This document shows, piece after piece, positions 1 through 64,000 of a stretch of DNA of 64,000 nucleotides. How positions within the stretch are numbered: position 1 is the first letter of the stretch; every line of letters starts with the position of its first letter. The translations under genes and the position numbers were made by a program. Below the pieces are notes generated by a model. That model had not been told where the DNA came from and made no database searches. It worked only from the letters and a program-made list of their open reading frames with translations. The stretch is from Alphaproteobacteria bacterium (GTDB lineage: Bacteria > Pseudomonadota > Alphaproteobacteria > TMED109), in the NCBI GenBank assembly GCA_022824395.1, contig JAJDZX010000113.1, positions 62,001 through 126,000 on the forward strand, in the 5' to 3' direction.

Positions 1-596
1 CCGACGTGCTCCAGCACGCGCCGAACCTCGCGGTTCTTGCCCTCGCGCACGGTCACTTCCAGCCACCCGTTGGTCTTGCCGACACGCGTCACCTTGACCA
101 CGACCGGTCCATACAGCACGCCGAGGATGCGCGTGCCGCTGGCCAGCGTCGCCAGGCGCGCCGGATCAATGCGGCCGTGCACGCGAACCCGATAGTGCCG
201 CGGAAGGCCGGTCCGCGGCAACTCGAGCCATCGTTTCAGGGAGCCGTCGGTGGTCAGGAGCAGGAGGCCTTCCGAGGCGATGTCGAGGCGACCGACGGGA
301 TGGAGATACGGGAGATGGCCCGGCAAGAGATCAAACACTGTCGGCCGGTTCGCCGGGTCGGCGCGTGCCGTCACCACCCCGGGTGGCTTGTGCAGCCGGA
401 ACAGACGGGCCGGGCCCGGGACGGGCAGGAGGTCGCCGTCCACCGTCACCCGGTCTCCCGTGGCCACGGTGCGGCCTGGCTGCGTTACGCGTTCCCCGTT
501 GACGTGGACGCGACCGGCTGCGACCCAGGCCTCGGCCATGCGACGGGAACAGAGCCCCGACCGCGCGATACGTCGTCCGATGCGCTCCCCGGTCAA
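1..596 (-). CDS. rluB: rRNA pseudouridine synthase, RsuA/RluB family (3' end missing)
   Basis: This gene isomerises a uridine in rRNA, most likely in 23S rRNA as RluB does. The frame opens with TTG at 596-594, overlapping the stop of the upstream gene as TTGA. Residues about 1-55 form an S4 RNA-binding domain. The family catalytic motif GRLDIASEGLLLLTTDG lies at about 102-118, with Asp105 as the expected catalytic residue. The C-terminal EGKNREVRR motif is present just before the window edge cuts the gene. The family is clear. RluB rather than RsuA, RluE or RluF is inferred from the alphaproteobacterial context. No ATG fits between the overlap and the S4 domain, so TTG is the best start. Confidence 0.85.
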   Translation of the reverse strand, partial: MTGERIGRRIARSGLCSRRMAEAWVAAGRVHVNGERVTQPGRTVATGDRVTVDGDLLPVPGPARLFRLHKPPGVVTARADPANRPTVFDLLPGHLPYLHPVGRLDIASEGLLLLTTDGSLKRWLELPRTGLPRHYRVRVHGRIDPARLATLASGTRILGVLYGPVVVKVTRVGKTNGWLEVTVREGKNREVRRVLEHV

Positions 597-1315
597 GGGC
601 GCCCGGCCGCCGCCACGAAGGCTCGGCCCAGACGGCGATCACCTTCCTGCAAGGTGAATTCGGGGTGCCACTGCACCCCGATGCAGAAGCGGTAACCCGG
701 ATGTTCGATCCCCTCGATCACCCCGTCGGGCGCCACGGCGTTGACCATGACGCCGGTACCCAGGTCGTCGACGGCCTGATGATGTGCGCTGTTCACCTCC
801 AGCCGAGCAGATCCCACGATGGTCGCCAGCCGGGTGCCGTGCACGAGGTCGACCGCGTGGCCAGGCTCGTCGCGCGGATTGGGCTGCTCGTGTTCCAGCG
901 CCGCGGCCACCGCGCTCGGAATGTGCTGCAGCAGGGTGCCGCCCAGCACGACGTTGAGCAGTTGCTCACCCCCGCAGATTCCTAGGACCGGAAGATCCTG
1001 CGCGAGGGCCTGGCGCGTGATCGCGGCCTCAAATGCCGTCCGGCGGTCCTTCGTTGTCACGCTCGCATGGCGTTGGCGCGCGCCGAACAACGCCGGATCC
1101 ACGTCGAAGGCGCCGCCAGTCACGACCAGCCCATCCAGATGCCGCATCAGGTCCGCGACGAGGTCTGGCTCGTGCGGGAGTGCGACCGGGACGGCCCCGG
1201 ACGCGGTCATCCAGTCCACGTAGTTCTGTCGCAGCGCGTACCACGGGAATTTCGAGTACGTCTCGGCCGTTTCGTGGTCGAGGGTCAGGCCAATGAGCGG
1301 TCGGTCGGTCGGCAC
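593..1315 (-). CDS. Class I glutamine-amidotransferase-like hydrolase, PuuD type
   Basis: This is probably a cytoplasmic gamma-glutamyl amide hydrolase of the peptidase C26 family. The best-known member, PuuD, cleaves gamma-glutamyl-GABA in putrescine breakdown. The catalytic triad is visible: Cys114 in GICGGEQ, and His217 with Glu219 in GVQWHPEF. The N-terminal IGLTLD strand is typical. At 240 residues the length is normal for the family. The start is GTG at 1315, preceded by a GGAG about nine bases upstream. It overlaps the downstream rluB by four bases, so the two are probably co-transcribed. No other polyamine genes lie nearby, so the substrate is unknown. Confidence 0.75.
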   Translation of the reverse strand: MPTDRPLIGLTLDHETAETYSKFPWYALRQNYVDWMTASGAVPVALPHEPDLVADLMRHLDGLVVTGGAFDVDPALFGARQRHASVTTKDRRTAFEAAITRQALAQDLPVLGICGGEQLLNVVLGGTLLQHIPSAVAAALEHEQPNPRDEPGHAVDLVHGTRLATIVGSARLEVNSAHHQAVDDLGTGVMVNAVAPDGVIEGIEHPGYRFCIGVQWHPEFTLQEGDRRLGRAFVAAAGRP

Positions 1316-1513
1316 CGGGTGGATCTCCGCGCTGCGGAACGTCGCCGTCAGCGCAATGGCCGAGCGGGTTCGCTACTGAGTGACAGCCGGCACCGGCAGC
1401 ATGATCGAGACGGTCTCGGAGGTAAAGCCGTCCAGGCCCGGAGGTCCCGAAACGGGGGCAGGATCGCCCGGTCACGTTCGGGGTTGCCTCGTATGTTACC
1501 TTATATCTGGATA

Positions 1514-1542
1514 TCTGGCGCTCGGAATGTCTGGCGCTCGGA
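1514..1542 (+). repeat. 13-bp direct repeat, 16-bp period, upstream of a small gene
   Basis: The sequence TCTGGCGCTCGGA occurs at 1514-1526 and again at 1530-1542. A short inverted pair, TGGCGC at 1532-1537 and GCGCCA at 1544-1549, overlaps the second copy. The repeats sit 50-75 bases before the 67-residue gene, in a locally AT-richer stretch. They could be an operator or leader hairpin, but this is only inferred from position. Confidence 0.4.
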
Positions 1543-1589
1543 GGCGCCACGAGTATCTTCGGTAGGCCTGCCGACGGAGAGAGCAAGCG

Positions 1590-1793
1590 ATGCCGCTCAC
1601 CAAGAACAATCCTGCGGTCCGGGCTGAAGCCAGCCGCAACCGCCGCGAGAAGACGCATGACGGGAAGCCCGTCAAACCGGTTCTCTACGTCGGCAAGTGG
1701 GTCGGGCACGGTCGCTACGTGGCCGCCCAGGACGAGGCTGGGACTCTGATCCGCGATTCCAACGGTCGGCCCGTTCCGTTTGCTTCGCTCTAG
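1590..1793 (+). CDS. Small basic protein, 67 residues, unknown function
   Basis: I do not recognise a characterised family. The product is 67 residues, rich in Lys and Arg in its first half (motif EKTHDGKPVKPV), with no signal peptide or membrane segment. The C-terminal half reads like a small beta-structured domain (VLYVGKWVGHGRY and then IRDSNGRPVPF). A GGAGAGAG sequence lies a few bases before the ATG, which supports real translation. The coding frame ends 13 bases before the chosen start of the uracil-DNA glycosylase gene, so the two are likely co-transcribed. Its codon use and GC content look like its neighbours. Confidence 0.6.
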   Translation: MPLTKNNPAVRAEASRNRREKTHDGKPVKPVLYVGKWVGHGRYVAAQDEAGTLIRDSNGRPVPFASL

Positions 1794-1806
1794 CCCGCAG
1801 ATCCGG

Positions 1807-2526
1807 ATGTCGACCGGCGACCGTGCGGCGGCGGCGCTGCTGAGTTGGTACGTGGACATGGGCGCGGACGAGGCGTTGGCCGCGGCCCCGCTCAATCGGT
1901 TTCAGGGCGGCTCGCCGCCACCTGAACCGGCCGGAGACGACGGTGGCCCGGCAGTGTCAGCGGCGACACTGGACGAACTCCGCTCGGCGGTCGAGAACTT
2001 TCATGGCTGCCCGTTGCGGACGGACGCCAACCGGACCGTGTTCGCGGACGGCAACCCCGAGGCAGGGCTGATGCTGATCGGCGAGGCCCCTGGCCGTGAG
2101 GAGGACCGGGTCGGCCTCCCGTTCGTCGGCGCCGCCGGGAAGCTTCTGGACCAGATGCTGGCGGCAATCGGCCGCGATCGGACCAGCGCATACATCACGA
2201 ACGTGGTGTTCTGGCGCCCGCTCAACAACCGGACTCCCACCGACGAGGAGATGGCCGCCTGCCTGCCGTTCGTGCGGACCCACGTCTCCCTGGTCCGGCC
2301 GCGGGCGATCCTGCTGCTCGGGGCGGCCGCGGCCCGCGTCCTGCTGGGAACCCGGCTTGGGATCAGCAAGCTGCGTGGCCAATGGCACGAGATCTCGGTG
2401 GGAAACTTGCCGCCGGTGCCGGCGCTGCCGACGTTTCACCCCGCGTTCCTGCTGCGCCAGCCGGCGCGGAAGGCGGACGCATGGCAAGACCTCCGACGCC
2501 TGAGACGGCGTCTCGACACTGCGTGA
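1807..2526 (+). CDS. Uracil-DNA glycosylase, family 4-like
   Basis: The product should remove uracil from DNA as the first step of base excision repair. Motif A, GEAPGREED, is at residues 92-100. NRTPT lies at about 142-146 and the second active-site motif HPA at 211-213. The N-terminal LLSWYVDMGADEAL segment is typical of alphaproteobacterial members. Of the four cysteines that bind the iron-sulfur cluster in family 4 enzymes, only Cys68 and Cys152 have obvious counterparts. The others appear to be Phe65 and Trp136, so a normal cluster is doubtful. ATG 1807 is chosen over an in-frame TTG at 1780 that would run into the preceding gene. Confidence 0.85.
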   Translation: MSTGDRAAAALLSWYVDMGADEALAAAPLNRFQGGSPPPEPAGDDGGPAVSAATLDELRSAVENFHGCPLRTDANRTVFADGNPEAGLMLIGEAPGREEDRVGLPFVGAAGKLLDQMLAAIGRDRTSAYITNVVFWRPLNNRTPTDEEMAACLPFVRTHVSLVRPRAILLLGAAAARVLLGTRLGISKLRGQWHEISVGNLPPVPALPTFHPAFLLRQPARKADAWQDLRRLRRRLDTA

Positions 2527-2535
2527 GCCCGGCGT

Positions 2536-3243
2536 ATGACTGACGACTCACAAGCGCCACACCAACCCGAGACGGCCCCCCTGCCGGGGGAAGTCCCGGC
2601 GATCGAGCTGGTTGCCACCACGGTCGGCTACGGCGGCCCACCGGTCCTGGAAGCGCTGGATTGGCGGGTCGAGCGCGGCGAGCACTGGCTGGTGATCGGT
2701 CCCAGCGGTTCCGGCAAGTCCACGCTCCTGCATCTTCTGGCCGGCTTCCTGACCCCGGCCAAGGGAACTGCCAGGGTCCTGGGCACGGAGTTGGCGACGC
2801 TGGCCCCACCGGCGCGGGACCGCTTCCGGGGCGGTAGCATGGCCATCGTGTTTCAGCGGCAGCACCTGGTGCAGGCGCTCAACGTCACGCAGAACCTCGG
2901 TCTGGCCCGGCGCCTGGCGGGGTTGGACCCGGGCCCGGAAGTCATCCGGGCCACGCTCCGGCGGCTCGGTGTCGATGCGTTCGCCCGCACCCGGCCGGCA
3001 GCGCTGAGCGTCGGGGAGGCACAGCGCGTTGCGCTGGCGCGGGCGCTGGTGGTCGAACCGAAGATCTTGCTGGCGGACGAGCCGACCGCGAGCCTGGACG
3101 ATCGTAACGCTGACACTGTGGCGGAACTGCTGACGCAGGAAGCAGAGCGTCTCGGATCGACTCTCGTGATGACCACCCACGACGCCCGTGTGCGCGAGCG
3201 GTTTGCGCGGCGTCTGGTCCTAGGCGAACGGGGGCGCTCATGA
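2536..3243 (+). CDS. ABC transporter ATP-binding protein, LolD/MacB-like
   Basis: This is the ATPase subunit that powers the FtsX-type permease encoded immediately downstream. The Walker A motif GPSGSGKST is at residues 55-63. A Q-loop (VFQRQHL), a slightly atypical signature LSVGEAQRV, the Walker B motif ILLADEP and a switch-region His in TTHDARV follow in the right order. At 235 residues it is a single nucleotide-binding domain with a short N-terminal extension. It starts nine bases after the glycosylase gene and ends in an ATGA overlap with the permease gene. With the DUF3299 gene further down it resembles the zinc-linked ABC clusters known from Vibrio. The transported substrate is inferred. 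Confidence 0.85.
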   Translation: MTDDSQAPHQPETAPLPGEVPAIELVATTVGYGGPPVLEALDWRVERGEHWLVIGPSGSGKSTLLHLLAGFLTPAKGTARVLGTELATLAPPARDRFRGGSMAIVFQRQHLVQALNVTQNLGLARRLAGLDPGPEVIRATLRRLGVDAFARTRPAALSVGEAQRVALARALVVEPKILLADEPTASLDDRNADTVAELLTQEAERLGSTLVMTTHDARVRERFARRLVLGERGRS

Positions 3244-4496
3244 ACATCTGGAGCTTGGCCTGGGCCTGGATTCGCTTCCGGCCATTGGGTGCCTCACTGA
3301 ATGTGGCGCTGCTCGCGCTCGGTACAGCGACCATCGCCCTGCTGATGATGGCGTCCCAGCAGTTCGAGCAGCGGCTGAGCGCGGACGCGGATGCCGTCGA
3401 CATGGTGGTGGGTGCCAAGGGCAGCCCCATGCAGTTGGTGCTTTCGACGGTGTTCCACGTCGACGCGCCGGTGGGCAACGTCCCTGCAAAAGAAGCCCGG
3501 TTTCTCGAGGAGCACGCGATGATCGAAGAGGTCATCCCGATGGCGCTGGGGGACGGTTTCCGAGGCTACCGGATTGTCGGGACGGACACGAGTTACTTGG
3601 ACCTGTACGGGGCGGAGGTGGCCGAAGGCCGACTGTGGGACGAGCCGCTGGAGGCCGTCTTCGGGGCCGTCGCGGCCGCCCAGACCGGCTTGGGGCTGGG
3701 CGACCGCTTCGTCGGTGAACACGGGCTCGGTGGGGCCGGCGGCCCCACCCACGACGAATTTCCCTACGACGTGGTGGGTCTGCTGGCTCCGACCGGGAGC
3801 GTGGTGGACCGTCTCGTGTTCACGTCGGTTGCGACGGTGCAGATCGTGCACGAAATGGATCCCGACCACGACCATGACGAGGATCACGCCGACCATGCGG
3901 ATGACGAGGACCACGCCGACCATGCGGATGACGAGGACCACGCCGATCTCCGGCCGCCCGAGGTCACGGCCTTCCTAGTCGATTTTTCCACGCCGATGGC
4001 GGCCGTTGCGCTACCTCGCGAAATCAACCAGTCGACGGTGATGCAGGCTGCGCGCCCAGCGTACGAGATCCGGCGCCTGTTCCGGCTGGTGGGATATGGT
4101 GCCGACATCGTGCGCGCGTTCGCGGTGATCCTAGTCATCGGGGCGGTGCTCGGCCTGTTTACTGCCCTCTTCCAGGCCCTCGAGGAACGCCGTGCGGACC
4201 TCGCGGTGATGCGGGTGTTGGGCGCCACGCAGCTCCGGCTGTTCTGGCAGATCGTGGCCGAGAGCCTTATATTGACCGTTGCTGGCACAGTTCTGGGGTT
4301 GGTCCTCGCCCACGGCGTGGCTTGGGGCGCAAGCCTGTGGTTGTGGGAGCACAACCAGATCCTGGTGTCGTTCGCTTGGGCTGACGGCGAGGTTGTGCTG
4401 GTCTTGGCGGTGCTCGGGCTTGGCATTCTGGCAGCGCTGCCGTCCGCCGTTCGTGCCGCCCGGATCGATATTCCTCGGGTGCTGTCGGGCGGCTGA
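3240..4496 (+). CDS. FtsX-family ABC permease with His/Asp-rich extracytoplasmic loop
   Basis: This inner-membrane permease is the partner of the upstream ATPase. One hydrophobic segment lies near residues 20-40. A long extracytoplasmic region follows, and three more membrane segments lie between about 280 and 410 in the FtsX arrangement. The DLAVMRVLGAT segment is the usual ATPase-coupling region. Residues about 204-238 form a dense His/Asp/Glu tract built from DHADDEDHA repeats, which is a plausible site for zinc or another divalent metal. Ordinary LolC/MacB permeases lack this tract. The start codon overlaps the ATPase stop by four bases. Metal handling is inferred from the tract and the DUF3299 neighbour. 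Confidence 0.85.
   Translation: MNIWSLAWAWIRFRPLGASLNVALLALGTATIALLMMASQQFEQRLSADADAVDMVVGAKGSPMQLVLSTVFHVDAPVGNVPAKEARFLEEHAMIEEVIPMALGDGFRGYRIVGTDTSYLDLYGAEVAEGRLWDEPLEAVFGAVAAAQTGLGLGDRFVGEHGLGGAGGPTHDEFPYDVVGLLAPTGSVVDRLVFTSVATVQIVHEMDPDHDHDEDHADHADDEDHADHADDEDHADLRPPEVTAFLVDFSTPMAAVALPREINQSTVMQAARPAYEIRRLFRLVGYGADIVRAFAVILVIGAVLGLFTALFQALEERRADLAVMRVLGATQLRLFWQIVAESLILTVAGTVLGLVLAHGVAWGASLWLWEHNQILVSFAWADGEVVLVLAVLGLGILAALPSAVRAARIDIPRVLSGG
3891..3944 (+). repeat. Two perfect 27-bp tandem repeats in the permease gene
   Basis: A 27-bp unit beginning GACCATGCGGATGACGAGGA is present twice without a mismatch, at 3891-3917 and 3918-3944. A partial, diverged copy lies just upstream at about 3872-3890. 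Each unit encodes DHADDEDHA, so copy-number change by slippage keeps the frame and alters the number of candidate metal-binding His residues. Confidence 0.9.
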
Positions 4497-4519
4497 GGAA
4501 GTTGGCATGGAGACCTAGC

Positions 4520-5101
4520 ATGCGAAGTTCTCGGGCTCTCCTAACGGCAGGGATGGCAGCGGCGGTTGTCGGCTGGGCGATGTGGGCCGTTGCTCAGGAC
4601 TACGCGCGGGACTACCAGCAGGACCCGGCGGCGGTGCCGGCAGAGGGCGCGGATGCGGCGACGGGCGAGGAGCCGCACGAGCGGATGGACTACCGGGAGG
4701 CGCTGGAGCTCGGCATTACGCCGGCATTGCCCGAGATGGAGGGCACCGTGTCGTGGGACCTGTTGACCACGAGCACGCTGGGCTACGACGAGCGCTTTGA
4801 CGAGTTGCGGCCGATGTTTCCGCCGGACGTGCAGGCGCTCGCCGGGACCCAGGTCAGAATCGTGGGCTTCAACATTCCGCTCGACAGTTCGGGGCGCAGA
4901 ATCCTGCTGAGCCTGATTTCGCCTTCGTGTCCATTTTGCCTGCCTGGCGGACCAGAGACAGTGGTCGAGGTCGAGGCGGTGGAGGCGATCGCGGTGGCAT
5001 TGGAGCCGATCGTGCTGGAGGGGACATTCGAATTGATCGGCGACGGGGTCTGGACGGGGCGTTATTTCTACCGTCTGACCGGAGCCCGCAAGGTTTCCTG
5101 A
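4520..5101 (+). CDS. Exported DUF3299-family protein
   Basis: The product is a 193-residue secreted protein of a family with no settled biochemical function. Residues 1-26 form a signal peptide ending in AVAQ. The family features follow: SWDLL near 78, VRIVGFNIPLD near 113-122, and the SPSCPFC motif with Cys137 and Cys140. The cysteine pair could bind metal or be redox active in the periplasm. The gene starts 23 bases after the permease stop, so it probably belongs to the same operon. In Vibrio the zinc-regulated zrg ABC cluster contains a DUF3299 protein, as I recall, so a metal-delivery role is reasonable. ATG 4520 is preferred over TTG 4502 because it begins a clean signal peptide. Confidence 0.75.
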   Translation: MRSSRALLTAGMAAAVVGWAMWAVAQDYARDYQQDPAAVPAEGADAATGEEPHERMDYREALELGITPALPEMEGTVSWDLLTTSTLGYDERFDELRPMFPPDVQALAGTQVRIVGFNIPLDSSGRRILLSLISPSCPFCLPGGPETVVEVEAVEAIAVALEPIVLEGTFELIGDGVWTGRYFYRLTGARKVS

Positions 5102-5117
5102 TCGGCTGATCCTCGAC

Positions 5118-5900
5118 ATGTCGGTCCCTGGTAGCGAGTCCGGTCGCGGACGCGTTGGCCTGTTCGTGACCTGCCTCGCCGATCTGTTCAGGCCGTCAGT
5201 GGCTTGGGCATCGGTTCGACTGCTGGAACAGGCCGGGTTCGAGGTGACGGTGCCGGATCGCCAGACCTGCTGCGGCCAGCCCGCCTACAACGCCGGCGAC
5301 TTGCCGACGGCGCGACGCGTTGCGCGTGGCATCCTGGACGCCTTCGAACCCTTCGACTACGTCGTGGCGCCGTCGGGGAGCTGCGCCGGCATGCTGCGGC
5401 TGCACCTCGGCCGGCTGTTCGAGTCCGAGCCGGACACGGCCACCCGGGCGGAGCAGCTGGCCCGGCGGACCCATGAACTGACCGAATTCCTCGTGGACGT
5501 CGCCGGCTGGACCGGGGTTGCGGCATCATTCCCGCACCGCGTGACCTACCACGATTCGTGTTCGTCGCTGCGGGAGATGGCGGTGCGCGATCAGCCGCGT
5601 GCACTGATGGCGCAGGTGCAGGGGCTCGAGCTGGTGGAACTTGGGGATCGGGATGTGTGCTGCGGTTTTGGTGGCACCTTCTGCGTGAAGTATCCCGACA
5701 TCTCCACGAAGATGGTCTCCGACAAGACCGCTGCCATTGCCGCGACCGGTGCGGAGACCGTGCTGGCGGGGGATCTCGGCTGTCTCCTCAATATCGCCGG
5801 GAGGCTGGCCCGCGAAGGGCGGCCGGTCGCCTGCCGGCACGTGGCCGAAGTGCTCGCCGGCACGAACGGCACTGACCCCATCGTTCCGGTCGGGCCATGA
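5118..5900 (+). CDS. lutA: L-lactate oxidation iron-sulfur protein LutA
   Basis: LutA, LutB and LutC together oxidise L-lactate to pyruvate in the cytoplasm. This subunit has two cysteine-rich CCG domains. The first contains TCCGQPAYN and the SGSCAGM segment. The second contains HDSCSSL and DVCCGFGGTFC. Its 260 residues are close to the usual length. The gene lies 16 bases after the DUF3299 gene and ends with an ATGA overlap into lutB. It is the first member of a six-gene chain of four-base overlaps reaching parB. No FadR- or LutR-type regulator gene is adjacent. The physiological substrate is inferred from the family. Confidence 0.88.
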   Translation: MSVPGSESGRGRVGLFVTCLADLFRPSVAWASVRLLEQAGFEVTVPDRQTCCGQPAYNAGDLPTARRVARGILDAFEPFDYVVAPSGSCAGMLRLHLGRLFESEPDTATRAEQLARRTHELTEFLVDVAGWTGVAASFPHRVTYHDSCSSLREMAVRDQPRALMAQVQGLELVELGDRDVCCGFGGTFCVKYPDISTKMVSDKTAAIAATGAETVLAGDLGCLLNIAGRLAREGRPVACRHVAEVLAGTNGTDPIVPVGP

Positions 5901-7318
5901 TGGACGGCGCTGCAGCCGCACGGTTCCCCGAGGCCAGTGCCCGCGCGCTCGGGGACGAGAACTTGCAGGCCGCGTTGCGTTTGCTCGGGGAGGGCTTCCA
6001 GGCCCGCCGCACCGATGCGGTGGAGCGGTTCGCCGCGTTCGAGGATGCGCGCGACGCGGCCGTGGCCGCGAAGACCCGCACGCTGCGTCACCTGGACCGC
6101 CATCTGGAGACCTTCGAAGCGCGCTGCCGGGAACACGGCGGAGTCGTGCACTGGGCGGAGACGCCGGCGGACGCCCGCCAGATCGTGCTGGAACTGCTGA
6201 CCGACCGGGGCGTGCGGGTGCTGAGCAAGGGCAAGACGATGGTGGCCGAGGAAATCGGTCTCAACGGCTTCCTAGAGGCAAACGGGATCGAGGTGATCGA
6301 GACCGATCTGGGCGAATACATCATCCAGCTCGCCGAAGAAGCGCCCAGCCACATCATCGTTCCGGCCATCCACAAGACGATGCCGCAGGTAGCCGATTTG
6401 TTCCGGCAGCACCACGACCAGACCGGGGCGGAGCTGTTCCCTCGCCGCACGCCCGCCGACCTTGTCGCCGAGGCGCGCGCCGTGCTGCGCGGGCGTTTCC
6501 TTGAGGCGGACGCCGGCCTCACCGGCGCGAACTTCCTGGTCGCCGAGACGGGGAGCTCGGTCATCGTGACGAACGAGGGAAACGGCGATCTCACCCAGAC
6601 GCTGCCACAACTGCATATCGTGCTCGCCACGATCGAGAAAGTGGTGCCGACGCTGGCTGACGGCGCGGCCATTCTGAGAGTCCTGGCCCGCTCCGCGACT
6701 GGGCAGGACATGTCTGCCTACACGACGGTCTCGACGGGCCCCCGGCGACCGTCCGATGTCGACGGTCCCGCCGAGTACCACGTGGTCTTGGTGGACAACG
6801 GTCGTTCTCGGCTGCTGGGTACCCCAGCCGAGGAGGTGCTGCGCTGCATCCGCTGCGGGGCCTGCATGAACCACTGCCCGGTGTACGGCGCCGTGGGCGG
6901 TCATGCGTACGGCTGGGTGTATCCCGGCCCGATCGGCGCAGCGCTGACGCCGGCCCTGCTGGGCGTCGAGACTGCCCGTCATCTCCCCAACGCCTCCAGC
7001 CTGTGCGGCCGCTGTGAAGAGGTGTGCCCCATGCGCATCCCGCTGCCGAAGATCTTCCGGTACTGGCGCGAACAAGAACATGCGGCGCGCCTGAACTCGG
7101 GGCGGATGCGGCTGGGCCTGGCCATTTGGGGCTGGCTTGCCGCCCGACCGCGGCTGTATCGGCTGGCTACGGGTGCGGCGATGCGGGTTTTGTCTCGGCT
7201 CGCGGGGCGATCGCGCCGTTTCCGGAGCCTGTTCCTGGCGAGCGGGTGGACCCAATCACGCGATTTTCCGGCGCCCGCCGGCCGAACATTCCTCAACAGC
7301 TGGAAGCAGCGGTCATGA
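5897..7318 (+). CDS. lutB: L-lactate oxidation iron-sulfur protein LutB
   Basis: LutB is the large subunit of the LutABC complex. Residues about 60-300 carry the LUD domain, with LSKGKTMVAEEIGLN and then AETGSSVIVTNEGN. A ferredoxin-like region follows with two 4Fe-4S cysteine clusters, CIRCGACMNHCPVY and CGRCEEVCPMRIP. A hydrophobic C-terminal tail follows these clusters. At 473 residues it has the full family length. Both junctions are ATGA overlaps, with lutA upstream and lutC downstream, so the three subunits are probably made in coupled amounts. All cluster-forming cysteines are present. Confidence 0.9.
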   Translation: MMDGAAAARFPEASARALGDENLQAALRLLGEGFQARRTDAVERFAAFEDARDAAVAAKTRTLRHLDRHLETFEARCREHGGVVHWAETPADARQIVLELLTDRGVRVLSKGKTMVAEEIGLNGFLEANGIEVIETDLGEYIIQLAEEAPSHIIVPAIHKTMPQVADLFRQHHDQTGAELFPRRTPADLVAEARAVLRGRFLEADAGLTGANFLVAETGSSVIVTNEGNGDLTQTLPQLHIVLATIEKVVPTLADGAAILRVLARSATGQDMSAYTTVSTGPRRPSDVDGPAEYHVVLVDNGRSRLLGTPAEEVLRCIRCGACMNHCPVYGAVGGHAYGWVYPGPIGAALTPALLGVETARHLPNASSLCGRCEEVCPMRIPLPKIFRYWREQEHAARLNSGRMRLGLAIWGWLAARPRLYRLATGAAMRVLSRLAGRSRRFRSLFLASGWTQSRDFPAPAGRTFLNSWKQRS

Positions 7319-7953
7319 GTGGGGCCCGCGAGCGGATCCTCACTCGAGTGCGCGAACGCCTCGGATCGGCACCCGAGGAGCCCGCACCCTCGCGGGAGCC
7401 TCGGGAGGTGCGCTCCGGCGACGTGGGCGAATTCTGCCGGCGGCTTCAGGCCGCCGGGGCGAGCGTCGAGCGGATTGCGGAAGATGCAGTGCCGCAGGCC
7501 GTCGCCCGGTACCTGGCGGAGCGCAATCTGGCGGCTCGGGTCAAGGTGTCGCCGGCGCTCGCGAACCTCGGCTGGGCGGAGGAACCGCTGCTGGAGACCG
7601 CAGTCGGCGTCGCCGACCTCGCCGATTCGGCGGCCGTCATGCCGGCGGCCCTGGGAGTTGCCGAGACGGGGAGCCTCGTCCACGCCTCGGCCGAAGACAA
7701 CCCCACGACGAATCATTTCCTGCCCGACCACGCGATCGCGGTCGTGGCTGAGGAGACGGTGTGCGCTGACCTCGAGGCGGCGTTCTCGGCCGCGTCCGGC
7801 CCAGTGATGCCGCGGACGATCTGCCTGATTACCGGACCGTCTCGCACCGGCGACATCGAGCAGCGCATCGAGCTTGGCGCGCATGGTCCGCGTACTCTTC
7901 ACGTACTGGTCACCGCGCCGGTGCCTGAGCGTGGCCCGACCTCCGCGACATGA
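7315..7953 (+). CDS. lutC: LUD-domain protein LutC
   Basis: LutC is the third LutABC component and consists of one LUD domain. The start is ATG 7315, which overlaps the lutB stop and gives an N-terminus (MSGARERILTRVRERLG) typical of LutC. The conserved stretch VAETGSLVHASAEDN and the C-terminal TGPSRTGDIEQ motif are present. At 212 residues it has the normal length. Its stop overlaps the start of the smr gene by four bases. The complete lutABC set suggests a functional lactate oxidation system. Confidence 0.88.
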   Translation: MSGARERILTRVRERLGSAPEEPAPSREPREVRSGDVGEFCRRLQAAGASVERIAEDAVPQAVARYLAERNLAARVKVSPALANLGWAEEPLLETAVGVADLADSAAVMPAALGVAETGSLVHASAEDNPTTNHFLPDHAIAVVAEETVCADLEAAFSAASGPVMPRTICLITGPSRTGDIEQRIELGAHGPRTLHVLVTAPVPERGPTSAT

Positions 7954-8459
7954 CCCGCCGTCGCACCTCCTCCACTGCAACCTCGCAGGAGATCGCCGAG
8001 TTTGAGGCCAGCCTGCGGCGGCCGCGGGTACTCCCGCCGCGGGACGGGCCCGCCGTCGATCCTGCTCCATCCCCGACGGACACCAGCCCGGGCCGGCGCC
8101 CCGTACCGTCGACGCGGCCGCACAACGGGATCGACCGGTCGACCCGGCAGAAGCTTCGCCGGGGCCGGATTGCGCCAACCCGGACGCTCGACCTGCATGG
8201 CTTTCGCGTGTCGGAGGCCTGGGTGGCGGTGCGGGAGTTCGTGCTGGACGCCCAGGCCGGCGGCCACCGTTGCGTGCGGGTGGTCACCGGGCGGAAGCTT
8301 GGCGAGGCCGGACCTACGGGCGCGCTTCGGGAGGCCCTGCCCGAAATCATCCGTTCCCCGGCCCTGCGCGCGGTCGTGCTGGGCTGCGAACCGGCACCGA
8401 AACGCCATGGCGGCGACGGGGCGTTTCACCTGCTGATCCGCATCCGATCCACCCGGTGA
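7950..8459 (+). CDS. Smr/MutS2-type domain protein
   Basis: The 169-residue protein carries an Smr domain in its C-terminal half, a fold with reported DNA- or RNA-nicking activity. The diagnostic motifs are LDLHGF and the VVTGRKLGEAG loop, which replaces the more usual TGKG. The first 70 residues are basic and proline-rich and probably disordered. The gene overlaps lutC upstream and parA downstream by four bases each. A single Smr domain in an operon with parAB is not a standard arrangement known to me. The cellular role is not established. Confidence 0.82.
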   Translation: MTRRRTSSTATSQEIAEFEASLRRPRVLPPRDGPAVDPAPSPTDTSPGRRPVPSTRPHNGIDRSTRQKLRRGRIAPTRTLDLHGFRVSEAWVAVREFVLDAQAGGHRCVRVVTGRKLGEAGPTGALREALPEIIRSPALRAVVLGCEPAPKRHGGDGAFHLLIRIRSTR

Positions 8460-9259
8460 GCCGCGCGCCGGGCCGGCCCCCTGGCCACGGACGGGTGGTC
8501 GCCATCGCGAACCAGAAGGGCGGGGTGGGCAAGACCACCACGGCCGTCAGCCTGGCCACGGCGTTCGCGGCGGCGGGACGCAAGTCGCTGCTGGTCGACA
8601 TGGATCCCCAGGGCAATGCGTCGACCAGCCTCGGGGTTGCGCTGGGCGATCGGCGGCCGGGCATGACCGAACTCCTGGAGGGCCGGACGCCGCCCGCCGC
8701 CGCGATCCGGACCACTGTGGTCGAGGGTCTCGACCTGGTGCCTGCCACATCGGCGCTGGCCCGGATCGACGAAAGCAACCCGCAGGTGGACGCGCGGCAT
8801 CTAGCTGCTGCGGTGGCCGCCTTTCGCACCACGTACACGGACCTCTTCTTCGACTGCCCGCCATCGTTCGGTTGGCTGACGTTGGGCGCGCTTGCGGTAG
8901 CCGACGGGGTCATCATTCCGCTCCAGTGCGAGTTCCTGCCGATGGAGGGGCTCGCCCAGGTGATGGAGACCATCGAGATGACGCGGGCCGGCCCCAATCG
9001 AAATCTCGCGCTCGACGGCGTGTTACTGACCATGGTCGACGCGCGCACCAATCTTGCGCGCGACGTGGAACGCGACGTGCGCGAGCATTTCCGGTCCAAG
9101 GTGTTCAAGACCGAGATCCCGAGGAGCGTCAGGGTGGCCGAAGCCCCGTCGGCCGGGGAGCCGGTACTCCTGTACGATCGGAACTCACCCGCGTCGCAGG
9201 CCTACGTGGCGCTCGCCCGAGAGCTGCTGACGCACGAGGCGTATCGGATGCCGTCGTGA
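8456..9259 (+). CDS. parA: Chromosome partitioning ATPase ParA
   Basis: ParA is a deviant-Walker ATPase that, with ParB bound at parS, moves the replication-origin region to the cell poles. The deviant Walker A motif KGGVGKTTT follows VAIANQ, about 20 residues from the start. DMDPQGNAS and DCPPSFG follow. The GTG at 8456 is chosen because it overlaps the smr stop as GTGA and gives a normal 267-residue ParA. The downstream junction with parB is also GTGA. The usual gidA/gidB (mnmG/rsmG) neighbours are absent, replaced by lutABC-smr. A consensus parS site was not seen in the adjacent DNA. Confidence 0.9.
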   Translation: MSRAPGRPPGHGRVVAIANQKGGVGKTTTAVSLATAFAAAGRKSLLVDMDPQGNASTSLGVALGDRRPGMTELLEGRTPPAAAIRTTVVEGLDLVPATSALARIDESNPQVDARHLAAAVAAFRTTYTDLFFDCPPSFGWLTLGALAVADGVIIPLQCEFLPMEGLAQVMETIEMTRAGPNRNLALDGVLLTMVDARTNLARDVERDVREHFRSKVFKTEIPRSVRVAEAPSAGEPVLLYDRNSPASQAYVALARELLTHEAYRMPS

Positions 9260-10155
9260 CCCAGAAACCCGGCAAGATGCGAACGCGCCGAGGCCTCTCG
9301 CGCGGACTCGAGTCCCTGGTCAGGGAGCGGGCCGCCACGGGCGTGGCGTTCGAGACCCCGGCTCCCGGCGGCGCGGCGCCACCACCGGCCGGGCCCGAGG
9401 GCACGCTGGACATCACCTACCTGAGCCCGAACCCGTTCCAGCCGCGCGCCGACTTCGATCCCGATGATCTTGTCTCCCTGGCGGATTCGATCCGGCAGTC
9501 GGGCATGCTGCAGCCGATCCTGGCCCGGCCCGACCCTGGCCGGGCCGGCCGCTACCAGATCCTGGCCGGGGAGCGACGGTGGCGGGCGGCCCAGCAGGCA
9601 GGCCTGCACCGGGTCCCGGTGCGGGTCCGGCCGGCCAGTGACGAGGAAGCCGCCGGTCTGGCCCTGATCGAGAACATGGAGCGGGCCGACCTCAACGCGA
9701 TCGAGGAGGCCGGCGGTCTACGCCGCCTGATGAACGAATTTGGCTTCACGCAGGCGCAGGCGGCCGAGACGGTGAGCCGCAGCCGGAGTTACGTGGCCAA
9801 TGCCGTCCGGCTGCTGTCGTTGCCCGAGGCGGTCCAGCAGATGGTCCGTACCGGTGAACTGAGTGCCGGGTCGGCCCGGCCGCTGATCGGATGCACCGAC
9901 GCGCTGCAACTGGCCCGCGTAATCGTGCGCCGCGGCCTGAATGCCCGGTCCGCAGAACGGCTCGTGCGCCGCCGCCGCCACGGCCGGACAACGCCCGAGC
10001 GGGATCCGAATCTTGCGGAACTCGAGCGCGAACTCCAGGAAACGCTGGGGATGGAGGTGGCAGTCCGCGCCAAGGGAGGTCGCGGAGAGGTCCGTATCCG
10101 CTACCAGCGCAGCGCTCAACTGGAGGAAATTCTTCGGCGCCTGCGCAGCCGGTAG
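9256..10155 (+). CDS. parB: Chromosome partitioning protein ParB
   Basis: ParB binds parS sites, spreads as a CTP-dependent clamp and stimulates ParA. The N-terminal RRGLSRGLESLV motif is typical of chromosomal ParB. LSPNPFQPR and the LAGERRWRAA catalytic/CTP-binding region follow, then the ENMERADLNAIEEA segment and a helix-turn-helix region (QAQAAETVSRSRSYVAN). The last 60 residues form the dimerisation domain. The GTG start at 9256 overlaps the parA stop. ATG 9277 is an alternative. The gene converges with holA, with only 13 bases between the stops. Confidence 0.9.
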   Translation: MTQKPGKMRTRRGLSRGLESLVRERAATGVAFETPAPGGAAPPPAGPEGTLDITYLSPNPFQPRADFDPDDLVSLADSIRQSGMLQPILARPDPGRAGRYQILAGERRWRAAQQAGLHRVPVRVRPASDEEAAGLALIENMERADLNAIEEAGGLRRLMNEFGFTQAQAAETVSRSRSYVANAVRLLSLPEAVQQMVRTGELSAGSARPLIGCTDALQLARVIVRRGLNARSAERLVRRRRHGRTTPERDPNLAELERELQETLGMEVAVRAKGGRGEVRIRYQRSAQLEEILRRLRSR

Positions 10156-10168
10156 GCCCGAGGGAGTG

Positions 10169-11176
10169 TCAGGTACCGGCGATCCGCGCGATCCGCAGTA
10201 CCGTTTCCTGCACGACAGCCCGCCCCGGGATCCCGGTTCGCTTGCACAGCTGCTCGGCCCGCCCGAGCAGGCGCAGAACTCGCTCAACACGCGGCGGTGA
10301 CCACTGCTTGGCCTGCCTTTCCACCGCGGCTTTCCGCTTGAAATGGATTTGGGGCTGCAGTTTCTGCACGGCCAGCAGGGGATCCGGTGCCGCGGTCACC
10401 GCGTGCAAACTCTGAAAGTGGCGGAGGAGCCGCCTGAGCACCGCGATCTCGTTGAGCCCTTCCTCGTACAGCCGCCTGAGGGCGCGGAACGCGTCTGCTG
10501 CCTGGCCCAGTCCGACGGCGTCGGCAAGCGCATCCGCACCGAGCTGCGCGTTGTCACCGGCCAACGCCGCGGCGGACTCGTAGTCGAGGGTGCCGCCGTC
10601 CCCCGCGAACAGGACCAGCTTCTCGAGCTCGCTGCGGGTCACGCCACGGTCGCGCCCGAGCCGGGCGACTAGGTAGGCGTAGGCATCCGAATCAATCTCG
10701 ATGCCGTGCGACTTCTGGACATCGCGGAGCAACCGCTCCACCGCCCGGCCGTCGTCCGTGTAGCAGGGTGCAGCGGCTGCAGCTTCTGCACGTTCGAACA
10801 ACCGACGGAGGCCTGAGCGGGGGCCAAGGTCGCCGCCCTGAACCAGGACGACCGCATCGTCCCCCTCGGACTTGAGGAATGCGTCGATCGCCGCGGTCAC
10901 GGCTTCGCCGGCATGGCGGATTCGAAGCACGCGTCGCCTGCCGTCGAGTGAGATCTGCGCGGCTTCGTCGAGAAATCGCGCCATATCCTCGGCGATCTCA
11001 GCGCCGTCAATACCCACAACCTGGAACGGGTCGTTCAGGTCGGGTGCCAGCGCCCCCGAGATCTGCTCGAACCGCTCCGCAACAAGCCCCTGGTCCGGTC
11101 CGTACAGCAGCACGGCCCGCATGTCCGGCGACGGACTGGCGCAAAATCCCTCGACCTGGTGGGCGGAGAGCTTCAT
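10169..11176 (-). CDS. holA: DNA polymerase III delta subunit
   Basis: HolA is the clamp-loader subunit that opens the beta sliding clamp. The N-terminal ATPase-like domain (VLLYGPDQGLV, residues about 22-32) is followed by the central and C-terminal helical collar domains. The C-terminal HAVTAAPDPLLAVQKL and PPRVERVL segments are consistent with alphaproteobacterial HolA. Its 335 residues match the usual length. Its ATG overlaps the lptE stop by four bases, so leuS, lptE and holA form one overlapping cluster in the classic alphaproteobacterial order. The family assignment also rests on this synteny. Confidence 0.85.
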   Translation of the reverse strand: MKLSAHQVEGFCASPSPDMRAVLLYGPDQGLVAERFEQISGALAPDLNDPFQVVGIDGAEIAEDMARFLDEAAQISLDGRRRVLRIRHAGEAVTAAIDAFLKSEGDDAVVLVQGGDLGPRSGLRRLFERAEAAAAAPCYTDDGRAVERLLRDVQKSHGIEIDSDAYAYLVARLGRDRGVTRSELEKLVLFAGDGGTLDYESAAALAGDNAQLGADALADAVGLGQAADAFRALRRLYEEGLNEIAVLRRLLRHFQSLHAVTAAPDPLLAVQKLQPQIHFKRKAAVERQAKQWSPPRVERVLRLLGRAEQLCKRTGIPGRAVVQETVLRIARIAGT

Positions 11177-11679
11177 CCGCGCAGATCGGCCCGAATCAGG
11201 AGCGCGGCGTCGGTCGCAATGACGCCAGCGAGCACGTTCGCGGCTCGCTGCAAGGCGGCCTGCGAGCCCACCAGGGTGCCGTAGATCTCGTTGGGAATGA
11301 CGCCGTGATTGGCGTGTGCATCCCGCTCCGCGCCTCCGATCTCCCGGCCGGTGGCAACTTCGATCAACTGAAAGTGCGCCTGTAGATGGACGTCGTATCG
11401 GCGAACGAACGTCGACTGGTCGATGATCAGCGGTGAGTTCGTCTGCCGGAGTGTCACGTCGAGCCGGTAGGCCGGGGTGCCTGCCCGCCCGCCGGGATGC
11501 AGCCGGTCCACCAGCGCCCGGTACAGCAGTTCGCCCGCCCGGCCCGGGATCGGGGTGACGTCAATCCCGTCGAGCGCGGCATTGACGGCGGGCCCGTGCA
11601 GCGGCTCGAACCCGCACCCTGCGGCTGCCGCGGCCAGCACGGCGACCGGCACCAGCCGCCTGGTCAGCCTACCGCGCAA
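11173..11679 (-). CDS. lptE: LPS assembly lipoprotein LptE
   Basis: LptE plugs the LptD barrel in the outer membrane and helps insert lipopolysaccharide. The N-terminus is a lipoprotein signal peptide with a lipobox ending at Cys22 ([12 protein letters not shown]). The rest matches the compact beta domain of the family, including [14 protein letters not shown]. The start is TTG at 11679, inside the end of leuS (11-base overlap). The stop overlaps the holA start. The position between leuS and holA is diagnostic in this class. The presence of LptE implies an LPS-containing outer membrane. Confidence 0.82.
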
Positions 11680-14230
11680 CGACGTTGACGACCTTGTCCG
11701 GCACGACGATCACCTTGCGCACCTCGGCGCCTTCGATGGCGCGCATGACGTTCGGCAACTGCAGCGCCGCCTCCCGGGTGTCGGCCTCGCCGGTCCCGGG
11801 GGCCACCTCGATCGTCCCCCGCAGCTTGCCGTTGACCTGGACCGCGACGGTTGCACGCGTCTCGGTAATCAGTTCCGGGTCGGCTTCCGGCCACGCGCTC
11901 TGGCAGACGAAGCCGACGTGTCCGAGGCGTTGCCAAAGTTCCTCCGCGAGATGCGGAGTCAGCGGGGCTGACAGCCGCACAAACGTCTCGAGCGCTTCCC
12001 GGAGCGCCCATGCACCCCCGGTTCCGGCAGATGCTATGTCGAAACGCAGAAACGCGTTCGACAGGGTACGCAGGTGGGCAACGGCACGGTTGTGACGAAA
12101 CGCCTCGATATCCGCCTCGACGGCGCGGATCGTGCGGTGGGTTGCCTGCCGCAGTGCCTGCGCGGCCGGCGCGAAGCTGGTCGGTTGGGCAGCGTCGATC
12201 GGCCCCGGTTCGAGCTCGTCGAAAGCCCGCCAGATCCGCTGCAGATAGCGGGCAGCCCCCTCCACGCCGGCGGTGGTCCATTCCAGATCGCGTTCGGGCG
12301 GGCTGTCCGACAGCATGAAGAGGCGCGCAACGTCGGCGCCGTAGGTTGCGATGATGTCAACGGGATCGACGACGTTGCGCCGCGACTTCGACATCTTCTC
12401 GACGCGCCCGGCCACCACCGGCACCCCGTCCGAGCGGCGCCGGAAGCCGCCATTGCGCGTCGCCTCGACCTCCTCTGGATAGAGCCAGGTGCCGGCGGCC
12501 GGTTCGCGGTAGGTCCGATGGCACACCATGCCCTGGCAGTAGAGGCCGTCGAACGGCTCGTCGAACGGGAGTTCGCCGATGTCGCGCAGCGCCCTCGTGA
12601 AGAAGCGCGCGTAAAGGAGGTGGAGAATCGCATGTTCGATCCCGCCCACGTACTGGAACGTCGGACACCATCGGGTAACCGCCGCGCGCTCCAGCGGCTG
12701 CTCGGCGCGGGCGGACGTGTAGCGGTAGTAGTACCAAGCGGAATCCACGAAGGTGTCGAGCGTCTGGGTTTCGCGCTCGGCGGCTGCGCCGCACTCCGGA
12801 CAGGGGACGGTCTTCCAGACGGCGTGCCGCTCCAGCGGATTGCCCGGCCGGTCGAACCGGACGTCGTCCGGCAGCGTGACGGGAAGGTCGGAGTCGGGCA
12901 CCGGCACGACACCGCAGTCCGGACAGAAGATGACCGGCACCGGACAGCCCCAGTAGCGCTGGCGAGACGCGCACCAGTCATGCAGGCGATACTGGACGCT
13001 GCGCTTGCCGTTCGTGCCCAGACGGTCGATCACCGCCTGTTTGGCTGCGGCCACGTCCAGCCCGTCGAGGAAGCCGGAATTCACGAGCGTGCCGTCACCG
13101 ACATACGCCTCGTCGGGCCCCGGGGGCTCGACGCCGGGCGACGGTTCGACGACCGGCGCCACGTCAAGCTCGTGGGCGCGGGCAAAGTCGAGATCGCGCT
13201 GGTCATGCGCGGGTACGGCGAAGATGGCCCCGGTGCCGTACTCCATCAGCACGTAGTCGGCGACGAAGACACGGAGGGACCGCTCGAGGAAGGGGTGCTG
13301 TACGCGCAGCCCGGTATCGACACCGGTTTTGCCGGCGGGTCCGGCGGCATCGTGATTCCGCCGGCCGGGGTCGCGCGTGCATTCCTGGATGAACGCGTCG
13401 ACCGCAGGATTCGTGTCCGCGCAGGTCCGGCTGAGCGGATGATCCGGGGACAGCGCAATGAACGTGGCACCGAAGATCGTGTCGGGCCGCGTCGTGAAGA
13501 CCTCGATCTCCTGGTCGTTTCCCACGACCCGGAAACGCATCAGGGCGCCTTCCGACCGGCCGATCCAGTTACGTTGCATGGTCTTGACGCGCTCCGGCCA
13601 GCGCGGCAGGCGATCAAGGGCTTCAAGGAGCTCGCCCGCGTAGCGCGTGATGCGGAAGAACCACTGCGGCAGCAGGCGCCGCTCGACCAGTGCGCCGGAG
13701 CGCCAGCCACGGCCGTCGATCACCTGTTCGTTGGCGAGGACGGTGTGTTCAACGGGATCCCAGTTGGCCCACGCCTCGGCCCGGTAGACCAGACCGGCAT
13801 CCAGCATCTTGAGGAACAGGCGCTGCTGCTCGCGCATGTAATCGGGGCTGCAGGTCGCGACCTCGCAGTCCCAGTCGTAGCTGAGGCCCATGGACCGAAG
13901 TTGGGCGCGCATCGTGTCGATGTTGGACCAGGTCCACTTTGCCGGGTGAATGCCGTGCTCCATGGCTGCGTTCTCGGCCGGCAGCCCAAAGCCGTCCCAG
14001 CCCATCGGGTGGAGCACGTTGTAGCCGCGCGCCCGCGAGTAACGCGCGAGCACGTCGCCCAGCGTGTAGACCCTGACGTGGCCCATGTGAATGCGTCCCG
14101 ACGGATACGGGAGCATCTCCAGGACATATCGGTCAGGGGCGTCCGACGACGGGGGCGTCCGATAGACCTCCGCCTCGTCCCATGCCTGTTGCCACTTGGC
14201 TTCAAGTTCAGCGGGTTTGTAACCGGGCAT
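11669..14230 (-). CDS. leuS: Leucyl-tRNA synthetase
   Basis: This enzyme charges tRNA-Leu with leucine. The class I motif [12 protein letters not shown] (HIGH) lies near residue 50, the editing domain follows with [13 protein letters not shown], and KMSKSRRN (KMSKS) precedes the anticodon-binding domain. The start at ATG 14230 gives the family-typical N-terminus [14 protein letters not shown] and an 853-residue protein. An upstream in-frame extension to 14308 lies inside the neighbouring gene and is rejected. The gene overlaps the thiE-like gene by 23 bases at its start and lptE by 11 at its end. Confidence 0.95.
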
Positions 14231-14891
14231 GCGTTGGGAACCGTCGTGCGGCGCGCGAATTTGGGGCGCGGACCTGAGGTCGCGTGGAGGGCGGCCCACA
14301 CCATACACGGAGCCTGCTCAATTCTCCGGCCACGCCGGGCGTTGCAAACAGACTGCTTCCGCAAATGGCGTACACGTGAAGCCCCTTCAGGCGGCGCGCC
14401 GTTGTCGGCGTGATGCCGCCGAGCGCGGCGACCGGTCCTGGCAGACTGCGTGCGAGCAGGCCCAGGCGCAATGGCCCGAGGGGAGTCGCCTCCGGATGCG
14501 CGCCGGTCCGGAACACCGGCGCAACTACGAACAGGTCGGCCTGGCTGGTCCTGGCCCGGCGCAGGTCGCTGGCACGGTGCACCGACAGCGTGCAGATACC
14601 TCCGGCGCCGCGCGGGCGCCGGCCCCACCGGGGGACATGCACGCCGCCCGCCGGCGGCAGCAGCGCGGGGAAGCGCGAACTCCCCGTCAGCAGCAGCAGA
14701 CCGTGCTGACGGCAGGAGCGGGCGAGTTCCCGCGCCCGTTTCCGGCGGCGAGGATTGCGGTAGTCCCGGTAGATCACGCCGACCCCACGAGGCAGCGTCG
14801 GCACGATCGCACGAGCGTCGATGCCGCGCTCCTCGGCGCTGAGAAACCACAGCCGGGGAAGGCGGAGCCGTTTGCTAGAATCGACCGTCAT
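14208..14891 (-). CDS. Thiamine phosphate synthase/TenI-like protein
   Basis: The family joins the thiazole and pyrimidine halves of thiamine, although TenI-like members may act instead as thiazole tautomerases. Visible features are [14 protein letters not shown], a VHVPRW strand replacing the usual [16 protein letters not shown] (the GPVFPT-like loop) and [11 protein letters not shown], then [10 protein letters not shown]. The catalytic aspartates and arginine of true ThiE are not all obvious, so the exact reaction is uncertain. The 227-residue frame overlaps the leuS start and is divergent from yggS with 19 bases between the start codons. It may be co-transcribed with leuS-lptE-holA. Confidence 0.65.
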
Positions 14892-14910
14892 GGCAATTTC
14901 AATCTAGGCG

Positions 14911-15603
14911 ATGCCTGCGCAGCCTGCCGCCACCTCCTGGCTTGCCGCACGCTGGCAATCGGTGTTGACAACCATTCGGGCCGCGGAGCGCGAGGCCGGA
15001 CGGGATCCCGGGAGGGTTTCCTTGGTCGCCGTGTCGAAAGGCGTGGCCCCTCAATCCATTGAGACCCTGCTGGTTGCGGGTCACCGGGTGTTTGCAGAGA
15101 ACCGCGTCCAGGAAATGCAGGCCAAGTGGCCGACGCTGCTCGGGCGCTACCCAGAGGCGGAACTCCGGTTCGTGGGACGGCTGCAGTCCAACAAGGCCGC
15201 GGATGTGGCGCGGCTGGCGCACGTGATTGAGAGCGTCGACCGGGAATCCTTGGCCCGTGCCCTGGCGCGCAGCATCGAGATTCGCAACCGGTCCGTGCGG
15301 CTGCTGGTGCAGGTCAACGTCGGCGAGGAGCCCCAAAAGGGCGGCTGTCCGCCGACTGACGCCGACCGGTTCATCGCTTGGTGCCGTGATGACCTGGGGT
15401 TGGCGGTGGGCGGGGTCATGGGCATTCCGCCGCGGGACGCCGATCCGGTGCCGTATTTCGGGCTTCTGCGGGCGCTCCGTGACCGACAGGGCTTGGCCGA
15501 ACTGAGCATGGGGATGAGCGCCGATTACGAAGCCGCGATTCATCTGGGTGCCACGCATGTTCGGGTCGGCACGGCCGTGTTCGGCCCCCGTTCCCGCACG
15601 TAG
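14911..15603 (+). CDS. PLP homeostasis protein, YggS/PROSC family
   Basis: This is a cytoplasmic pyridoxal-phosphate-binding protein that buffers the cofactor pool rather than catalysing a known reaction. It is a single alanine-racemase-like barrel of 230 residues. LVAVSKGV carries the PLP lysine. FAENRVQEMQAKW and FVGRLQSNKA (usually IGHLQSNK) follow, and SMGMSADYEAAI lies near the end. The gene is divergent from the thiE-like gene and is followed by a long leader region before the first ammonium transporter. The family is certain, but its biological role is broad. Confidence 0.88.
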   Translation: MPAQPAATSWLAARWQSVLTTIRAAEREAGRDPGRVSLVAVSKGVAPQSIETLLVAGHRVFAENRVQEMQAKWPTLLGRYPEAELRFVGRLQSNKAADVARLAHVIESVDRESLARALARSIEIRNRSVRLLVQVNVGEEPQKGGCPPTDADRFIAWCRDDLGLAVGGVMGIPPRDADPVPYFGLLRALRDRQGLAELSMGMSADYEAAIHLGATHVRVGTAVFGPRSRT

Positions 15604-16026
15604 GCATTCAGCCCCGTTCATCATGCGCACGAGAAGACAGGGGATGCGGCCTCCACCAGGTCCGGGCGCCGTTTGCACCGCCGCCCTTCTGCATAAGATA
15701 TATCCGATATAGGACTCTACATGATCACATATTAGTCATATAGACGGTTTCCGGATGCCCGTGCAGGGCGTCACGGGTTGGCATGATTCTTGTTTGTTTC
15801 CGTGGTGGGGAGTTGCCCCCACCCACCCGTGCCCTCTGCCGCGATGCCGCGGACGACGGATACGGGCCGAATTGCGGTCCGGCCGCTGCTAGGCCCCGTC
15901 CGGATGCTGGGCGCTGTCACAGACACTTGTACATCCAAGCCGGAATCGGAACCGAAGCCGCGGTTCGCGCGGCGGGGCTCGACCTGTTGCCGAGAACGGA
16001 ATTCCGGGGATGCGTCGGAGAATCGC
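15604..16026 (+). other. Intergenic region before the first amt gene
   Basis: This 423-base stretch has no convincing gene. Positions about 15690-15750 are markedly AT-rich, with near-palindromic runs such as GATATATCCGATATAG, and a sigma-54-like promoter follows at 15779. The open frame that continues upstream of the amt start at 16027 has no sensible protein sequence. No glnK gene, the usual partner of amt, is present here. Confidence 0.6.
15779..15795 (+). promoter_or_regulatory. Sigma-54-like -24/-12 promoter
   Basis: The sequence TGGCATGATTCTTGTTT matches the sigma-54 consensus TGGCACG-N4-TTGC with correct spacing and mismatches at one base of each half. It lies about 230 bases before the amt start, which implies a long leader. 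Control of ammonium transporters by NtrC and sigma-54 is well established in proteobacteria. I did not find a clear NtrC-binding site upstream. Confidence 0.5.
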
Positions 16027-17331
16027 ATGAAAACTTTCCTCGTTTCCGGGGCGGCGGTAGCAGCCGTCCTGCTGGGGCCAGCCGTGGCGTCCGCGGCCGC
16101 ATCGCCGGAAGACGCGGCGTTCATCTTCAACACGTTGTCGTTCCTGGCGAACGGGGTCCTGGTGTTCGCAATGGCGATCGGGTTCTGCATGCTGGAAGCG
16201 GGCATGGTGCGAACCAAGTCGACGAGCGCGATCTGCGTGAAGAACATCGGCCTGTTCTCGATCGCCGGGGTCACCTACGCGATCGTCGGCTACAACCTGA
16301 TGAACAGCGGGGTCGACGGCGGGTTTGTCGGTTCCCTCGGGCTGTTTGACACGCCCGATCCGGCCTCCGAGGCTGCCGACGGCGGTTACGCTGCAGCCTC
16401 CGATTGGTTCTTCCAGGTCGTGTTCGTGGCCACGACCGCCTCGATCGTGTCCGGGGCCGTCGCCGAACGGGTGCGGGTAATCCCGTTCCTGCTGGTGATC
16501 GCGGTGCTGGTTGCCGTCATCTATCCGATCCAGGGCGCATGGTCATGGGGCGGCGGCTGGCTGAGTGAACTCGGATTCTCCGACTTCGCCGGTTCCACGA
16601 TCGTCCACTCCGTCGGCGGCTGGTGCGCACTGGCCGGCATCATCCTGCTGGGCGCGCGCAACGGAAAGTTCAGCGCCGATGGCAAGGTCAACCCGGTGCA
16701 GGCATCGGCGGTGCCGCTGGTAGCGCTTGGCGCGTTCGTGCTGTGGATTGGCTGGCTTGGCTTCAACGGCGGCTCACAGCTCGCCCTGGGGTCGGTGGCC
16801 GATGCGAGCGCGATGGCACGGATTTACGCGAACACCTACCTGGCCGGATGCGGCGGAGCGCTCGCGGCAGCGGCCACCTACTTCGCCGTATACCGGAAGC
16901 TCGACATCACGCTGATTCTCAACGGTGTGCTCGGCGGGCTGGTCAGCATCACCGCGGAGCCTCTGGCTCCGTCCTTCGTCCAGGCCATCCTGGTCGGCGG
17001 CGTCGGCGGCGTCATCGTCGCACTCGGCGTGCCGTTCCTCGACCGCCTCAAGCTTGACGACGTGGTCGGGGCGGTTCCGGTCCACCTGTTCGCCGGTGTC
17101 TGGGGCACCATCGCGGTCTGTCTCACCAACCCCGACGCGAGCCTCGTTTCCCAGCTGATCGGGATCGTCGCGATCGGCCTGTTCGCGTTCGCCGGCAGTC
17201 TGCTCGTGTGGTACGTGGTCAAGCTCATCTTGGGGATCCGCCTCGACGAGGAAGCGGAAATGCACGGTTCCGACCTCATGGAGGTTGGGGTGGTGTCCTA
17301 TCCCGAATTCGTGGCCGGTCGCTCCGGCTAA
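16027..17331 (+). CDS. amt: Ammonium transporter, first paralogue
   Basis: This inner-membrane Amt/Rh-family channel conducts ammonium. A signal-like N-terminus (residues 1-24) is followed by about eleven membrane helices. The channel signature DFAGSTIVHSVGG supplies the first pore histidine and VPVHLFAGVWG the second. The twin-Phe region DWFFQ and GWLGFNGGS also match. The start at ATG 16027 mirrors the start of the second paralogue (MKTF), and both are 434 residues. The cytoplasmic tail is short and acidic (RLDEEAEMHGSD). There is no adjacent glnK, so regulation by a PII protein, if any, would use one encoded elsewhere. Confidence 0.93.
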   Translation: MKTFLVSGAAVAAVLLGPAVASAAASPEDAAFIFNTLSFLANGVLVFAMAIGFCMLEAGMVRTKSTSAICVKNIGLFSIAGVTYAIVGYNLMNSGVDGGFVGSLGLFDTPDPASEAADGGYAAASDWFFQVVFVATTASIVSGAVAERVRVIPFLLVIAVLVAVIYPIQGAWSWGGGWLSELGFSDFAGSTIVHSVGGWCALAGIILLGARNGKFSADGKVNPVQASAVPLVALGAFVLWIGWLGFNGGSQLALGSVADASAMARIYANTYLAGCGGALAAAATYFAVYRKLDITLILNGVLGGLVSITAEPLAPSFVQAILVGGVGGVIVALGVPFLDRLKLDDVVGAVPVHLFAGVWGTIAVCLTNPDASLVSQLIGIVAIGLFAFAGSLLVWYVVKLILGIRLDEEAEMHGSDLMEVGVVSYPEFVAGRSG

Positions 17332-17453
17332 CCACGGTGCCCGGATCCGCTCATCGGGCGGAACGGGCGGTTCGACAGCTCCGGCGCCGGGTAGACGTGC
17401 GTTCGCCCGGCGCCGGCCTGCAGCGCGGGGCGCGGGCATGGACGCACGGCCCT

Positions 17454-17478
17454 GCCGCCGGGGCGGGCCCCCGGCGGC
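17454..17478 (+). other. GC-rich hairpin after first amt gene
   Basis: A perfect 10-bp stem pairs GCCGCCGGGG (17454-17463) with CCCCGGCGGC (17469-17478) around a 5-base loop. There is no following T run, so it is not a standard intrinsic terminator. It may slow or stabilise the amt transcript. Confidence 0.4.
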
Positions 17479-17614
17479 GCAATGGCCCGGGTCTCGGACG
17501 GACAGGGCTGGTGGAGCGGCACCCGGCGATGTGCTAGACCGGTTGGGGGCCTGGAGCCGGCGCACCGCGTCCTCCGGATGCCAGCGAACAGCGGAACCGG
17601 GGAAAGCAGCAATC

Positions 17615-18448
17615 GTGGGCCATGCAACCGCGCCGGACGGCGTCAAGCTCTACTACGAGGAAACCGGCACCGGCGTGCCGATCCTGTTCATCCACGAGTT
17701 CGCGGGCGACTATCGCGCCTGGGAGCCGCAATTGGCGCATTTCGGCCGCCGCCGCCGCTGCATCGTCTATTCGGCGCGCGGCTATCCCGGCTCGGACATT
17801 CCCGGGGACGCGGCGAGCTACTCGCAGGATCTGGCCCGCGACGACGCGCTTGCCGTCCTCGACCATCTGGGCATCGAGCGGGCGCATATCGTGGGCCTGT
17901 CAATGGGCGGGTTCGCAACGCTCCATTTCGGGATGGCCTATCCGGCCCGTGCGCTGTCGCTCGCGGTCTGCGGGTGCGGCTACGGCGCCGAGCCCGACAC
18001 ACGCGAGGAGTTCCGGGCACTGTCGCTGGAGGTAGCGAAGAACTTCGAGACGCGCGGGGCAGCGGCGTTCGCCGAGGAATACGGCTCGGGGCCCGGGCGC
18101 GAGAATTTCATGCGGAAAGACCCGCGCGGCTGGCGAGCCTTCGTGACCCGGCTCGCCGAACACTCGGACCAGGGATCCGCGCTGACGCAGCGCGGCGTCC
18201 AGGCGGGGCGTCCCGGTCTATGGGACCTCGAGGAGGCGATTCGCGCGATCCCGGTGCCGACCATGATCGTTTCGGGCGATGACGACCAGCGCTGCCTGGT
18301 TCCGGGCCTGTTCCTGAAACAGCGTATCGACCGGGCGCGCCTGTTCATCATGCCGAATACCGGACACGTGCTGAATCTCGAGGACCCCGCGCTGTTCAAT
18401 GCCGTCCTCGAAGAGTTTCTGGCAGACGTGGAGGCTGGCCGGGCGTAG
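17615..18448 (+). CDS. Alpha/beta-fold hydrolase between the two amt genes
   Basis: This is a cytoplasmic hydrolase with a complete catalytic triad: the nucleophile serine in GLSMGG, an acid in the SGDDDQRC loop and the histidine in NTGHVLNLE. FIHEFAGDYRAWEPQ forms the usual oxyanion-hole region after the first strands. The family includes enol-lactonases, aminoacrylate hydrolase and esterases, and I cannot assign the substrate. The start is GTG 17615, preceded by GGGGAAAG. Its place between two ammonium transporters suggests, without proof, that it may act on a nitrogen compound. The product is 277 residues. Confidence 0.8.
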   Translation: MGHATAPDGVKLYYEETGTGVPILFIHEFAGDYRAWEPQLAHFGRRRRCIVYSARGYPGSDIPGDAASYSQDLARDDALAVLDHLGIERAHIVGLSMGGFATLHFGMAYPARALSLAVCGCGYGAEPDTREEFRALSLEVAKNFETRGAAAFAEEYGSGPGRENFMRKDPRGWRAFVTRLAEHSDQGSALTQRGVQAGRPGLWDLEEAIRAIPVPTMIVSGDDDQRCLVPGLFLKQRIDRARLFIMPNTGHVLNLEDPALFNAVLEEFLADVEAGRA

Positions 18449-18449
18449 A

Positions 18450-18504
18450 GCCCGTCGACCGGTCCCGCCGCCCGGGGCGGTGGCGGCATCAGGCTTCGAC
18501 GGGC
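18450..18504 (+). other. Long inverted repeat after the hydrolase gene
   Basis: GCCCGTCGA (18450-18458) pairs perfectly with TCGACGGGC (18496-18504). The enclosed GC-rich sequence can form a further inner hairpin. No T tract follows, so termination is only possible in a Rho-dependent or atypical way. It begins two bases after the hydrolase stop. The 230 bases from here to the second amt gene hold no visible gene. Confidence 0.35.
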
Positions 18505-18734
18505 GGCCGGGGCCGGCGGGTTCCCCAAGGCCCAGCTGAGCCCGACCGGTGTGGCGCGATCCTCTCCCGTTGGCGGCATGCAGATGCCGCAACGGTTGGA
18601 CCGGGATGGCAAATCCGAACTAGAGTAGGCTCCTCTGGGCGCTGGCTTCGGCTAACCGTCGTGACGCGATGGCGATGGTTGTGCACTGGCCCGATCCTTC
18701 AGTTCGTCAACAACACCTTCCATCGGAGTATCGC

Positions 18735-20039
18735 GTGAAAACATTTCGTGTGTCAGGAACGGCTGCACTTGCCGTTCTGCTCGGGCCGACTGCCGCCCTC
18801 GCCGCACCCTCACCGGACGAGATGGCATTCATTTTCAACACGATGTCGTTCCTCGTGAACGGGGCGCTGGTGTGCGCGATGGCCATCGGTTTCTGCATGC
18901 TGGAAGTCGGCATGGTGCGAACCAAGTCAGCCGGCGCCATCTGCATGAAGAAGATCGGGCTTTACTCGCTGGCCGCTGTGACCTACGCGCTGCTGGGATA
19001 CAACCTGATGTACGACGGAGTCGACGGCGGCTACATCGGGTCCCTGAGCCTTTTCGAAGTGGCGGATCCCGCGTCGGAAACGGCGGAGAGCTCCTATTCG
19101 GTGGCTTCTGACTGGTTCTTCCAGATGGTGTTTGTGGGCACGGTCGCCTCCATTGTGTCCGGGGCAGTAGCGGAACGCGTTCGGGTGTCTGCATTCCTCT
19201 GGGTGGCGTTCGTGATCGTTGCGATCATCTATCCGATCCAGGGTGCGTGGTCATGGGGCGGCGGCTGGCTAAGTGAACTCGGATTCTCCGACTTCGCCGG
19301 CTCCACGATCGTGCACTCGGTCGGCGGCTGGTGCGCGCTGTCCGGCGTGATCCTGCTGGGGGCGCGGCGTGGCAAGTACTCGGCGGACGGCACCGTGAAC
19401 CCGATGCAGGCGTCGGCCGTGCCACTGGTGGCGCTGGGCACCTTCGTGCTGTGGCTGGGCTGGCTGGGGTTCAACGGCGGTTCGCAGCTGGCATTGGCGT
19501 CGGTCGAGGACGCCAGCGCCATGTCGCGCGTCTACGCGAACACCTATCTCGCCGGCTGCGGCGGAGCACTGGCTGCGACCGCGGTCTACTTCACCTTCTA
19601 TCGCCGCCTCGATGTCACGCTCATTCTGAACGGTGCGCTGGGCGGCCTGGTCAGCATTACGGCAGAACCGCTCACGCCCACGTTTGTGCACGCGATTCTC
19701 ATCGGCGGCGTCGGCGGCGTCATTGTCGCGGTCGGCGTGCCGTTCCTCGACCGGCTTCGGCTGGACGATGTCGTCGGCGCCATTCCTGTGCACCTGTTCT
19801 GCGGGATCTGGGGGACCATCGCGGTTTGTCTCACCAATCCCGACGCCAGCTTCGGTGCCCAGCTGACCGGGATCATCGCGGTCGGGCTCTTCGCGTTTCT
19901 TGTCAGCATGCTGGCCTGGTACGTGGTGAAGCTCGTCATGGGCATCCGCCTCGACGAGGAGGACGAGATGCAGGGCTCCGATGCCGTCGAGATCGGGCTC
20001 GTGTCGTACCCCGAGTTCGTCCCGGGTCGCGCCTCGTGA
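18735..20039 (+). CDS. amt: Ammonium transporter, second paralogue
   Basis: This is a second Amt channel of identical length (434 residues) and the same domain layout as the one at 16027. DFAGSTIVHSVGG and IPVHLFCGIWG carry the two pore histidines. GTG 18735 is chosen because it starts an MKTFRVSG sequence matching the first paralogue and allows a normal signal segment. Sequence similarity to the first copy is uneven. It is high in the central membrane region and clearly lower at the N-terminus. An intrinsic terminator follows at 20098. A TGGCCCG-N4-TTCA sequence at 18687 is only a weak sigma-54 candidate. Confidence 0.92.
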   Translation: MKTFRVSGTAALAVLLGPTAALAAPSPDEMAFIFNTMSFLVNGALVCAMAIGFCMLEVGMVRTKSAGAICMKKIGLYSLAAVTYALLGYNLMYDGVDGGYIGSLSLFEVADPASETAESSYSVASDWFFQMVFVGTVASIVSGAVAERVRVSAFLWVAFVIVAIIYPIQGAWSWGGGWLSELGFSDFAGSTIVHSVGGWCALSGVILLGARRGKYSADGTVNPMQASAVPLVALGTFVLWLGWLGFNGGSQLALASVEDASAMSRVYANTYLAGCGGALAATAVYFTFYRRLDVTLILNGALGGLVSITAEPLTPTFVHAILIGGVGGVIVAVGVPFLDRLRLDDVVGAIPVHLFCGIWGTIAVCLTNPDASFGAQLTGIIAVGLFAFLVSMLAWYVVKLVMGIRLDEEDEMQGSDAVEIGLVSYPEFVPGRAS

Positions 20040-20097
20040 CCGGCTAGGTCCGCCCGGGACCGGTTCTCCGGACCAGAAGGGTTGCAACTGCACCCAG

Positions 20098-20129
20098 ACG
20101 CCGGCCGGGCTCCGCCCGGCCGGCGTTTT
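20098..20129 (+). terminator. Intrinsic terminator after second amt gene
   Basis: A 12-bp perfect stem, ACGCCGGCCGGG (20098-20109) with CCCGGCCGGCGT (20115-20126), has a 5-base CTCCG loop and is followed by TTT. It closes the amt-hydrolase-amt unit. Confidence 0.85.
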
Positions 20130-20180
20130 GCCCGGCGAGCACGCAGAACCCCATGACGAGATCCGCATGCTGCCCTGCTG

Positions 20181-21368
20181 ATGCCTGCACCCATCAACCC
20201 CCGTCTCGCCCGTCTGGACGACTATCCGTTCCGGCGCCTCGACCGTCTGCTGGACGGATTGTCGCCGGTGCTTGACCGCCCGATCGTGATGTCGATCGGC
20301 GAGCCCCGCCATCGGCCGCCGCCGATCGTCGCCGAGACCCTGCAGCGTCATGCCAGCGAGTGGGGCCGTTACCCCCCGACCCGGGGCACCGACGCCCTGC
20401 GGACGGCCTGCGCCGAATGGCTGACACGGCGCTATCGGCTGCCGGAAGCCATGATCGACCCCGGCCGGCACGTGCTGCCCGTGGGCGGAACGCGCGAGGG
20501 CCTGTTTGCCGTCGCGCTGGCTGCCATGCCGGAAGCCAAGGGCGGGCGAGCGCCGCTGGTCCTGATGCCGGACCCGTTCTACCAGGTGTACCGCGGAGCC
20601 GCGGTGGTGGCCGGCGCGGAACCCATGTTTCTGCCCTGTACGCGCGCCGGTGGTTTCTTGCCCGACCTCGATGCGATTCCGGACGGAGTCTGGGAGCGCA
20701 CGGCGCTCTTTTACCTCTGTTCACCCGCTAATCCGCAGGGCGCGGTCGCGGACCGGCAGTATCTCGCCCGATTGATCGCCCACGTCCGGTCGGCCAATGC
20801 TCTCCTGGTCATGGACGAGTGCTACGCCGAGATCTACTCGGACGTGCCGCCGGTCGGAGTCTTGGAGGCCGTACGGGATCTGGGTGGCGACCTCGCGAAC
20901 GTGGTCAGCTTCCACTCGTTGTCGAAGCGCTCGAACGTACCCGGGCTGCGCTCCGGGTTCGTCGCCGGCGACGCCGTGTTTCTCGAGGCATTTTTGCGCA
21001 TGCGCACCTACGGCGGCGGCCAGCAGCCGCTTCCGGTGCAGGCCGCCGCCACCGCGCTCTGGCGGGATGATGCGCACGTCGAGGAAAACCGGGCGCTTTA
21101 CCGGAGGAAGTTCGAGGCGGCGGCGGACATCTTGCGCGGCCGCTTTGGATTCTTCCTGCCGGCGGGCGGGTTCTTTCTGTGGTTGGACGTCGGTGACGGC
21201 GAGCAGGCCGCCCGGAGCCTGTGGGCCACGGTCGGCGTGAAGGTCATGCCCGGGAGCTATCTGGCGAGCGAGGCGGATGAAGCCGCCCGGCATATTCGAG
21301 TTGCCCTGGTGCCCTCGATCGACGTGGTTCGGACCGGCCTCGAACGGCTGGCCGAAGCGTTGGGGTAA
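20181..21368 (+). CDS. dapC: Class I/II aminotransferase, succinyldiaminopimelate type
   Basis: This PLP enzyme probably makes N-succinyl-LL-diaminopimelate in lysine and peptidoglycan precursor synthesis. SIGEPRHRPP near the N-terminus, CSPANPQGAV, MDECYAEIY and the PLP-lysine motif SLSKRSNVPGLRSGF match DapC-like enzymes. The final RVALVP supplies the substrate-binding arginine. At 395 residues it has the usual length. The gene lies just before ftsK and lolA, which is a common alphaproteobacterial neighbourhood. The DapC assignment is by motif and context, and other acylamino acid aminotransferases share the fold. Confidence 0.78.
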   Translation: MPAPINPRLARLDDYPFRRLDRLLDGLSPVLDRPIVMSIGEPRHRPPPIVAETLQRHASEWGRYPPTRGTDALRTACAEWLTRRYRLPEAMIDPGRHVLPVGGTREGLFAVALAAMPEAKGGRAPLVLMPDPFYQVYRGAAVVAGAEPMFLPCTRAGGFLPDLDAIPDGVWERTALFYLCSPANPQGAVADRQYLARLIAHVRSANALLVMDECYAEIYSDVPPVGVLEAVRDLGGDLANVVSFHSLSKRSNVPGLRSGFVAGDAVFLEAFLRMRTYGGGQQPLPVQAAATALWRDDAHVEENRALYRRKFEAAADILRGRFGFFLPAGGFFLWLDVGDGEQAARSLWATVGVKVMPGSYLASEADEAARHIRVALVPSIDVVRTGLERLAEALG

Positions 21369-21542
21369 GGGGCGTCCGTGGCCGCCGTCGAGCGTATCGC
21401 CGCCGCCGCACTTGACGGAACCGCTTTGCGGGCGCAACTTGCGATGACGACCATGCAAGGGTTTCCAGAACACCGCGATGGCGGCTCGTCGGAGCCTTCG
21501 CCGGCCGCTCGTTCGGCGAGCCGCGTTCGTCGGTAGGTCACG

Positions 21543-23837
21543 TTGACAGATACCGCGGCGAAGAAGGCAGGCCGGAACGGATTGCGGCACCACTGGCTGG
21601 GCTCCATCTGGGGGCTGGCACGCCGACTCCTCGGCATCTGCCTCCTAGCGGTCGGCGGGGTGCTTCTGCTCGCGCTCCTCTCGTCGCACCCGGACGATCC
21701 GTCTCGGCTGGTTCATGTCGACCGGGCTCCTGCGAACTGGCTCGGGACGACGGGCGCCATGGTCAGTGCCGAGTTGCGGGCCTCGATCGGCATGCCTGCC
21801 GCGTTGGCGTTGACGCTGGCGGTGCTTGCCTGGGGCTGGCGACTGGTGCGTTCGGCGTCGGTCAGTCGGTTCGGGTGGCGGCTGCTGGCGTTGGTACTGG
21901 CCCTCGCGCTGGCGACGCTGACGGCCGCCGGGTTCCGGTCCGGCGAGGGGCCGGGTGTCGCGGTTGCGGGCGCCATGAAGTTGTGGGCAGCGTTCATGGA
22001 GCTGGTCGGGCCCGAGCTGGCCGAGGCATCCTGGTTCCGGGCGATCATGGTGACCGCCTGCATGGCACTGACCGTCTCGGCCTGGCTTTACGCTTCGGCC
22101 TTGCGGAGGTCGGATTGGGCGGGCTGGGCCAGGAGTATCCGGGAGCTCTACACGCGTGCCCGGCGGCTGTCCGCGGGCGTGTCCGGCGCCGCTCCCGAGG
22201 TCCCGACCCAGCGAGTGGCTCCGACCCTGGGGACCCCGGCAGGGTCGTCCCCGGAACGACCTGCCAAGAAGAAACGCCGCCGGGTACAGACGGCCGGCCC
22301 GACCCGGGTAGGCCAGCGCGAGGATGACGAACGGCAGGCCACATTGGGGATGGAGGAAGATGGTTTCCGGCTCCCGCCGCTCAGCCTGCTGCGCAAGCCG
22401 CCCCGGCCGGTCCGCGGCAGCGAAGAGGGCCAGGAGGCGAATGCCCGGATGCTCGAGACGGTGCTGGCCGAATTTGGGATTGCAGGCGTGATCGAACGGA
22501 TCCTGTCAGGGCCCGTGGTCACCCGGTACGACTTCGAGCCGGAGCCCGGAATCCGGTCGCGCCGGGTTATCTCGCTGGCGCCGGATATCGCACGGTCGAT
22601 GTCGGCACAGGCCGCCAGGGTGTCGGTGGTAACCGACCGCAATGCGATGGGGATCGAGCTCCCGAATGCGAAGCGCGAGACTGTCTATCTGCGGGAAATC
22701 CTGGGATCCGAGTTGTTTGAGCAGGAGCGCGGCAGCCTGATCATCGCCCTCGGCAAGGACATCAACGGCGAACCCGTGACCGCTGACCTCGCCGGCATGC
22801 CGCACCTGCTGATCGCTGGCACGACCGGGTCGGGCAAGTCAGTCGGCGTGAACGGCATGGTCCTCTCGCTCCTTTACCGGATGCCGCCTGATCGGCTGCG
22901 ATTGATCATGGTCGACCCGAAGATGCTCGAGTTCTCCGTCTACGAGGGCATTCCGCATCTGCTGCACCCTGTAGTGACAGACCCGAAGAAGTCGGTGGCC
23001 GCCCTGCGTTGGGCGGTGCGCGAGATGAATTCGCGTTATCAGACGATGTCCCTGTTGCAGGTGCGCAACGTGGAGGCGTACAATCGCAAGGTCGAGGAAG
23101 CGGTGGCGCGTGGCCGCAAGCTGACCCGCGAGGTGCAGACCGGCTTCGATGCCGAGACCGGCAAGCCCGTCTATGAAAAGCAGATCATTGAACCCCAGCC
23201 GTTTCCGTACCTCGTCATCGTCGTGGACGAAATGGCCGACCTGATGCTGAGCGCCGGCAAGGAATTCGAGTTAGCGATCCAGGCACTCGCACAGAAGGCG
23301 CGTGCCGCCGGCATCCACCTGATCGTCGCCACCCAGCGACCGTCAGTGGACGTGGTGACCGGCACGATCAAGGCGAACCTTCCGTGCCGGATCAGCTTTC
23401 AGGTGTCGTCCGCCACCGACAGCCGGACCGTTCTCGGAGACCAGGGGGCGGAGCAGTTGCTCGGGAAGGGCGACATGCTGTATCTCCGCACCGGCGGCAA
23501 GATGCAGCGGGTCCACGGGCCGTTCGTGAGCGATGAAGAGGTCGAGCGGGTGGCAGATTTCCTTCGAAACCTGGGAATTGCTACGGAGTACAACCTGGAG
23601 GTGACCGAAGATCTCGGTGAGACGCTGACTCCCGACGCTTCCGATGAGAACGGACGCGACGCCCTGTACGACGATGCGGTGGTCCTGTTGCGGCAAAAGG
23701 GCAAGGCATCCACCAGCTTCCTGCAGCGGCATCTCCAGATCGGGTACAACCGTGCCGCACGCATGATCGACCAACTCGAGAACGACGGAATCGTGAGTCC
23801 GGCCGACCACACCGGCAAGCGCGAGGTGATCGGTTGA
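21543..23837 (+). CDS. ftsK: DNA translocase FtsK
   Basis: FtsK sits at the division septum and pumps chromosomal DNA so that daughter chromosomes are resolved. Four or five membrane helices occupy residues about 15-185. A basic and proline-rich linker follows, then the motor with Walker A (GTTGSGKSVGVNG) and IVVDEMADLM. The C-terminal gamma winged helix (about 700-764) carries the GYNRAARMIDQLE recognition region for KOPS sequences. The TTG start at 21543 is forced by an in-frame stop nine bases upstream and by the need for the first membrane helix. At 764 residues it is a compact FtsK of the usual alphaproteobacterial size. Confidence 0.92.
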   Translation: MTDTAAKKAGRNGLRHHWLGSIWGLARRLLGICLLAVGGVLLLALLSSHPDDPSRLVHVDRAPANWLGTTGAMVSAELRASIGMPAALALTLAVLAWGWRLVRSASVSRFGWRLLALVLALALATLTAAGFRSGEGPGVAVAGAMKLWAAFMELVGPELAEASWFRAIMVTACMALTVSAWLYASALRRSDWAGWARSIRELYTRARRLSAGVSGAAPEVPTQRVAPTLGTPAGSSPERPAKKKRRRVQTAGPTRVGQREDDERQATLGMEEDGFRLPPLSLLRKPPRPVRGSEEGQEANARMLETVLAEFGIAGVIERILSGPVVTRYDFEPEPGIRSRRVISLAPDIARSMSAQAARVSVVTDRNAMGIELPNAKRETVYLREILGSELFEQERGSLIIALGKDINGEPVTADLAGMPHLLIAGTTGSGKSVGVNGMVLSLLYRMPPDRLRLIMVDPKMLEFSVYEGIPHLLHPVVTDPKKSVAALRWAVREMNSRYQTMSLLQVRNVEAYNRKVEEAVARGRKLTREVQTGFDAETGKPVYEKQIIEPQPFPYLVIVVDEMADLMLSAGKEFELAIQALAQKARAAGIHLIVATQRPSVDVVTGTIKANLPCRISFQVSSATDSRTVLGDQGAEQLLGKGDMLYLRTGGKMQRVHGPFVSDEEVERVADFLRNLGIATEYNLEVTEDLGETLTPDASDENGRDALYDDAVVLLRQKGKASTSFLQRHLQIGYNRAARMIDQLENDGIVSPADHTGKREVIG

Positions 23838-23850
23838 CGGGATTCCCGGC

Positions 23851-24522
23851 GTGAGGCCTGCCCTCGGCGCCCTTCTGCTCTACGCGTTGCTGGGCGGCGG
23901 CCAGATCGCTGCCGCGGAGGATGCGCGCCTGGACCAAGTGTGGTCCTACCTGGAGATGCTTCCGCCCGTGACTGCCCGGTTCGTCCAGCAGGACCCGGAC
24001 GGAAAGCTCAAGAAGGGCTGGCTTGCGGTGTCCCCGCCGGGGAGAGCCCGCATCGAGTATGCACCGCCCGACAACGCGGTCCTGGTGGCCGACGGCACGT
24101 TCCTCGTCTACCACAATCCCGACGCCGGCCAGACCGCGCACTTCTCGCTGGACAAGCTGCCGTTGCGGGTGTTGTTCGAGGGCCGACGGCCGACGGCGGA
24201 TGACAACCTGGGAGTCCTGCAGGTCGCCGAACGCAACGGGTACCTCGCCGTCCGGGTCGCCGCCCTGGACGACGACGGCGTCCAAATCCCGGGCTGGGTG
24301 GAACTGGCGTTCCTGCAGGAACCGTTCGGCTTGGCGGGCTGGAAACTTGTCGACGTCCAGCAGCGCGCGACCGTCGTGATTCTGGAAGACCTGATGGCGG
24401 CAGAATTTACCCGGCACGATATCTTCCGGCTGTCGGATCACATGATCCAGCGGGGCGATCTCTGGCGTGGTCCATGGGAGAACCGGCGGGCACGACCGCA
24501 AAGCGGGCGCGGCGTCCGTTAG
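23851..24522 (+). CDS. lolA: Outer-membrane lipoprotein carrier LolA
   Basis: LolA shuttles lipoproteins through the periplasm from LolCDE to the outer membrane. A signal peptide of about 22 residues precedes the mature domain. The family signature is visible: ARFVQQDPDGKLKKGWLAVSPPGR, then YAPPDNAVLVADG and VYHNPDAGQ. The length of 223 residues is normal. The GTG start lies 13 bases after the ftsK stop, in the common ftsK-lolA order. This gene and lptE are both consistent with a standard Gram-negative envelope. Confidence 0.88.
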   Translation: MRPALGALLLYALLGGGQIAAAEDARLDQVWSYLEMLPPVTARFVQQDPDGKLKKGWLAVSPPGRARIEYAPPDNAVLVADGTFLVYHNPDAGQTAHFSLDKLPLRVLFEGRRPTADDNLGVLQVAERNGYLAVRVAALDDDGVQIPGWVELAFLQEPFGLAGWKLVDVQQRATVVILEDLMAAEFTRHDIFRLSDHMIQRGDLWRGPWENRRARPQSGRGVR

Positions 24523-25125
24523 GGCAGCGTGGTCGCGCGCGCTCGTTTGTGCGGGGGAGTTGCCTTCGACGACGCCGTACGCTCGTCCAGGGACCCTCAC
24601 ACCGGCAGGTCCGGCCGTCAGGGTGTGCAGTCAGGGGGCGGCGCTCCCGGTCGCCGCGCCGGCTGACTTGCCACGGCGCGCTCTTGAAGTAAATCGTCGC
24701 AGGCTCCGCTTCTTCGCCCATGCTGCCGCCATCGCTGCGCTCTGGCCCTTGTTCTCGTCCGCGAAGTTCCTCGGGCCCCAGGTCCGGCCCGTCTACGGCA
24801 ACATGGGCCTCGCAGCGACAGCTGTTCGGGCTGCGGCCTATGTCTACTTCGGCTTCAACCGGAAGTAGTTCCGACATCCCGGACCCGGCGGCGAACAGCC
24901 GCTCGCGTTTGCCCTGGCTCGCTGGAAGGCGTTGTGCGCGGGCCACGGCGCGTCAGCCGCGGCCCGCATCGCTGCCCCGAGCGAAGACGGCAAGACTGAC
25001 ATCCCGCCGCGCTGACCGTCGGTCGGCGCAGGTGCCTGAAGCCGGCCCTGACAATGGACCGCTTGGCTGTGCCTATTTCTCCAGATGCCAGGCCTTCCGG
25101 TCGGTGCTGCGCGATCGAACCCGAC
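24523..25125 (+). other. 603-base gap without a convincing gene
   Basis: The region lies between the convergent lolA and aapP genes. One plus-strand frame ends with a hydrophobic stretch (HAAAIAALWPLF) and the residues YVYFGFNRK, but it has no good start, ribosome site or recognisable family. No strong terminator hairpin with a T run was found. In many relatives an exodeoxyribonuclease III gene follows lolA. It is absent here. Confidence 0.5.
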
Positions 25126-25899
25126 TCAGTGCCTGAGAATCTGGCTGAGGAACAGTTTCGTGCGGTCGGATTGCGGATTGTTGAAGAATGCGTCCGGAGT
25201 GTTTTCCTCCACGATCTGACCGTCATCCATGAAAATCATCCGATCAGCAACCTGTGCCGCAAACCCCATTTCATGCGACACGATGAGCATCGTCATCCCG
25301 CTTTCCGCCAGGCCCGTCATGACGTCGAGGACCTCCTTGATCATTTCGGGATCGAGCGCGGATGTGGGCTCGTCGAACAGCATGACGCGCGGCTCCATGC
25401 AGAGAGCCCTGGCAATAGCGGCGCGTTGCTGCTGGCCTCCGGACAGCTGACCAGGATATTTTGCGGACTGGTCGAGAATTTGCACGCGCTCCAGAAATTT
25501 CAACGCGATCTCCTCCGCTGCCTGCCGCGGCATCTTCCGCACCCAGATTGGACCAAGCGTGCAGTTTTGGAGAATCGTGAGATGCGGGAAGAGATTGAAT
25601 TGCTGGAAGACCATCCCGATGTCGCGACGAACCAGATCGATGTTCTTGATATTTCGCGTGAGGGGTGTCCCGTCCACGACAATCGAGCCCTCCTGATGGT
25701 CTTCGAGCCGGTTGATGCACCGAATCAAAGTTGACTTGCCGGAGCCCGACGGGCCGCAGATGACGACACGTTCCTGGGCAGCGACCGACAGGCTGATGTC
25801 GCGAAGGACGTGAAACGCCCCGAACCATTTGTTCAGATTCGAGATCTCGATGATCGGAACGTCGGACGCGCCGGCGGCCTCGGGAGTTGCGGTCGACAT
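25126..25899 (-). CDS. aapP: General L-amino acid ABC transporter ATPase
   Basis: AapP is the ATPase of a broad-specificity amino acid importer. It carries Walker A (GPSGSGKST), [11 protein letters not shown], the signature LSGGQQQR, Walker B ([13 protein letters not shown]) and the switch histidine in VSHEMGF. The 257 residues match AapP, GlnQ and similar proteins. The gene is last in the aapJQMP order. It starts 12 bases after aapM. Its closest likeness is to the Aap system of rhizobia, which imports and exports many amino acids. Confidence 0.9.
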
Positions 25900-25911
25900 G
25901 GCGGGGCCCTC

Positions 25912-27012
25912 CTAGTGACGATCCTTGCTCAACTGCTTTTCCAGTGAAACCGAGTAGCGCGACATCAGGAAGCAAACGAGGAAAAATACGGCGGCCGAGA
26001 ACAGGTAGGCTTCGTGGTCAACATCGCCGATCCAGTCCGGGTTGGTCTGCAACAGGCGGGCATGACCCAGCAGATCGAATAAGCCAATAATGATCACCAG
26101 CGTGGTGTCCTTGAACAGCCCGATGAACGTGTTGACGATCCCCGGAATCGAAATCCGGAGCGCCTGCGGTAGCACGATGAGCCGCATCGTCTGCCAGTAA
26201 CCCAGCCCGACCGCCTGCGCCCCCTCGATCTGCCCCTTCGGAATGGCCTGCAGGCCGCCGCGCACGACTTCCGCCATGTAGGCCGAGGCAAAGAGTGTCA
26301 CCATGATGATCACGCGCAGCAGCTGGTCGAGCGACACTTGCGGGGGGAGGAACAGCTGCAAGAGGACGATGGCGACGAACAGGAGCGTGATCAGCGGCAC
26401 GCCCCGGACAGCTTCGATGAAGGCGATGCAAAGCAGGCGAATCACGGGTAACCGCGACTGCCGGCCGAGCGCCAGCAGGACCCCGATCGGCAGCGACAGC
26501 ACGATTCCGGTCAGCCCGACGACCATGTTGAGCATGAAGCCGCCGAACTTGTCGGTCTGGATGACCTCGAGGCCGAAGCCCCCAACGAGGAGGTAGGCGG
26601 CAAGCAGCGGATAGACGTAGGAGTACCAGCGGCCGAACTTGGCTCCCGGCAGGTTGTCGACCAGCACGTACAGAATCGCCGGGACCAGCAGGATCGCGGT
26701 GACATTGACCCGCCAGTGTGCCTCGGCCGGGTAGAAGCCGTAGAAGAACTGCCCGAGGCGCTGGTCAACCCATGCCCAGCATGCGCCAATCCCCGAGCAG
26801 GCTTCCCCGCTGTCCCCCGAGAACTGCGCCTTGATCAGCACCCAGTCGATGAACGGCGGGACCACCAGCAGGAGGAGTGTCAGCGAGACCAGCGTCAGTG
26901 CGGCGTTGGCATAGCTCGAGAACAGGTTGATCCGCAGCCAGCCGACGAGCCCGACTTCGGTGATCGGCGCCGCGCGCGGGGGAAGCATTTCGCTCTGGTC
27001 CCGGAAGAACAT
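25912..27012 (-). CDS. aapM: General L-amino acid ABC transporter permease AapM
   Basis: AapM is one of two permease subunits. It has an extended N-terminal region with several membrane helices before the conserved HisM-type domain. That domain contains the EAA-like loop EVVRGGLQAIPKGQIEGAQAVGL, read in two halves around AIPKGQ. The chosen ATG 27012 gives 366 residues and MFFRDQSEM. A longer start at 27060 would run well into aapQ. The gene begins eight bases after the aapQ stop. The charged C-terminus (SVSLEKQLSKDRH) is cytoplasmic. Confidence 0.88.
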   Translation of the reverse strand: MFFRDQSEMLPPRAAPITEVGLVGWLRINLFSSYANAALTLVSLTLLLLVVPPFIDWVLIKAQFSGDSGEACSGIGACWAWVDQRLGQFFYGFYPAEAHWRVNVTAILLVPAILYVLVDNLPGAKFGRWYSYVYPLLAAYLLVGGFGLEVIQTDKFGGFMLNMVVGLTGIVLSLPIGVLLALGRQSRLPVIRLLCIAFIEAVRGVPLITLLFVAIVLLQLFLPPQVSLDQLLRVIIMVTLFASAYMAEVVRGGLQAIPKGQIEGAQAVGLGYWQTMRLIVLPQALRISIPGIVNTFIGLFKDTTLVIIIGLFDLLGHARLLQTNPDWIGDVDHEAYLFSAAVFFLVCFLMSRYSVSLEKQLSKDRH

Positions 27013-27020
27013 CTGCCCGC

Positions 27021-28205
27021 TCACCGCTCGCGCACCAGGGCGGTGCGCTTGTTGTACCAATTCATGAGGAGCGACGTTAAGAGGCTGAGAGTCAGGTAGA
27101 AGGCCATGTAGATCGAGATGACTTCAAGTGCCTGCCCGCTCTGGTTCAGCACGGTCTCGCCGATGGACACGATGTCCTGATAGCCGATGACCACCGCCAG
27201 CGAGGAATTCTTGGTCAGGTTCAAGTACTGATTGGTGAGCGGGGGAATGATGACGCGCAACGCCTGCGGGAGAATGATCTTGCGGGTTCTCAATCCCGGC
27301 GGGAGTCCCACCGCCCGAGCCGCTTCGATCTGTCCCTTGTCGACCGCAAGGATTCCGGAACGAACGACTTCCGAGATGAATGCGCCGGTATAGAGCGAGA
27401 GCGCCAGCCACAGGGCGATCAGTTCGGGCGTGACATTGAACCCGCCTTCGAAGTTGAATTTTCCCTGCAACGGGATCTCGAGGCTGACGGGCAGTCCGAG
27501 AAAGAGCATTGACAGGCCGGGGAGCCCGAAGATCAGCCCGATCGAACTCCAGCCAACCGGGAAGGTGCGCCCTGTCAGCTCGTGCCGTTTCCGCGCCCAT
27601 CGCGCAAGGAAGAACGTGCCGATACTGCCGGCAATGATGAGCGCCAGGACGAACTGGAACGCGTCTTCGAAGATCGGCTGCGGCATCCGGACGCCGCGAT
27701 TGTTGAGGAAAAGGACGTCGCCCACGGAAATACTGTCGCGCACGCGCGGCAGCGCCAGAATGATGACCCACCAGAAGATGATCTGTAGAAGCAGCGGGAT
27801 GTTGCGTGTGAGTTCGACGTAGACCGCGGCGATGCGGCTGACCAGGAAATTGCTTGAGAGCCGCATCAGGCCGACAAGGAAACCGATGAAGGTCGCCGCG
27901 GCGATCCCGAGCACGGCCACGAGGACGGTATTGAGCCCGCCGACAAGAAATGCCCGTCCGTAGCTCGAGGTCGAATCGTAATCGATCAGCCGCTGATTGA
28001 TGTCAAATGAAGCGGCGTCCTGGAGAAACCCGTATCCGGAAGCCAAGCCCGCATGCTTGAGGTTCGTGGCGGTGTTCCAGATGATGAAGGCAAAAAATAG
28101 GGCGAGGCTGGCGGTAACGAGGAGCTGGAAGGCGATTCCGCGCAGCCGCTCGTCGGTCCAGAGGTAGCTGATCTGCTGAATTCGGGTTCTGGACGGGGCG
28201 GCCAT
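27021..28205 (-). CDS. aapQ: General L-amino acid ABC transporter permease AapQ
   Basis: AapQ is the second permease subunit, with about eight membrane helices. The coupling segment SGILAVDKGQIEAARAVGL and the LPQALRVIIPPL helix are typical of the family. Two start codons fit, GTG 28229 and ATG 28205. The ATG is preferred because the GTG lies only four bases from a stable hairpin that would hide its ribosome site. The product is 394 residues, longer than HisQ-type permeases and normal for AapQ. Confidence 0.87.
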   Translation of the reverse strand: MAAPSRTRIQQISYLWTDERLRGIAFQLLVTASLALFFAFIIWNTATNLKHAGLASGYGFLQDAASFDINQRLIDYDSTSSYGRAFLVGGLNTVLVAVLGIAAATFIGFLVGLMRLSSNFLVSRIAAVYVELTRNIPLLLQIIFWWVIILALPRVRDSISVGDVLFLNNRGVRMPQPIFEDAFQFVLALIIAGSIGTFFLARWARKRHELTGRTFPVGWSSIGLIFGLPGLSMLFLGLPVSLEIPLQGKFNFEGGFNVTPELIALWLALSLYTGAFISEVVRSGILAVDKGQIEAARAVGLPPGLRTRKIILPQALRVIIPPLTNQYLNLTKNSSLAVVIGYQDIVSIGETVLNQSGQALEVISIYMAFYLTLSLLTSLLMNWYNKRTALVRER

Positions 28206-28233
28206 TACCTGCGTCGATCCGGCTGACACGCCT

Positions 28234-28270
28234 GTGGCTGCCGAGGGTCGCTTGGACCCCCGGCAGCCAC
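28234..28270 (-). promoter_or_regulatory. Intercistronic hairpin between aapJ and aapQ
   Basis: GTGGCTGCCG (28234-28243) pairs perfectly with CGGCAGCCAC (28261-28270), and the inner bases extend the stem to 16 positions with one mismatch around a GCTTG loop. No T run follows on the transcript side. Such hairpins after binding-protein genes usually protect the upstream mRNA and lower permease expression. Confidence 0.7.
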
Positions 28271-28297
28271 GGCAGTGCTAGGCCGTTGAATATAGGG

Positions 28298-29341
28298 TCA
28301 ACGGAATGGAGGAGAGTAAAGAATTCCGCCGTTCGTGTACAAGGCGTTCAGGCCGCGCTCCAGCCCGAGCCGAGTGTCCGGCCCGAGGTGACGCGCGAAT
28401 ATCTCGCCGTAGTTCCCGACAGCCTTGATGGCCTTGGCCGCCCAGTCGGCGTCCAGTCCCAGCATCGCGCCCATGCTTCCTTCGCTGCCTAGCATGCGCT
28501 GGATTTCGGGATTGTCCGAGCCGCCGTCTTTCTGGGCCAGCGCCTCGACATTGCCCTGGGTAACGCCGAGCTCCTCCGCCGATATCAGGGCGTTGAGAAC
28601 CCAACGGGCGATGTCCGCCCACTGGTCGTCGCCGTGGCGGACCAAGGGCCCGAGCGGTTCCTTCGAGATGATCTCGGGCAGGATCATGTGGTCATTCGGG
28701 TTGTCGAAGGTCGCGCGCGTGGCGGCTAGTCCCGAGGCGTCCGAGGTGTAGACGTCGCACCGTTCGGCCTCGTACGCGGCCCGAGCCTCCGCATTGGTCT
28801 CGATGGGAACGGGCTCGTAGGAGATGTTGTTGGTTCGGAAAAAGTCTGCGAGGTTCAGCTCGGTCGTCGTGCCGGTCTGGATGCAGACCGATGCGCCATC
28901 GAGTTCCCCGGCGCTCGAAATACCCAGGCTCTTCGGCCCGATGAAGCCTTGTCCGTCGTAGTAGTTGACGCCGACAAACGTCAGGCCCAGATCGACGTCA
29001 CGGGAAAACGTCCAGGTGGTGTTGCGCGCGAGCACCTCGATCTCGCCCGCCTGCAACGCCGGGAAACGGTTCTTCCCGGTGAGACTGACGTACTGAACCT
29101 TGTCGGCGTCTCCCAGCACGGCGGCAGCTAGCGCCTTGCAGTAGTCGACGTCGAACCCGACCCAGTTGCCGGCATCGTCGGTGTTCGCGAATCCGGCAAG
29201 GCCGGTATTGATTCCGCATTTCAGTTCATCGGCAGCGCGGACGTCGTCCAATGTGGCCGCCTGTGCGGTGCCGACCATTGCCGGCAGCACAAACGCGGCG
29301 AACACTGCGTAAGATAGCCCCGGCCGTGTCAGTGCGATCAT
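28298..29341 (-). CDS. aapJ: General L-amino acid-binding periplasmic protein AapJ
   Basis: AapJ captures amino acids in the periplasm for the AapQMP importer. Residues 1-28 form a signal peptide ending in GTAQA. LKCGINTGLAGFA and WVGFDVDYCKALAAAV are the usual first-lobe features, and CIQTGTTTELNLADFF and CDVYTSDASGLAA lie later. ATG 29341 follows a GGAGAA ribosome site and starts the signal peptide cleanly. A longer frame upstream is not needed. The mature protein is about 320 residues. It is the first gene of the operon and is divergent from the DUF3574 gene. Confidence 0.9.
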   Translation of the reverse strand: MIALTRPGLSYAVFAAFVLPAMVGTAQAATLDDVRAADELKCGINTGLAGFANTDDAGNWVGFDVDYCKALAAAVLGDADKVQYVSLTGKNRFPALQAGEIEVLARNTTWTFSRDVDLGLTFVGVNYYDGQGFIGPKSLGISSAGELDGASVCIQTGTTTELNLADFFRTNNISYEPVPIETNAEARAAYEAERCDVYTSDASGLAATRATFDNPNDHMILPEIISKEPLGPLVRHGDDQWADIARWVLNALISAEELGVTQGNVEALAQKDGGSDNPEIQRMLGSEGSMGAMLGLDADWAAKAIKAVGNYGEIFARHLGPDTRLGLERGLNALYTNGGILYSPPFR

Positions 29342-29438
29342 CTTCGGTTCTCCATGTCGCTGATACTTGCTTGCCGCTGACGAGCTTCTGCGATTAACGC
29401 TTTCATGCGACTTGACAGAAACCGTCCAAGACGGGGTG

Positions 29439-29467
29439 ACCTTAGGCAAATCCGGGCATCTTGTCAA
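29439..29467 (-). promoter_or_regulatory. Candidate sigma-70 promoter for aapJ
   Basis: TTGACA at 29467-29462 is followed after 17 bases by TAAGGT at 29444-29439, about 100 bases before the aapJ start. A second TTGACA occurs at 29502-29497 with a poorer -10. Both read toward aapJ. This is consensus matching only. Confidence 0.4.
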
Positions 29468-29513
29468 CGAATACGTATCTATTGCTTCTGCTGCAATGTC
29501 AAACGCAATTACT

Positions 29514-29546
29514 TGCCTATAAAATGCCTATAAAATGCCTGTAAAC
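29514..29546 (+). repeat. Three 11-bp tandem repeats upstream of aapJ
   Basis: TGCCTATAAAA occurs at 29514-29524 and 29525-29535, followed by TGCCTGTAAAC at 29536-29546. The period equals one DNA helical turn, so a protein could bind each unit on the same face. The array lies upstream of the candidate aapJ promoters and about 120 bases before the DUF3574 gene. It stands out as AT-rich in a GC-rich region. Confidence 0.85.
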
Positions 29547-29665
29547 TGTTCTTAAAGTCATTGTCACAGAAGTTGAGCGGGATTGACAAATGTTCTATCG
29601 TTGCTGTCCCGGTCCCGTTTGACGATGCCGGTGCGCGATACCCTGTAATGAATGAGCAGGTGACA

Positions 29666-30097
29666 ATGCTGCCGAACTGGTGCTTCTGGCTGGCAGCCGT
29701 CGCGGTGATCCTTGCAGCCGGTCGCCTGCCCGATGCATTTGCGCATGCCGCGGTCGAGGCATGCCCGGCAGGAACCGGGCAGTTCACCGAGTACCGCTTG
29801 TACTTCGGCCGCAATCGGGCCGACGCGGAAGTTGTCAGCGACACGGCTTGGGATGCTTTCCTGGCGAACGAGATCACACCGCTGTTTCCGGCCGGCCTGA
29901 GCGTCCTTGACGCCGCAGGGCAGTGGCGCGACCCGAGCGGGGCAATTGTCCGCGAAAGGTCCAAGCTCGTCGTGATCCTGACCGGGGTTGATGATGCGGG
30001 ACTGCTGCGCACCGACCAGGTGGTTCAAGCGTACAAGGAGACGTTTGCCCAGGAGGCCGTGCTGCGGACGGTTGCCACGGTCTGCGCGTCGTTTTGA
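29666..30097 (+). CDS. Exported DUF3574-family protein
   Basis: The family has no known activity. The 143-residue product has a signal peptide or anchor (residues about 3-27) and then YRLYFGRN, VVSDTAWDAFLANEITPLFPAGLSV read in parts, and QWRDPSGAIVRE. This order fits DUF3574. The chosen ATG 29666 has a GCAGGTGACA ribosome site just upstream. ATG 29648 is an alternative. The gene is divergent from aapJ and converges with the Nudix gene. No operon partner is visible. Confidence 0.75.
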   Translation: MLPNWCFWLAAVAVILAAGRLPDAFAHAAVEACPAGTGQFTEYRLYFGRNRADAEVVSDTAWDAFLANEITPLFPAGLSVLDAAGQWRDPSGAIVRERSKLVVILTGVDDAGLLRTDQVVQAYKETFAQEAVLRTVATVCASF

Positions 30098-30269
30098 TCC
30101 CCGCGGGAACGGGAGAGGGAGCACTCGAGCGTTCGCTCTCGACGGCCGCGCCCGCCCGCCCGGGATGCGGGGAGACCCGTCGGGGTTTCCTGGATCGGTC
30201 GCGGCGGCACGCCACGAAGACGCCGCGAGACGGATTCCGGGGCGTCGGCGGGCAGCGGACGTCGAGGCC

Positions 30270-30677
30270 TCAGGCCGGCAGGTCCAGGGCGCGACGAAGG
30301 GCCACCTGTTCGGGTCCGGCGACGTCCTCGGCGCCGAGCAGTTCCTGCGCGTCGGCAAACCGGAGGGGAAGGTATTCGGGCGGCTGCGGGACCGGTGCCC
30401 CGTCCCCTGCAACCGCATAGTACAAGGGCGTATACGGTGCGTCCGTCCATGGTGAGAGGAGTGTTCCCGGCGTGTGCAGCAGGCGGAGCACCTGCACCTC
30501 GAGGCCGGTTTCTTCCTGAAATTCCCGCACGAGGGCCGCTTCGGGCGTTTCGCCGTCCTCGACGCCGCCGCCCGGGAATTTCCGGGCCAGCACCCGACCG
30601 ACGGTCTCGCGGGCGATCAGGACCTGCCGTTCGCGGACCAGCAGGCCGTAGGAGCGGAGGTTCGCCGGTCCCCGCAT
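30270..30677 (-). CDS. Nudix hydrolase
   Basis: The enzyme hydrolyses a nucleoside-diphosphate-linked or related compound in the cytoplasm. The full Nudix box GX5EX7REUXEEXGU is present, from GGGVEDGE to REFQEETGLEV (about residues 37-60), including the glutamates that bind magnesium. The protein is only 135 residues and has no other domain. It begins six bases after the prpE-like stop, so it is likely co-transcribed with it. The substrate cannot be told from the sequence. Confidence 0.82.
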   Translation of the reverse strand: MRGPANLRSYGLLVRERQVLIARETVGRVLARKFPGGGVEDGETPEAALVREFQEETGLEVQVLRLLHTPGTLLSPWTDAPYTPLYYAVAGDGAPVPQPPEYLPLRFADAQELLGAEDVAGPEQVALRRALDLPA

Positions 30678-30683
30678 GGACGC

Positions 30684-32582
30684 CTATTCGCGCGGCAGGC
30701 CGACCGCTCCCAATGCGGACTGGATGCCATCGAGGACCGATGGATCCTCGATCGTCGGCGGAACCTTCGGCGTCCGCCCGTCGGCGATGGCCGCAATGAC
30801 GTTTCGCAGGATCTTTCCCGAACGAGTCTTCGGAAGCTGCTGCACGACCGCGGCGGTCCGGAACGACGCCACGGCGCCGATCGCCTCCCGTACCATTTGC
30901 ACCGTCTCGCCGGCAATCGCCCCCGGATCACGGTTCACGCCGGCGTTGAGGACGAGCAATCCGATCGGTACTTGTCCCTTGAGACGGTCCTGCACGCCGA
31001 CGACGGCGCATTCCGCGACATCGGCATGCTGAGTCAACACTTCTTCCATGGCGCCCGTGGACAATCGGTGGCCTGCACAGTTGATGATGTCGTCGGTGCG
31101 CGCCATGACCCACACGTACCCGTCCGCGTCGACCATCCCGGCGTCGGCGGTGCTGTAGTAGCCGGGGAACGCGTCCAGATAGGCCGTGCGGAAGCGCTCC
31201 CGGTTGCCCCACAACGTCGGACTGAACCCGGGCGGCATCGGCAGCCGCACGGCGAGGGCTCCGATGTCGCCGGCCGGGACCGCGTGTCCGTCGTCGTCAA
31301 GCACCTCCAGGGCGTATCCGGGCGCCGGCTTGCCGGCCGAGCCCGGGCGTACCGGAAATCCCTCGGTGCCGGCAAAGTACCCCGTGATGGACCAGCCCGT
31401 TTCCGTCTGCCACCAGTGGTCAAGGACCGGGACATCCAGAACCTGCTCGGCCCAGCGGACGGTGTCGGGATCGGCCCGCTCCCCGGCCAGGAACAGCGTA
31501 CGAAAGCCGTCGAGGTCGTATTCCTGCAGCAGCTTGGCATCCGGGTCCGCCTGCCGGATCGCTCTGAACGCGGTGGGGGCCGTGAACAACACTGCCACGT
31601 TGTGCTGGGAAATCACGCGCCAGAATGCCCCCGCGTCGGGGGTACCCACCGGCTTGCCCTCGTACAGGACCGTGGCACAGCCATGAAGGAGCGGGGCATA
31701 CACGATGTAGGAATGCCCGACCACCCAACCGACGTCGGAAGCGGCCCAGAACACTTCGCCTGGCTCGAGGCCATAGGTCATGGCCATGCTGTTCGCCAGC
31801 GCAACGGCGTGGCCGCCGTGGTCCCGGACAATTCCCTTGGGATCCCCGGTGGTGCCCGATGTGTAGAGGATGTACAGCGGATCAAGGGCGGAAACCGTGA
31901 CACAGTCTGCGGCCGCCGACGCCGCGAGCGCCTGGTCCCAGTCCAGGTCGCGGCCCTCGATCAGGTCCGCTCGGGCAGCGTCGCGTTGCTTGATCAGGCA
32001 GCTAGCGGGAGCGTGGTCGGCAAGTTCCAGCGCCTGATCCAGCATGGGCTTGTAGGCCACGACGCGGTTCGGCTCGATGCCGCAGCTGCCCGCGACGACG
32101 AGCTTGGGCGTGGCGGCATCGATCCGGGAGGCGAGTTCGGGCGCAGCGAACCCGCCGAACACGACGGAGTGCACCGCGCCGATGCGGGCGCAGGCCAGCA
32201 TGGCGATGACCGCTTCCGGAATCATCGGCATGTAGATCAGGACGCGATCCCCGCGATCGACGCCGAGCGCCCGGAACGCGCCCGCCGCGCGGGCGGTGGA
32301 GTCCAGGAGCTCGCTGTAGGTGAAGGTTTGCTGGGTTTCGGTGACCGGACTGTCGTAGATCAGTGCCGGTTGATCGCCCCGACCCGCCGCGACGTGGCGA
32401 TCCAGACAATTGTGGCACGTGTTCAGTTCGCCGTCCGGGAACCAGCGATAGAAGGGCGGATCGTTGGCAGCAAGGACTTGCTGCGGGGTCCGGCTCCAGT
32501 CCAGCAGGCGCGCGCGGTCCGCCCAGAACGCTTCCATGTCGGAGGTCCAGGCCTGGTAGAGCGCGTCATACGAACCGGACAT
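30684..32582 (-). CDS. prpE: Propionate-CoA ligase (acetyl-CoA synthetase family)
   Basis: This AMP-forming ligase activates a short acid to its CoA ester. The P-loop-like motif LYTSGTTGDPKG, the DVGWVVGHSY segment, WWQTETGW and GHRLSTGAMEE are present, and the C-terminal acetylatable lysine motif is KTRSGKILRN. The N-terminal CHNCLDRHV segment and the SDVGWVVGHSYIVY wording favour propionyl-CoA synthetase (PrpE) over Acs. An AGGAGGACTGGA ribosome site precedes the ATG. At 632 residues it is complete. No methylcitrate genes are nearby, so the preferred acid remains inferred. Confidence 0.85.
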   Translation of the reverse strand: MSGSYDALYQAWTSDMEAFWADRARLLDWSRTPQQVLAANDPPFYRWFPDGELNTCHNCLDRHVAAGRGDQPALIYDSPVTETQQTFTYSELLDSTARAAGAFRALGVDRGDRVLIYMPMIPEAVIAMLACARIGAVHSVVFGGFAAPELASRIDAATPKLVVAGSCGIEPNRVVAYKPMLDQALELADHAPASCLIKQRDAARADLIEGRDLDWDQALAASAAADCVTVSALDPLYILYTSGTTGDPKGIVRDHGGHAVALANSMAMTYGLEPGEVFWAASDVGWVVGHSYIVYAPLLHGCATVLYEGKPVGTPDAGAFWRVISQHNVAVLFTAPTAFRAIRQADPDAKLLQEYDLDGFRTLFLAGERADPDTVRWAEQVLDVPVLDHWWQTETGWSITGYFAGTEGFPVRPGSAGKPAPGYALEVLDDDGHAVPAGDIGALAVRLPMPPGFSPTLWGNRERFRTAYLDAFPGYYSTADAGMVDADGYVWVMARTDDIINCAGHRLSTGAMEEVLTQHADVAECAVVGVQDRLKGQVPIGLLVLNAGVNRDPGAIAGETVQMVREAIGAVASFRTAAVVQQLPKTRSGKILRNVIAAIADGRTPKVPPTIEDPSVLDGIQSALGAVGLPRE

Positions 32583-32706
32583 TCCAGTCCTCCTTGGCAG
32601 GGGCCCGCGGTGGCTGGCAGGGCCCGGCCGACCTCAGGTCCCGACGGGACCGTCGATCAGCCGTGTGCGCCCGCTCGCGGTCAGATCACAGATCGCCGTG
32701 CGTGAC

Positions 32707-33450
32707 CTATTCCCGGTTTCCGAGGAGTTGCAGCAGGAACACGAAGATCATCAGGAAGTCGAGATAGAGGCTCAGCGCCCCCATGACCGCCTGCTTGACG
32801 ACCAGTTCACCGGACTGTCCGGCGACGTACATCTCCTTGAGCTTCTGCGTGTCGTAGGCGGTAAGTCCGGCGAAGATCAGGACGCCGAGTACGGAGATCG
32901 TGAACTGGAGCGCGGTGGACGCCAGGAACAGGTTCACCAGCATCGCGATGAAGATGCCGATCATCCCCATGAAGAGGAACGACCCCATCCCCGACAGCGA
33001 TCGCTTGGTGGTGTAGCCCCAAACGGACATGGCAAGGAACATGGATGCGGCAATGAAGAAGACGCGCACGATGCTCTCGCCGGTGTAGACCAGAAAGATC
33101 GAGGACAGCGAAATGCCGTAGCAGGCGGCGAGGACCCAAAACAGCGTCTGCACGGTAGTGGCCTGCATCCGGTGGACACGGAAACTCATCAGCAGGATCA
33201 CACCCAGTGGCGCGAACATCACGACCCACGCCAGTGGTGGGGTGTAAAGAGCCACGCCGACCGACGTCAGCTGCCCGTTGCTAACGGCCAAGGAGGAAAC
33301 CGCCAGTGCGACGACGCCCGTGATGCCGAGTCCCGCTGTCATGTATCCGTAGATCCGCAGCATGTAGGACCGTAGACCGGCGTCGACGGCTGACAGCTGG
33401 GACGCCTGCTGGCGAACGAAAGAATTGTTGGTGTAGTGGCCTAAGGCCAT
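32707..33450 (-). CDS. Bax inhibitor-1/YccA family membrane protein
   Basis: This is a 247-residue integral membrane protein with seven helices. Bacterial BI-1 proteins act as pH-sensitive calcium leak channels or as modulators of FtsH proteolysis, and the role here is unproven. The second-half motif ALSLYLDFLMIFVFLLQLL is the usual C-terminal helix with aspartate, and TAYDTQKLKEMY is a strong family marker. A GGGAGCG ribosome site precedes the ATG. The gene lies between aspS and the propionate ligase on the same strand with no overlap. Confidence 0.88.
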   Translation of the reverse strand: MALGHYTNNSFVRQQASQLSAVDAGLRSYMLRIYGYMTAGLGITGVVALAVSSLAVSNGQLTSVGVALYTPPLAWVVMFAPLGVILLMSFRVHRMQATTVQTLFWVLAACYGISLSSIFLVYTGESIVRVFFIAASMFLAMSVWGYTTKRSLSGMGSFLFMGMIGIFIAMLVNLFLASTALQFTISVLGVLIFAGLTAYDTQKLKEMYVAGQSGELVVKQAVMGALSLYLDFLMIFVFLLQLLGNRE

Positions 33451-33568
33451 GGGTACGCTCCCAAGAAATTTGACAGGGCTGTGCGGACGCGCAGTTCTGG
33501 CCGCGACCGCGAGCGGTTACGCTCGGAAGTATATGGTAGCGGCCGTCGGAACGGACAACCGCCCGCTC

Positions 33569-35350
33569 TCACGCAGGCGGCAGGACCGTCCGCAGGTGGA
33601 CTTCCCGGAGTTGCTCGTCGGAGACCGGCCCCGGCGCCCCCATCAGCAGGTCTTCTGCCTGCTGGTTCAGCGGGAACGGAATCACTTCGCGGATGTTGGG
33701 TTCGTCGGCCAGCAGCATGACGATCCGGTCGATGCCGGGAGCGATGCCGCCGTGCGGCGGGGCCCCGTAGCGGAAAGCCTGCAGCAGGGCGGGAAACTGC
33801 GTTTCGAGTTCGTCGAGGCTGTAGCCCGCGATGGCGAACGCCCTGACCATGATGTCCGGCCGGTGGTTCCGGATGGCGCCCGACGAGAGCTCGACACCGT
33901 TACACACGATGTCGTACTGCCAGGCCAGGATGTCCTCGGGGTCGGTCGCCGTCTCCAGCGCCTCGAGGCCGCCCTGCGGCATCGAGAACGGATTGTGGCT
34001 GAACACGATCTTGCCGGTTTCCGCGTCTCGCTCGTACATGGGGAAATCCACGGTCCAGCAAAACCGGAACACGCTGTCGTCGATCAGCCCGAGTTCCTCG
34101 CCCAATTTGGTACGCGCCGTCCCCGCAAACGCGGCCGCGGGGACCGGCTGGTCACACACGAAGAACACCGCATCCCCGGGCCCGATCCCGACCGCGTCGC
34201 GGATCGCCGTTTCGGCCTCGGGCACCAGGAACTTGGCAATCGGCCCCTTGCCGCCTTCCTCGTCGAAGATCACGTAGCCAAGCCCGGCCGCTCCCTCGTC
34301 GCGGGCCCATCGGTTAAGCCCGTCGAAAAAGCTTCTGGGACGGGCGGCGGCGTTCGGCGCGGGAATGGCCCTGACGACCGCACCCTTCTCGATCTGGCTG
34401 CGGAACGCGCGAAACGTGACCCCCTCGAGTTCGAACGCGGCGGTGACGTCGGCAATTTCCAGCGGGTTTCGAAGGTCGGGCTTGTCGGTCCCGTAGCGCA
34501 GCATCGCGTCACGCCAGGCAATTCGCGGGAACGGTCCGTCCGCGACCGGCCGGCTGCCAAATTCGGCAAACACGTCGCGCAGGAGCGGCTCGACGGCATC
34601 GAACACATCCTCCTGCGTCGCGAACGCGAGCTCGACGTCCAGCTGATAGAACTCGCCGGGACTTCGGTCAGCCCGGGCATCCTCATCGCGAAAGCACGGC
34701 GCAATCTGGAAATAGCGGTCGACGCCGGACGTCATGAGCAACTGCTTGAACTGCTGGGGCGCCTGCGGCAGCGCGTAGAATCGGCCCGGGTGCAGGCGGC
34801 TCGGGACCAGGAAATCCCGCGCTCCTTCCGGTGAGGATGCGGTGAGGATCGGGGTCTGGATTTCGAGAAATCCCTGTTCCGTCATGCGCCGGCGGATCAT
34901 GGCGATGACATCGGCCCGGAGCCGCAGATTGCGCTGCATCTTCTCGCGTCGGAGGTCGAGAAAGCGATACGACAGACGAACCGATTCACCGGCTTCCTGC
35001 CCGCCCGCCACCTGCAACGGCAACGTCGCCGCGGGGGATTCGAGGTCGAACGTCCCGATCCGGACTTCGACTTCCCCCGTGGCCAGCGCAGCGTTCACCG
35101 TGTCCTCCGAACGGGCGACCACCGGACCGGTGACGGTCACCACGCTTTCGACCCGGACCGCTTCCACCGCGCTGAACAAGGGCGCGTCGCCGGCCACCAC
35201 GACCTGCGTCAGGCCGTAGTGGTCCCGCAGGTCCAGGAACAGGAGGCCGCCATGGTCACGTTTCGAGTGCACCCACCCTGACAGCCGCACGGTGGTGCCG
35301 ACGTGTCCGGCGCGGAGCTCGCCGCAATTGTGTGTCCGGTACGGATGCAT
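33569..35350 (-). CDS. aspS: Aspartyl-tRNA synthetase, bacterial type
   Basis: The enzyme charges tRNA-Asp, and in organisms lacking AsnRS also tRNA-Asn. The N-terminal anticodon-binding OB fold includes [11 protein letters not shown]. Class II motif 2 is [19 protein letters not shown], and motif 3 is [15 protein letters not shown] bacterial GAD insertion domain lies between them. At 593 residues it has full length. Non-discriminating activity is common in this class but cannot be read directly here. The normal neighbour rnd is displaced by three extra genes. Confidence 0.95.
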
Positions 35351-35453
35351 GGCGAGGCTCCCGGTGGGCAGTCCGCGGCTCGGGCGGGCCGATGATAGGG
35401 CGATGGGCGCGGCCGGTGGCGGCGGCGCCCGCGGGGCGGGTGTGGGGCCGGGA

Positions 35454-36653
35454 CTAGTTCATCCGGTGCCGTTCGGAACCGGAGCGGGGCGGGTGCGCGC
35501 GAACAGCTTCCTCGTTCACTTCCGTTCCCCAGCCGGGTTCGTCGGGAAGCACGAGCTTGCCGTCACGGATCTCCGGCACGGTGGTCACCAGGTCGTCCTT
35601 CCAGGGAATCTCGTCGATGTCGATTTCCATGATGCGGAAATTCGGGACGGTGGCCGAGAAGTGGGCACTGTGCAGTGTCGAGAGATGCCCGTAAAAGTTG
35701 TGCGGGGCAACGTTGATTTCGTACGCGTCTGCCATGGCCGCAATCTTGAGGCTCTCGGCGAGACCGTTCCAGACCACGTCGATGATGCTGACATCGACGG
35801 CGCGATGTTCGAAGAACGGCTTGAATTCCCGCCGGCCGTAGAGCGACTCGCACGAGGCGATCGGCGTGCTCACCGCCTCGCGGATGCCGGCCAGCGCCGG
35901 GCCATCGAAGAGGTCGATTTCGGCCCACATCAGATCCAGGTCGTCGAGCGCCCGGACGACTCGCCGGTAGCCTTCGGGCCGGTAGTTGAAGTTGAGGTCC
36001 ACGAGGATTTCGACGTCCGGTCCCGCGCCTGAACGGAAGGCCTCGACCTGGGCCCGGAGCGCGCGCTCGACCGCCAGGTCCGGGGAGAGCTCGGGGCTGT
36101 TCGCGCCCACGCCGAAGCCCGGCATGTACAAGCGCGGCCGCTCGCCGTCGAACAGGAAGATGTTCGTCTTGAGGGCGGTGAAACCCTCGGCGCGCACCCG
36201 GGCACCCAAGGCCTCGACATCGGCGAGATCGGTCAGGGGCGGCTGTCCGATCAGGTCCGCGTGCGCCATGAGATACGTGCCGCAGTGAGACCAGTAGAGG
36301 CGAAGCTCCTCGCGCACCGGGCCGCCGAATAGCTCGCAGACCCGGACTCCGAGGGCCCGCGCCTTGATATCGAGCAGGGCATTCTCGATGGCCGCGATGG
36401 CCTGCTGGTTGACGCCGCCGGGTGCTTGGCGGGTACGCGCGTACAGCATCGCGCTGTGCCGCTCGACCGGGCGCGGGTCCTGGCCCACCAGATGTTCGCC
36501 AAGCGCCCTGATGACCGCGCTGAGGCCGGCACTGCCGTAACTCTCGTTGAATTCCGACCAGCCGGTGATGCCCTCGTCGGTCGTGGCCTTCAGGAACGAC
36601 ATCACGCGCCACCCGCCGTCCGCGTGAAGAATCTCGAAACCGGTGAGCTTCAT
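35454..36653 (-). CDS. Enolase-superfamily enzyme, mandelate racemase/muconate-lactonising branch
   Basis: The enzyme should abstract a proton alpha to a carboxylate, as sugar-acid dehydratases and racemases do. Metal ligands are Asp219 (LVDLNFNY), Glu245 (WAEIDLF) and Glu269 (SCESLYG). Candidate acid/base residues are Lys162 (ALKTN) and His318 (APHNFYGHL). The capping domain occupies residues about 1-130. ATG 36653 gives 399 residues. The upstream TTG at 36671 is less likely. The substrate is unknown. The divergent YihU-like reductase two genes away suggests acid-sugar or sulfosugar metabolism. Confidence 0.82.
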
Positions 36654-36855
36654 GGCATTCAATCCGTCCAAAATGGGGGTTTCCTGCGGCCGTCCGCGGG
36701 CCTGCGTCCCGCACCGTCCGCCGGAATCATCCTACGTCATGGGTGGTGGCCTGACAGGCGGGGGACCGTCCCGGGGAACCGTCTCCGCATTCCATCAACG
36801 CCGGAGCGCGCGGGCGTACGCGGCCGCGATCGCACCAAGCCCCGGCCCGATCCGG

Positions 36856-37125
36856 TCAGAGACCCGGGATGATGCCGGCGTAGACCAGCATGGTGAAGAT
36901 CACGCAGATGCCGCCCACGACGCCGAGCACATCGCCGGCCCGCAGCATGACCATGCCGCGTTTCAGGATCCGATCCGCCTGCTCGAAGCCGGCCGCATCG
37001 TCCTCCCGCTCGGGGATCCGGAGACGTTGCAGCGTCGTTCTGCCGTAGAAGATCAGGATGAGCCCGACCGCGAGCGTCACACCACTGACGATGGCGAGAA
37101 TGTGCGGCTGGAGGATAGCTGTCAT
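36856..37125 (-). CDS. Small two-helix membrane protein, unknown function
   Basis: I do not recognise the family. The 89-residue product has a hydrophobic helix at about 8-27 (ILAIVSGVTLAVGLILIFYG), a central charged segment (REDDAAGFEQADRILKRG) and a second helix at about 65-87. No signal peptide cleavage site is visible, so it is likely an inner-membrane hairpin protein. The ATG at 37125 has no good ribosome site. The gene lies between the enolase-superfamily gene and the divergent reductase and may belong with the former. Confidence 0.55.
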   Translation of the reverse strand: MTAILQPHILAIVSGVTLAVGLILIFYGRTTLQRLRIPEREDDAAGFEQADRILKRGMVMLRAGDVLGVVGGICVIFTMLVYAGIIPGL

Positions 37126-37353
37126 GGCGTGTTTCCGGACGACCCGTCGCGCGCAACTGCGCAACCGTAATCTTAGGGAGTTATCGCACGGCGGCGGGGG
37201 CGCGCCAAGCGACGCGAACGCGTCCGCGGGCCGTGCGGTGCAGCGCCGTCCGGGCCGCCGCGCGCTCCGGGACGATGGCGAACCGGCAGCGCAGCAGACG
37301 GGCCCATCGTCTACCCTGCGCGACGCACGGAAGACTGCTCGGGAGGAACTGGC

Positions 37354-38268
37354 ATGGACCGGATCGGATTCGTGGGACTGGGGCGGATGGGCCGCCCAAT
37401 GGCCTCCAACCTGCAACGCAAGGGTTTCGACCTCGTCGTCTATGACATCAATCGCGCCCCCTGCGACGCGCTTGCGGAGCTGGGCGCCACGGTTGCCGAC
37501 TCTGTCGCCGGAGTGGCGAGGGAGGCGCCGACCATCTTCACCTGCCTGCCATCACACGTTGAGGTGGAAGCCGTGCTTCTCGGGGCAGAAGGTCTGATCG
37601 CACACGCCAAGCCCGGTACCACCGTCGTCGAAATGAGCACCATCGATCCGGAAGTGACGGACCGGTGCGCGCAAGGACTGGCCGCGGCCGGCATGCACTG
37701 CGTCGACGCTCCGATCGGCCGTCTCGCGAGTCACGCGGATGCCGGCGAGAGTCTCTTCATGGTCGGTGCCGAGGAGGCGGAGTTCCGCGCCATCCGACCC
37801 ATGCTCGAAGCCATGGGTACGTCGATCCATCACTGCGGTCCGGTCGGTACCGGCATCCGTACCAAGCTGGTCAACAATTATCTGGCCATCACCCTCTGCC
37901 AGGCTAATGCCGAGGCGCTGGCGCTCACCCGCCGCTTCGGGCTGGATCTGGAACGCACCCTTGAGGTCCTCCACGGCACCACCGCCACCAACGGCCAGCT
38001 CAAGATCAACTACGCCACCAAGGTGCTCACGGGCGATATCGCGCCGGGGTTCCAGATCGATCTCGCCCACAAGGATCTGTCGCTTGTCACGCAGGCTGCC
38101 AATGCCAGCCGGGTGCCGATGCCGGTTGCCGCGGCCGCGCGCGAATGCCTCAGCCTGGCCCGGGCGCGCGGCTGGGGCGGTTACGATTTTTCGGCGCTGC
38201 TCGATGCGCTCTGCGAGAGCGCCGGTATCGAACAGGTTCGCTTCTCCGCCGCCGACGGCGCAGACTGA
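37354..38268 (+). CDS. Beta-hydroxyacid dehydrogenase, sulfolactaldehyde reductase (YihU)-like
   Basis: This NAD(H)-dependent reductase has a Rossmann motif (GFVGLGRMGRPMASNL) and the all-helical second domain. Its substrate residues follow those I recall for E. coli YihU, which reduces 3-sulfolactaldehyde: Arg123 in DAPIGR, catalytic Lys171 in GIRTKLVNN and Asn174. Most relatives that use hydroxyisobutyrate have GG instead of the GR pair. The later IDLAHKDL segment also matches YihU. A GGAGGAACTGGC ribosome site precedes the ATG. No sulfoglycolytic aldolase, kinase or sulfonate transporter gene is in the window. Confidence 0.8.
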   Translation: MDRIGFVGLGRMGRPMASNLQRKGFDLVVYDINRAPCDALAELGATVADSVAGVAREAPTIFTCLPSHVEVEAVLLGAEGLIAHAKPGTTVVEMSTIDPEVTDRCAQGLAAAGMHCVDAPIGRLASHADAGESLFMVGAEEAEFRAIRPMLEAMGTSIHHCGPVGTGIRTKLVNNYLAITLCQANAEALALTRRFGLDLERTLEVLHGTTATNGQLKINYATKVLTGDIAPGFQIDLAHKDLSLVTQAANASRVPMPVAAAARECLSLARARGWGGYDFSALLDALCESAGIEQVRFSAADGAD

Positions 38269-38811
38269 GCCGGCGGCTCGTCCTCAACCGCGCGATGTCG
38301 CGCATCGTCCCGGGCACGATCGGGGCCTGACGGCGCGGTTGGCAACTTGCGGCGGGCATGGCCGCTCGCGGGCGGGTCCGGCGGACACTCCACCTCCCGT
38401 GGCCATCGGGTAGCACCAACGGTCGTTGCGAGACCGGTGCCCCTGGCCGGCGCGTGAGGTGCGGCCGGCTCAGCGACGACCCGGCGGGCCCGGCTCCCGG
38501 CTGCGGAGTGTCCGGAACGGATGCGAGACCGCGCTTGCATCGGTCCCTGACGGCGGCCTATGTTGAGTTGTGCGGCAAATCCAGATTCCTGACCGCTCCG
38601 ATTCGCGCCGGGTGGCGGTCGCGCCGGAGGCGGGTGACGGACACCGGCTTCGTGACGGGGCGTGCCGACCAATGCGGATTGGGCCGGGCGGGCGGGCACC
38701 GCACTGCCGTGCGGAACCTGCTGCGGCTCGCCGGGCCCGGGCGATCGCTCGCAGGTCTCCCGGCAGGCGGGAACCCGCTGCGGATGGGGGTCGGGCTACG
38801 GTGCGGACGCC
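38269..38811 (+). other. 543-base gap between the YihU-like and rnd genes
   Basis: No frame here gives a believable protein. The open frame that runs upstream of RNase D lacks similarity to it. The stretch is as GC-rich as its surroundings and contains short inverted repeats, none followed by a T run. It may be a decayed gene or a long leader. Confidence 0.5.
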
Positions 38812-39999
38812 TTGAGGGCACGGGGCGGCCAGCCGCGCGCCGCAGTCCCGGAATCGCTGATCACCGAGACGGCCGCCCTCAAGCGTCTCTGCGATCGCCT
38901 CGCCGATGAGCCGTTCGTCTGCATCGACACCGAATTCCTGAGCGGCCAGACGTTCTGGCCGAAACTTTGCCTGGTTCAGATTGCCGGCCCGGATGGCCAA
39001 GGGCACGCGGTGGATACCCTGGCCGAACTGGACCTTGACCCGCTCTATCGCCTCCTCAACGAGGCGCCGCCGATCAAGGTGTTTCATGCCTGCCGGCAGG
39101 ACGTGGGGATCTTCTTTCTGGCCAGTGGCCTCGTGCCGACCCCGTTGTTCGATACCCAGGTGGCCGCGATGGCATGCGGCTACGGAGAAGCGGTCAGCTA
39201 CGCGAATCTGGTGCACGCCATTGCGGACGCGACGATCAGCAAGGCAGACCGCTATACGGATTGGTCGCGCCGGCCGCTCTCGCCGGCCCAGCTCGCCTAC
39301 GCGCTCGCGGACGTGACCCACCTCCCGGCCATTTACCGCAAGCTTTCCGGTCAGCTTGATGCCACGGACCGCTGGGAGTGGCTGGACGAGGAGATGGAGA
39401 CGCTGACAGATCCAGACTCGTACCGACTGCAGCCCGAAGAGGCCTGGCGGCGGACCAAGCTCCCGCCGCTCCCGCCACGGCAACAACTCATCGCCCAGTT
39501 TCTGGCCGCCGCCCGGGAAGAGATGGCCAGAAAGGCCGACCGGCCGCGCCGCTGGATCTTGTCGGACGAGGCACTGGTCCAGATTGCCCGGGCCGCTCCC
39601 GCCAGCGCGGGGGAATTGGCCGAGATCCGGGGAGTTTCCGACACGGTTGCCCGCGGCAGGACCGGGAGTCGGATGCTGGCAGCGGTGCGGGAAGGAGTCG
39701 CAGCACCGCTCCCGAAGGCCGAAAGCCGTCCCAAGTCCCGGCACAAGTCGCCGGCTGCCGCCGTGCTCCTCCGGGCGCTCCTTCGCCAGGTGGCGGCCGA
39801 GCACGGCATCGCGTCGAAACTGCTGGCAAGCACGGAGGAGCTTGACCGCATGGCCGCCGGCGATCGGGATATGCCGGCGTTTCGGGGCTGGCGCAACCGG
39901 GTCTTCGGGCAGCGGGCGGCCGCCCTCTGCGAAGGGCGGATCGCGCTGGGCGTGGATGGCGGCAAGTTGCGCGAGATCCCGGTTGACGATCCCGGCTAG
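38812..39999 (+). CDS. rnd: Ribonuclease D
   Basis: RNase D trims the 3' ends of tRNA precursors. The DEDD exonuclease domain includes CIDTEFLSGQTFWPKLCLVQ, read in parts, HACRQDVGIFF and the YALADVTHL motif with the fourth acid. Two HRDC-like helical domains fill the rest. The true start is uncertain. The homologous part begins at LITETAALKRL, and the nearest upstream standard start in frame is TTG 38812. Its stop TAG overlaps the opposing ppx stop by two bases. Confidence 0.85.
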   Translation: MRARGGQPRAAVPESLITETAALKRLCDRLADEPFVCIDTEFLSGQTFWPKLCLVQIAGPDGQGHAVDTLAELDLDPLYRLLNEAPPIKVFHACRQDVGIFFLASGLVPTPLFDTQVAAMACGYGEAVSYANLVHAIADATISKADRYTDWSRRPLSPAQLAYALADVTHLPAIYRKLSGQLDATDRWEWLDEEMETLTDPDSYRLQPEEAWRRTKLPPLPPRQQLIAQFLAAAREEMARKADRPRRWILSDEALVQIARAAPASAGELAEIRGVSDTVARGRTGSRMLAAVREGVAAPLPKAESRPKSRHKSPAAAVLLRALLRQVAAEHGIASKLLASTEELDRMAAGDRDMPAFRGWRNRVFGQRAAALCEGRIALGVDGGKLREIPVDDPG

Positions 40000-41498
40000 G
40001 GCGAGGCGAAAACGACGCGGGGCTTGCCCCCGAGTGCCTCGGCAAGCGTCTTGAGGCGCGCCCGGACGACCAGGGCATCGAGGCACCTTGGCATGGTGAG
40101 GATCAGGACGCCGTCGTGCAGTTCGAGGCGGCAGCTCTCCAGCGTGTGCGCCGTTCCCCCGCCGATCGTCATGGCAAGCCGCAGGGCCAGACCCACGATT
40201 CGTGACGAGCGCGCCTGAGCATCGGAAATCAGCCCGGCGATCGACCGCATCCGCCCGGTGACGCCTGCGCCGGTGTAGCGTGCGTAGAGCGCCAGTGCCA
40301 TCCGGATTCGGACCGTCTGGCTGACCGGCAGCAGCGGGCGGAGTGCAACGCGATCGAAGGCATACCGGGCCCGGTGGTCCGGGTGTTCGTTCCAGGCGAG
40401 ATCGACGAGGCGGGCGCAGGCGCGCAGGAACTCTCGGTTCCGGTTCCGGAAGCCGGCGTTCCGGAGGGCCGGCCGAAGCCAGTCGGCAATGATGTCGGTG
40501 TCGCCGACGAAGGGCCGGTTTGCGGGCTCAAGCGAGGCACTCGCTTCCTGTACCGGCGACATCGGCCGACCCGCCGGCGTCTCCAGCAGGTCGAGCAGGA
40601 TCCCTTCCCGCAGGCCGAAGCCGGAAAAGACGACCTTCGAAGGTTGAATGGTCCGCATCACCGCCAGCATCGCGGCCGCGGCGAAGGGCAACCCGCGCCG
40701 GCGGTGGCTGGGGACCGAATGCGGCAGCTTGCGGGCCGGCAAATGAGTCAGGTCGGCGAGATGGCCGAGCAGTTCATCCCGGTTCAGCCGGTACCCATGA
40801 ATGATCGGAAGGGGGTGCTGGGTACGGCTTTGCAGGGCGCGCGCCAAGGCGCGCCAGGATCCGCCGATCGCGTAGAACGGCCGCCGCCGGCCGCCGCGGA
40901 GCCAGTCGAGCGCCTCCAGTTCGCGCGTCAGCGCGGGCTCGGCTTCGGCGGCTACGTGCCGGCTCAGGTCCATGAGGCGTAGCATGCCCGCCGGCAGCGA
41001 GTCGTTGGCCAGCACCTTCCCCTTGCGGACGCGCGCGAATTCGATGCTGCCGCCCCCCATGTCCCCGAGGATTCCGTCGGCCTCGGGGATCCCGGCCATC
41101 AGCCCGTGGGCGGCCAGCCGGGCCTCCCGGTGCGCCCCCATCACCTCGACCTCCACACCGGTCCGCTGCCGGATCGCCTCGACGAGCGGCCCGCCGTCGG
41201 CGGCATCCCGAATCGCCGCGGTCGCCACCATGTGGATGTGCTGCGCACCCATTGCCTCGGCGATCCGGTGGAAGCGCAGCACCGTTGCGAGCGCGACCTC
41301 GCGGCCGCGCCGCTGCAGCTTGCCGGAGCGGCCGAGCGTGCGGGCAAGGCCCACGATGACCCGTTCGTTGTACAGAACGACCGGGGCGCGGGCCGGCGGC
41401 TGGTACACCACCAGCCGGAACGAGTTGGAACCCAGGTCGGCCACGGCGACCGGGCGATCGCGCCCGTTCGCGGACCCCGGCACCCGCCGGTTCGTCAT
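39996..41498 (-). CDS. ppx: Exopolyphosphatase, Ppx/GppA family
   Basis: The enzyme removes phosphate from polyphosphate chains, or from pppGpp in the GppA type. VADLGSNSFRLVVY carries the phosphate-binding loop, and ATAAIRDAADG and GDMGGGSIEFA form the second and third motifs of the actin-like fold. A C-terminal HD-like helical domain ends the 500-residue protein. The gene starts 17 bases after ppk, so synthesis and breakdown of polyphosphate are co-transcribed. It is convergent with rnd and their stop codons overlap. Confidence 0.88.
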   Translation of the reverse strand: MTNRRVPGSANGRDRPVAVADLGSNSFRLVVYQPPARAPVVLYNERVIVGLARTLGRSGKLQRRGREVALATVLRFHRIAEAMGAQHIHMVATAAIRDAADGGPLVEAIRQRTGVEVEVMGAHREARLAAHGLMAGIPEADGILGDMGGGSIEFARVRKGKVLANDSLPAGMLRLMDLSRHVAAEAEPALTRELEALDWLRGGRRRPFYAIGGSWRALARALQSRTQHPLPIIHGYRLNRDELLGHLADLTHLPARKLPHSVPSHRRRGLPFAAAAMLAVMRTIQPSKVVFSGFGLREGILLDLLETPAGRPMSPVQEASASLEPANRPFVGDTDIIADWLRPALRNAGFRNRNREFLRACARLVDLAWNEHPDHRARYAFDRVALRPLLPVSQTVRIRMALALYARYTGAGVTGRMRSIAGLISDAQARSSRIVGLALRLAMTIGGGTAHTLESCRLELHDGVLILTMPRCLDALVVRARLKTLAEALGGKPRVVFASP

Positions 41499-41515
41499 CC
41501 CGCGCGCGACCTGGC

Positions 41516-43720
<2,205 letters not shown>

Positions 43721-43746
43721 CTCGAGACCTGAACCCGGCCGCCCGG

Positions 43747-44532
43747 TCAGAACGTCCCCGGGTAGCCGCCGCCGTCCAGCAGGAGGTTCTGGCCGGTGAT
43801 GTAGCCCGCGTGGGCGCTGCACAGGAACGCGCAGGCCGCCCCGAATTCCTCAGGGGTCCCGAACCGGCCCGACGGGTTGCCGGCGGCCCGTTCGGCCGCG
43901 ACCTCCTCCACGCCGAGCTGCCGCTTCTCGGCCTCGAACTCGATCGTGCCCCGCAGCCGGTCGGTGTCGAACGGGCCGGGGAGCAGATTGTTGATGGTCA
44001 CGTTGTAGGCGACGGTCTTGCGGGCGACGCCGGCGACGAATCCGGTGAGGCCGCTCCGGGCCCCGTTCGAAAGCCCGAGAATGTCGATCGGCGCCTTCAC
44101 CGCGCTCGAGGTGATGTTGACGATTCGTCCGAAACGCCGGGCGATCATGCCGTCGACGGTGGCCCTGATCAGCTCGATCGGCGTGAACATGTTGGCGGTG
44201 CAGGCAGCGGTCCAGTCCGCGCGCGTCCAGTCCCGGAAGTCGCCGGGCGGCGGCCCTCCGGCGTTGTTGACCAGAATGTCGGGGTCCGGGCAGGCCTGGA
44301 GCAAGGCGGCCTGGCCCTCGGTGGTCGTGACGTCGGCGGCGACCGTCTTCACCGTGGCGCCGTGCGTGGCGACCTTGCTCACTTCGGCGGCCGTGCGTTC
44401 GAGGGTCTCGGGGTCGCGCCCGTTCAGGACGACGTGCACGCCCTCTTCGGCGAGCGCCAATGCACAGCCGCGCCCCAGCCCGCGGCTGGAAGCACACACG
44501 ATCGCGGTGCGCCCGGCAATTTGAAGATCCAT
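43747..44532 (-). CDS. Atypical short-chain dehydrogenase lacking the YxxxK pair
   Basis: The 261-residue protein has the SDR fold: a nucleotide-binding loop (CASSRGLGRG), the NNAG motif at 89-92 and serine in NITSSAVK. At the catalytic Tyr and Lys positions it has Ser155 and Arg159 (LGLSNGARSGL). A LSNGAR group of SDR proteins exists, so the change is probably not a sequencing fault, but normal redox chemistry is doubtful. ATG 44532 follows a GGGAGG site. It lies in the ppk-hda gap, a place where an extra gene is not usually found. Confidence 0.8.
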   Translation of the reverse strand: MDLQIAGRTAIVCASSRGLGRGCALALAEEGVHVVLNGRDPETLERTAAEVSKVATHGATVKTVAADVTTTEGQAALLQACPDPDILVNNAGGPPPGDFRDWTRADWTAACTANMFTPIELIRATVDGMIARRFGRIVNITSSAVKAPIDILGLSNGARSGLTGFVAGVARKTVAYNVTINNLLPGPFDTDRLRGTIEFEAEKRQLGVEEVAAERAAGNPSGRFGTPEEFGAACAFLCSAHAGYITGQNLLLDGGGYPGTF

Positions 44533-44560
44533 GCAAGCCTCCCAGCAGTCTGACGCCCCG

Positions 44561-45232
44561 TCAGGCGGACGGGTTCGCGGTGTCTGCGAACCATGCCCGC
44601 ACGAACGGGATCGTGAGTTTGCGCCGACGCGCAAGAGCGGCAGCGTCGAGTTCCGCGACCAGCCGCCGGGCTGCAACGAAGGACCGCTGCATGCGCCGCA
44701 GGAGAAAGAGTATCACTTCGTTGTCGACCCGCACCCCGCGATCGCCGAACTGCTTCCGGATGACGCGGCCGAGCAGCTCGTCGTCGGGCTGACCGAGGAA
44801 GACCGACTGCATGGCGCGGAGCCGCGACAGCAGGTCCGGCACACGCAGGCCGAGCTGGGCCGGAGGGTGCTGACAGGTGAGCAGCAGGTGTCCGTGCGTG
44901 TCGGTCATCGTGTTGACGAGGTGAAACAGGCGGTCCTCGTCGGCCCGGGCGTCGACATCCTCGATCAGCAATGCCCGCCTGCCCTGGCGGGCCGCCTCCA
45001 GGGCTGAAGCCAACTGGGCCGCCTCGTGCCGCGTCGCGCCCGCGCGATGGCACCACACGGCCCCGAGATGCGATTTCCCGGCCCCCGGCGGGCCGATCAG
45101 GACAAGGCCGGGCGGATGCCAGTCCGGCCACCGGTCCATCCATGTGACGGCCGCGGCATTGGCCGAGCCCACGACCAGGTCGTCCTGCCCCAGCGCCTCG
45201 CGAACGTCGAAATCGAACGTGTACTGGGTCAC
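44561..45232 (-). CDS. hdaA: DnaA-related regulator Hda
   Basis: Hda promotes ATP hydrolysis by DnaA together with the beta clamp, so that origins fire once per cycle. The protein has a P-loop (GPPGAGKSHLG), a LLIEDVDA Walker B region and a C-terminal lid, but no DNA-binding domain. The chosen GTG 45232 gives MTQYTFDFDVREALG. GTG 45241 would overlap the permease stop as GTGA and add three residues. The location next to the permease and the purM/purN block is the common alphaproteobacterial order. Confidence 0.87.
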   Translation of the reverse strand: MTQYTFDFDVREALGQDDLVVGSANAAAVTWMDRWPDWHPPGLVLIGPPGAGKSHLGAVWCHRAGATRHEAAQLASALEAARQGRRALLIEDVDARADEDRLFHLVNTMTDTHGHLLLTCQHPPAQLGLRVPDLLSRLRAMQSVFLGQPDDELLGRVIRKQFGDRGVRVDNEVILFLLRRMQRSFVAARRLVAELDAAALARRRKLTIPFVRAWFADTANPSA

Positions 45233-45237
45233 GGGTG

Positions 45238-46305
45238 TCACGATTCCCGGTAGAACGTACTGTCGCGGTACCACGCCACCGCCGACCGGAGCAGGACCAC
45301 GATGACGGCGGCCGCCGGCACGGCGACCAGGATCCCGACAAAGCCCAGGAGTGCGCCGCCGGCGAACAGGGCGAAGATGGTGCCGACCGGGTGCAGACCC
45401 AGGCGCTCGCCGACCAGCCGGGGGCGCAGCACGTAGTCGTCGAGCAGCTGGCCGGCCGCAAAGACTCCCGCGGCGGCCAGCGTCTGCCAGGCCGCCCCGA
45501 ACTCGAGTGCGGCCAGCCCGACCGAGAGCAGCAGGCCGAGGATCGTTCCGACGTAGGGGACGAACGAGATCAGGCCGGCGAACAGGCCAATCAGCACCCC
45601 GTTCGGGATGCCGATCAGGCCGAGCCCGAGGGCATAGGCGCCCGCCAGGATGGCGCACGTCGTTGACTGGCCGCGGACGAAGCTGGCCAGGACCCGATCG
45701 ATTTCGGCGAACCGGGCCCGGGCCGCGGCCAGGGTGCGGCGCGGCAGCAGCGCGTCGATGCGGGCCACCAGATCGTCCCAGTCGCGCAGCAGGTACCAGG
45801 CCACCAGCGGGGTCACCAGCAGCAGTCCGCCGACGTTGATGGCCGCTGCCCCGGATCGAAACAGGTTTTGCAGCGCCTTGAGCGCCCAGGCGCCGATCTC
45901 GCCGGTGAAGAGCGGAACCAGGTCCTGCGCGCTGCCCCCAAGCTCCCATCCGAAGCGCTCCGTCACTTGCTGTCGAATCTCGTCCAGCCAGGCCAGGACC
46001 CGGCCGATCCGGTCGGGCGCCTTTTCCGCGAACGTGTGAGCTTGGTCGATCACCACCGGGAACAGAAGGCCGGTGACGGCGACGGCCGCCAGGGTGGCGA
46101 CGACCAGGACCAGCGTGGTCGCGAGGCTCCGGCCCAGCCCCAGCTGTTCGCACCGGTCGACGAGGGGGTGCAGCAGGTAGGCGATCGCCACGCCAAGGAC
46201 GAACGGCAGCAGGATCGAGGAGAAGAGCCACAGGATCGCGGCGGCGGCTGCGAAGAACGCCAGCCAGATCACGAGAACTGCGCGGGGGCCGGAGAAGAGG
46301 GGCAC
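45238..46305 (-). CDS. PerM/AI-2E-family membrane permease
   Basis: This is an integral membrane protein with about eight helices, of a family linked to ion or autoinducer export in some species. The conserved LISFVPYVGTILGLLL and GLHPVGTIFALFAGGALLGFVGIL segments are present, read as two separate motifs. The chosen GTG 46305 gives 355 residues. A TTG at 46314 overlapping the upstream stop is also possible. It sits between the DUF2066 gene and hda on the same strand, an arrangement often seen near purM. The substrate is unknown. Confidence 0.82.
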   Translation of the reverse strand: MPLFSGPRAVLVIWLAFFAAAAAILWLFSSILLPFVLGVAIAYLLHPLVDRCEQLGLGRSLATTLVLVVATLAAVAVTGLLFPVVIDQAHTFAEKAPDRIGRVLAWLDEIRQQVTERFGWELGGSAQDLVPLFTGEIGAWALKALQNLFRSGAAAINVGGLLLVTPLVAWYLLRDWDDLVARIDALLPRRTLAAARARFAEIDRVLASFVRGQSTTCAILAGAYALGLGLIGIPNGVLIGLFAGLISFVPYVGTILGLLLSVGLAALEFGAAWQTLAAAGVFAAGQLLDDYVLRPRLVGERLGLHPVGTIFALFAGGALLGFVGILVAVPAAAVIVVLLRSAVAWYRDSTFYRES

Positions 46306-46310
46306 GGGCC

Positions 46311-47498
46311 TCAATCGACGATGGGCGCGACGGGCGGCGGCGCTTCGACCGGCGCTTCGGGAGCGGGTTCGGTGGGCGGCGGGGGCTCGCGCGCGGCCGG
46401 GAACCGCACGCGCCACGGGGCATCGACGGTCTCGACGTCCAGTCCGATGGCGGCGAGCGCCGCACGTACCGCCTCGGGCGTGCCGCTGTAGGCGAGCGCG
46501 AGGTCTGCCTGCCGCGTCGTCAGGCGCCGGACGGTCACGTCCGCCAGCCGGCTGGAGCGCCGGAGTTCGCCGAGCAGGCGGCGCCACTCGGCGTGGCTTC
46601 CGAAGTCCGCGCGAACCGCCAAGACGCCGTCGGCCTGGCGCCGGTCCCGCACCGACTGGATCCAGAGATCCGCCGCTGCCCGCGCGGTGGTTGAGGCGGC
46701 ACGCTGCAGCAATTCCGCGTCCGTTTCGTCGACGGCGCGGTTCAGCCGCAGTTGCAGCGGTTCGGCGATCGGCTGGCCCCGGTCCACCAGCCGGACGGAG
46801 ACCAGCACATGCCCGTCATCCGCCGCCTGGTCGGCGCGGACCAGCAGGGCCCGGGTCACGCCGTAGCGGCGGGCGAGCCCCGCGATCCGGTCCGCCTGGC
46901 CGGCGGCGGCATCGGCCGCGGACAGTGCGGAGACGTCACCGATCTCGCCGTGCGGCACCAACAGCGGGATGAAATCGCCGGCGTCCCGCCGGCGCGCCCA
47001 GACGTCCAGCCACGGATTGTGGTCCCAGAGGTCCAGGCGGCCATCCCGGCCGAACAGTGGGATCAGCAGATGGGTGGGTGGGCGTCGTTCTTCGAAGGGG
47101 AGTTCCAGCTCGTTCATCAGGCCGCGCACCCGGTTGGGATCGAACTGCACCTCGATCGTCGCACGGTAGCGGTTGGCCGCGATGCGTTCGCTCTGCACCG
47201 AATAGCCCGTCACGAAGCGGGACGGATCCGCGCGAACATCGCCAGGAATCTGGGCCACGTCCCGGTCCAGCAGCAGCCAACGCAGCAACCGGTCGAAGGC
47301 GACGCGCTCGCCAGCGCGGAGCGCCGCTGTCCGCGCCGCGCTCCCGTCTGCCCCGGTCTCGTCGACCGCGATTCCGCCGACCGAGTAGATATCGCCGGGA
47401 GCCTGGGCCACGGCGGGTCCCCCGGGGAGCCCCGCGGTCCAGACGAGTCCGGCGACGGCCAGCGCCGGAAGGGTCCGATTCCACGACCATCCTTGCAT
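46311..47498 (-). CDS. Exported DUF2066-family protein
   Basis: The family is of unknown function and common in Alphaproteobacteria and Gammaproteobacteria. The product has a signal peptide (residues about 1-32, ending GPAVAQA) and then GIAVDETGADGSAARTAAL. The body matches DUF2066 with PTHLLIPLF and RYGVTRALLV. The C-terminus is proline- and glutamate-rich (PPPPTEPAPEAPVEAPPP) and probably disordered. It is divergent from purM, with 91 bases between the starts, and is likely co-transcribed with the permease and hda. Confidence 0.78.
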   Translation of the reverse strand: MQGWSWNRTLPALAVAGLVWTAGLPGGPAVAQAPGDIYSVGGIAVDETGADGSAARTAALRAGERVAFDRLLRWLLLDRDVAQIPGDVRADPSRFVTGYSVQSERIAANRYRATIEVQFDPNRVRGLMNELELPFEERRPPTHLLIPLFGRDGRLDLWDHNPWLDVWARRRDAGDFIPLLVPHGEIGDVSALSAADAAAGQADRIAGLARRYGVTRALLVRADQAADDGHVLVSVRLVDRGQPIAEPLQLRLNRAVDETDAELLQRAASTTARAAADLWIQSVRDRRQADGVLAVRADFGSHAEWRRLLGELRRSSRLADVTVRRLTTRQADLALAYSGTPEAVRAALAAIGLDVETVDAPWRVRFPAAREPPPPTEPAPEAPVEAPPPVAPIVD

Positions 47499-47589
47499 GG
47501 CAGCGACTATAAATAGATGGTGCTCCGCTGGCGTCGGCACCCGCCGGCCGGTGCCGATCGGGACGGCGACGGGGTGAAGACGAGCGTCG

Positions 47590-48657
47590 ATGACGGGTTC
47601 CAGGCACTACACCTACGCCGGAGCCGGCGTCGACACCGATGCCGCGGCGGCGCTGGTGGATCGGCTCGCGCCGCTGGCCCGCACCACCGCCCGGGCCGGC
47701 ACGGCGGGCGGTCTGGGCGGCTTCGGGGCGGTCTACGACCTCGAGCGGGAGGGCTTCCGCGACCCGTTGCTCGTGGCGGCGACCGACGGGGTCGGAACCA
47801 AGCTCCTGCTGGCAGAAGCGGTCGGCCGGCACGACGGGATCGGCATCGACCTGGTCGCGATGTCGGTCAATGATCTCCTGGTCCAGGGGGCACAGCCGCT
47901 CTTCTTCCTCGATTACTTCGCCACCGGCCGGCTCGACCCCGAGCGCGCGTTTCAGGTTCTGGAGGGTGTGGTCGAGGGGTGCCGCCAGGCGGACTGTGCG
48001 CTGGCCGGCGGCGAGACGGCGGAACTCCCCGGCCTGTATGCCGGCCGGACCTACGACCTGGCCGGCTTCGCGGTGGGCGCGGTCGAACGCGACCGGGTGC
48101 TCCCCCGGAGCGATCTCGAGCCGGGCGATTGCGTGCTGGCGCTCGAGAGCAGCGGACTGCACGCGAACGGATATTCCCTGGTGCGGGCGATCGTGACCGG
48201 GGAGGACATCGATCTGGCCGGCGCGGCGCCGTTTGCACCCGACCAGGCGCTCGGGGACGTGCTGCTTTGTCCCACCCGGATCTATGCGCGCGCGCTACGC
48301 CCGGCGCTGGCGGCCGGCGACGTGAAGGCACTGGCGCATATCACGGGCGGCGGCCTGGCCGCCAACCTGGCCCGCGTCCTCCCGGCCGGCACGCAGGTCA
48401 CGCTCGATGGCGCGGCCCTCCGCCTGCCCCCGCTCTTCGACTGGCTGCGCGTGGCCGGCGGATTGAACGCCGATACCCTGTTCGGCACGTTCAACTGCGG
48501 CGCGGGCATGCTCCTGATCGCGGCCGCCGGAACGGCCGAGCGGATTCGGCAAGGCCTCGACGGTCAGGGAGTGCGCGCCTGGCCGGTGGGGACGGTGACC
48601 GCGGGCCGGGGGCCCGCCGTGGTGATCGAGAGCCCGGAGGCCGCGTGGCGGTCTTGA
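47590..48657 (+). CDS. purM: Phosphoribosylformylglycinamidine cyclo-ligase
   Basis: PurM (AIR synthetase) closes the imidazole ring in purine biosynthesis. GAGVDTDAA, ATDGVGTKLLLA, VNDLLVQGAQPLFFLDY, AGGETAELPG and GLHANGYSLVR are standard motifs. At 355 residues it is complete. Its stop codon lies 13 bases inside purN, so the two are translationally coupled. The pair catalyses the fifth and third steps of purine synthesis. Confidence 0.94.
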   Translation: MTGSRHYTYAGAGVDTDAAAALVDRLAPLARTTARAGTAGGLGGFGAVYDLEREGFRDPLLVAATDGVGTKLLLAEAVGRHDGIGIDLVAMSVNDLLVQGAQPLFFLDYFATGRLDPERAFQVLEGVVEGCRQADCALAGGETAELPGLYAGRTYDLAGFAVGAVERDRVLPRSDLEPGDCVLALESSGLHANGYSLVRAIVTGEDIDLAGAAPFAPDQALGDVLLCPTRIYARALRPALAAGDVKALAHITGGGLAANLARVLPAGTQVTLDGAALRLPPLFDWLRVAGGLNADTLFGTFNCGAGMLLIAAAGTAERIRQGLDGQGVRAWPVGTVTAGRGPAVVIESPEAAWRS

Positions 48658-49235
48658 ACGTGGCCGTGCTGGTCTCCGGGCGCGGCTCCAACCTGCAGGC
48701 GCTGCTGGACCGGGCTGCCTCCCAGGCCGGCTTCCGGGTGGCCGTCGTGGTGTCCGATCAGCCGGATGCGCCGGCCCTCGAGCGGGCGGCGGCGGCCGGA
48801 GTCCCGGTGGCGGTGGTCGCGCCCGCCGCCGGCGAGCGGCGGGCCGCGTTCGACGCCCGGCTGGACACCGCGCTGGTCAGCCGGGGCGTGGAGCTGGTGT
48901 GCCTGGCGGGCTTCATGCGGATCCTCGGACCGGGCTTCGTCGGGCGCTGGCGCGGCCGGCTGGTTAACATCCACCCGTCGCTGCTGCCGGCGTATCCCGG
49001 GCTCGATACGCACGCCCGTGCGCTCCGCGACGGCGCCACCCGCCACGGGTGCACGGTGCACTGGGTCCGCCCGGCGGTGGATGCGGGCCCGGTCATCGCC
49101 CAGGCGGCCGTGCCGGTGTGGCGGACCGATGACCCGGCGACGCTCGCGGCCCGCGTGCTGTCAGCCGAGCACCGGCTCTACCCGGAGGTGGTGGCCGGCA
49201 TCGCGGCCGGCCGGCTCCAGGATCCGGGGGCCTGA
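48645..49235 (+). CDS. purN: Phosphoribosylglycinamide formyltransferase
   Basis: PurN adds a formyl group from 10-formyltetrahydrofolate to glycinamide ribonucleotide. VLVSGRGSNLQALL, LAGFMRILGPGFV and the catalytic region NIHPSLLPAYPGLDTHARAL, read in segments, carry the Asn/His/Asp active residues. GTG 48645 and TTG 48654 are both possible starts. The first overlaps purM and is preferred. At 196 residues it has the normal length. The gene converges with the holC-ndk fusion, with 11 bases between stops. Confidence 0.92.
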   Translation: MAVLNVAVLVSGRGSNLQALLDRAASQAGFRVAVVVSDQPDAPALERAAAAGVPVAVVAPAAGERRAAFDARLDTALVSRGVELVCLAGFMRILGPGFVGRWRGRLVNIHPSLLPAYPGLDTHARALRDGATRHGCTVHWVRPAVDAGPVIAQAAVPVWRTDDPATLAARVLSAEHRLYPEVVAGIAAGRLQDPGA

Positions 49236-49246
49236 TCGGGCCCGGA

Positions 49247-50242
49247 TCAGCCCACGATGTCGAGCGCGGAGAAGAAGTAAGCGATTTCGCGGGCGGCGGA
49301 CGCCGGACTGTCCGATCCGTGAACCGCGTTCTGTTCGATCGAGGACCCGAAGTCCTTCCGCAGGGTTCCGGCGTCGGCGTCGGCGGGGTTGGTGGCGCCC
49401 ATGACCTCGCGGTTGCGAACGATCGCGTCCTCGCCTTCCAGCACCTGCACCACCACGGGCCCCGACGTCATGAACTCGCAGAGCGACGCAAAGAACGGGC
49501 GCTCGCGGTGTTCGGCGTAGAAGCCCTCGGCGTCCGGGCGGGTCAGGCGGAGGCGGCGCTGCGCGACGATCCGCAGGTCCGCCTCTTCCAGCCGGGCCAC
49601 GATGCGGCCGGTCACGTTGGCCCCCGTCGCATCGGGCTTGATGATCGACAACGTGCGCTCCACCGGTGCCGGGTCGTGACGGGGCGCCGGATCGTCGCCC
49701 GGCTCCTCGGCCTGGACCTGGTCGCCGCCCGCGGCGCCGTCGTCCGGCGCGTCCGGCGCGTCCGCCGGCGCCGCGGGGGAAGCGTCGCCGGGCGGTGTAG
49801 GCGCCTGCTCCCACCCACCCGTCGCGGTTTGGACCGACCACTGCACGCGGTCGGCGCCGGATCGGGCCCGCCCGAAGGCCTCGGCCGCGCGCGCCGCCTC
49901 CGGATCCGCCGTGTCGTAGAGCATGCAAATCCGCTGGAACGCGTCGGCGTCCGAGGCATCGGCGCCGTCCAGCAACACCAAGAGCTGCGCCTGGTTCGGC
50001 ACCGCCGTGGTGGTCGTGAGGAACACCGGGAGTTCCTCGGGATGCTCGTCGCCGTCGGCGCCGTGCGGCAGAAATGCGGTACCGCCCTCCCAGAGGCTGG
50101 TATTGAGGGCCTCGATCCGCCCGGCATCGGGGGAGCGGACGACGGCCCGGAGATCCTGCCGCAGCGCCGCGTGCAGCAGTTTCGGGACGACCGAACCAAC
50201 CGGCTGCGTGCATCCGTAGAGGTGAATCTGCGGTGCGCTCAT
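49247..50242 (-). CDS. HolC (DNA polymerase III chi)-nucleoside diphosphate kinase fusion
   Basis: One 331-residue frame joins two proteins that are normally separate. Residues 1-146 are a complete HolC domain (IHLYGC at the start, ICMLYDT late), the clamp-loader-associated chi subunit that links to single-strand-binding protein. Residues about 147-194 are an Ala/Pro/Asp/Gly-rich linker. Residues 195-331 are a complete nucleoside diphosphate kinase, from [11 protein letters not shown] to the active site [10 protein letters not shown] with phospho-histidine His308. An internal GTG at codon 194 could allow some separate Ndk. The gene overlaps the pepA stop as ATGA. holC and ndk adjacent to pepA is a known order, so the fusion arose from neighbours. 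Confidence 0.92.
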
Positions 50243-51735
50243 TCAAGGTTGTCCGCGACGTAGCGGTCGAGCAGGCGCACCCCGAACGCGGTTCCGCCGG
50301 GCGGCACCAGGGGCCGTCCACGGGTCCGCCAGGTCACGCCCGCGATGTCCAGATGCGCCCAGGGGATGCCGTCGATGAACCGCTCCAGCAGCTTGGCGCC
50401 GGCGATACTCCCGGCGAAGCGGCCGGAGCCCACGTTCTTCATGTCGGCGATGCGCGACTCGATGTGCCGGTCGTAGTCGCTGTCGAGCGGGAAACGCCAG
50501 ATCTTCTCCTGCACGGCGTCGCCGGCCGCGCTCAGGCGCTCGGCCAGCTGGTCGTCGTTGCAGAAGAGCCCGGCGCGCTCCTGGCCCAGTGCCACCAGGA
50601 TGGCGCCCGTCAGCGTGGCGAGGTCGATCACCGACTTGGGCTTGAACTTCTGCTGGGTGAACCAGAGCGCGTCGGCGAGCACCAGCCGGCCTTCGGCATC
50701 GGTGTTGATCACCTCGATCGTCTGGCCGTTCATGGTGGTCACCACGTCGCCGGGCCGCTGGGCCGTGCCCGAGGGCATGTTCTCGACCAGCCCGACCACC
50801 CCGACGACGTGGGCCTTCGCCTTCCGGCCCGCGAGCGCCTTCATGGTCCCGAGCACCACGCCGGCGCCGCCCATGTCCCATTTCATGTCTTCCATCGACG
50901 CCGACGGCTTGATGGAGATCCCGCCGGTGTCGAACGTGACCCCCTTGCCCACCAGCGCGAGCTCGGGGCGGGTCGTCCGGCGCCCGCGCCAGCGGAGCGT
51001 CACCACCCTGGGTTCGTTGGCGCTGCCCTGGGCCACGCCGAGCAGCGCCCCCATGCCCAACGCCTTGAGTCGCGCCGGCGCCAGCACGTCGACCTCGACC
51101 CCGAGCGGGCGCAGGCTGCGGGCCGCCGCGGCCAGCTGGACCGGGGTCAGGATGTTGGCCGGCTCGGAGACCAGGTCGCGCGTGAAGAACACCCCGTCCG
51201 CAACCCGGTCGAGCGCCGCGAACCGCTTGGCCGCCGCATCCGCCGGGGCGGCGGTCACCTCCACGGTGCTGGTGACGGGCTTTTGCTCGTCCTTGAGCCG
51301 CGTGTGATACCGGTCGAACCGGTAGCTCTGGAGACGAATCCCGTAGGCAATCTGGGCGGCGGCCTCCGTTGCGTCCACCGTCACGCCGTCCGGAAGCTCC
51401 GAGAGCACCGTCGCGCGCACCACCCGGTGGCGGTCGAGCGCCTGGGCGATCGCGGCCCCCACCCGGGCCACCGCTTCGGCATCGACCTTCGCAACGTCGT
51501 CCAGCCCGACCAGAATGACGCTGTCGGCTGCGATGCCGGTCGGGGCCGGAAACAGCATGGTCTTGCCGAAGCCGGCCTGGAACCGGTGCGCCTTGGCCCC
51601 TTTCAGCAGCGCGCCCTTGAGGCGCCGGTCAAGGTCCCGGCCGCTGGCGGAAAGCTTGCCGCCCTTGCCGACGGCAACGACGACGGCGCCGCTACGGGGG
51701 AGCGACGGCTTGATGAAACTTAAGTCAATGGACAT
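50239..51735 (-). CDS. pepA: Leucyl aminopeptidase (cytosol aminopeptidase, M17)
   Basis: PepA is a two-metal aminopeptidase that removes N-terminal residues. In some bacteria it also binds [19 protein letters not shown], read in segments, and the NTDAEGRL motif bear the metal ligands and the catalytic lysine and arginine. The 498-residue protein is complete, with the N-terminal macro-like domain (1-165) intact. Its stop overlaps the start of the holC-ndk fusion by four bases. It follows the 35-residue microprotein gene on the same strand by 48 bases. Confidence 0.94.
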
Positions 51736-51783
51736 GGGCGAAGTTCCGATGGTGGGCCGGCTGGCCGCCGGCGCGTTTCGAAA

Positions 51784-51891
51784 TCAGTAGTTGAGAACCT
51801 GAACCAGAACGTAGATCGCGACTGCGGCGAACAGGATCGTGCCGATCGTGACCCACACCAGGCTCCGGTCGTTGGAAGGAGAATTAGCCAT
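51784..51891 (-). CDS. Single-helix membrane microprotein, 35 residues
   Basis: A short frame from ATG 51891 encodes a polar N-terminus (MANSPSNDRS) and one hydrophobic helix, VTIGTILFAAVAIYVLVQ. An AGGGA ribosome site lies seven bases before the ATG. Such single-helix proteins often attach to larger membrane complexes. No family is recognised, so it is annotated from its translation signals. It is divergent from the malic enzyme gene and precedes pepA on the same strand. Confidence 0.55.
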   Translation of the reverse strand: MANSPSNDRSLVWVTIGTILFAAVAIYVLVQVLNY

Positions 51892-52302
51892 GAGAAATCC
51901 CTGTCGTCGGCGTTGCTGCACGGTACGGCTTGCCCGCGACACGGGGCCAGCTGCGCGCAGGATGGAAGCCGGACCCGGAAGTTTCAAGGCGCGCAACCCG
52001 CGGCCCGAACCCGGCGCGCTTGGGTTCGGGGCGTTCGCGTCCGTGACCGCCGGCGCGAGCCCGGCGAAACACGATCCGGCGGCAGGGCAGGGTAGACCAA
52101 CCTGCGCCGACCGGCACCGACGCGGAGATTTCGCTACGATGCGCGATGCAATGAGGCGCTTGGGCCGGATCTGGTTGCCTGCCTGCCCACAGGGCAGAGG
52201 TGCGACCCACCTCCGTGTCTTGTACCCGGACGCCCTGGATTTCCCAAAGGCAGGACAGGGCGCGTGGCCGGCCAGCTCGGCCTGACGAAGCCCGAATCGC
52301 AC
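51892..52302 (+). other. Intergenic region between the microprotein and malic enzyme genes
   Basis: The 411 bases contain no convincing gene. The strand-wise open frames here are by-products of the high GC content. No terminator or clear promoter consensus was recognised. A GTG at 52264 would extend maeB by 13 residues and has a ribosome-site-like AGGA upstream. Confidence 0.5.
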
Positions 52303-54576
52303 ATGATCGATCAGACGCCGCTGCACAGCTACACCACCGAAGAAGCTCTCGAGTTTCATCGCCGTGGCAAGCCGGGCAAGCTGGAAATCGCTCCCACCAA
52401 GCCGCTGGTCACGGCCCGGGACCTCTCCCTCGCGTACTCGCCCGGTGTCGCCATCCCCTGTCTGGAGATCGAGCGCGACCCCGCGACGGCATTCGACCTG
52501 ACGTCCAAGGGCAACACCGTGGCGGTGATCTCGAACGGCAGTGCCGTACTGGGTCTCGGCAACCTCGGCGCCCTGGCCTCCAAACCCGTGATGGAGGGCA
52601 AGGCGGTCCTGTTCAAGCGCTTTGCGGACATCGATGCCATCGACATCGAAGTCGATACGGAAGACGTGGACGAATTCGTCCAGACGGTTCGCATAGTTGC
52701 CCACAGCTGGGGCGGCATCAACCTCGAGGACATCAAGGCGCCCGAGTGTTTCATCATCGAGCAGCAGCTGTCGGCCGCACTGGACATCCCGGTCTTTCAT
52801 GACGATCAGCACGGAACGGCGATCATCGCGGTGGCCGGGCTGCTGAATGCGCTCGATCTGACCGGGCGAACGCTCGAGGACACACGCATCGTGATCAACG
52901 GCGCCGGCGCGGCGGGGATCGCCTGCGCCGAACTGCTCCAGGCCATGGGCTGCCAGCCAGGCAGCATCATTATGTGCGACCGCACCGGGGTCATCTATCA
53001 GGGGCGGGACGGGCTCAACCAATGGAAGTCGGGCCATGCCGTTCGGACCAGCGCGCGGACGCTGGCGGACGCCCTGAAGGGCGCGGACGTGGCGTTCGGG
53101 CTGTCGGCCAAGGGGGCCTTCACCGCGGACATGATGCGGTCGATGGCCGCCAAGCCGGTCGTGTTTGCGATGGCCAACCCGGACCCCGAGATCCGACCCG
53201 AGGATCTGGCCGAGGTGCGCGAGGACGCCATTGTCGCGACCGGGCGTTCCGATTACCCAAACCAGGTCAACAACGTCCTGGGGTTCCCGTACATATTCCG
53301 GGGCGCCCTGGACGTGCGAGCTTCCACGATCAACATGGAGATGAAGATTGCTGCCACCGAGGCTCTGGCCGCGCTCGCGCGCGAGGATGTCCCCGACGAA
53401 GTGGCGGCTGCCTATGCCGACCGGGCGCTCCGGTACGGCCCGGAACACATCATTCCCAAACCGTTCGATCCGCGCCTGATCACGCAGATTCCGCCGGCGG
53501 TGGCCGAGGCCGCGATCGCCTCGGGCGTGGCCAATCGACCGATCCGCGAGTCCGGGGAGTACCGGCGCAAGCTGGCGACGCGGTTGGACCGAACCGCCTC
53601 GTTCATGCAGGTACTGGGTGACCGCGTGCGGGCCACCCCGCGCCGCATGGTGTTTGCCGAAGGCGACGAGAGCCGGATGATCCGCGCGGCGGCGCGCTGG
53701 CGGGACGAAGGGTACGGCACGCCGGTTCTCGTGGGCAACGAAGAACGCGTGCTGGCCAGCATGGACCAGCTGGGCATCCGCTCGGCCACCGGGCTCGAAA
53801 TCCTCAACGCAGCCGTCAGCCAGCGGACCGACGTCTACACGGATTTCCTTTACGGGCGCCTCGCCCGCCGGGGGTACTTGCGGCGCGATTGCCAGCGCCT
53901 GGTTAACCGCAACCGCAATGTGTTCTCGGCCTGCGCGGTCGCGCTCGGCGACGCGGATGCGCTGGTGACCGGTACGACCCGGAATCACTATTCGGCGCTC
54001 GCCGACATCCGTCGGGTCATCGATCCGCCGGCCAACGGCGAACTCTTCGGCCTCTCGATCGCGGTCACCGGGGGGCGGACCCTGTTCATCGCCGACAGCA
54101 CGATCCACGAGACCCCGTCGCCGTCGCAGCTGGCGGATATCGCGGTCGGGGCGGCGTCGGCGGCGCGCCGTTTCGGCCATGAGCCAAAGGTAGCCTTGCT
54201 GTCCTTTGCGAATTTCGGCCAGCCGATGAGCCCGGAAACCGGGCGGGTACGCCGGGCCGTCGAAATCCTCGACGAGCGCGAAGCCGATTTCGCCTACGAC
54301 GGCGAGATGGCTCCGGATATCGCGCTGCGGACTGACCTGCAGGAGCATTACCCGATCTGCCGGCTGAACGGGCCGGCCAACGTGCTGGTGATGCCGGGTC
54401 TGCACGCAGCCAGCATCGCCGTCCACCTCCTGTGCGAGACGGGCGGATGCCAGATCCTGGGCCCCATGTTGACGGGCCTCACGCACTCGGCGCAGATCAC
54501 CCGGATGGGCGCGCGCGTGTCGGAAATCGTGACGGCCGCCATCCTCGCGGCGCAAAGGGTGGAAGACGGGAACTAA
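52303..54576 (+). CDS. maeB: NADP-dependent malic enzyme with phosphotransacetylase-like domain
   Basis: The enzyme makes pyruvate from malate with reduction of NADP. The malic domain comes first (SLAYSPGVAIPC, FADIDAIDIE and HDDQHGTAI), then the NAD-binding region with INGAGAAGIACAEL. Residues about 430-757 are a phosphotransacetylase-like domain, which in MaeB proteins is regulatory and usually inactive. The start could be ATG 52303 or GTG 52264. The ATG places EEALEFHR at the normal distance. The gene precedes phoR by 18 bases, so it may share transcripts with the phosphate genes. Confidence 0.9.
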   Translation: MIDQTPLHSYTTEEALEFHRRGKPGKLEIAPTKPLVTARDLSLAYSPGVAIPCLEIERDPATAFDLTSKGNTVAVISNGSAVLGLGNLGALASKPVMEGKAVLFKRFADIDAIDIEVDTEDVDEFVQTVRIVAHSWGGINLEDIKAPECFIIEQQLSAALDIPVFHDDQHGTAIIAVAGLLNALDLTGRTLEDTRIVINGAGAAGIACAELLQAMGCQPGSIIMCDRTGVIYQGRDGLNQWKSGHAVRTSARTLADALKGADVAFGLSAKGAFTADMMRSMAAKPVVFAMANPDPEIRPEDLAEVREDAIVATGRSDYPNQVNNVLGFPYIFRGALDVRASTINMEMKIAATEALAALAREDVPDEVAAAYADRALRYGPEHIIPKPFDPRLITQIPPAVAEAAIASGVANRPIRESGEYRRKLATRLDRTASFMQVLGDRVRATPRRMVFAEGDESRMIRAAARWRDEGYGTPVLVGNEERVLASMDQLGIRSATGLEILNAAVSQRTDVYTDFLYGRLARRGYLRRDCQRLVNRNRNVFSACAVALGDADALVTGTTRNHYSALADIRRVIDPPANGELFGLSIAVTGGRTLFIADSTIHETPSPSQLADIAVGAASAARRFGHEPKVALLSFANFGQPMSPETGRVRRAVEILDEREADFAYDGEMAPDIALRTDLQEHYPICRLNGPANVLVMPGLHAASIAVHLLCETGGCQILGPMLTGLTHSAQITRMGARVSEIVTAAILAAQRVEDGN

Positions 54577-54594
54577 GTCGGGAGGCGCATCTCC

Positions 54595-55944
54595 GTGCCG
54601 ATGGCCGAACTGTTCCGTGCGGTGCTGCGCACTGCCGCCCCGGCGACCGCCGTGTTGCTGGTCGTCGCAGCCACCGGGCAGTTGGACTGGCAGGTTGCCG
54701 CCGGCATCTGGGCGGCCCTGCTCCTGCTCGGTGCCGGCGCTGCCTTCGTGCAGGTCCGCGATACGGCGCGGCTGGTCCGGTGGATCCGGGCGATGCGCGA
54801 CGGCGAATCCGGAGCGCATGCCGATGTCCTTGCCGGCGGCCTGCGGGAACTTTCCCGGCATCTCGCCCAGCTGGAGTCCGAAGTGGGCCGGGTCCGCGCC
54901 GGGGTCGCGGAGCGCGACCGGTTCATCCACGCGCTCCTGGAGGCGTTGCCCATGCCGGCGCTGACGCTGGCCGCCGATGGTCGCGTGACCCACGCCAATG
55001 CCGCCGCGACCAAATTGTTCGAGAAATCCCCGTCAGGTCATGCGCTGCCGGAACTCACTCGGGTACCTGCCTGCCTGCAGGCATTCGATGCGGCTGGAGA
55101 CAGCGGCGCGGCGCAGACGGTCCAGTGTCGCCTTCCGGCGGAGGACGGGGCCCTGCACCAGGTGTCGGTGCACCCGTTCGACCGGGATGCCGGGGCGCCG
55201 CGGCGCGTGATGATCTGTCAGGCGCTCGCCGACAGTACGCCGCGCGAAACGGCCAGGACCACGTTCCTGGCCAACGCGAGCCACGAATTCCGCACCCCGC
55301 TGACGGCGATTCTCGGCATGGTGGAGACGCTGCAGGGGCCCGGGCGCGATGACCCCGAGGTGCAGGAGCTCTATCTGGACCGGCTCGGCAAGCAGGCGAG
55401 CCGGATGGTGACGCTGGTGGACGACATGATCCATCTGTCGGCGGTGGAGATGAGCGAGGCCTTGCCGCCCGAAGGCCGGGTGGACCTGGTGCCGCTGGCC
55501 CGCGAGGTCTCGGAAGATCTGGCGTGGCAGGCGGCGGTGCGGTCGATGCACGTCAATGTCGAGGTGCCGGGCGAGCCCGTGACGGTCACCGGGGACGCTG
55601 AGCAACTGCGCCAGCTGCTGACCAACCTGCTGAGCAACGCGATCAAGCATGGCAACGAACACGGGCGCATCGGCGTCGAGGTGGGCGCGCACCCGCCCCG
55701 AATCACCGTGACCGACGACGGAGAAGGCATTCCGCCCGGAGAAACGGACCGCGTGTTCGAGCGCTTTTACCGGTCGGCCCAGGCCCGCAATCGACGGATC
55801 CCGGGCCATGGCCTGGGGCTCGCGATCGTGAAGCACGTCGCCCGTCGACACGGCGCCGCCCTGGACGTGCGCAGCGAGCCCGGCGTCGGTTGTGCCATCA
55901 GCGTGAAGTTCGAAGGCCCGGCAACGGCGACGCAACCGACGTGA
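54595..55944 (+). CDS. phoR: Phosphate regulon sensor histidine kinase PhoR
   Basis: PhoR senses phosphate availability through the Pst system and PhoU and phosphorylates PhoB. Two hydrophobic segments lie at about 10-50, a PAS-like domain follows (about 115-190), and then the H-box with His230 (ASHEFRTPL). The ATPase domain contains DDGEGIP and GHGLGLAIV. The start is GTG 54595 after a GGGAGG site. ATG 54601 is an alternative. A Pho-box-like site starts immediately after its stop. PhoR lies upstream of pstS and far from phoB, an arrangement seen in several Alphaproteobacteria. Confidence 0.9.
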   Translation: MPMAELFRAVLRTAAPATAVLLVVAATGQLDWQVAAGIWAALLLLGAGAAFVQVRDTARLVRWIRAMRDGESGAHADVLAGGLRELSRHLAQLESEVGRVRAGVAERDRFIHALLEALPMPALTLAADGRVTHANAAATKLFEKSPSGHALPELTRVPACLQAFDAAGDSGAAQTVQCRLPAEDGALHQVSVHPFDRDAGAPRRVMICQALADSTPRETARTTFLANASHEFRTPLTAILGMVETLQGPGRDDPEVQELYLDRLGKQASRMVTLVDDMIHLSAVEMSEALPPEGRVDLVPLAREVSEDLAWQAAVRSMHVNVEVPGEPVTVTGDAEQLRQLLTNLLSNAIKHGNEHGRIGVEVGAHPPRITVTDDGEGIPPGETDRVFERFYRSAQARNRRIPGHGLGLAIVKHVARRHGAALDVRSEPGVGCAISVKFEGPATATQPT

Positions 55945-55962
55945 CTGTCACATAATTTTCGT
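55945..55962 (+). promoter_or_regulatory. Pho-box-like site before pstS
   Basis: CTGTCAC-ATAA-TTTTCGT follows the Pho-box pattern of two 7-bp half sites separated by four AT-rich bases. The first half fits the CTGTCAT consensus with one mismatch. The second is weaker (four of seven). The site begins directly after the phoR stop and 93 bases before pstS. It is the expected place for PhoB control of the operon. Confidence 0.65.
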
Positions 55963-56054
55963 ATTCCATACACAATTGGATATGACTGGGTCCCGTACCA
56001 ATGTCGGCAACGGGCCGGATCGGCCCCATACCGTCATTGGGAGCATTCCGCACC

Positions 56055-57104
56055 ATGCACAATCGTCTCGTCGCTGCGGTCTTCGTCGCCGGCGCTGTAG
56101 TCGCCGCGGCCGGTGCCGCTCAGGCACGCGACCAGATCAACATCGTTGGGTCCTCGACCGTGTACCCCTTTGCGACCGTGGTCGCAGAGACCTTCGGCCG
56201 GGGTTCCGACTTCAAGACCCCCAAGATTGAATCCACCGGGTCCGGCGGAGGCATGAAGCTCTTCTGTGCCGGCCTCGGAACGGATCATCCGGACATCACC
56301 AATGCCTCTCGCCGCATGAAGAGCAGCGAGCTTGAGAAGTGTCGCGAGAATGGCGTCATGGACGTCGTCGAGATCAAGATCGGCTACGACGGCATCGTCG
56401 TCGCCAATGCCAATGCCGCCCCCGAGGTGCAGCTCACGCTGCGCCACCTGTTCCTCGCCCTGGCCAAGCAGGTGCCCGAAGGTAATCAGGAAGGCGGACA
56501 GCTGGTCGACAACCCGAACCAGATGTGGTCCGACGTCGACCCCTCGCTTCCCAACGTTGCCATCGAGGTGCTCGGCCCGCCGCCGACCTCCGGCACCCGG
56601 GACGCCTTCAACGAGCTCGCGATCGAAGGCGGCTGCAAGACGTTCCCGGGGCTGAAGGCCATCAAGAAGGAAGACAAGAATCGCTACAAGGCGATCTGCC
56701 GCGGCATTCGCGAAGACGGGGCCTACATCGAGGCCGGTGAGAACGACAACCTGATCGTTCAGAAGCTGGCCGAGAACCCCAACGCCTTCGGCGTCTTCGG
56801 GTTCTCGTTCCTCGACCAGAACCGCGACGCCGTGAAGGGTGCTTCGATCGACGGGGTGGCGCCGGAGTTCGAGAACATCGCGACCCGGGCCTACCCGGTG
56901 TCCCGCCCCCTCTACTTCTATGTGAAGAAGGCGCACGTGGACGTGATCCCCGGGATTCGCGAATACATCGGCGCGTTCACCAGCGACGACGCGTGGGGTG
57001 ACGAGGGCTACCTGACGGACCGGGGATTGATCCCCCTGCCGACCGACGAGCGGGCGCAGTTTGGCGACAATGCCGTTAATCTCACCCCGCTAGAGAGCCT
57101 CTAG
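56055..57104 (+). CDS. pstS: Phosphate-binding periplasmic protein PstS
   Basis: PstS binds phosphate in the periplasm for the PstCAB importer. A signal peptide of about 24 residues ends in AQA. The phosphate-contact regions GSSTVYPF, ESTGSGGGM and TSGTRDAF are intact. ATG 56055 is chosen because it begins the signal peptide, and the frame extends only weakly upstream. The mature form is about 325 residues. It is followed by a hairpin that probably limits transcription into pstC, giving more binding protein than permease. Confidence 0.92.
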   Translation: MHNRLVAAVFVAGAVVAAAGAAQARDQINIVGSSTVYPFATVVAETFGRGSDFKTPKIESTGSGGGMKLFCAGLGTDHPDITNASRRMKSSELEKCRENGVMDVVEIKIGYDGIVVANANAAPEVQLTLRHLFLALAKQVPEGNQEGGQLVDNPNQMWSDVDPSLPNVAIEVLGPPPTSGTRDAFNELAIEGGCKTFPGLKAIKKEDKNRYKAICRGIREDGAYIEAGENDNLIVQKLAENPNAFGVFGFSFLDQNRDAVKGASIDGVAPEFENIATRAYPVSRPLYFYVKKAHVDVIPGIREYIGAFTSDDAWGDEGYLTDRGLIPLPTDERAQFGDNAVNLTPLESL

Positions 57105-57118
57105 CCGCCACTTACCGA

Positions 57119-57154
57119 GGGGGACGGTCGAAGCCTTCGCGCCGTCCCCCTTTT
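57119..57154 (+). terminator. Attenuator-type hairpin between pstS and pstC
   Basis: GGGGGACGG (57119-57127) pairs perfectly with CCGTCCCCC (57142-57150), an inner CGAAG/CTTCG stem closes the loop, and TTTT follows. It looks like an intrinsic terminator of moderate strength. It lies just before the pstC start, so partial read-through would give more PstS than permease. Confidence 0.75.
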
Positions 57155-57160
57155 CGCCCC

Positions 57161-58510
57161 ATGCTTTCGTACCTGCCTCTCCTGATCATCGTCCTGTTCG
57201 GTGTCGGCGCGTTCTATGCCTCGCGCGCGCGAATCGGCGCGGCGGCGGAACAGCCGTTACCGGGGCTGCCGGGGCACTACGGCTGGTACGGGACGCTTTG
57301 GACCGTGGTGCCGGCCACGCTCGTCTATGCGGTGTGGGCCGTCATCGACGGACAAATCATCCGCGGCATCGTCCTCTCCGACTATCCGGGCCTGTCAGAT
57401 GCGGAAGCCACGCTTCTGTTCGTTTCGATCGAGAATGCCGCTGCCGGCGTGATGACCGAGGACGTCCCCATGGCGTCGGTGGAACTGCTTCGGAAGCTCG
57501 AGCATCTCAGCACGGCGGCCCGCTTCGCCGTGGTGACCGCGGTGTCCGTTCTGGGTTTTTTCTGGGGCTGGCGGCGGATTCGGCCGGAACTGACGGCGCG
57601 TGACCGGGTCGAGACGGCCTTGCTCGTTGCCCTGTTCATCGCGTCCATCATCGCGATCCTGACGACCGTGGGGATCGTGCTGTCCCTGGTGGTCGAGACG
57701 TTCCGGTTCTTCCAGCTGGTCTCCCCGTTCGAGTTTTTCTTCGGCCTCGAATGGTCGCCGCAGATCGCGCTGCGCGAAGATCAGGTGGCGGCATCCGGCG
57801 CATTCGGGGCGGTGCCGGTGTTTGCCGGCACCCTGCTGATCACGGTCATCGCCATGCTGGTGGCGGGCCCGATCGGCCTGATGTCGGCCATCTACCTCGC
57901 GGAATACGCCCATCCCAGGGTCCGCGCCGTGATCAAGCCGCTACTCGAGATCCTCGCCGGGATCCCGACGGTTGTCTACGGGTTCTTCGCGGCTCTCGTG
58001 CTGGCGCCGAGCATGCGCAACCTGGGTGTGGACCTGGGTCTCACCATCTCGTCGGAGAGCGCGCTGGCCGCAGGGCTGATCATGGGAATCATGATCATTC
58101 CGTTCGTGTCGTCCCTCTCCGACGACATCATGACGTCGGTCCCGATGTCCCTCCGCGAGGGCTCGTACGGCCTCGGTGCCACGGCCTCCGAGACGATCAA
58201 GCGCGTGGTCCTGCCGGCGGCCACGCCGGGAATCGTCGGCGCATTCATGCTGGCGATCTCGCGTGCGATCGGCGAGACGATGATTGTCGTCATGGCGGCG
58301 GGTTTGGCCGCCAACCTGACGGCCAATCCGTTTGAGGCGGTGACGACGGTCACGGTGCAGATCGCCACGCTGCTGGTCGGCGACCACGAGTTTGATTCCG
58401 AGAAGACCATGGCGGCGTTCGCCCTGGGGCTCACGCTGTTCTTCGTGACCCTGGCCCTCAACGTGGTCGCCCTTCGGGTCGTACAGAAGTACAGCGAGCG
58501 CTATGACTAG
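57161..58510 (+). CDS. pstC: Phosphate ABC transporter permease PstC
   Basis: PstC is one half of the phosphate channel. It is longer (449 residues) than the E. coli protein because of an N-terminal region with extra helices and a periplasmic segment (about 1-205). The conserved permease core contains YLAEYAHPRVRAVIKPLLEILAGIPTVVYGFFA, read in segments, with the EILAGIPTVVYG signature. The ATG lies seven bases after the TTTT of the upstream hairpin. It overlaps pstA by eight bases. Confidence 0.9.
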   Translation: MLSYLPLLIIVLFGVGAFYASRARIGAAAEQPLPGLPGHYGWYGTLWTVVPATLVYAVWAVIDGQIIRGIVLSDYPGLSDAEATLLFVSIENAAAGVMTEDVPMASVELLRKLEHLSTAARFAVVTAVSVLGFFWGWRRIRPELTARDRVETALLVALFIASIIAILTTVGIVLSLVVETFRFFQLVSPFEFFFGLEWSPQIALREDQVAASGAFGAVPVFAGTLLITVIAMLVAGPIGLMSAIYLAEYAHPRVRAVIKPLLEILAGIPTVVYGFFAALVLAPSMRNLGVDLGLTISSESALAAGLIMGIMIIPFVSSLSDDIMTSVPMSLREGSYGLGATASETIKRVVLPAATPGIVGAFMLAISRAIGETMIVVMAAGLAANLTANPFEAVTTVTVQIATLLVGDHEFDSEKTMAAFALGLTLFFVTLALNVVALRVVQKYSERYD

Positions 58511-59771
58511 CACCGCCCTCTCGACCATCAGCTCCCAGGCCGCGGCCAACCGGTTGCTGCTGCGGCGCAAGCGGGCGGAACGCAGGTTCCAGCTGTACGG
58601 GATCCTCGCCATCTCGGCGGCGGTCGGCTTCCTGATCGTGTTTCTCGCAAGCATTGTCAGCCGGGGCTACATGGGCTTCGTGCAGACCGAAGTGCAGCTG
58701 ACGGTCAATTTCGACGCGGAGCTGATCGAGGCCGGAAGCTACCGGACGATCCTGCGCACGAGTCTGGCGGAACTCTTTCCCGATGCCGGCAGCTCGCGGG
58801 CCGAACGGCGGGCGCTGGCGGGCATGGTAAGCGCCGGCACGGTCTTCGTCCTGCGGGAAACGGTCGAGGCGGATCCGGCCATCGCCGGCACCGTGCAGGA
58901 CGTGTGGGTGCTGGCGTCGGATCCGGTCGACCAGTTCTACAAGGGACGCATCGACGCGGCGCTGCCGGAGGGGGAGCGCCCGATTTCGGACGCCTCGCTG
59001 GCCCGTATTGCCGCGCTCGAGGAAGCCGGCCGCATCGCGCTGCGTTTCAATCGCAGCTTCTTCTCCCGCGGCGACAGCCGCAACCCGGAGGAAGCCGGGA
59101 TCCTGGGCGCCATCGTGGGGTCGGCGCTGGCGCTGCTGGTGACCCTGGTGGTGTCGTTCCCGATCGGCGTGATGACGGCCGTGTATCTCGAGGCGTTTGC
59201 GCCGCGGAACCGGATTACCCGGCTGATCGAGATCAACATCAACAATTTGGCCGCCGTGCCCTCGATCGTCTTCGGGCTGCTCGGCCTTGCGGTGTTCCTC
59301 AACGTGTTCGGGCTGCCGCGCTCGGCGCCGGTGTCCGGCGGGCTCGTGCTTAGCCTGATGACGCTGCCAACGATCATCATCTCCTCGCGCGCCGCCATCC
59401 GGGCCGTGCCGCCGTCGTTTGCCGAGGCGGCGATGGGGCTGGGGGCGAGCCGGGTGCAGGCCATCTTTCACCACGTGCTGCCGGTGGCGGCGCCGGGGAC
59501 GCTGACAGGCGCGATCATCGGCATGGCCCAGGCGCTTGGGGAAACGGCGCCACTGCTGATGATGGGGATGGTGGCCTTCGTCGTGGAGGTTCCGGGCGGG
59601 TTCACCGACCCGTCCACAGTGCTGCCGGCGCAGGTCTACCTGTGGGCCGACAGTCCGGAACGCGGCTTCGCCGAAAAGACGGCGGCCGCGATCATCGTGC
59701 TTCTGGGATTCCTGCTCGTGATGAACGGGCTCGCCGTCTATCTTCGCCGAAAGTTCGAGAAGCAATGGTGA
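58503..59771 (+). CDS. pstA: Phosphate ABC transporter permease PstA
   Basis: PstA is the second channel half. The first 190 residues include a cytoplasmic N-terminus, one helix and a large periplasmic insertion of the kind annotated as DUF3333 in Alphaproteobacteria, as I recall. The core contains [19 protein letters not shown] and [28 protein letters not shown], read in segments. The length of 422 residues is normal for this version. The start overlaps pstC and the stop overlaps pstB, so all permease and ATPase genes are closely coupled. Confidence 0.9.
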
Positions 59772-60550
59772 CCACAAGCGTGTCTTCCAACCCGCAGCCG
59801 ACACTGGTGGCGCGCGAGTTGTCGGTGTTCTACGGCGAGAAGCAGGCGGTGTTCGACGTCGACCTGGACATCATGCCGCGCGAAGTCACCGCGTTCATCG
59901 GCCCGTCCGGGTGCGGCAAGTCGACCTTGCTTCGCTGTTTCAACCGCATGAACGACCTGATCGAGATTTGCCGGACGACGGGAAGCATGCTGCTCGACGG
60001 CCACGACATCGCCGGACCCGACGTCGATGTCGTCCAGTTGCGCTCGCGGATCGGCATGGTGTTCCAGAAACCGAATCCATTTCCCAAGTCGGTGTACGAC
60101 AACGTGGCCTACGGTCCGCGGCTCCACGGCCTCGCGCCGTCCCGTAGCGACCTCGACGAGCTCGTTGAGACCAGTCTCCGGCGGGCCGGGATCTGGGAGG
60201 AGGTCAAGGACCGGGTCGACCAGCCGGGAACGAGCCTGTCGGGCGGGCAGCAGCAGCGTCTGTGCATCGCCCGGGCGATCGCCGTCCGGCCGGACGTGCT
60301 GCTCATGGATGAACCGTGTTCGGCGCTTGATCCGATCGCCACGGCGACCATTGAGGAGTTGATCGACGAACTTCGGTCGGAGTACACGATCATCATCGTG
60401 ACTCACAACATGCAACAGGCGGCCCGAGTTTCGCAGAAGACCGCCTTCCTGAATCTGGGCCGGCTGATCGAGTTCGACGAGACGAAGAAGATTTTCACCA
60501 ATCCATCTGAACAGTCGACCCAGGACTACATCACCGGTCGCTTCGGATAG
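59765..60550 (+). CDS. pstB: Phosphate ABC transporter ATP-binding protein PstB
   Basis: PstB hydrolyses ATP to drive phosphate uptake and also takes part in signalling to PhoR. Walker A is [27 protein letters not shown] is the family-specific region, the signature is LSGGQQQR and the Walker B part is [12 protein letters not shown]. The ATG at 59765 overlaps the pstA stop. At 261 residues it is a standard PstB. It leads to phoU after 15 bases. Confidence 0.94.
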
Positions 60551-60565
60551 CCTCGGGAGCCGCGC

Positions 60566-61288
60566 ATGCCTGCCGAACATACGGTCAAAGCCTTCACCGA
60601 AGATCTTGCCAAGATCGAGCGCAGCCTGCTCGAGATGGGCGGGCTTGTGGAGGCCCAGATTGCCCGCGCCGTCACGGCGGTCACGCAGCGCGACAGCGAG
60701 CTGGCCCCGCGGATTATCGAGCAGGATTCGGAGATCGACCGCTACGAGCAGGACGTGCAGGACCAGGTCGAGCGGTTGTTTGCGCTGCGCCAGCCGGTGG
60801 CGCAGGATCTGCGGATGACGATTTCGGCGATCCAGATCGCGGGCTATCTGGAACGCGCCGGGGACCTGGCCGCCAGCATGGCGCGGCGTGCCATCGTCCT
60901 GTGCGAAACGCGTGAGGTGCCTGGGCTCTACGCGCTGCCCAAGCTGGGCGACGCGTCGCATACGATGCTCAAGGACTCGCTCGACGCCTACCGCGACCGG
61001 AACGTCGAACAGGCCAAGTCGATCCGCCACCGTGACCGGGAACTTGACGACATGTACGTCGTGCTCTGCCGGGAACTCCTGACCCACATGCTGGAGGACC
61101 CGCACCGCATCACCCCGGGGGTGCATCTCCTGTTCGTGGCCAAGAATCTGGAACGCATCGCGGACCACGCGACCAACATCGCCGAGCTTGTGGACTACGT
61201 GACGACCGGAACCCGGGCGTCCGATGACCGCCTGCGGGGCCGCGGCTTCCTGATGGAGGGCGCGCCCACACCTGATGATCCGCTATGA
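60566..61288 (+). CDS. phoU: Phosphate signalling protein PhoU
   Basis: PhoU is a cytoplasmic metal-binding protein that connects the Pst transporter to PhoR and keeps the regulon off when phosphate is plentiful. It has two three-helix repeats. The repeated EQDSEIDRYEQ-type and HRDRELDDMY-type segments and the final LFVAKNLERIADHATNIAE motif are clear. At 240 residues it is complete. Its stop overlaps the phoB start as ATGA, so regulator and anti-activator are made together. Confidence 0.92.
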   Translation: MPAEHTVKAFTEDLAKIERSLLEMGGLVEAQIARAVTAVTQRDSELAPRIIEQDSEIDRYEQDVQDQVERLFALRQPVAQDLRMTISAIQIAGYLERAGDLAASMARRAIVLCETREVPGLYALPKLGDASHTMLKDSLDAYRDRNVEQAKSIRHRDRELDDMYVVLCRELLTHMLEDPHRITPGVHLLFVAKNLERIADHATNIAELVDYVTTGTRASDDRLRGRGFLMEGAPTPDDPL

Positions 61289-61983
61289 CGGACCGCGTTC
61301 TGGTCGTCGAAGACGACGACGAGATCCGTGACCTGATCCGCTACAACCTCGTGGCCGGCGGTCTCGAGGTCGAGGAAGCCGACGACGGCGCCCAGGCGCT
61401 CGACATGCTCCGCCGGAAACTGCCGGACCTCGCGGTCGTCGACTGGATGCTCCCCACCGTGTCCGGCGTGGACATCTGCCGCGCGGTACGGCGCGAGCCC
61501 GCGACCAGCAAGCTTCCGATCCTGATCCTCACCGCCCGCAAGACGGAGAAGGACATGCTGCAGGGGTTTTCCGGCGGCGCCGACGACTACATGGTGAAGC
61601 CGTTCTCCACCGCGGAACTGCTGGCGCGGGTTCGGGCGCTCCTGCGGCGCAGCCGGCAGGCATCGGACGATCGCGAGACATCGTACTTCTACCATGACCT
61701 CGAACTGAGCCCGGTGACCCATCGGGTAAGCCGGTCGGGGCGGCGGGTGCACCTGGGACCGACCGAGTTCCGGCTGCTGCGCAAGCTGATCGAGGCGCCG
61801 GAACGGGTGTTCACGCGCCAGCAGTTGCTGGATTCGGTCTGGGGCGAGAACATCTATGTGGAGGAGCGCACGGTGGACGTGCATATCCGCCGGCTGCGCA
61901 AGGCGCTCAACGAGGGCGGCGGCCCTGACCTGATCCGCACCGTGTGGGCCACCGGGTACGCGCTGGACGCCGACAGCACGTAG
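61285..61983 (+). CDS. phoB: Phosphate regulon response regulator PhoB
   Basis: PhoB binds Pho boxes when phosphorylated by PhoR. The receiver domain (1-120) has the acidic pocket, the phospho-acceptor Asp53 (AVVDWMLP) and the conserved lysine in MVKPFS. The OmpR-type winged-helix domain fills the rest, with TVDVHIRRLRKAL as the recognition region. At 232 residues it is complete. It is last in the pstSCAB-phoU-phoB order. The receiver's HASS-like surface and the PhoR gene upstream identify it as PhoB rather than another OmpR-type regulator. Confidence 0.92.
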   Translation: MTDRVLVVEDDDEIRDLIRYNLVAGGLEVEEADDGAQALDMLRRKLPDLAVVDWMLPTVSGVDICRAVRREPATSKLPILILTARKTEKDMLQGFSGGADDYMVKPFSTAELLARVRALLRRSRQASDDRETSYFYHDLELSPVTHRVSRSGRRVHLGPTEFRLLRKLIEAPERVFTRQQLLDSVWGENIYVEERTVDVHIRRLRKALNEGGGPDLIRTVWATGYALDADST

Positions 61984-62099
61984 CCTGGGCCCGGACCCGC
62001 CGCACCGCGGTTGCAATTCAGGCGACCAACTGGAATGGTGCGGTCTGCCCGGCAGCATGGTCCGGCGCCCTCCCACATTGAGCTTCAGGAGATCCGCAC

Positions 62100-63203
62100 A
62101 TGCGGAATGCAGTCCTTTATGGCCTGGCTGGAATCGTCATCGGCGCGCTGGTCACGTATCTCGCCAGCGGCGACGGCGAACCCGCCGGCGAACCAGGCTC
62201 GCACACGAAGTCGGCCGCGCCTTCCCCGGCGGTCGAGGAGAACGTCCGCTGGAAGATGGCGAGCACATTCGCCGGCTCGCTTACGCAACTGGGATCGCTC
62301 GGGATCCGGGTTCAGGACCAGGTCGAAGCGGTTTCGGGCGGCGCGATCCAGATCAAGTTCTTCGATCCCGGCGCGCTGGTGCCCGCGCTCGAGATCTTCG
62401 ACGCCGTGTCCAGCGGCGGCCTCGACGCCGGCTGGTCCACGCCGGGGTACTGGGCCGGAAAGGTGCCCGCGCTGCAACTCTTCGCGGCCGTGCCGTTCGG
62501 GCCGCCGGCCAACGAGTATATGGCGTGGTTCTACTTCGGCGGTGGCAAGGCAATGTTCGAGGAGATCTACGCCCAGCACAACATTCACGGGATCCTGTGC
62601 GGGGTGATCCCGCCGGAGGCGTCTGGCTGGTTCCGGCAACCGATCGAGAGCGTCGACGACCTACAGGGCCTGAAAATGCGGTTCTTCGGGCTGGGGGCCA
62701 AGGTGATGGACCGGGTCGGCGCCTCCACGCAGCTGCTGGCCGGCGGCGACATCTTCCCGGCGCTCGAGCTGGGGACGATCGACGCGACCGAATTCTCCAT
62801 GCCGGCGATCGATCTGAACCTCGGGTTCTACCAGGTGGCCAAGCACTACTACTTCCCGGGCTGGCACCAGCAGTCCACGAACTTCGAGCTGATGATCAAC
62901 CAGGAACGCTGGAACAGCCTTTCGCCGCTCCAGCAGGTGCAGATCGAAACCGTGTGCGGGGACAATTTCCGGCACTCGATCGCAGAGGGGGAAACCATCC
63001 AGATCGCTGCGCTCGAGGAACTCCAGCGCAAGGGCGTGACGATCCACACGTGGCCGGACGCGATGCTGGCCACGTTCCGCACGGCCTGGGAGGAGGTCGT
63101 GGCCGAGGAGGTTGCGGCGAATGCGGACTTCGCGCGCGTATGGGAGTCGCTGAGTACGTTCCGGGAGCGCTACCAGCTCTGGCGCGACCTCGGCTACCTC
63201 TAG
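62100..63203 (+). CDS. TRAP transporter substrate-binding protein, TakP-like, unpaired
   Basis: This periplasmic receptor belongs to the DctP family, with its closest features resembling alpha-keto-acid-binding TakP. These are FSMPAIDLNLGFYQVAKHYYFPGWHQQ, read in parts, and LAGGDIFPALELGTIDATE. An N-terminal hydrophobic stretch (about 4-22) could be an uncleaved anchor or signal peptide. An AGGAG site precedes the ATG. The expected membrane partners DctQ and DctM are not in the window. The gene is followed at once by an opposing gene. It may act with a permease encoded elsewhere. Confidence 0.88.
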   Translation: MRNAVLYGLAGIVIGALVTYLASGDGEPAGEPGSHTKSAAPSPAVEENVRWKMASTFAGSLTQLGSLGIRVQDQVEAVSGGAIQIKFFDPGALVPALEIFDAVSSGGLDAGWSTPGYWAGKVPALQLFAAVPFGPPANEYMAWFYFGGGKAMFEEIYAQHNIHGILCGVIPPEASGWFRQPIESVDDLQGLKMRFFGLGAKVMDRVGASTQLLAGGDIFPALELGTIDATEFSMPAIDLNLGFYQVAKHYYFPGWHQQSTNFELMINQERWNSLSPLQQVQIETVCGDNFRHSIAEGETIQIAALEELQRKGVTIHTWPDAMLATFRTAWEEVVAEEVAANADFARVWESLSTFRERYQLWRDLGYL

Positions 63204-63205
63204 CG

Positions 63206-64000
63206 TCAGCGGTCGGTCGCGACGCTGTTCTGCCCGGACACGTCGCGACCGCGCACCAGATACAGATCCCGCTTGGCGAACTCGATGACACCGGAGCGTT
63301 TCTCCAGGTTCGCGCCGAGTTCGCGATCCCACACCGACGTGGTCGGCATGTAACGACAGACGAATCCGGCCCGCCGCCGGCCTGAGCGGTTGGGCGCGCT
63401 GCCGTGCGCCAGGAAGACGTCGTGAAAGGAGATCTGCCCGGCTTCGAGGACCACATCACGGGCCGTCTGGTAGTCGACGGCGGGGTCGCACAGTTCCTCG
63501 TTCAACGTGATGTCGTCGCCTTCGCGCCGATGGTGCTGGAGGATCCGGCGTTGGCGATGGGTGCCCGGGAGCACGCGGAGACAGCCGTTGTCCGGAGTTG
63601 CGTCGTCGATCGCGATCCAGGCCGAGCAGCTCGCAAGCGGACGAATCGGCCAATACTCGCCGTCTTGATGCCAGGGAGTCTCCTTGCCGTCGCGCGCCGG
63701 CTTCCCGAACACTGTCGTGCCCCAGAGCAGGAAATCGGGCCCGATCAGCTGCTCCACCATGTCGAGCACCTCGGGAATGCGGGCGAATTCCAGCCAGGCG
63801 TCGTCGCCTTCGAGCCCCTGCGAGCCCGCCTGCCGGAGGTGCGGGCAGAACATGTTGTCGCTGGTCATGTGGCTGTTGGCGTCGACAAGCTCGTCGAGCG
63901 CCCGACGCATCGCTTCGATGGTCTTGGCGGGCAGACGCCAATCGGCGGTGACGTGGCCATCGCGCTGGTAGGCTTCGACCTGCGCATCTGAAAGTCCTGC
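63206..64000 (-). CDS. Phytanoyl-CoA dioxygenase-family protein (5' end missing)
   Basis: The product is an iron(II)/2-oxoglutarate-dependent hydroxylase of the PhyH family. The iron-binding HxD motif is in PWHQDGEYW and the distal histidine in VFLAHGSAPN. WIAIDDATPDNGCLRVLPGTH is the normal stretch between them, and the arginine for 2-oxoglutarate is in NRSGRRRAGF. The frame runs from 63206 to the window edge. About 30 residues before the first internal ATG at 63910 (LSDAQVEAYQRDGHV) belong to the usual N-terminus. The start lies outside the window. Its substrate is unknown. Confidence 0.85.
   Translation of the reverse strand, partial: AGLSDAQVEAYQRDGHVTADWRLPAKTIEAMRRALDELVDANSHMTSDNMFCPHLRQAGSQGLEGDDAWLEFARIPEVLDMVEQLIGPDFLLWGTTVFGKPARDGKETPWHQDGEYWPIRPLASCSAWIAIDDATPDNGCLRVLPGTHRQRRILQHHRREGDDITLNEELCDPAVDYQTARDVVLEAGQISFHDVFLAHGSAPNRSGRRRAGFVCRYMPTTSVWDRELGANLEKRSGVIEFAKRDLYLVRGRDVSGQNSVATDR

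Follow-up and report, generated by a model that had tools for sequence, protein, structure and literature searches.

A YihU-related reductase and a probable sugar-acid dehydratase in a genus-specific insertion between aspS and rnd of an uncultivated alphaproteobacterium

Introduction

Among the beta-hydroxyacid dehydrogenases (beta-HADs), the sulfolactaldehyde (SLA) reductase YihU of E. coli (6sm7/6smy/6smz) belongs to the yih operon, and its substrate sulfonate is, as we assume, held by Arg123, Asn174 and residue 178. The tartronate semialdehyde reductases GarR and GlxR share the superfamily and the catalytic lysine, and carry GG, not GR, in the substrate loop and Q in place of N175. Further members are a 2-(hydroxymethyl)glutarate dehydrogenase (3cky) and the succinic semialdehyde reductases of Geobacter and plants (3pdu, 3pef, GLYR), whose substrates are omega-carboxylate aldehydes. 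Citations of Saito 2009 (PMC4460296, PMC12104201) present YihU itself as a hydroxybutyrate dehydrogenase that takes part in the metabolism of succinic semialdehyde. On that report as cited, the Arg123 pocket can accept a carboxylate, and a sulfonate is not required.

Here we analyse 64,000 nt of DNA (the window) from Alphaproteobacteria bacterium (TMED109; GCA_022824395.1, contig JAJDZX010000113.1, 62,001-126,000 of the forward strand), in which a YihU-like reductase and an enolase-superfamily enzyme lie between aspS and rnd. A preliminary description of this stretch had proposed, from residues shared with YihU, that the two enzymes could form part of a route for a sulfosugar or sulfo-acid. 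Our analysis favours a different explanation, to which we give a probability of about 0.52: two unconnected catabolic genes, one for the reductase of a carboxylate semialdehyde and one for the dehydratase of a sugar acid, would have come to lie in a genus-specific insertion between aspS and rnd. The chemistry and substrates that we propose for both enzymes are deduced from their observed residues, clade, neighbours and insertion.

Materials and methods

Homologues of the reductase were sought in 84,980 species genomes and plasmids, and residue positions were compared between 70 members of the window clade and 14 members of the YihU clade. Gene neighbours were surveyed within 2.5 kb of 70 window-clade loci outside the genus, using codon-based calling of open reading frames. 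The search for sulfonate genes in the genus was confined to YihS/YihT, Xsc, SuyAB and HpsN.

Results and discussion

A genus-specific block between aspS and rnd

The features of the block are collected in Table 1. In eight sister-genus genomes of the same family, aspS stands directly beside rnd with nothing between them, while all seven genomes of the window's genus carry an insert at this point, which bears out the earlier observation that the enolase and reductase interrupt the aspS-rnd neighbourhood. All seven share the gene order prpE, Bax-inhibitor-like gene, aspS, enolase, small gene, reductase, and rnd and ppx come after the reductase wherever the available stretch extends that far. Several sister-genus genomes encode the enolase elsewhere (55-56% identity), beside a second enolase-superfamily gene, and no reductase was found in these genomes at the threshold used. 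The interpretation that fits these comparisons best is that the block was inserted in an ancestor common to the genus.

Table 1. Genes of the inserted block and its borders in the window
Feature	Position	Strand	Remarks
aspS, bordering the block on the left	33569..35350	-	Directly beside rnd in eight sister-genus genomes
Enolase superfamily, mandelate racemase type, probable sugar-acid dehydratase	35454..36653	-	399 aa; PF02746 and PF13378
Small conserved hydrophobic gene between enolase and reductase	36859..37125	-	About 88 aa
Reductase, 3-hydroxyisobutyrate dehydrogenase (beta-hydroxyacid dehydrogenase) superfamily	37354..38268	+	304 aa; PF03446 and PF14833
Gap between reductase and rnd	38269..38811		Extra gene here in four of the genus genomes sampled, not in the window
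rnd (ribonuclease D), bordering the block on the right	38812..39999	+	Directly beside aspS in eight sister-genus genomes

The small gene is 82-100% identical across the other genomes of the genus, and a Pfam search with it gave no match. The extra gene found between reductase and rnd in four sampled genomes (L033:11194-12231; L032, L034, L044) is saccharopine-dehydrogenase-like (about 350 aa, PF03435); it is missing from this position in the window and in its closest relative (L031).

The enolase-superfamily enzyme

The open reading frame of the enolase spans 35454-36671 on the minus strand with a TTG start, and the ATG at 36653 gives the 399-residue protein used for numbering. In this numbering the metal ligands named in the preliminary description, Asp219, Glu245 and Glu269, are present and of the dehydratase type, together with K162 and a D292/H318 pair. 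With both PF02746 and PF13378 and three acidic metal ligands, the protein falls into the mandelate-racemase subgroup. Its best PDB match is the group 2oo6/3go2/3sn0/3sn1/3sn4 (450 bits over 390 residues), in which the metal ligands occupy the same positions. The entry names of this group ('putative L-alanine-DL-glutamate epimerase') assign no function, which leaves the enolase with no close relative that is characterised and counts against a firm assignment. The genes around members of the enolase group point towards sugar acids and away from dipeptide epimers. The enolase exceeded the equivalog cut-off for no known acid sugar, the best score being that for galactonate dehydratase (164 bits against a cut-off of 311).

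Homologues with 48-56% identity adjoin genes for a GMC oxidoreductase, an SMP-30 lactonase and a D-2-hydroxyacid dehydrogenase (L129). The Hoeflea homologue is accompanied by a sugar ABC transporter and a GMC oxidoreductase, and that of Ponticoccus by 5-dehydro-4-deoxyglucarate dehydratase and a peptide-type ABC transporter. Such surroundings are those of non-phosphorylative sugar-acid catabolism. We take the enolase to be a probable sugar-acid dehydratase, which would most likely convert a sugar acid to a 2-keto-3-deoxy acid.

The presence of enolase and reductase together in 7/7 genomes of the genus invites the idea of one sugar-acid pathway, in which an HpcH/HpaI aldolase from another locus would cleave the dehydrated acid and the reductase would then reduce the resulting aldehyde, as in GarD-GarL-GarR on galactarate. 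Elsewhere the genome does hold a GarL/HpaI-like aldolase, a second enolase-superfamily enzyme, a galactarate-dehydratase-like protein and a 2,4-didehydro-3-deoxy-rhamnonate hydrolase, and HpcH/HpaI aldolases lie close to the two nearest reductases outside the genus. However, enolase and reductase are divergently transcribed and so do not form one operon, the enolase is retained in sister genera where no reductase was found, and the reductase falls outside the GarR/GlxR group. In addition, at none of the 70 reductase loci outside the genus did tblastn detect an enolase homologue of this group; any link between the two enzymes is thus confined to the genus. As they are paired only in this genus, a common pathway is unsupported, and we regard it as rather doubtful.

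A separate observation concerns sister genera with small genomes of about 30% GC (L123-L128), where two different enolase-superfamily genes stand in tandem beside a gamma-glutamyltransferase-like gene.

The reductase belongs to a clade apart from YihU and GarR

The reductase carries G122, R123, K171 and N174, and Arg123, Lys171 and Asn174 are indeed at the YihU positions, as had been reported for it. It further resembles YihU in superfamily, length, R169, N175 and the HKD motif. Among solved structures, a PDB search ranked E. coli YihU first (6sm7, 216 bits) and 2-(hydroxymethyl)glutarate dehydrogenase second (3cky, 179 bits), the latter with no Arg aligned to position 123; tartronate semialdehyde reductase was more distant (153 bits). 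The Geobacter and plant enzymes 3pdu, 3pef and GLYR, like 3cky, share the superfamily at lower similarity. Identity is 40% to YihU and 34% to GarR and GlxR. The score of the NCBIfam SLA reductase model PRK15461 (278 bits) lies below its cut-off of 348, and that of the tartronate semialdehyde reductase model TIGR01505 (226 bits) below its cut-off of 340.75.

Our scan returned relatives with 46-97% identity from alpha-, beta- and gammaproteobacteria; for YihU proper the identity was 40-46%. In the tree, YihU forms a clade of 14 rows (support 100) and the window reductase lies in another, of 77 rows (support 85), which also stands apart from GarR, GlxR, YgbJ and the genome's own paralogues. The proposed kinship with YihU therefore survives in part: YihU, and not tartronate semialdehyde reductase, is the nearest characterised relative, but the reductase lies outside the YihU clade. 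Clustering with tartronate semialdehyde reductases, the placement named earlier as refuting the proposal, was not found. Membership of YihU is ruled out by the tree, the PRK15461 score and the neighbourhood, and membership of GarR/GlxR by the tree, the TIGR01505 score and a GRL loop instead of SGG.

Every window-clade member found by the scan has Arg123, Lys171 and Asn174. These residues are thus a trait of the clade, and GR in place of GG is not peculiar to the window gene. The statement that most homologues have GG at 122-123 holds for the distant family (GarR, GlxR, YgbJ and most of the genome's own paralogues) but not for the clade of the reductase itself, whose roughly 77 sequences all have G122-R123. 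What does separate the clades is a set of positions fixed or nearly fixed differently (window clade/YihU clade): 124 L/T, 125 A/S, 178 A/S, 182 C/N, 213 N/K, 215 Q/H and 232 G/A, corresponding to T124L, S125A, S178A, N182C, K213N, H215Q and A232G from YihU to the window reductase. Several of these share the loop of Arg123 or sit a single helical turn away from Asn174.

One genome with a GR-type enzyme also encodes a further, distant beta-HAD whose substrate loop is GRT (L097:4863-5759).

Sulfonate-pathway genes

The reductase might still act, in either direction, on a sulfonated aldehyde, be it 3-sulfolactaldehyde or the sulfoacetaldehyde released by a ComDE-like decarboxylase. R123, R169, K171, N174 and N175 are common to it and YihU, its closest characterised relative. 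DhpA, a DHPS dehydrogenase and beta-HAD with only 27% identity to YihU, shows that enzymes far from YihU can use DHPS (PMC6278857), and sequence alone therefore cannot close this reading. Against it stand the clade differences at positions 124, 125, 178, 182, 213, 215 and 232, and the gene context: yih genes were present at 13/13 fetched YihU-clade loci and at none of the window-clade loci.

The genes of the genus tell against a sulfonate substrate as well. The genome search suggested in the preliminary description gave no YihS or YihT in the seven genus genomes, whereas two positive-control genomes matched at E < 1e-160, and no protein of the genus scored above the Xsc model cut-off. The sole GD_AH protein, considered as SuyB, is a fused galactarate-dehydratase-like enzyme, and the genus is without SuyAB. 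For the second histidinol-dehydrogenase-family protein of the genome the best match is the DHPS dehydrogenase HpsN (377 bits vs 287 for HisD). HpsN has the motif GRY[A/S]H, whose His binds the sulfonate (PMC11382572); the protein has GKYPM at this place, and we rejected its identity as HpsN.

Placement outside the YihU clade, differing pocket-adjacent positions, no sulfoglycolysis gene near the clade and a genus lacking YihS/YihT, Xsc and SuyAB together leave the sulfosugar or sulfo-acid route unsupported, as the shared residues mark a larger clade without sulfoglycolysis. A sulfonated substrate for the reductase seems to us unlikely.

The HpsN-like gene belongs to a cluster elsewhere in the same genome (L208:2710-12250) with a second enolase-superfamily enzyme, two SDRs, a PdxA-like and an RraA-like protein, an HpaI/GarL-like aldolase and a D-2-hydroxyacid dehydrogenase. 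This cluster is a candidate acid-sugar or hydroxy-acid route.

Neighbours of the reductase clade

A ThDP-dependent 2-oxoacid decarboxylase and/or an aldehyde dehydrogenase was found at 30 of the 70 non-genus loci, with about 40 having neither. At 20 of the 70 there is a ComDE-like gene pair, whose best matches are the alpha and beta subunits of sulfopyruvate decarboxylase, both below the model cut-offs. The pair is placed upstream of, downstream of or divergent to the reductase, and its hosts include Burkholderiales, Methylobacterium, Roseomonas, Bosea, Paracoccus and others. By a rough estimate, with few ComDE pairs per several-Mb genome, about no such linkage would be expected by chance. Based on the three gene orders across proteobacteria, the linkage looks selected, not inherited as a block. 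Recurrent pairs of ComDE-like genes and a GR-type reductase can be seen at L037, L039, L061, L064, L076, L079, L091, L111, L112 and other loci.

An aldehyde dehydrogenase adjoins the reductase at 13 loci, and these enzymes mostly score best as 2,5-dioxovalerate, alpha-ketoglutarate-semialdehyde or succinate-semialdehyde dehydrogenases. Four Bosea-type loci have, in a row, a semialdehyde dehydrogenase, the reductase and a 2-oxoglutarate dehydrogenase E1-like protein that exceeds the cut-offs of both the E1 and the oxoglutarate decarboxylase models; the aldehyde expected there would be succinate semialdehyde. The common theme of the clade's loci could be that a ThDP enzyme makes an omega-anionic aldehyde from a 2-oxo acid, which one enzyme oxidises and another reduces. 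In the window's genus no decarboxylase was found beside the reductase, and its ComDE-like genes lie elsewhere.

A general detoxifying aldehyde reductase with no dedicated pathway, as proposed for plant GLYR1/2, would sit well with the unrelated neighbours at many clade loci and with the reduction of glyoxylate and succinic semialdehyde by related enzymes (PMC5399074, PMC5558127). The recurrence of decarboxylase or aldehyde dehydrogenase linkage at 30/70 loci speaks against this, and we find it very improbable.

Taken as a whole, the clade's neighbours point to an omega-carboxylate semialdehyde reductase, with a sulfonate less likely. What runs counter to this is that the ComDE-like subunits fit the sulfopyruvate decarboxylase models best, which keeps a sulfonate substrate in view, and that, at one Methylobacterium locus, there is in addition an Ldh2-family gene with a distant resemblance to sulfolactate dehydrogenase. 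Taken to its end, this line would make the clade an undescribed module of ComDE-like decarboxylase and GR-type reductase in soil and marine proteobacteria, running from sulfopyruvate through sulfoacetaldehyde to isethionate (or in reverse for DHPS/sulfolactaldehyde) without Xsc; the window reductase would be a member that has become separated from the module and continues to use a C2/C3 sulfonate. We consider this speculative and quite improbable.

Under the favoured explanation, a carboxylate-semialdehyde reductase unconnected to the dehydratase, the enzyme would be an NAD(P)H-dependent member of the beta-hydroxyacid dehydrogenase clade. Lys171 would be the catalytic residue, by analogy with the family, and Arg123 and Asn174 are predicted to hold a short aldehyde by its distal anionic group. 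The substrate would most likely be a carboxylate semialdehyde of the succinate-, malonate- or tartronate-semialdehyde type, interconverted with its hydroxy acid.

The finding, a pair of uncharacterised catabolic enzymes from a single uncultivated alphaproteobacterial genus, is a modest one. It does carry a caution: a sulfolactaldehyde reductase cannot be recognised by Arg123, Lys171 and Asn174 alone, because the trio is fixed in a larger clade without a sulfoglycolysis context. While the enzyme pair itself is uncharacterised but ordinary, the ComDE-reductase linkage is an interesting by-product, and the clade's repeated linkage to ThDP 2-oxoacid decarboxylases offers a testable handle on the substrate of the enzyme family.

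All seven genus genomes also hold a ComDE-like pair of another subfamily, placed directly before panC (L185:8526-10531 in the window's own genome). We considered it as a partner of the reductase and rejected it, since it belongs to that other subfamily, adjoins panC and is widespread without the reductase. This panC-linked pair might supply or use a pantothenate precursor.
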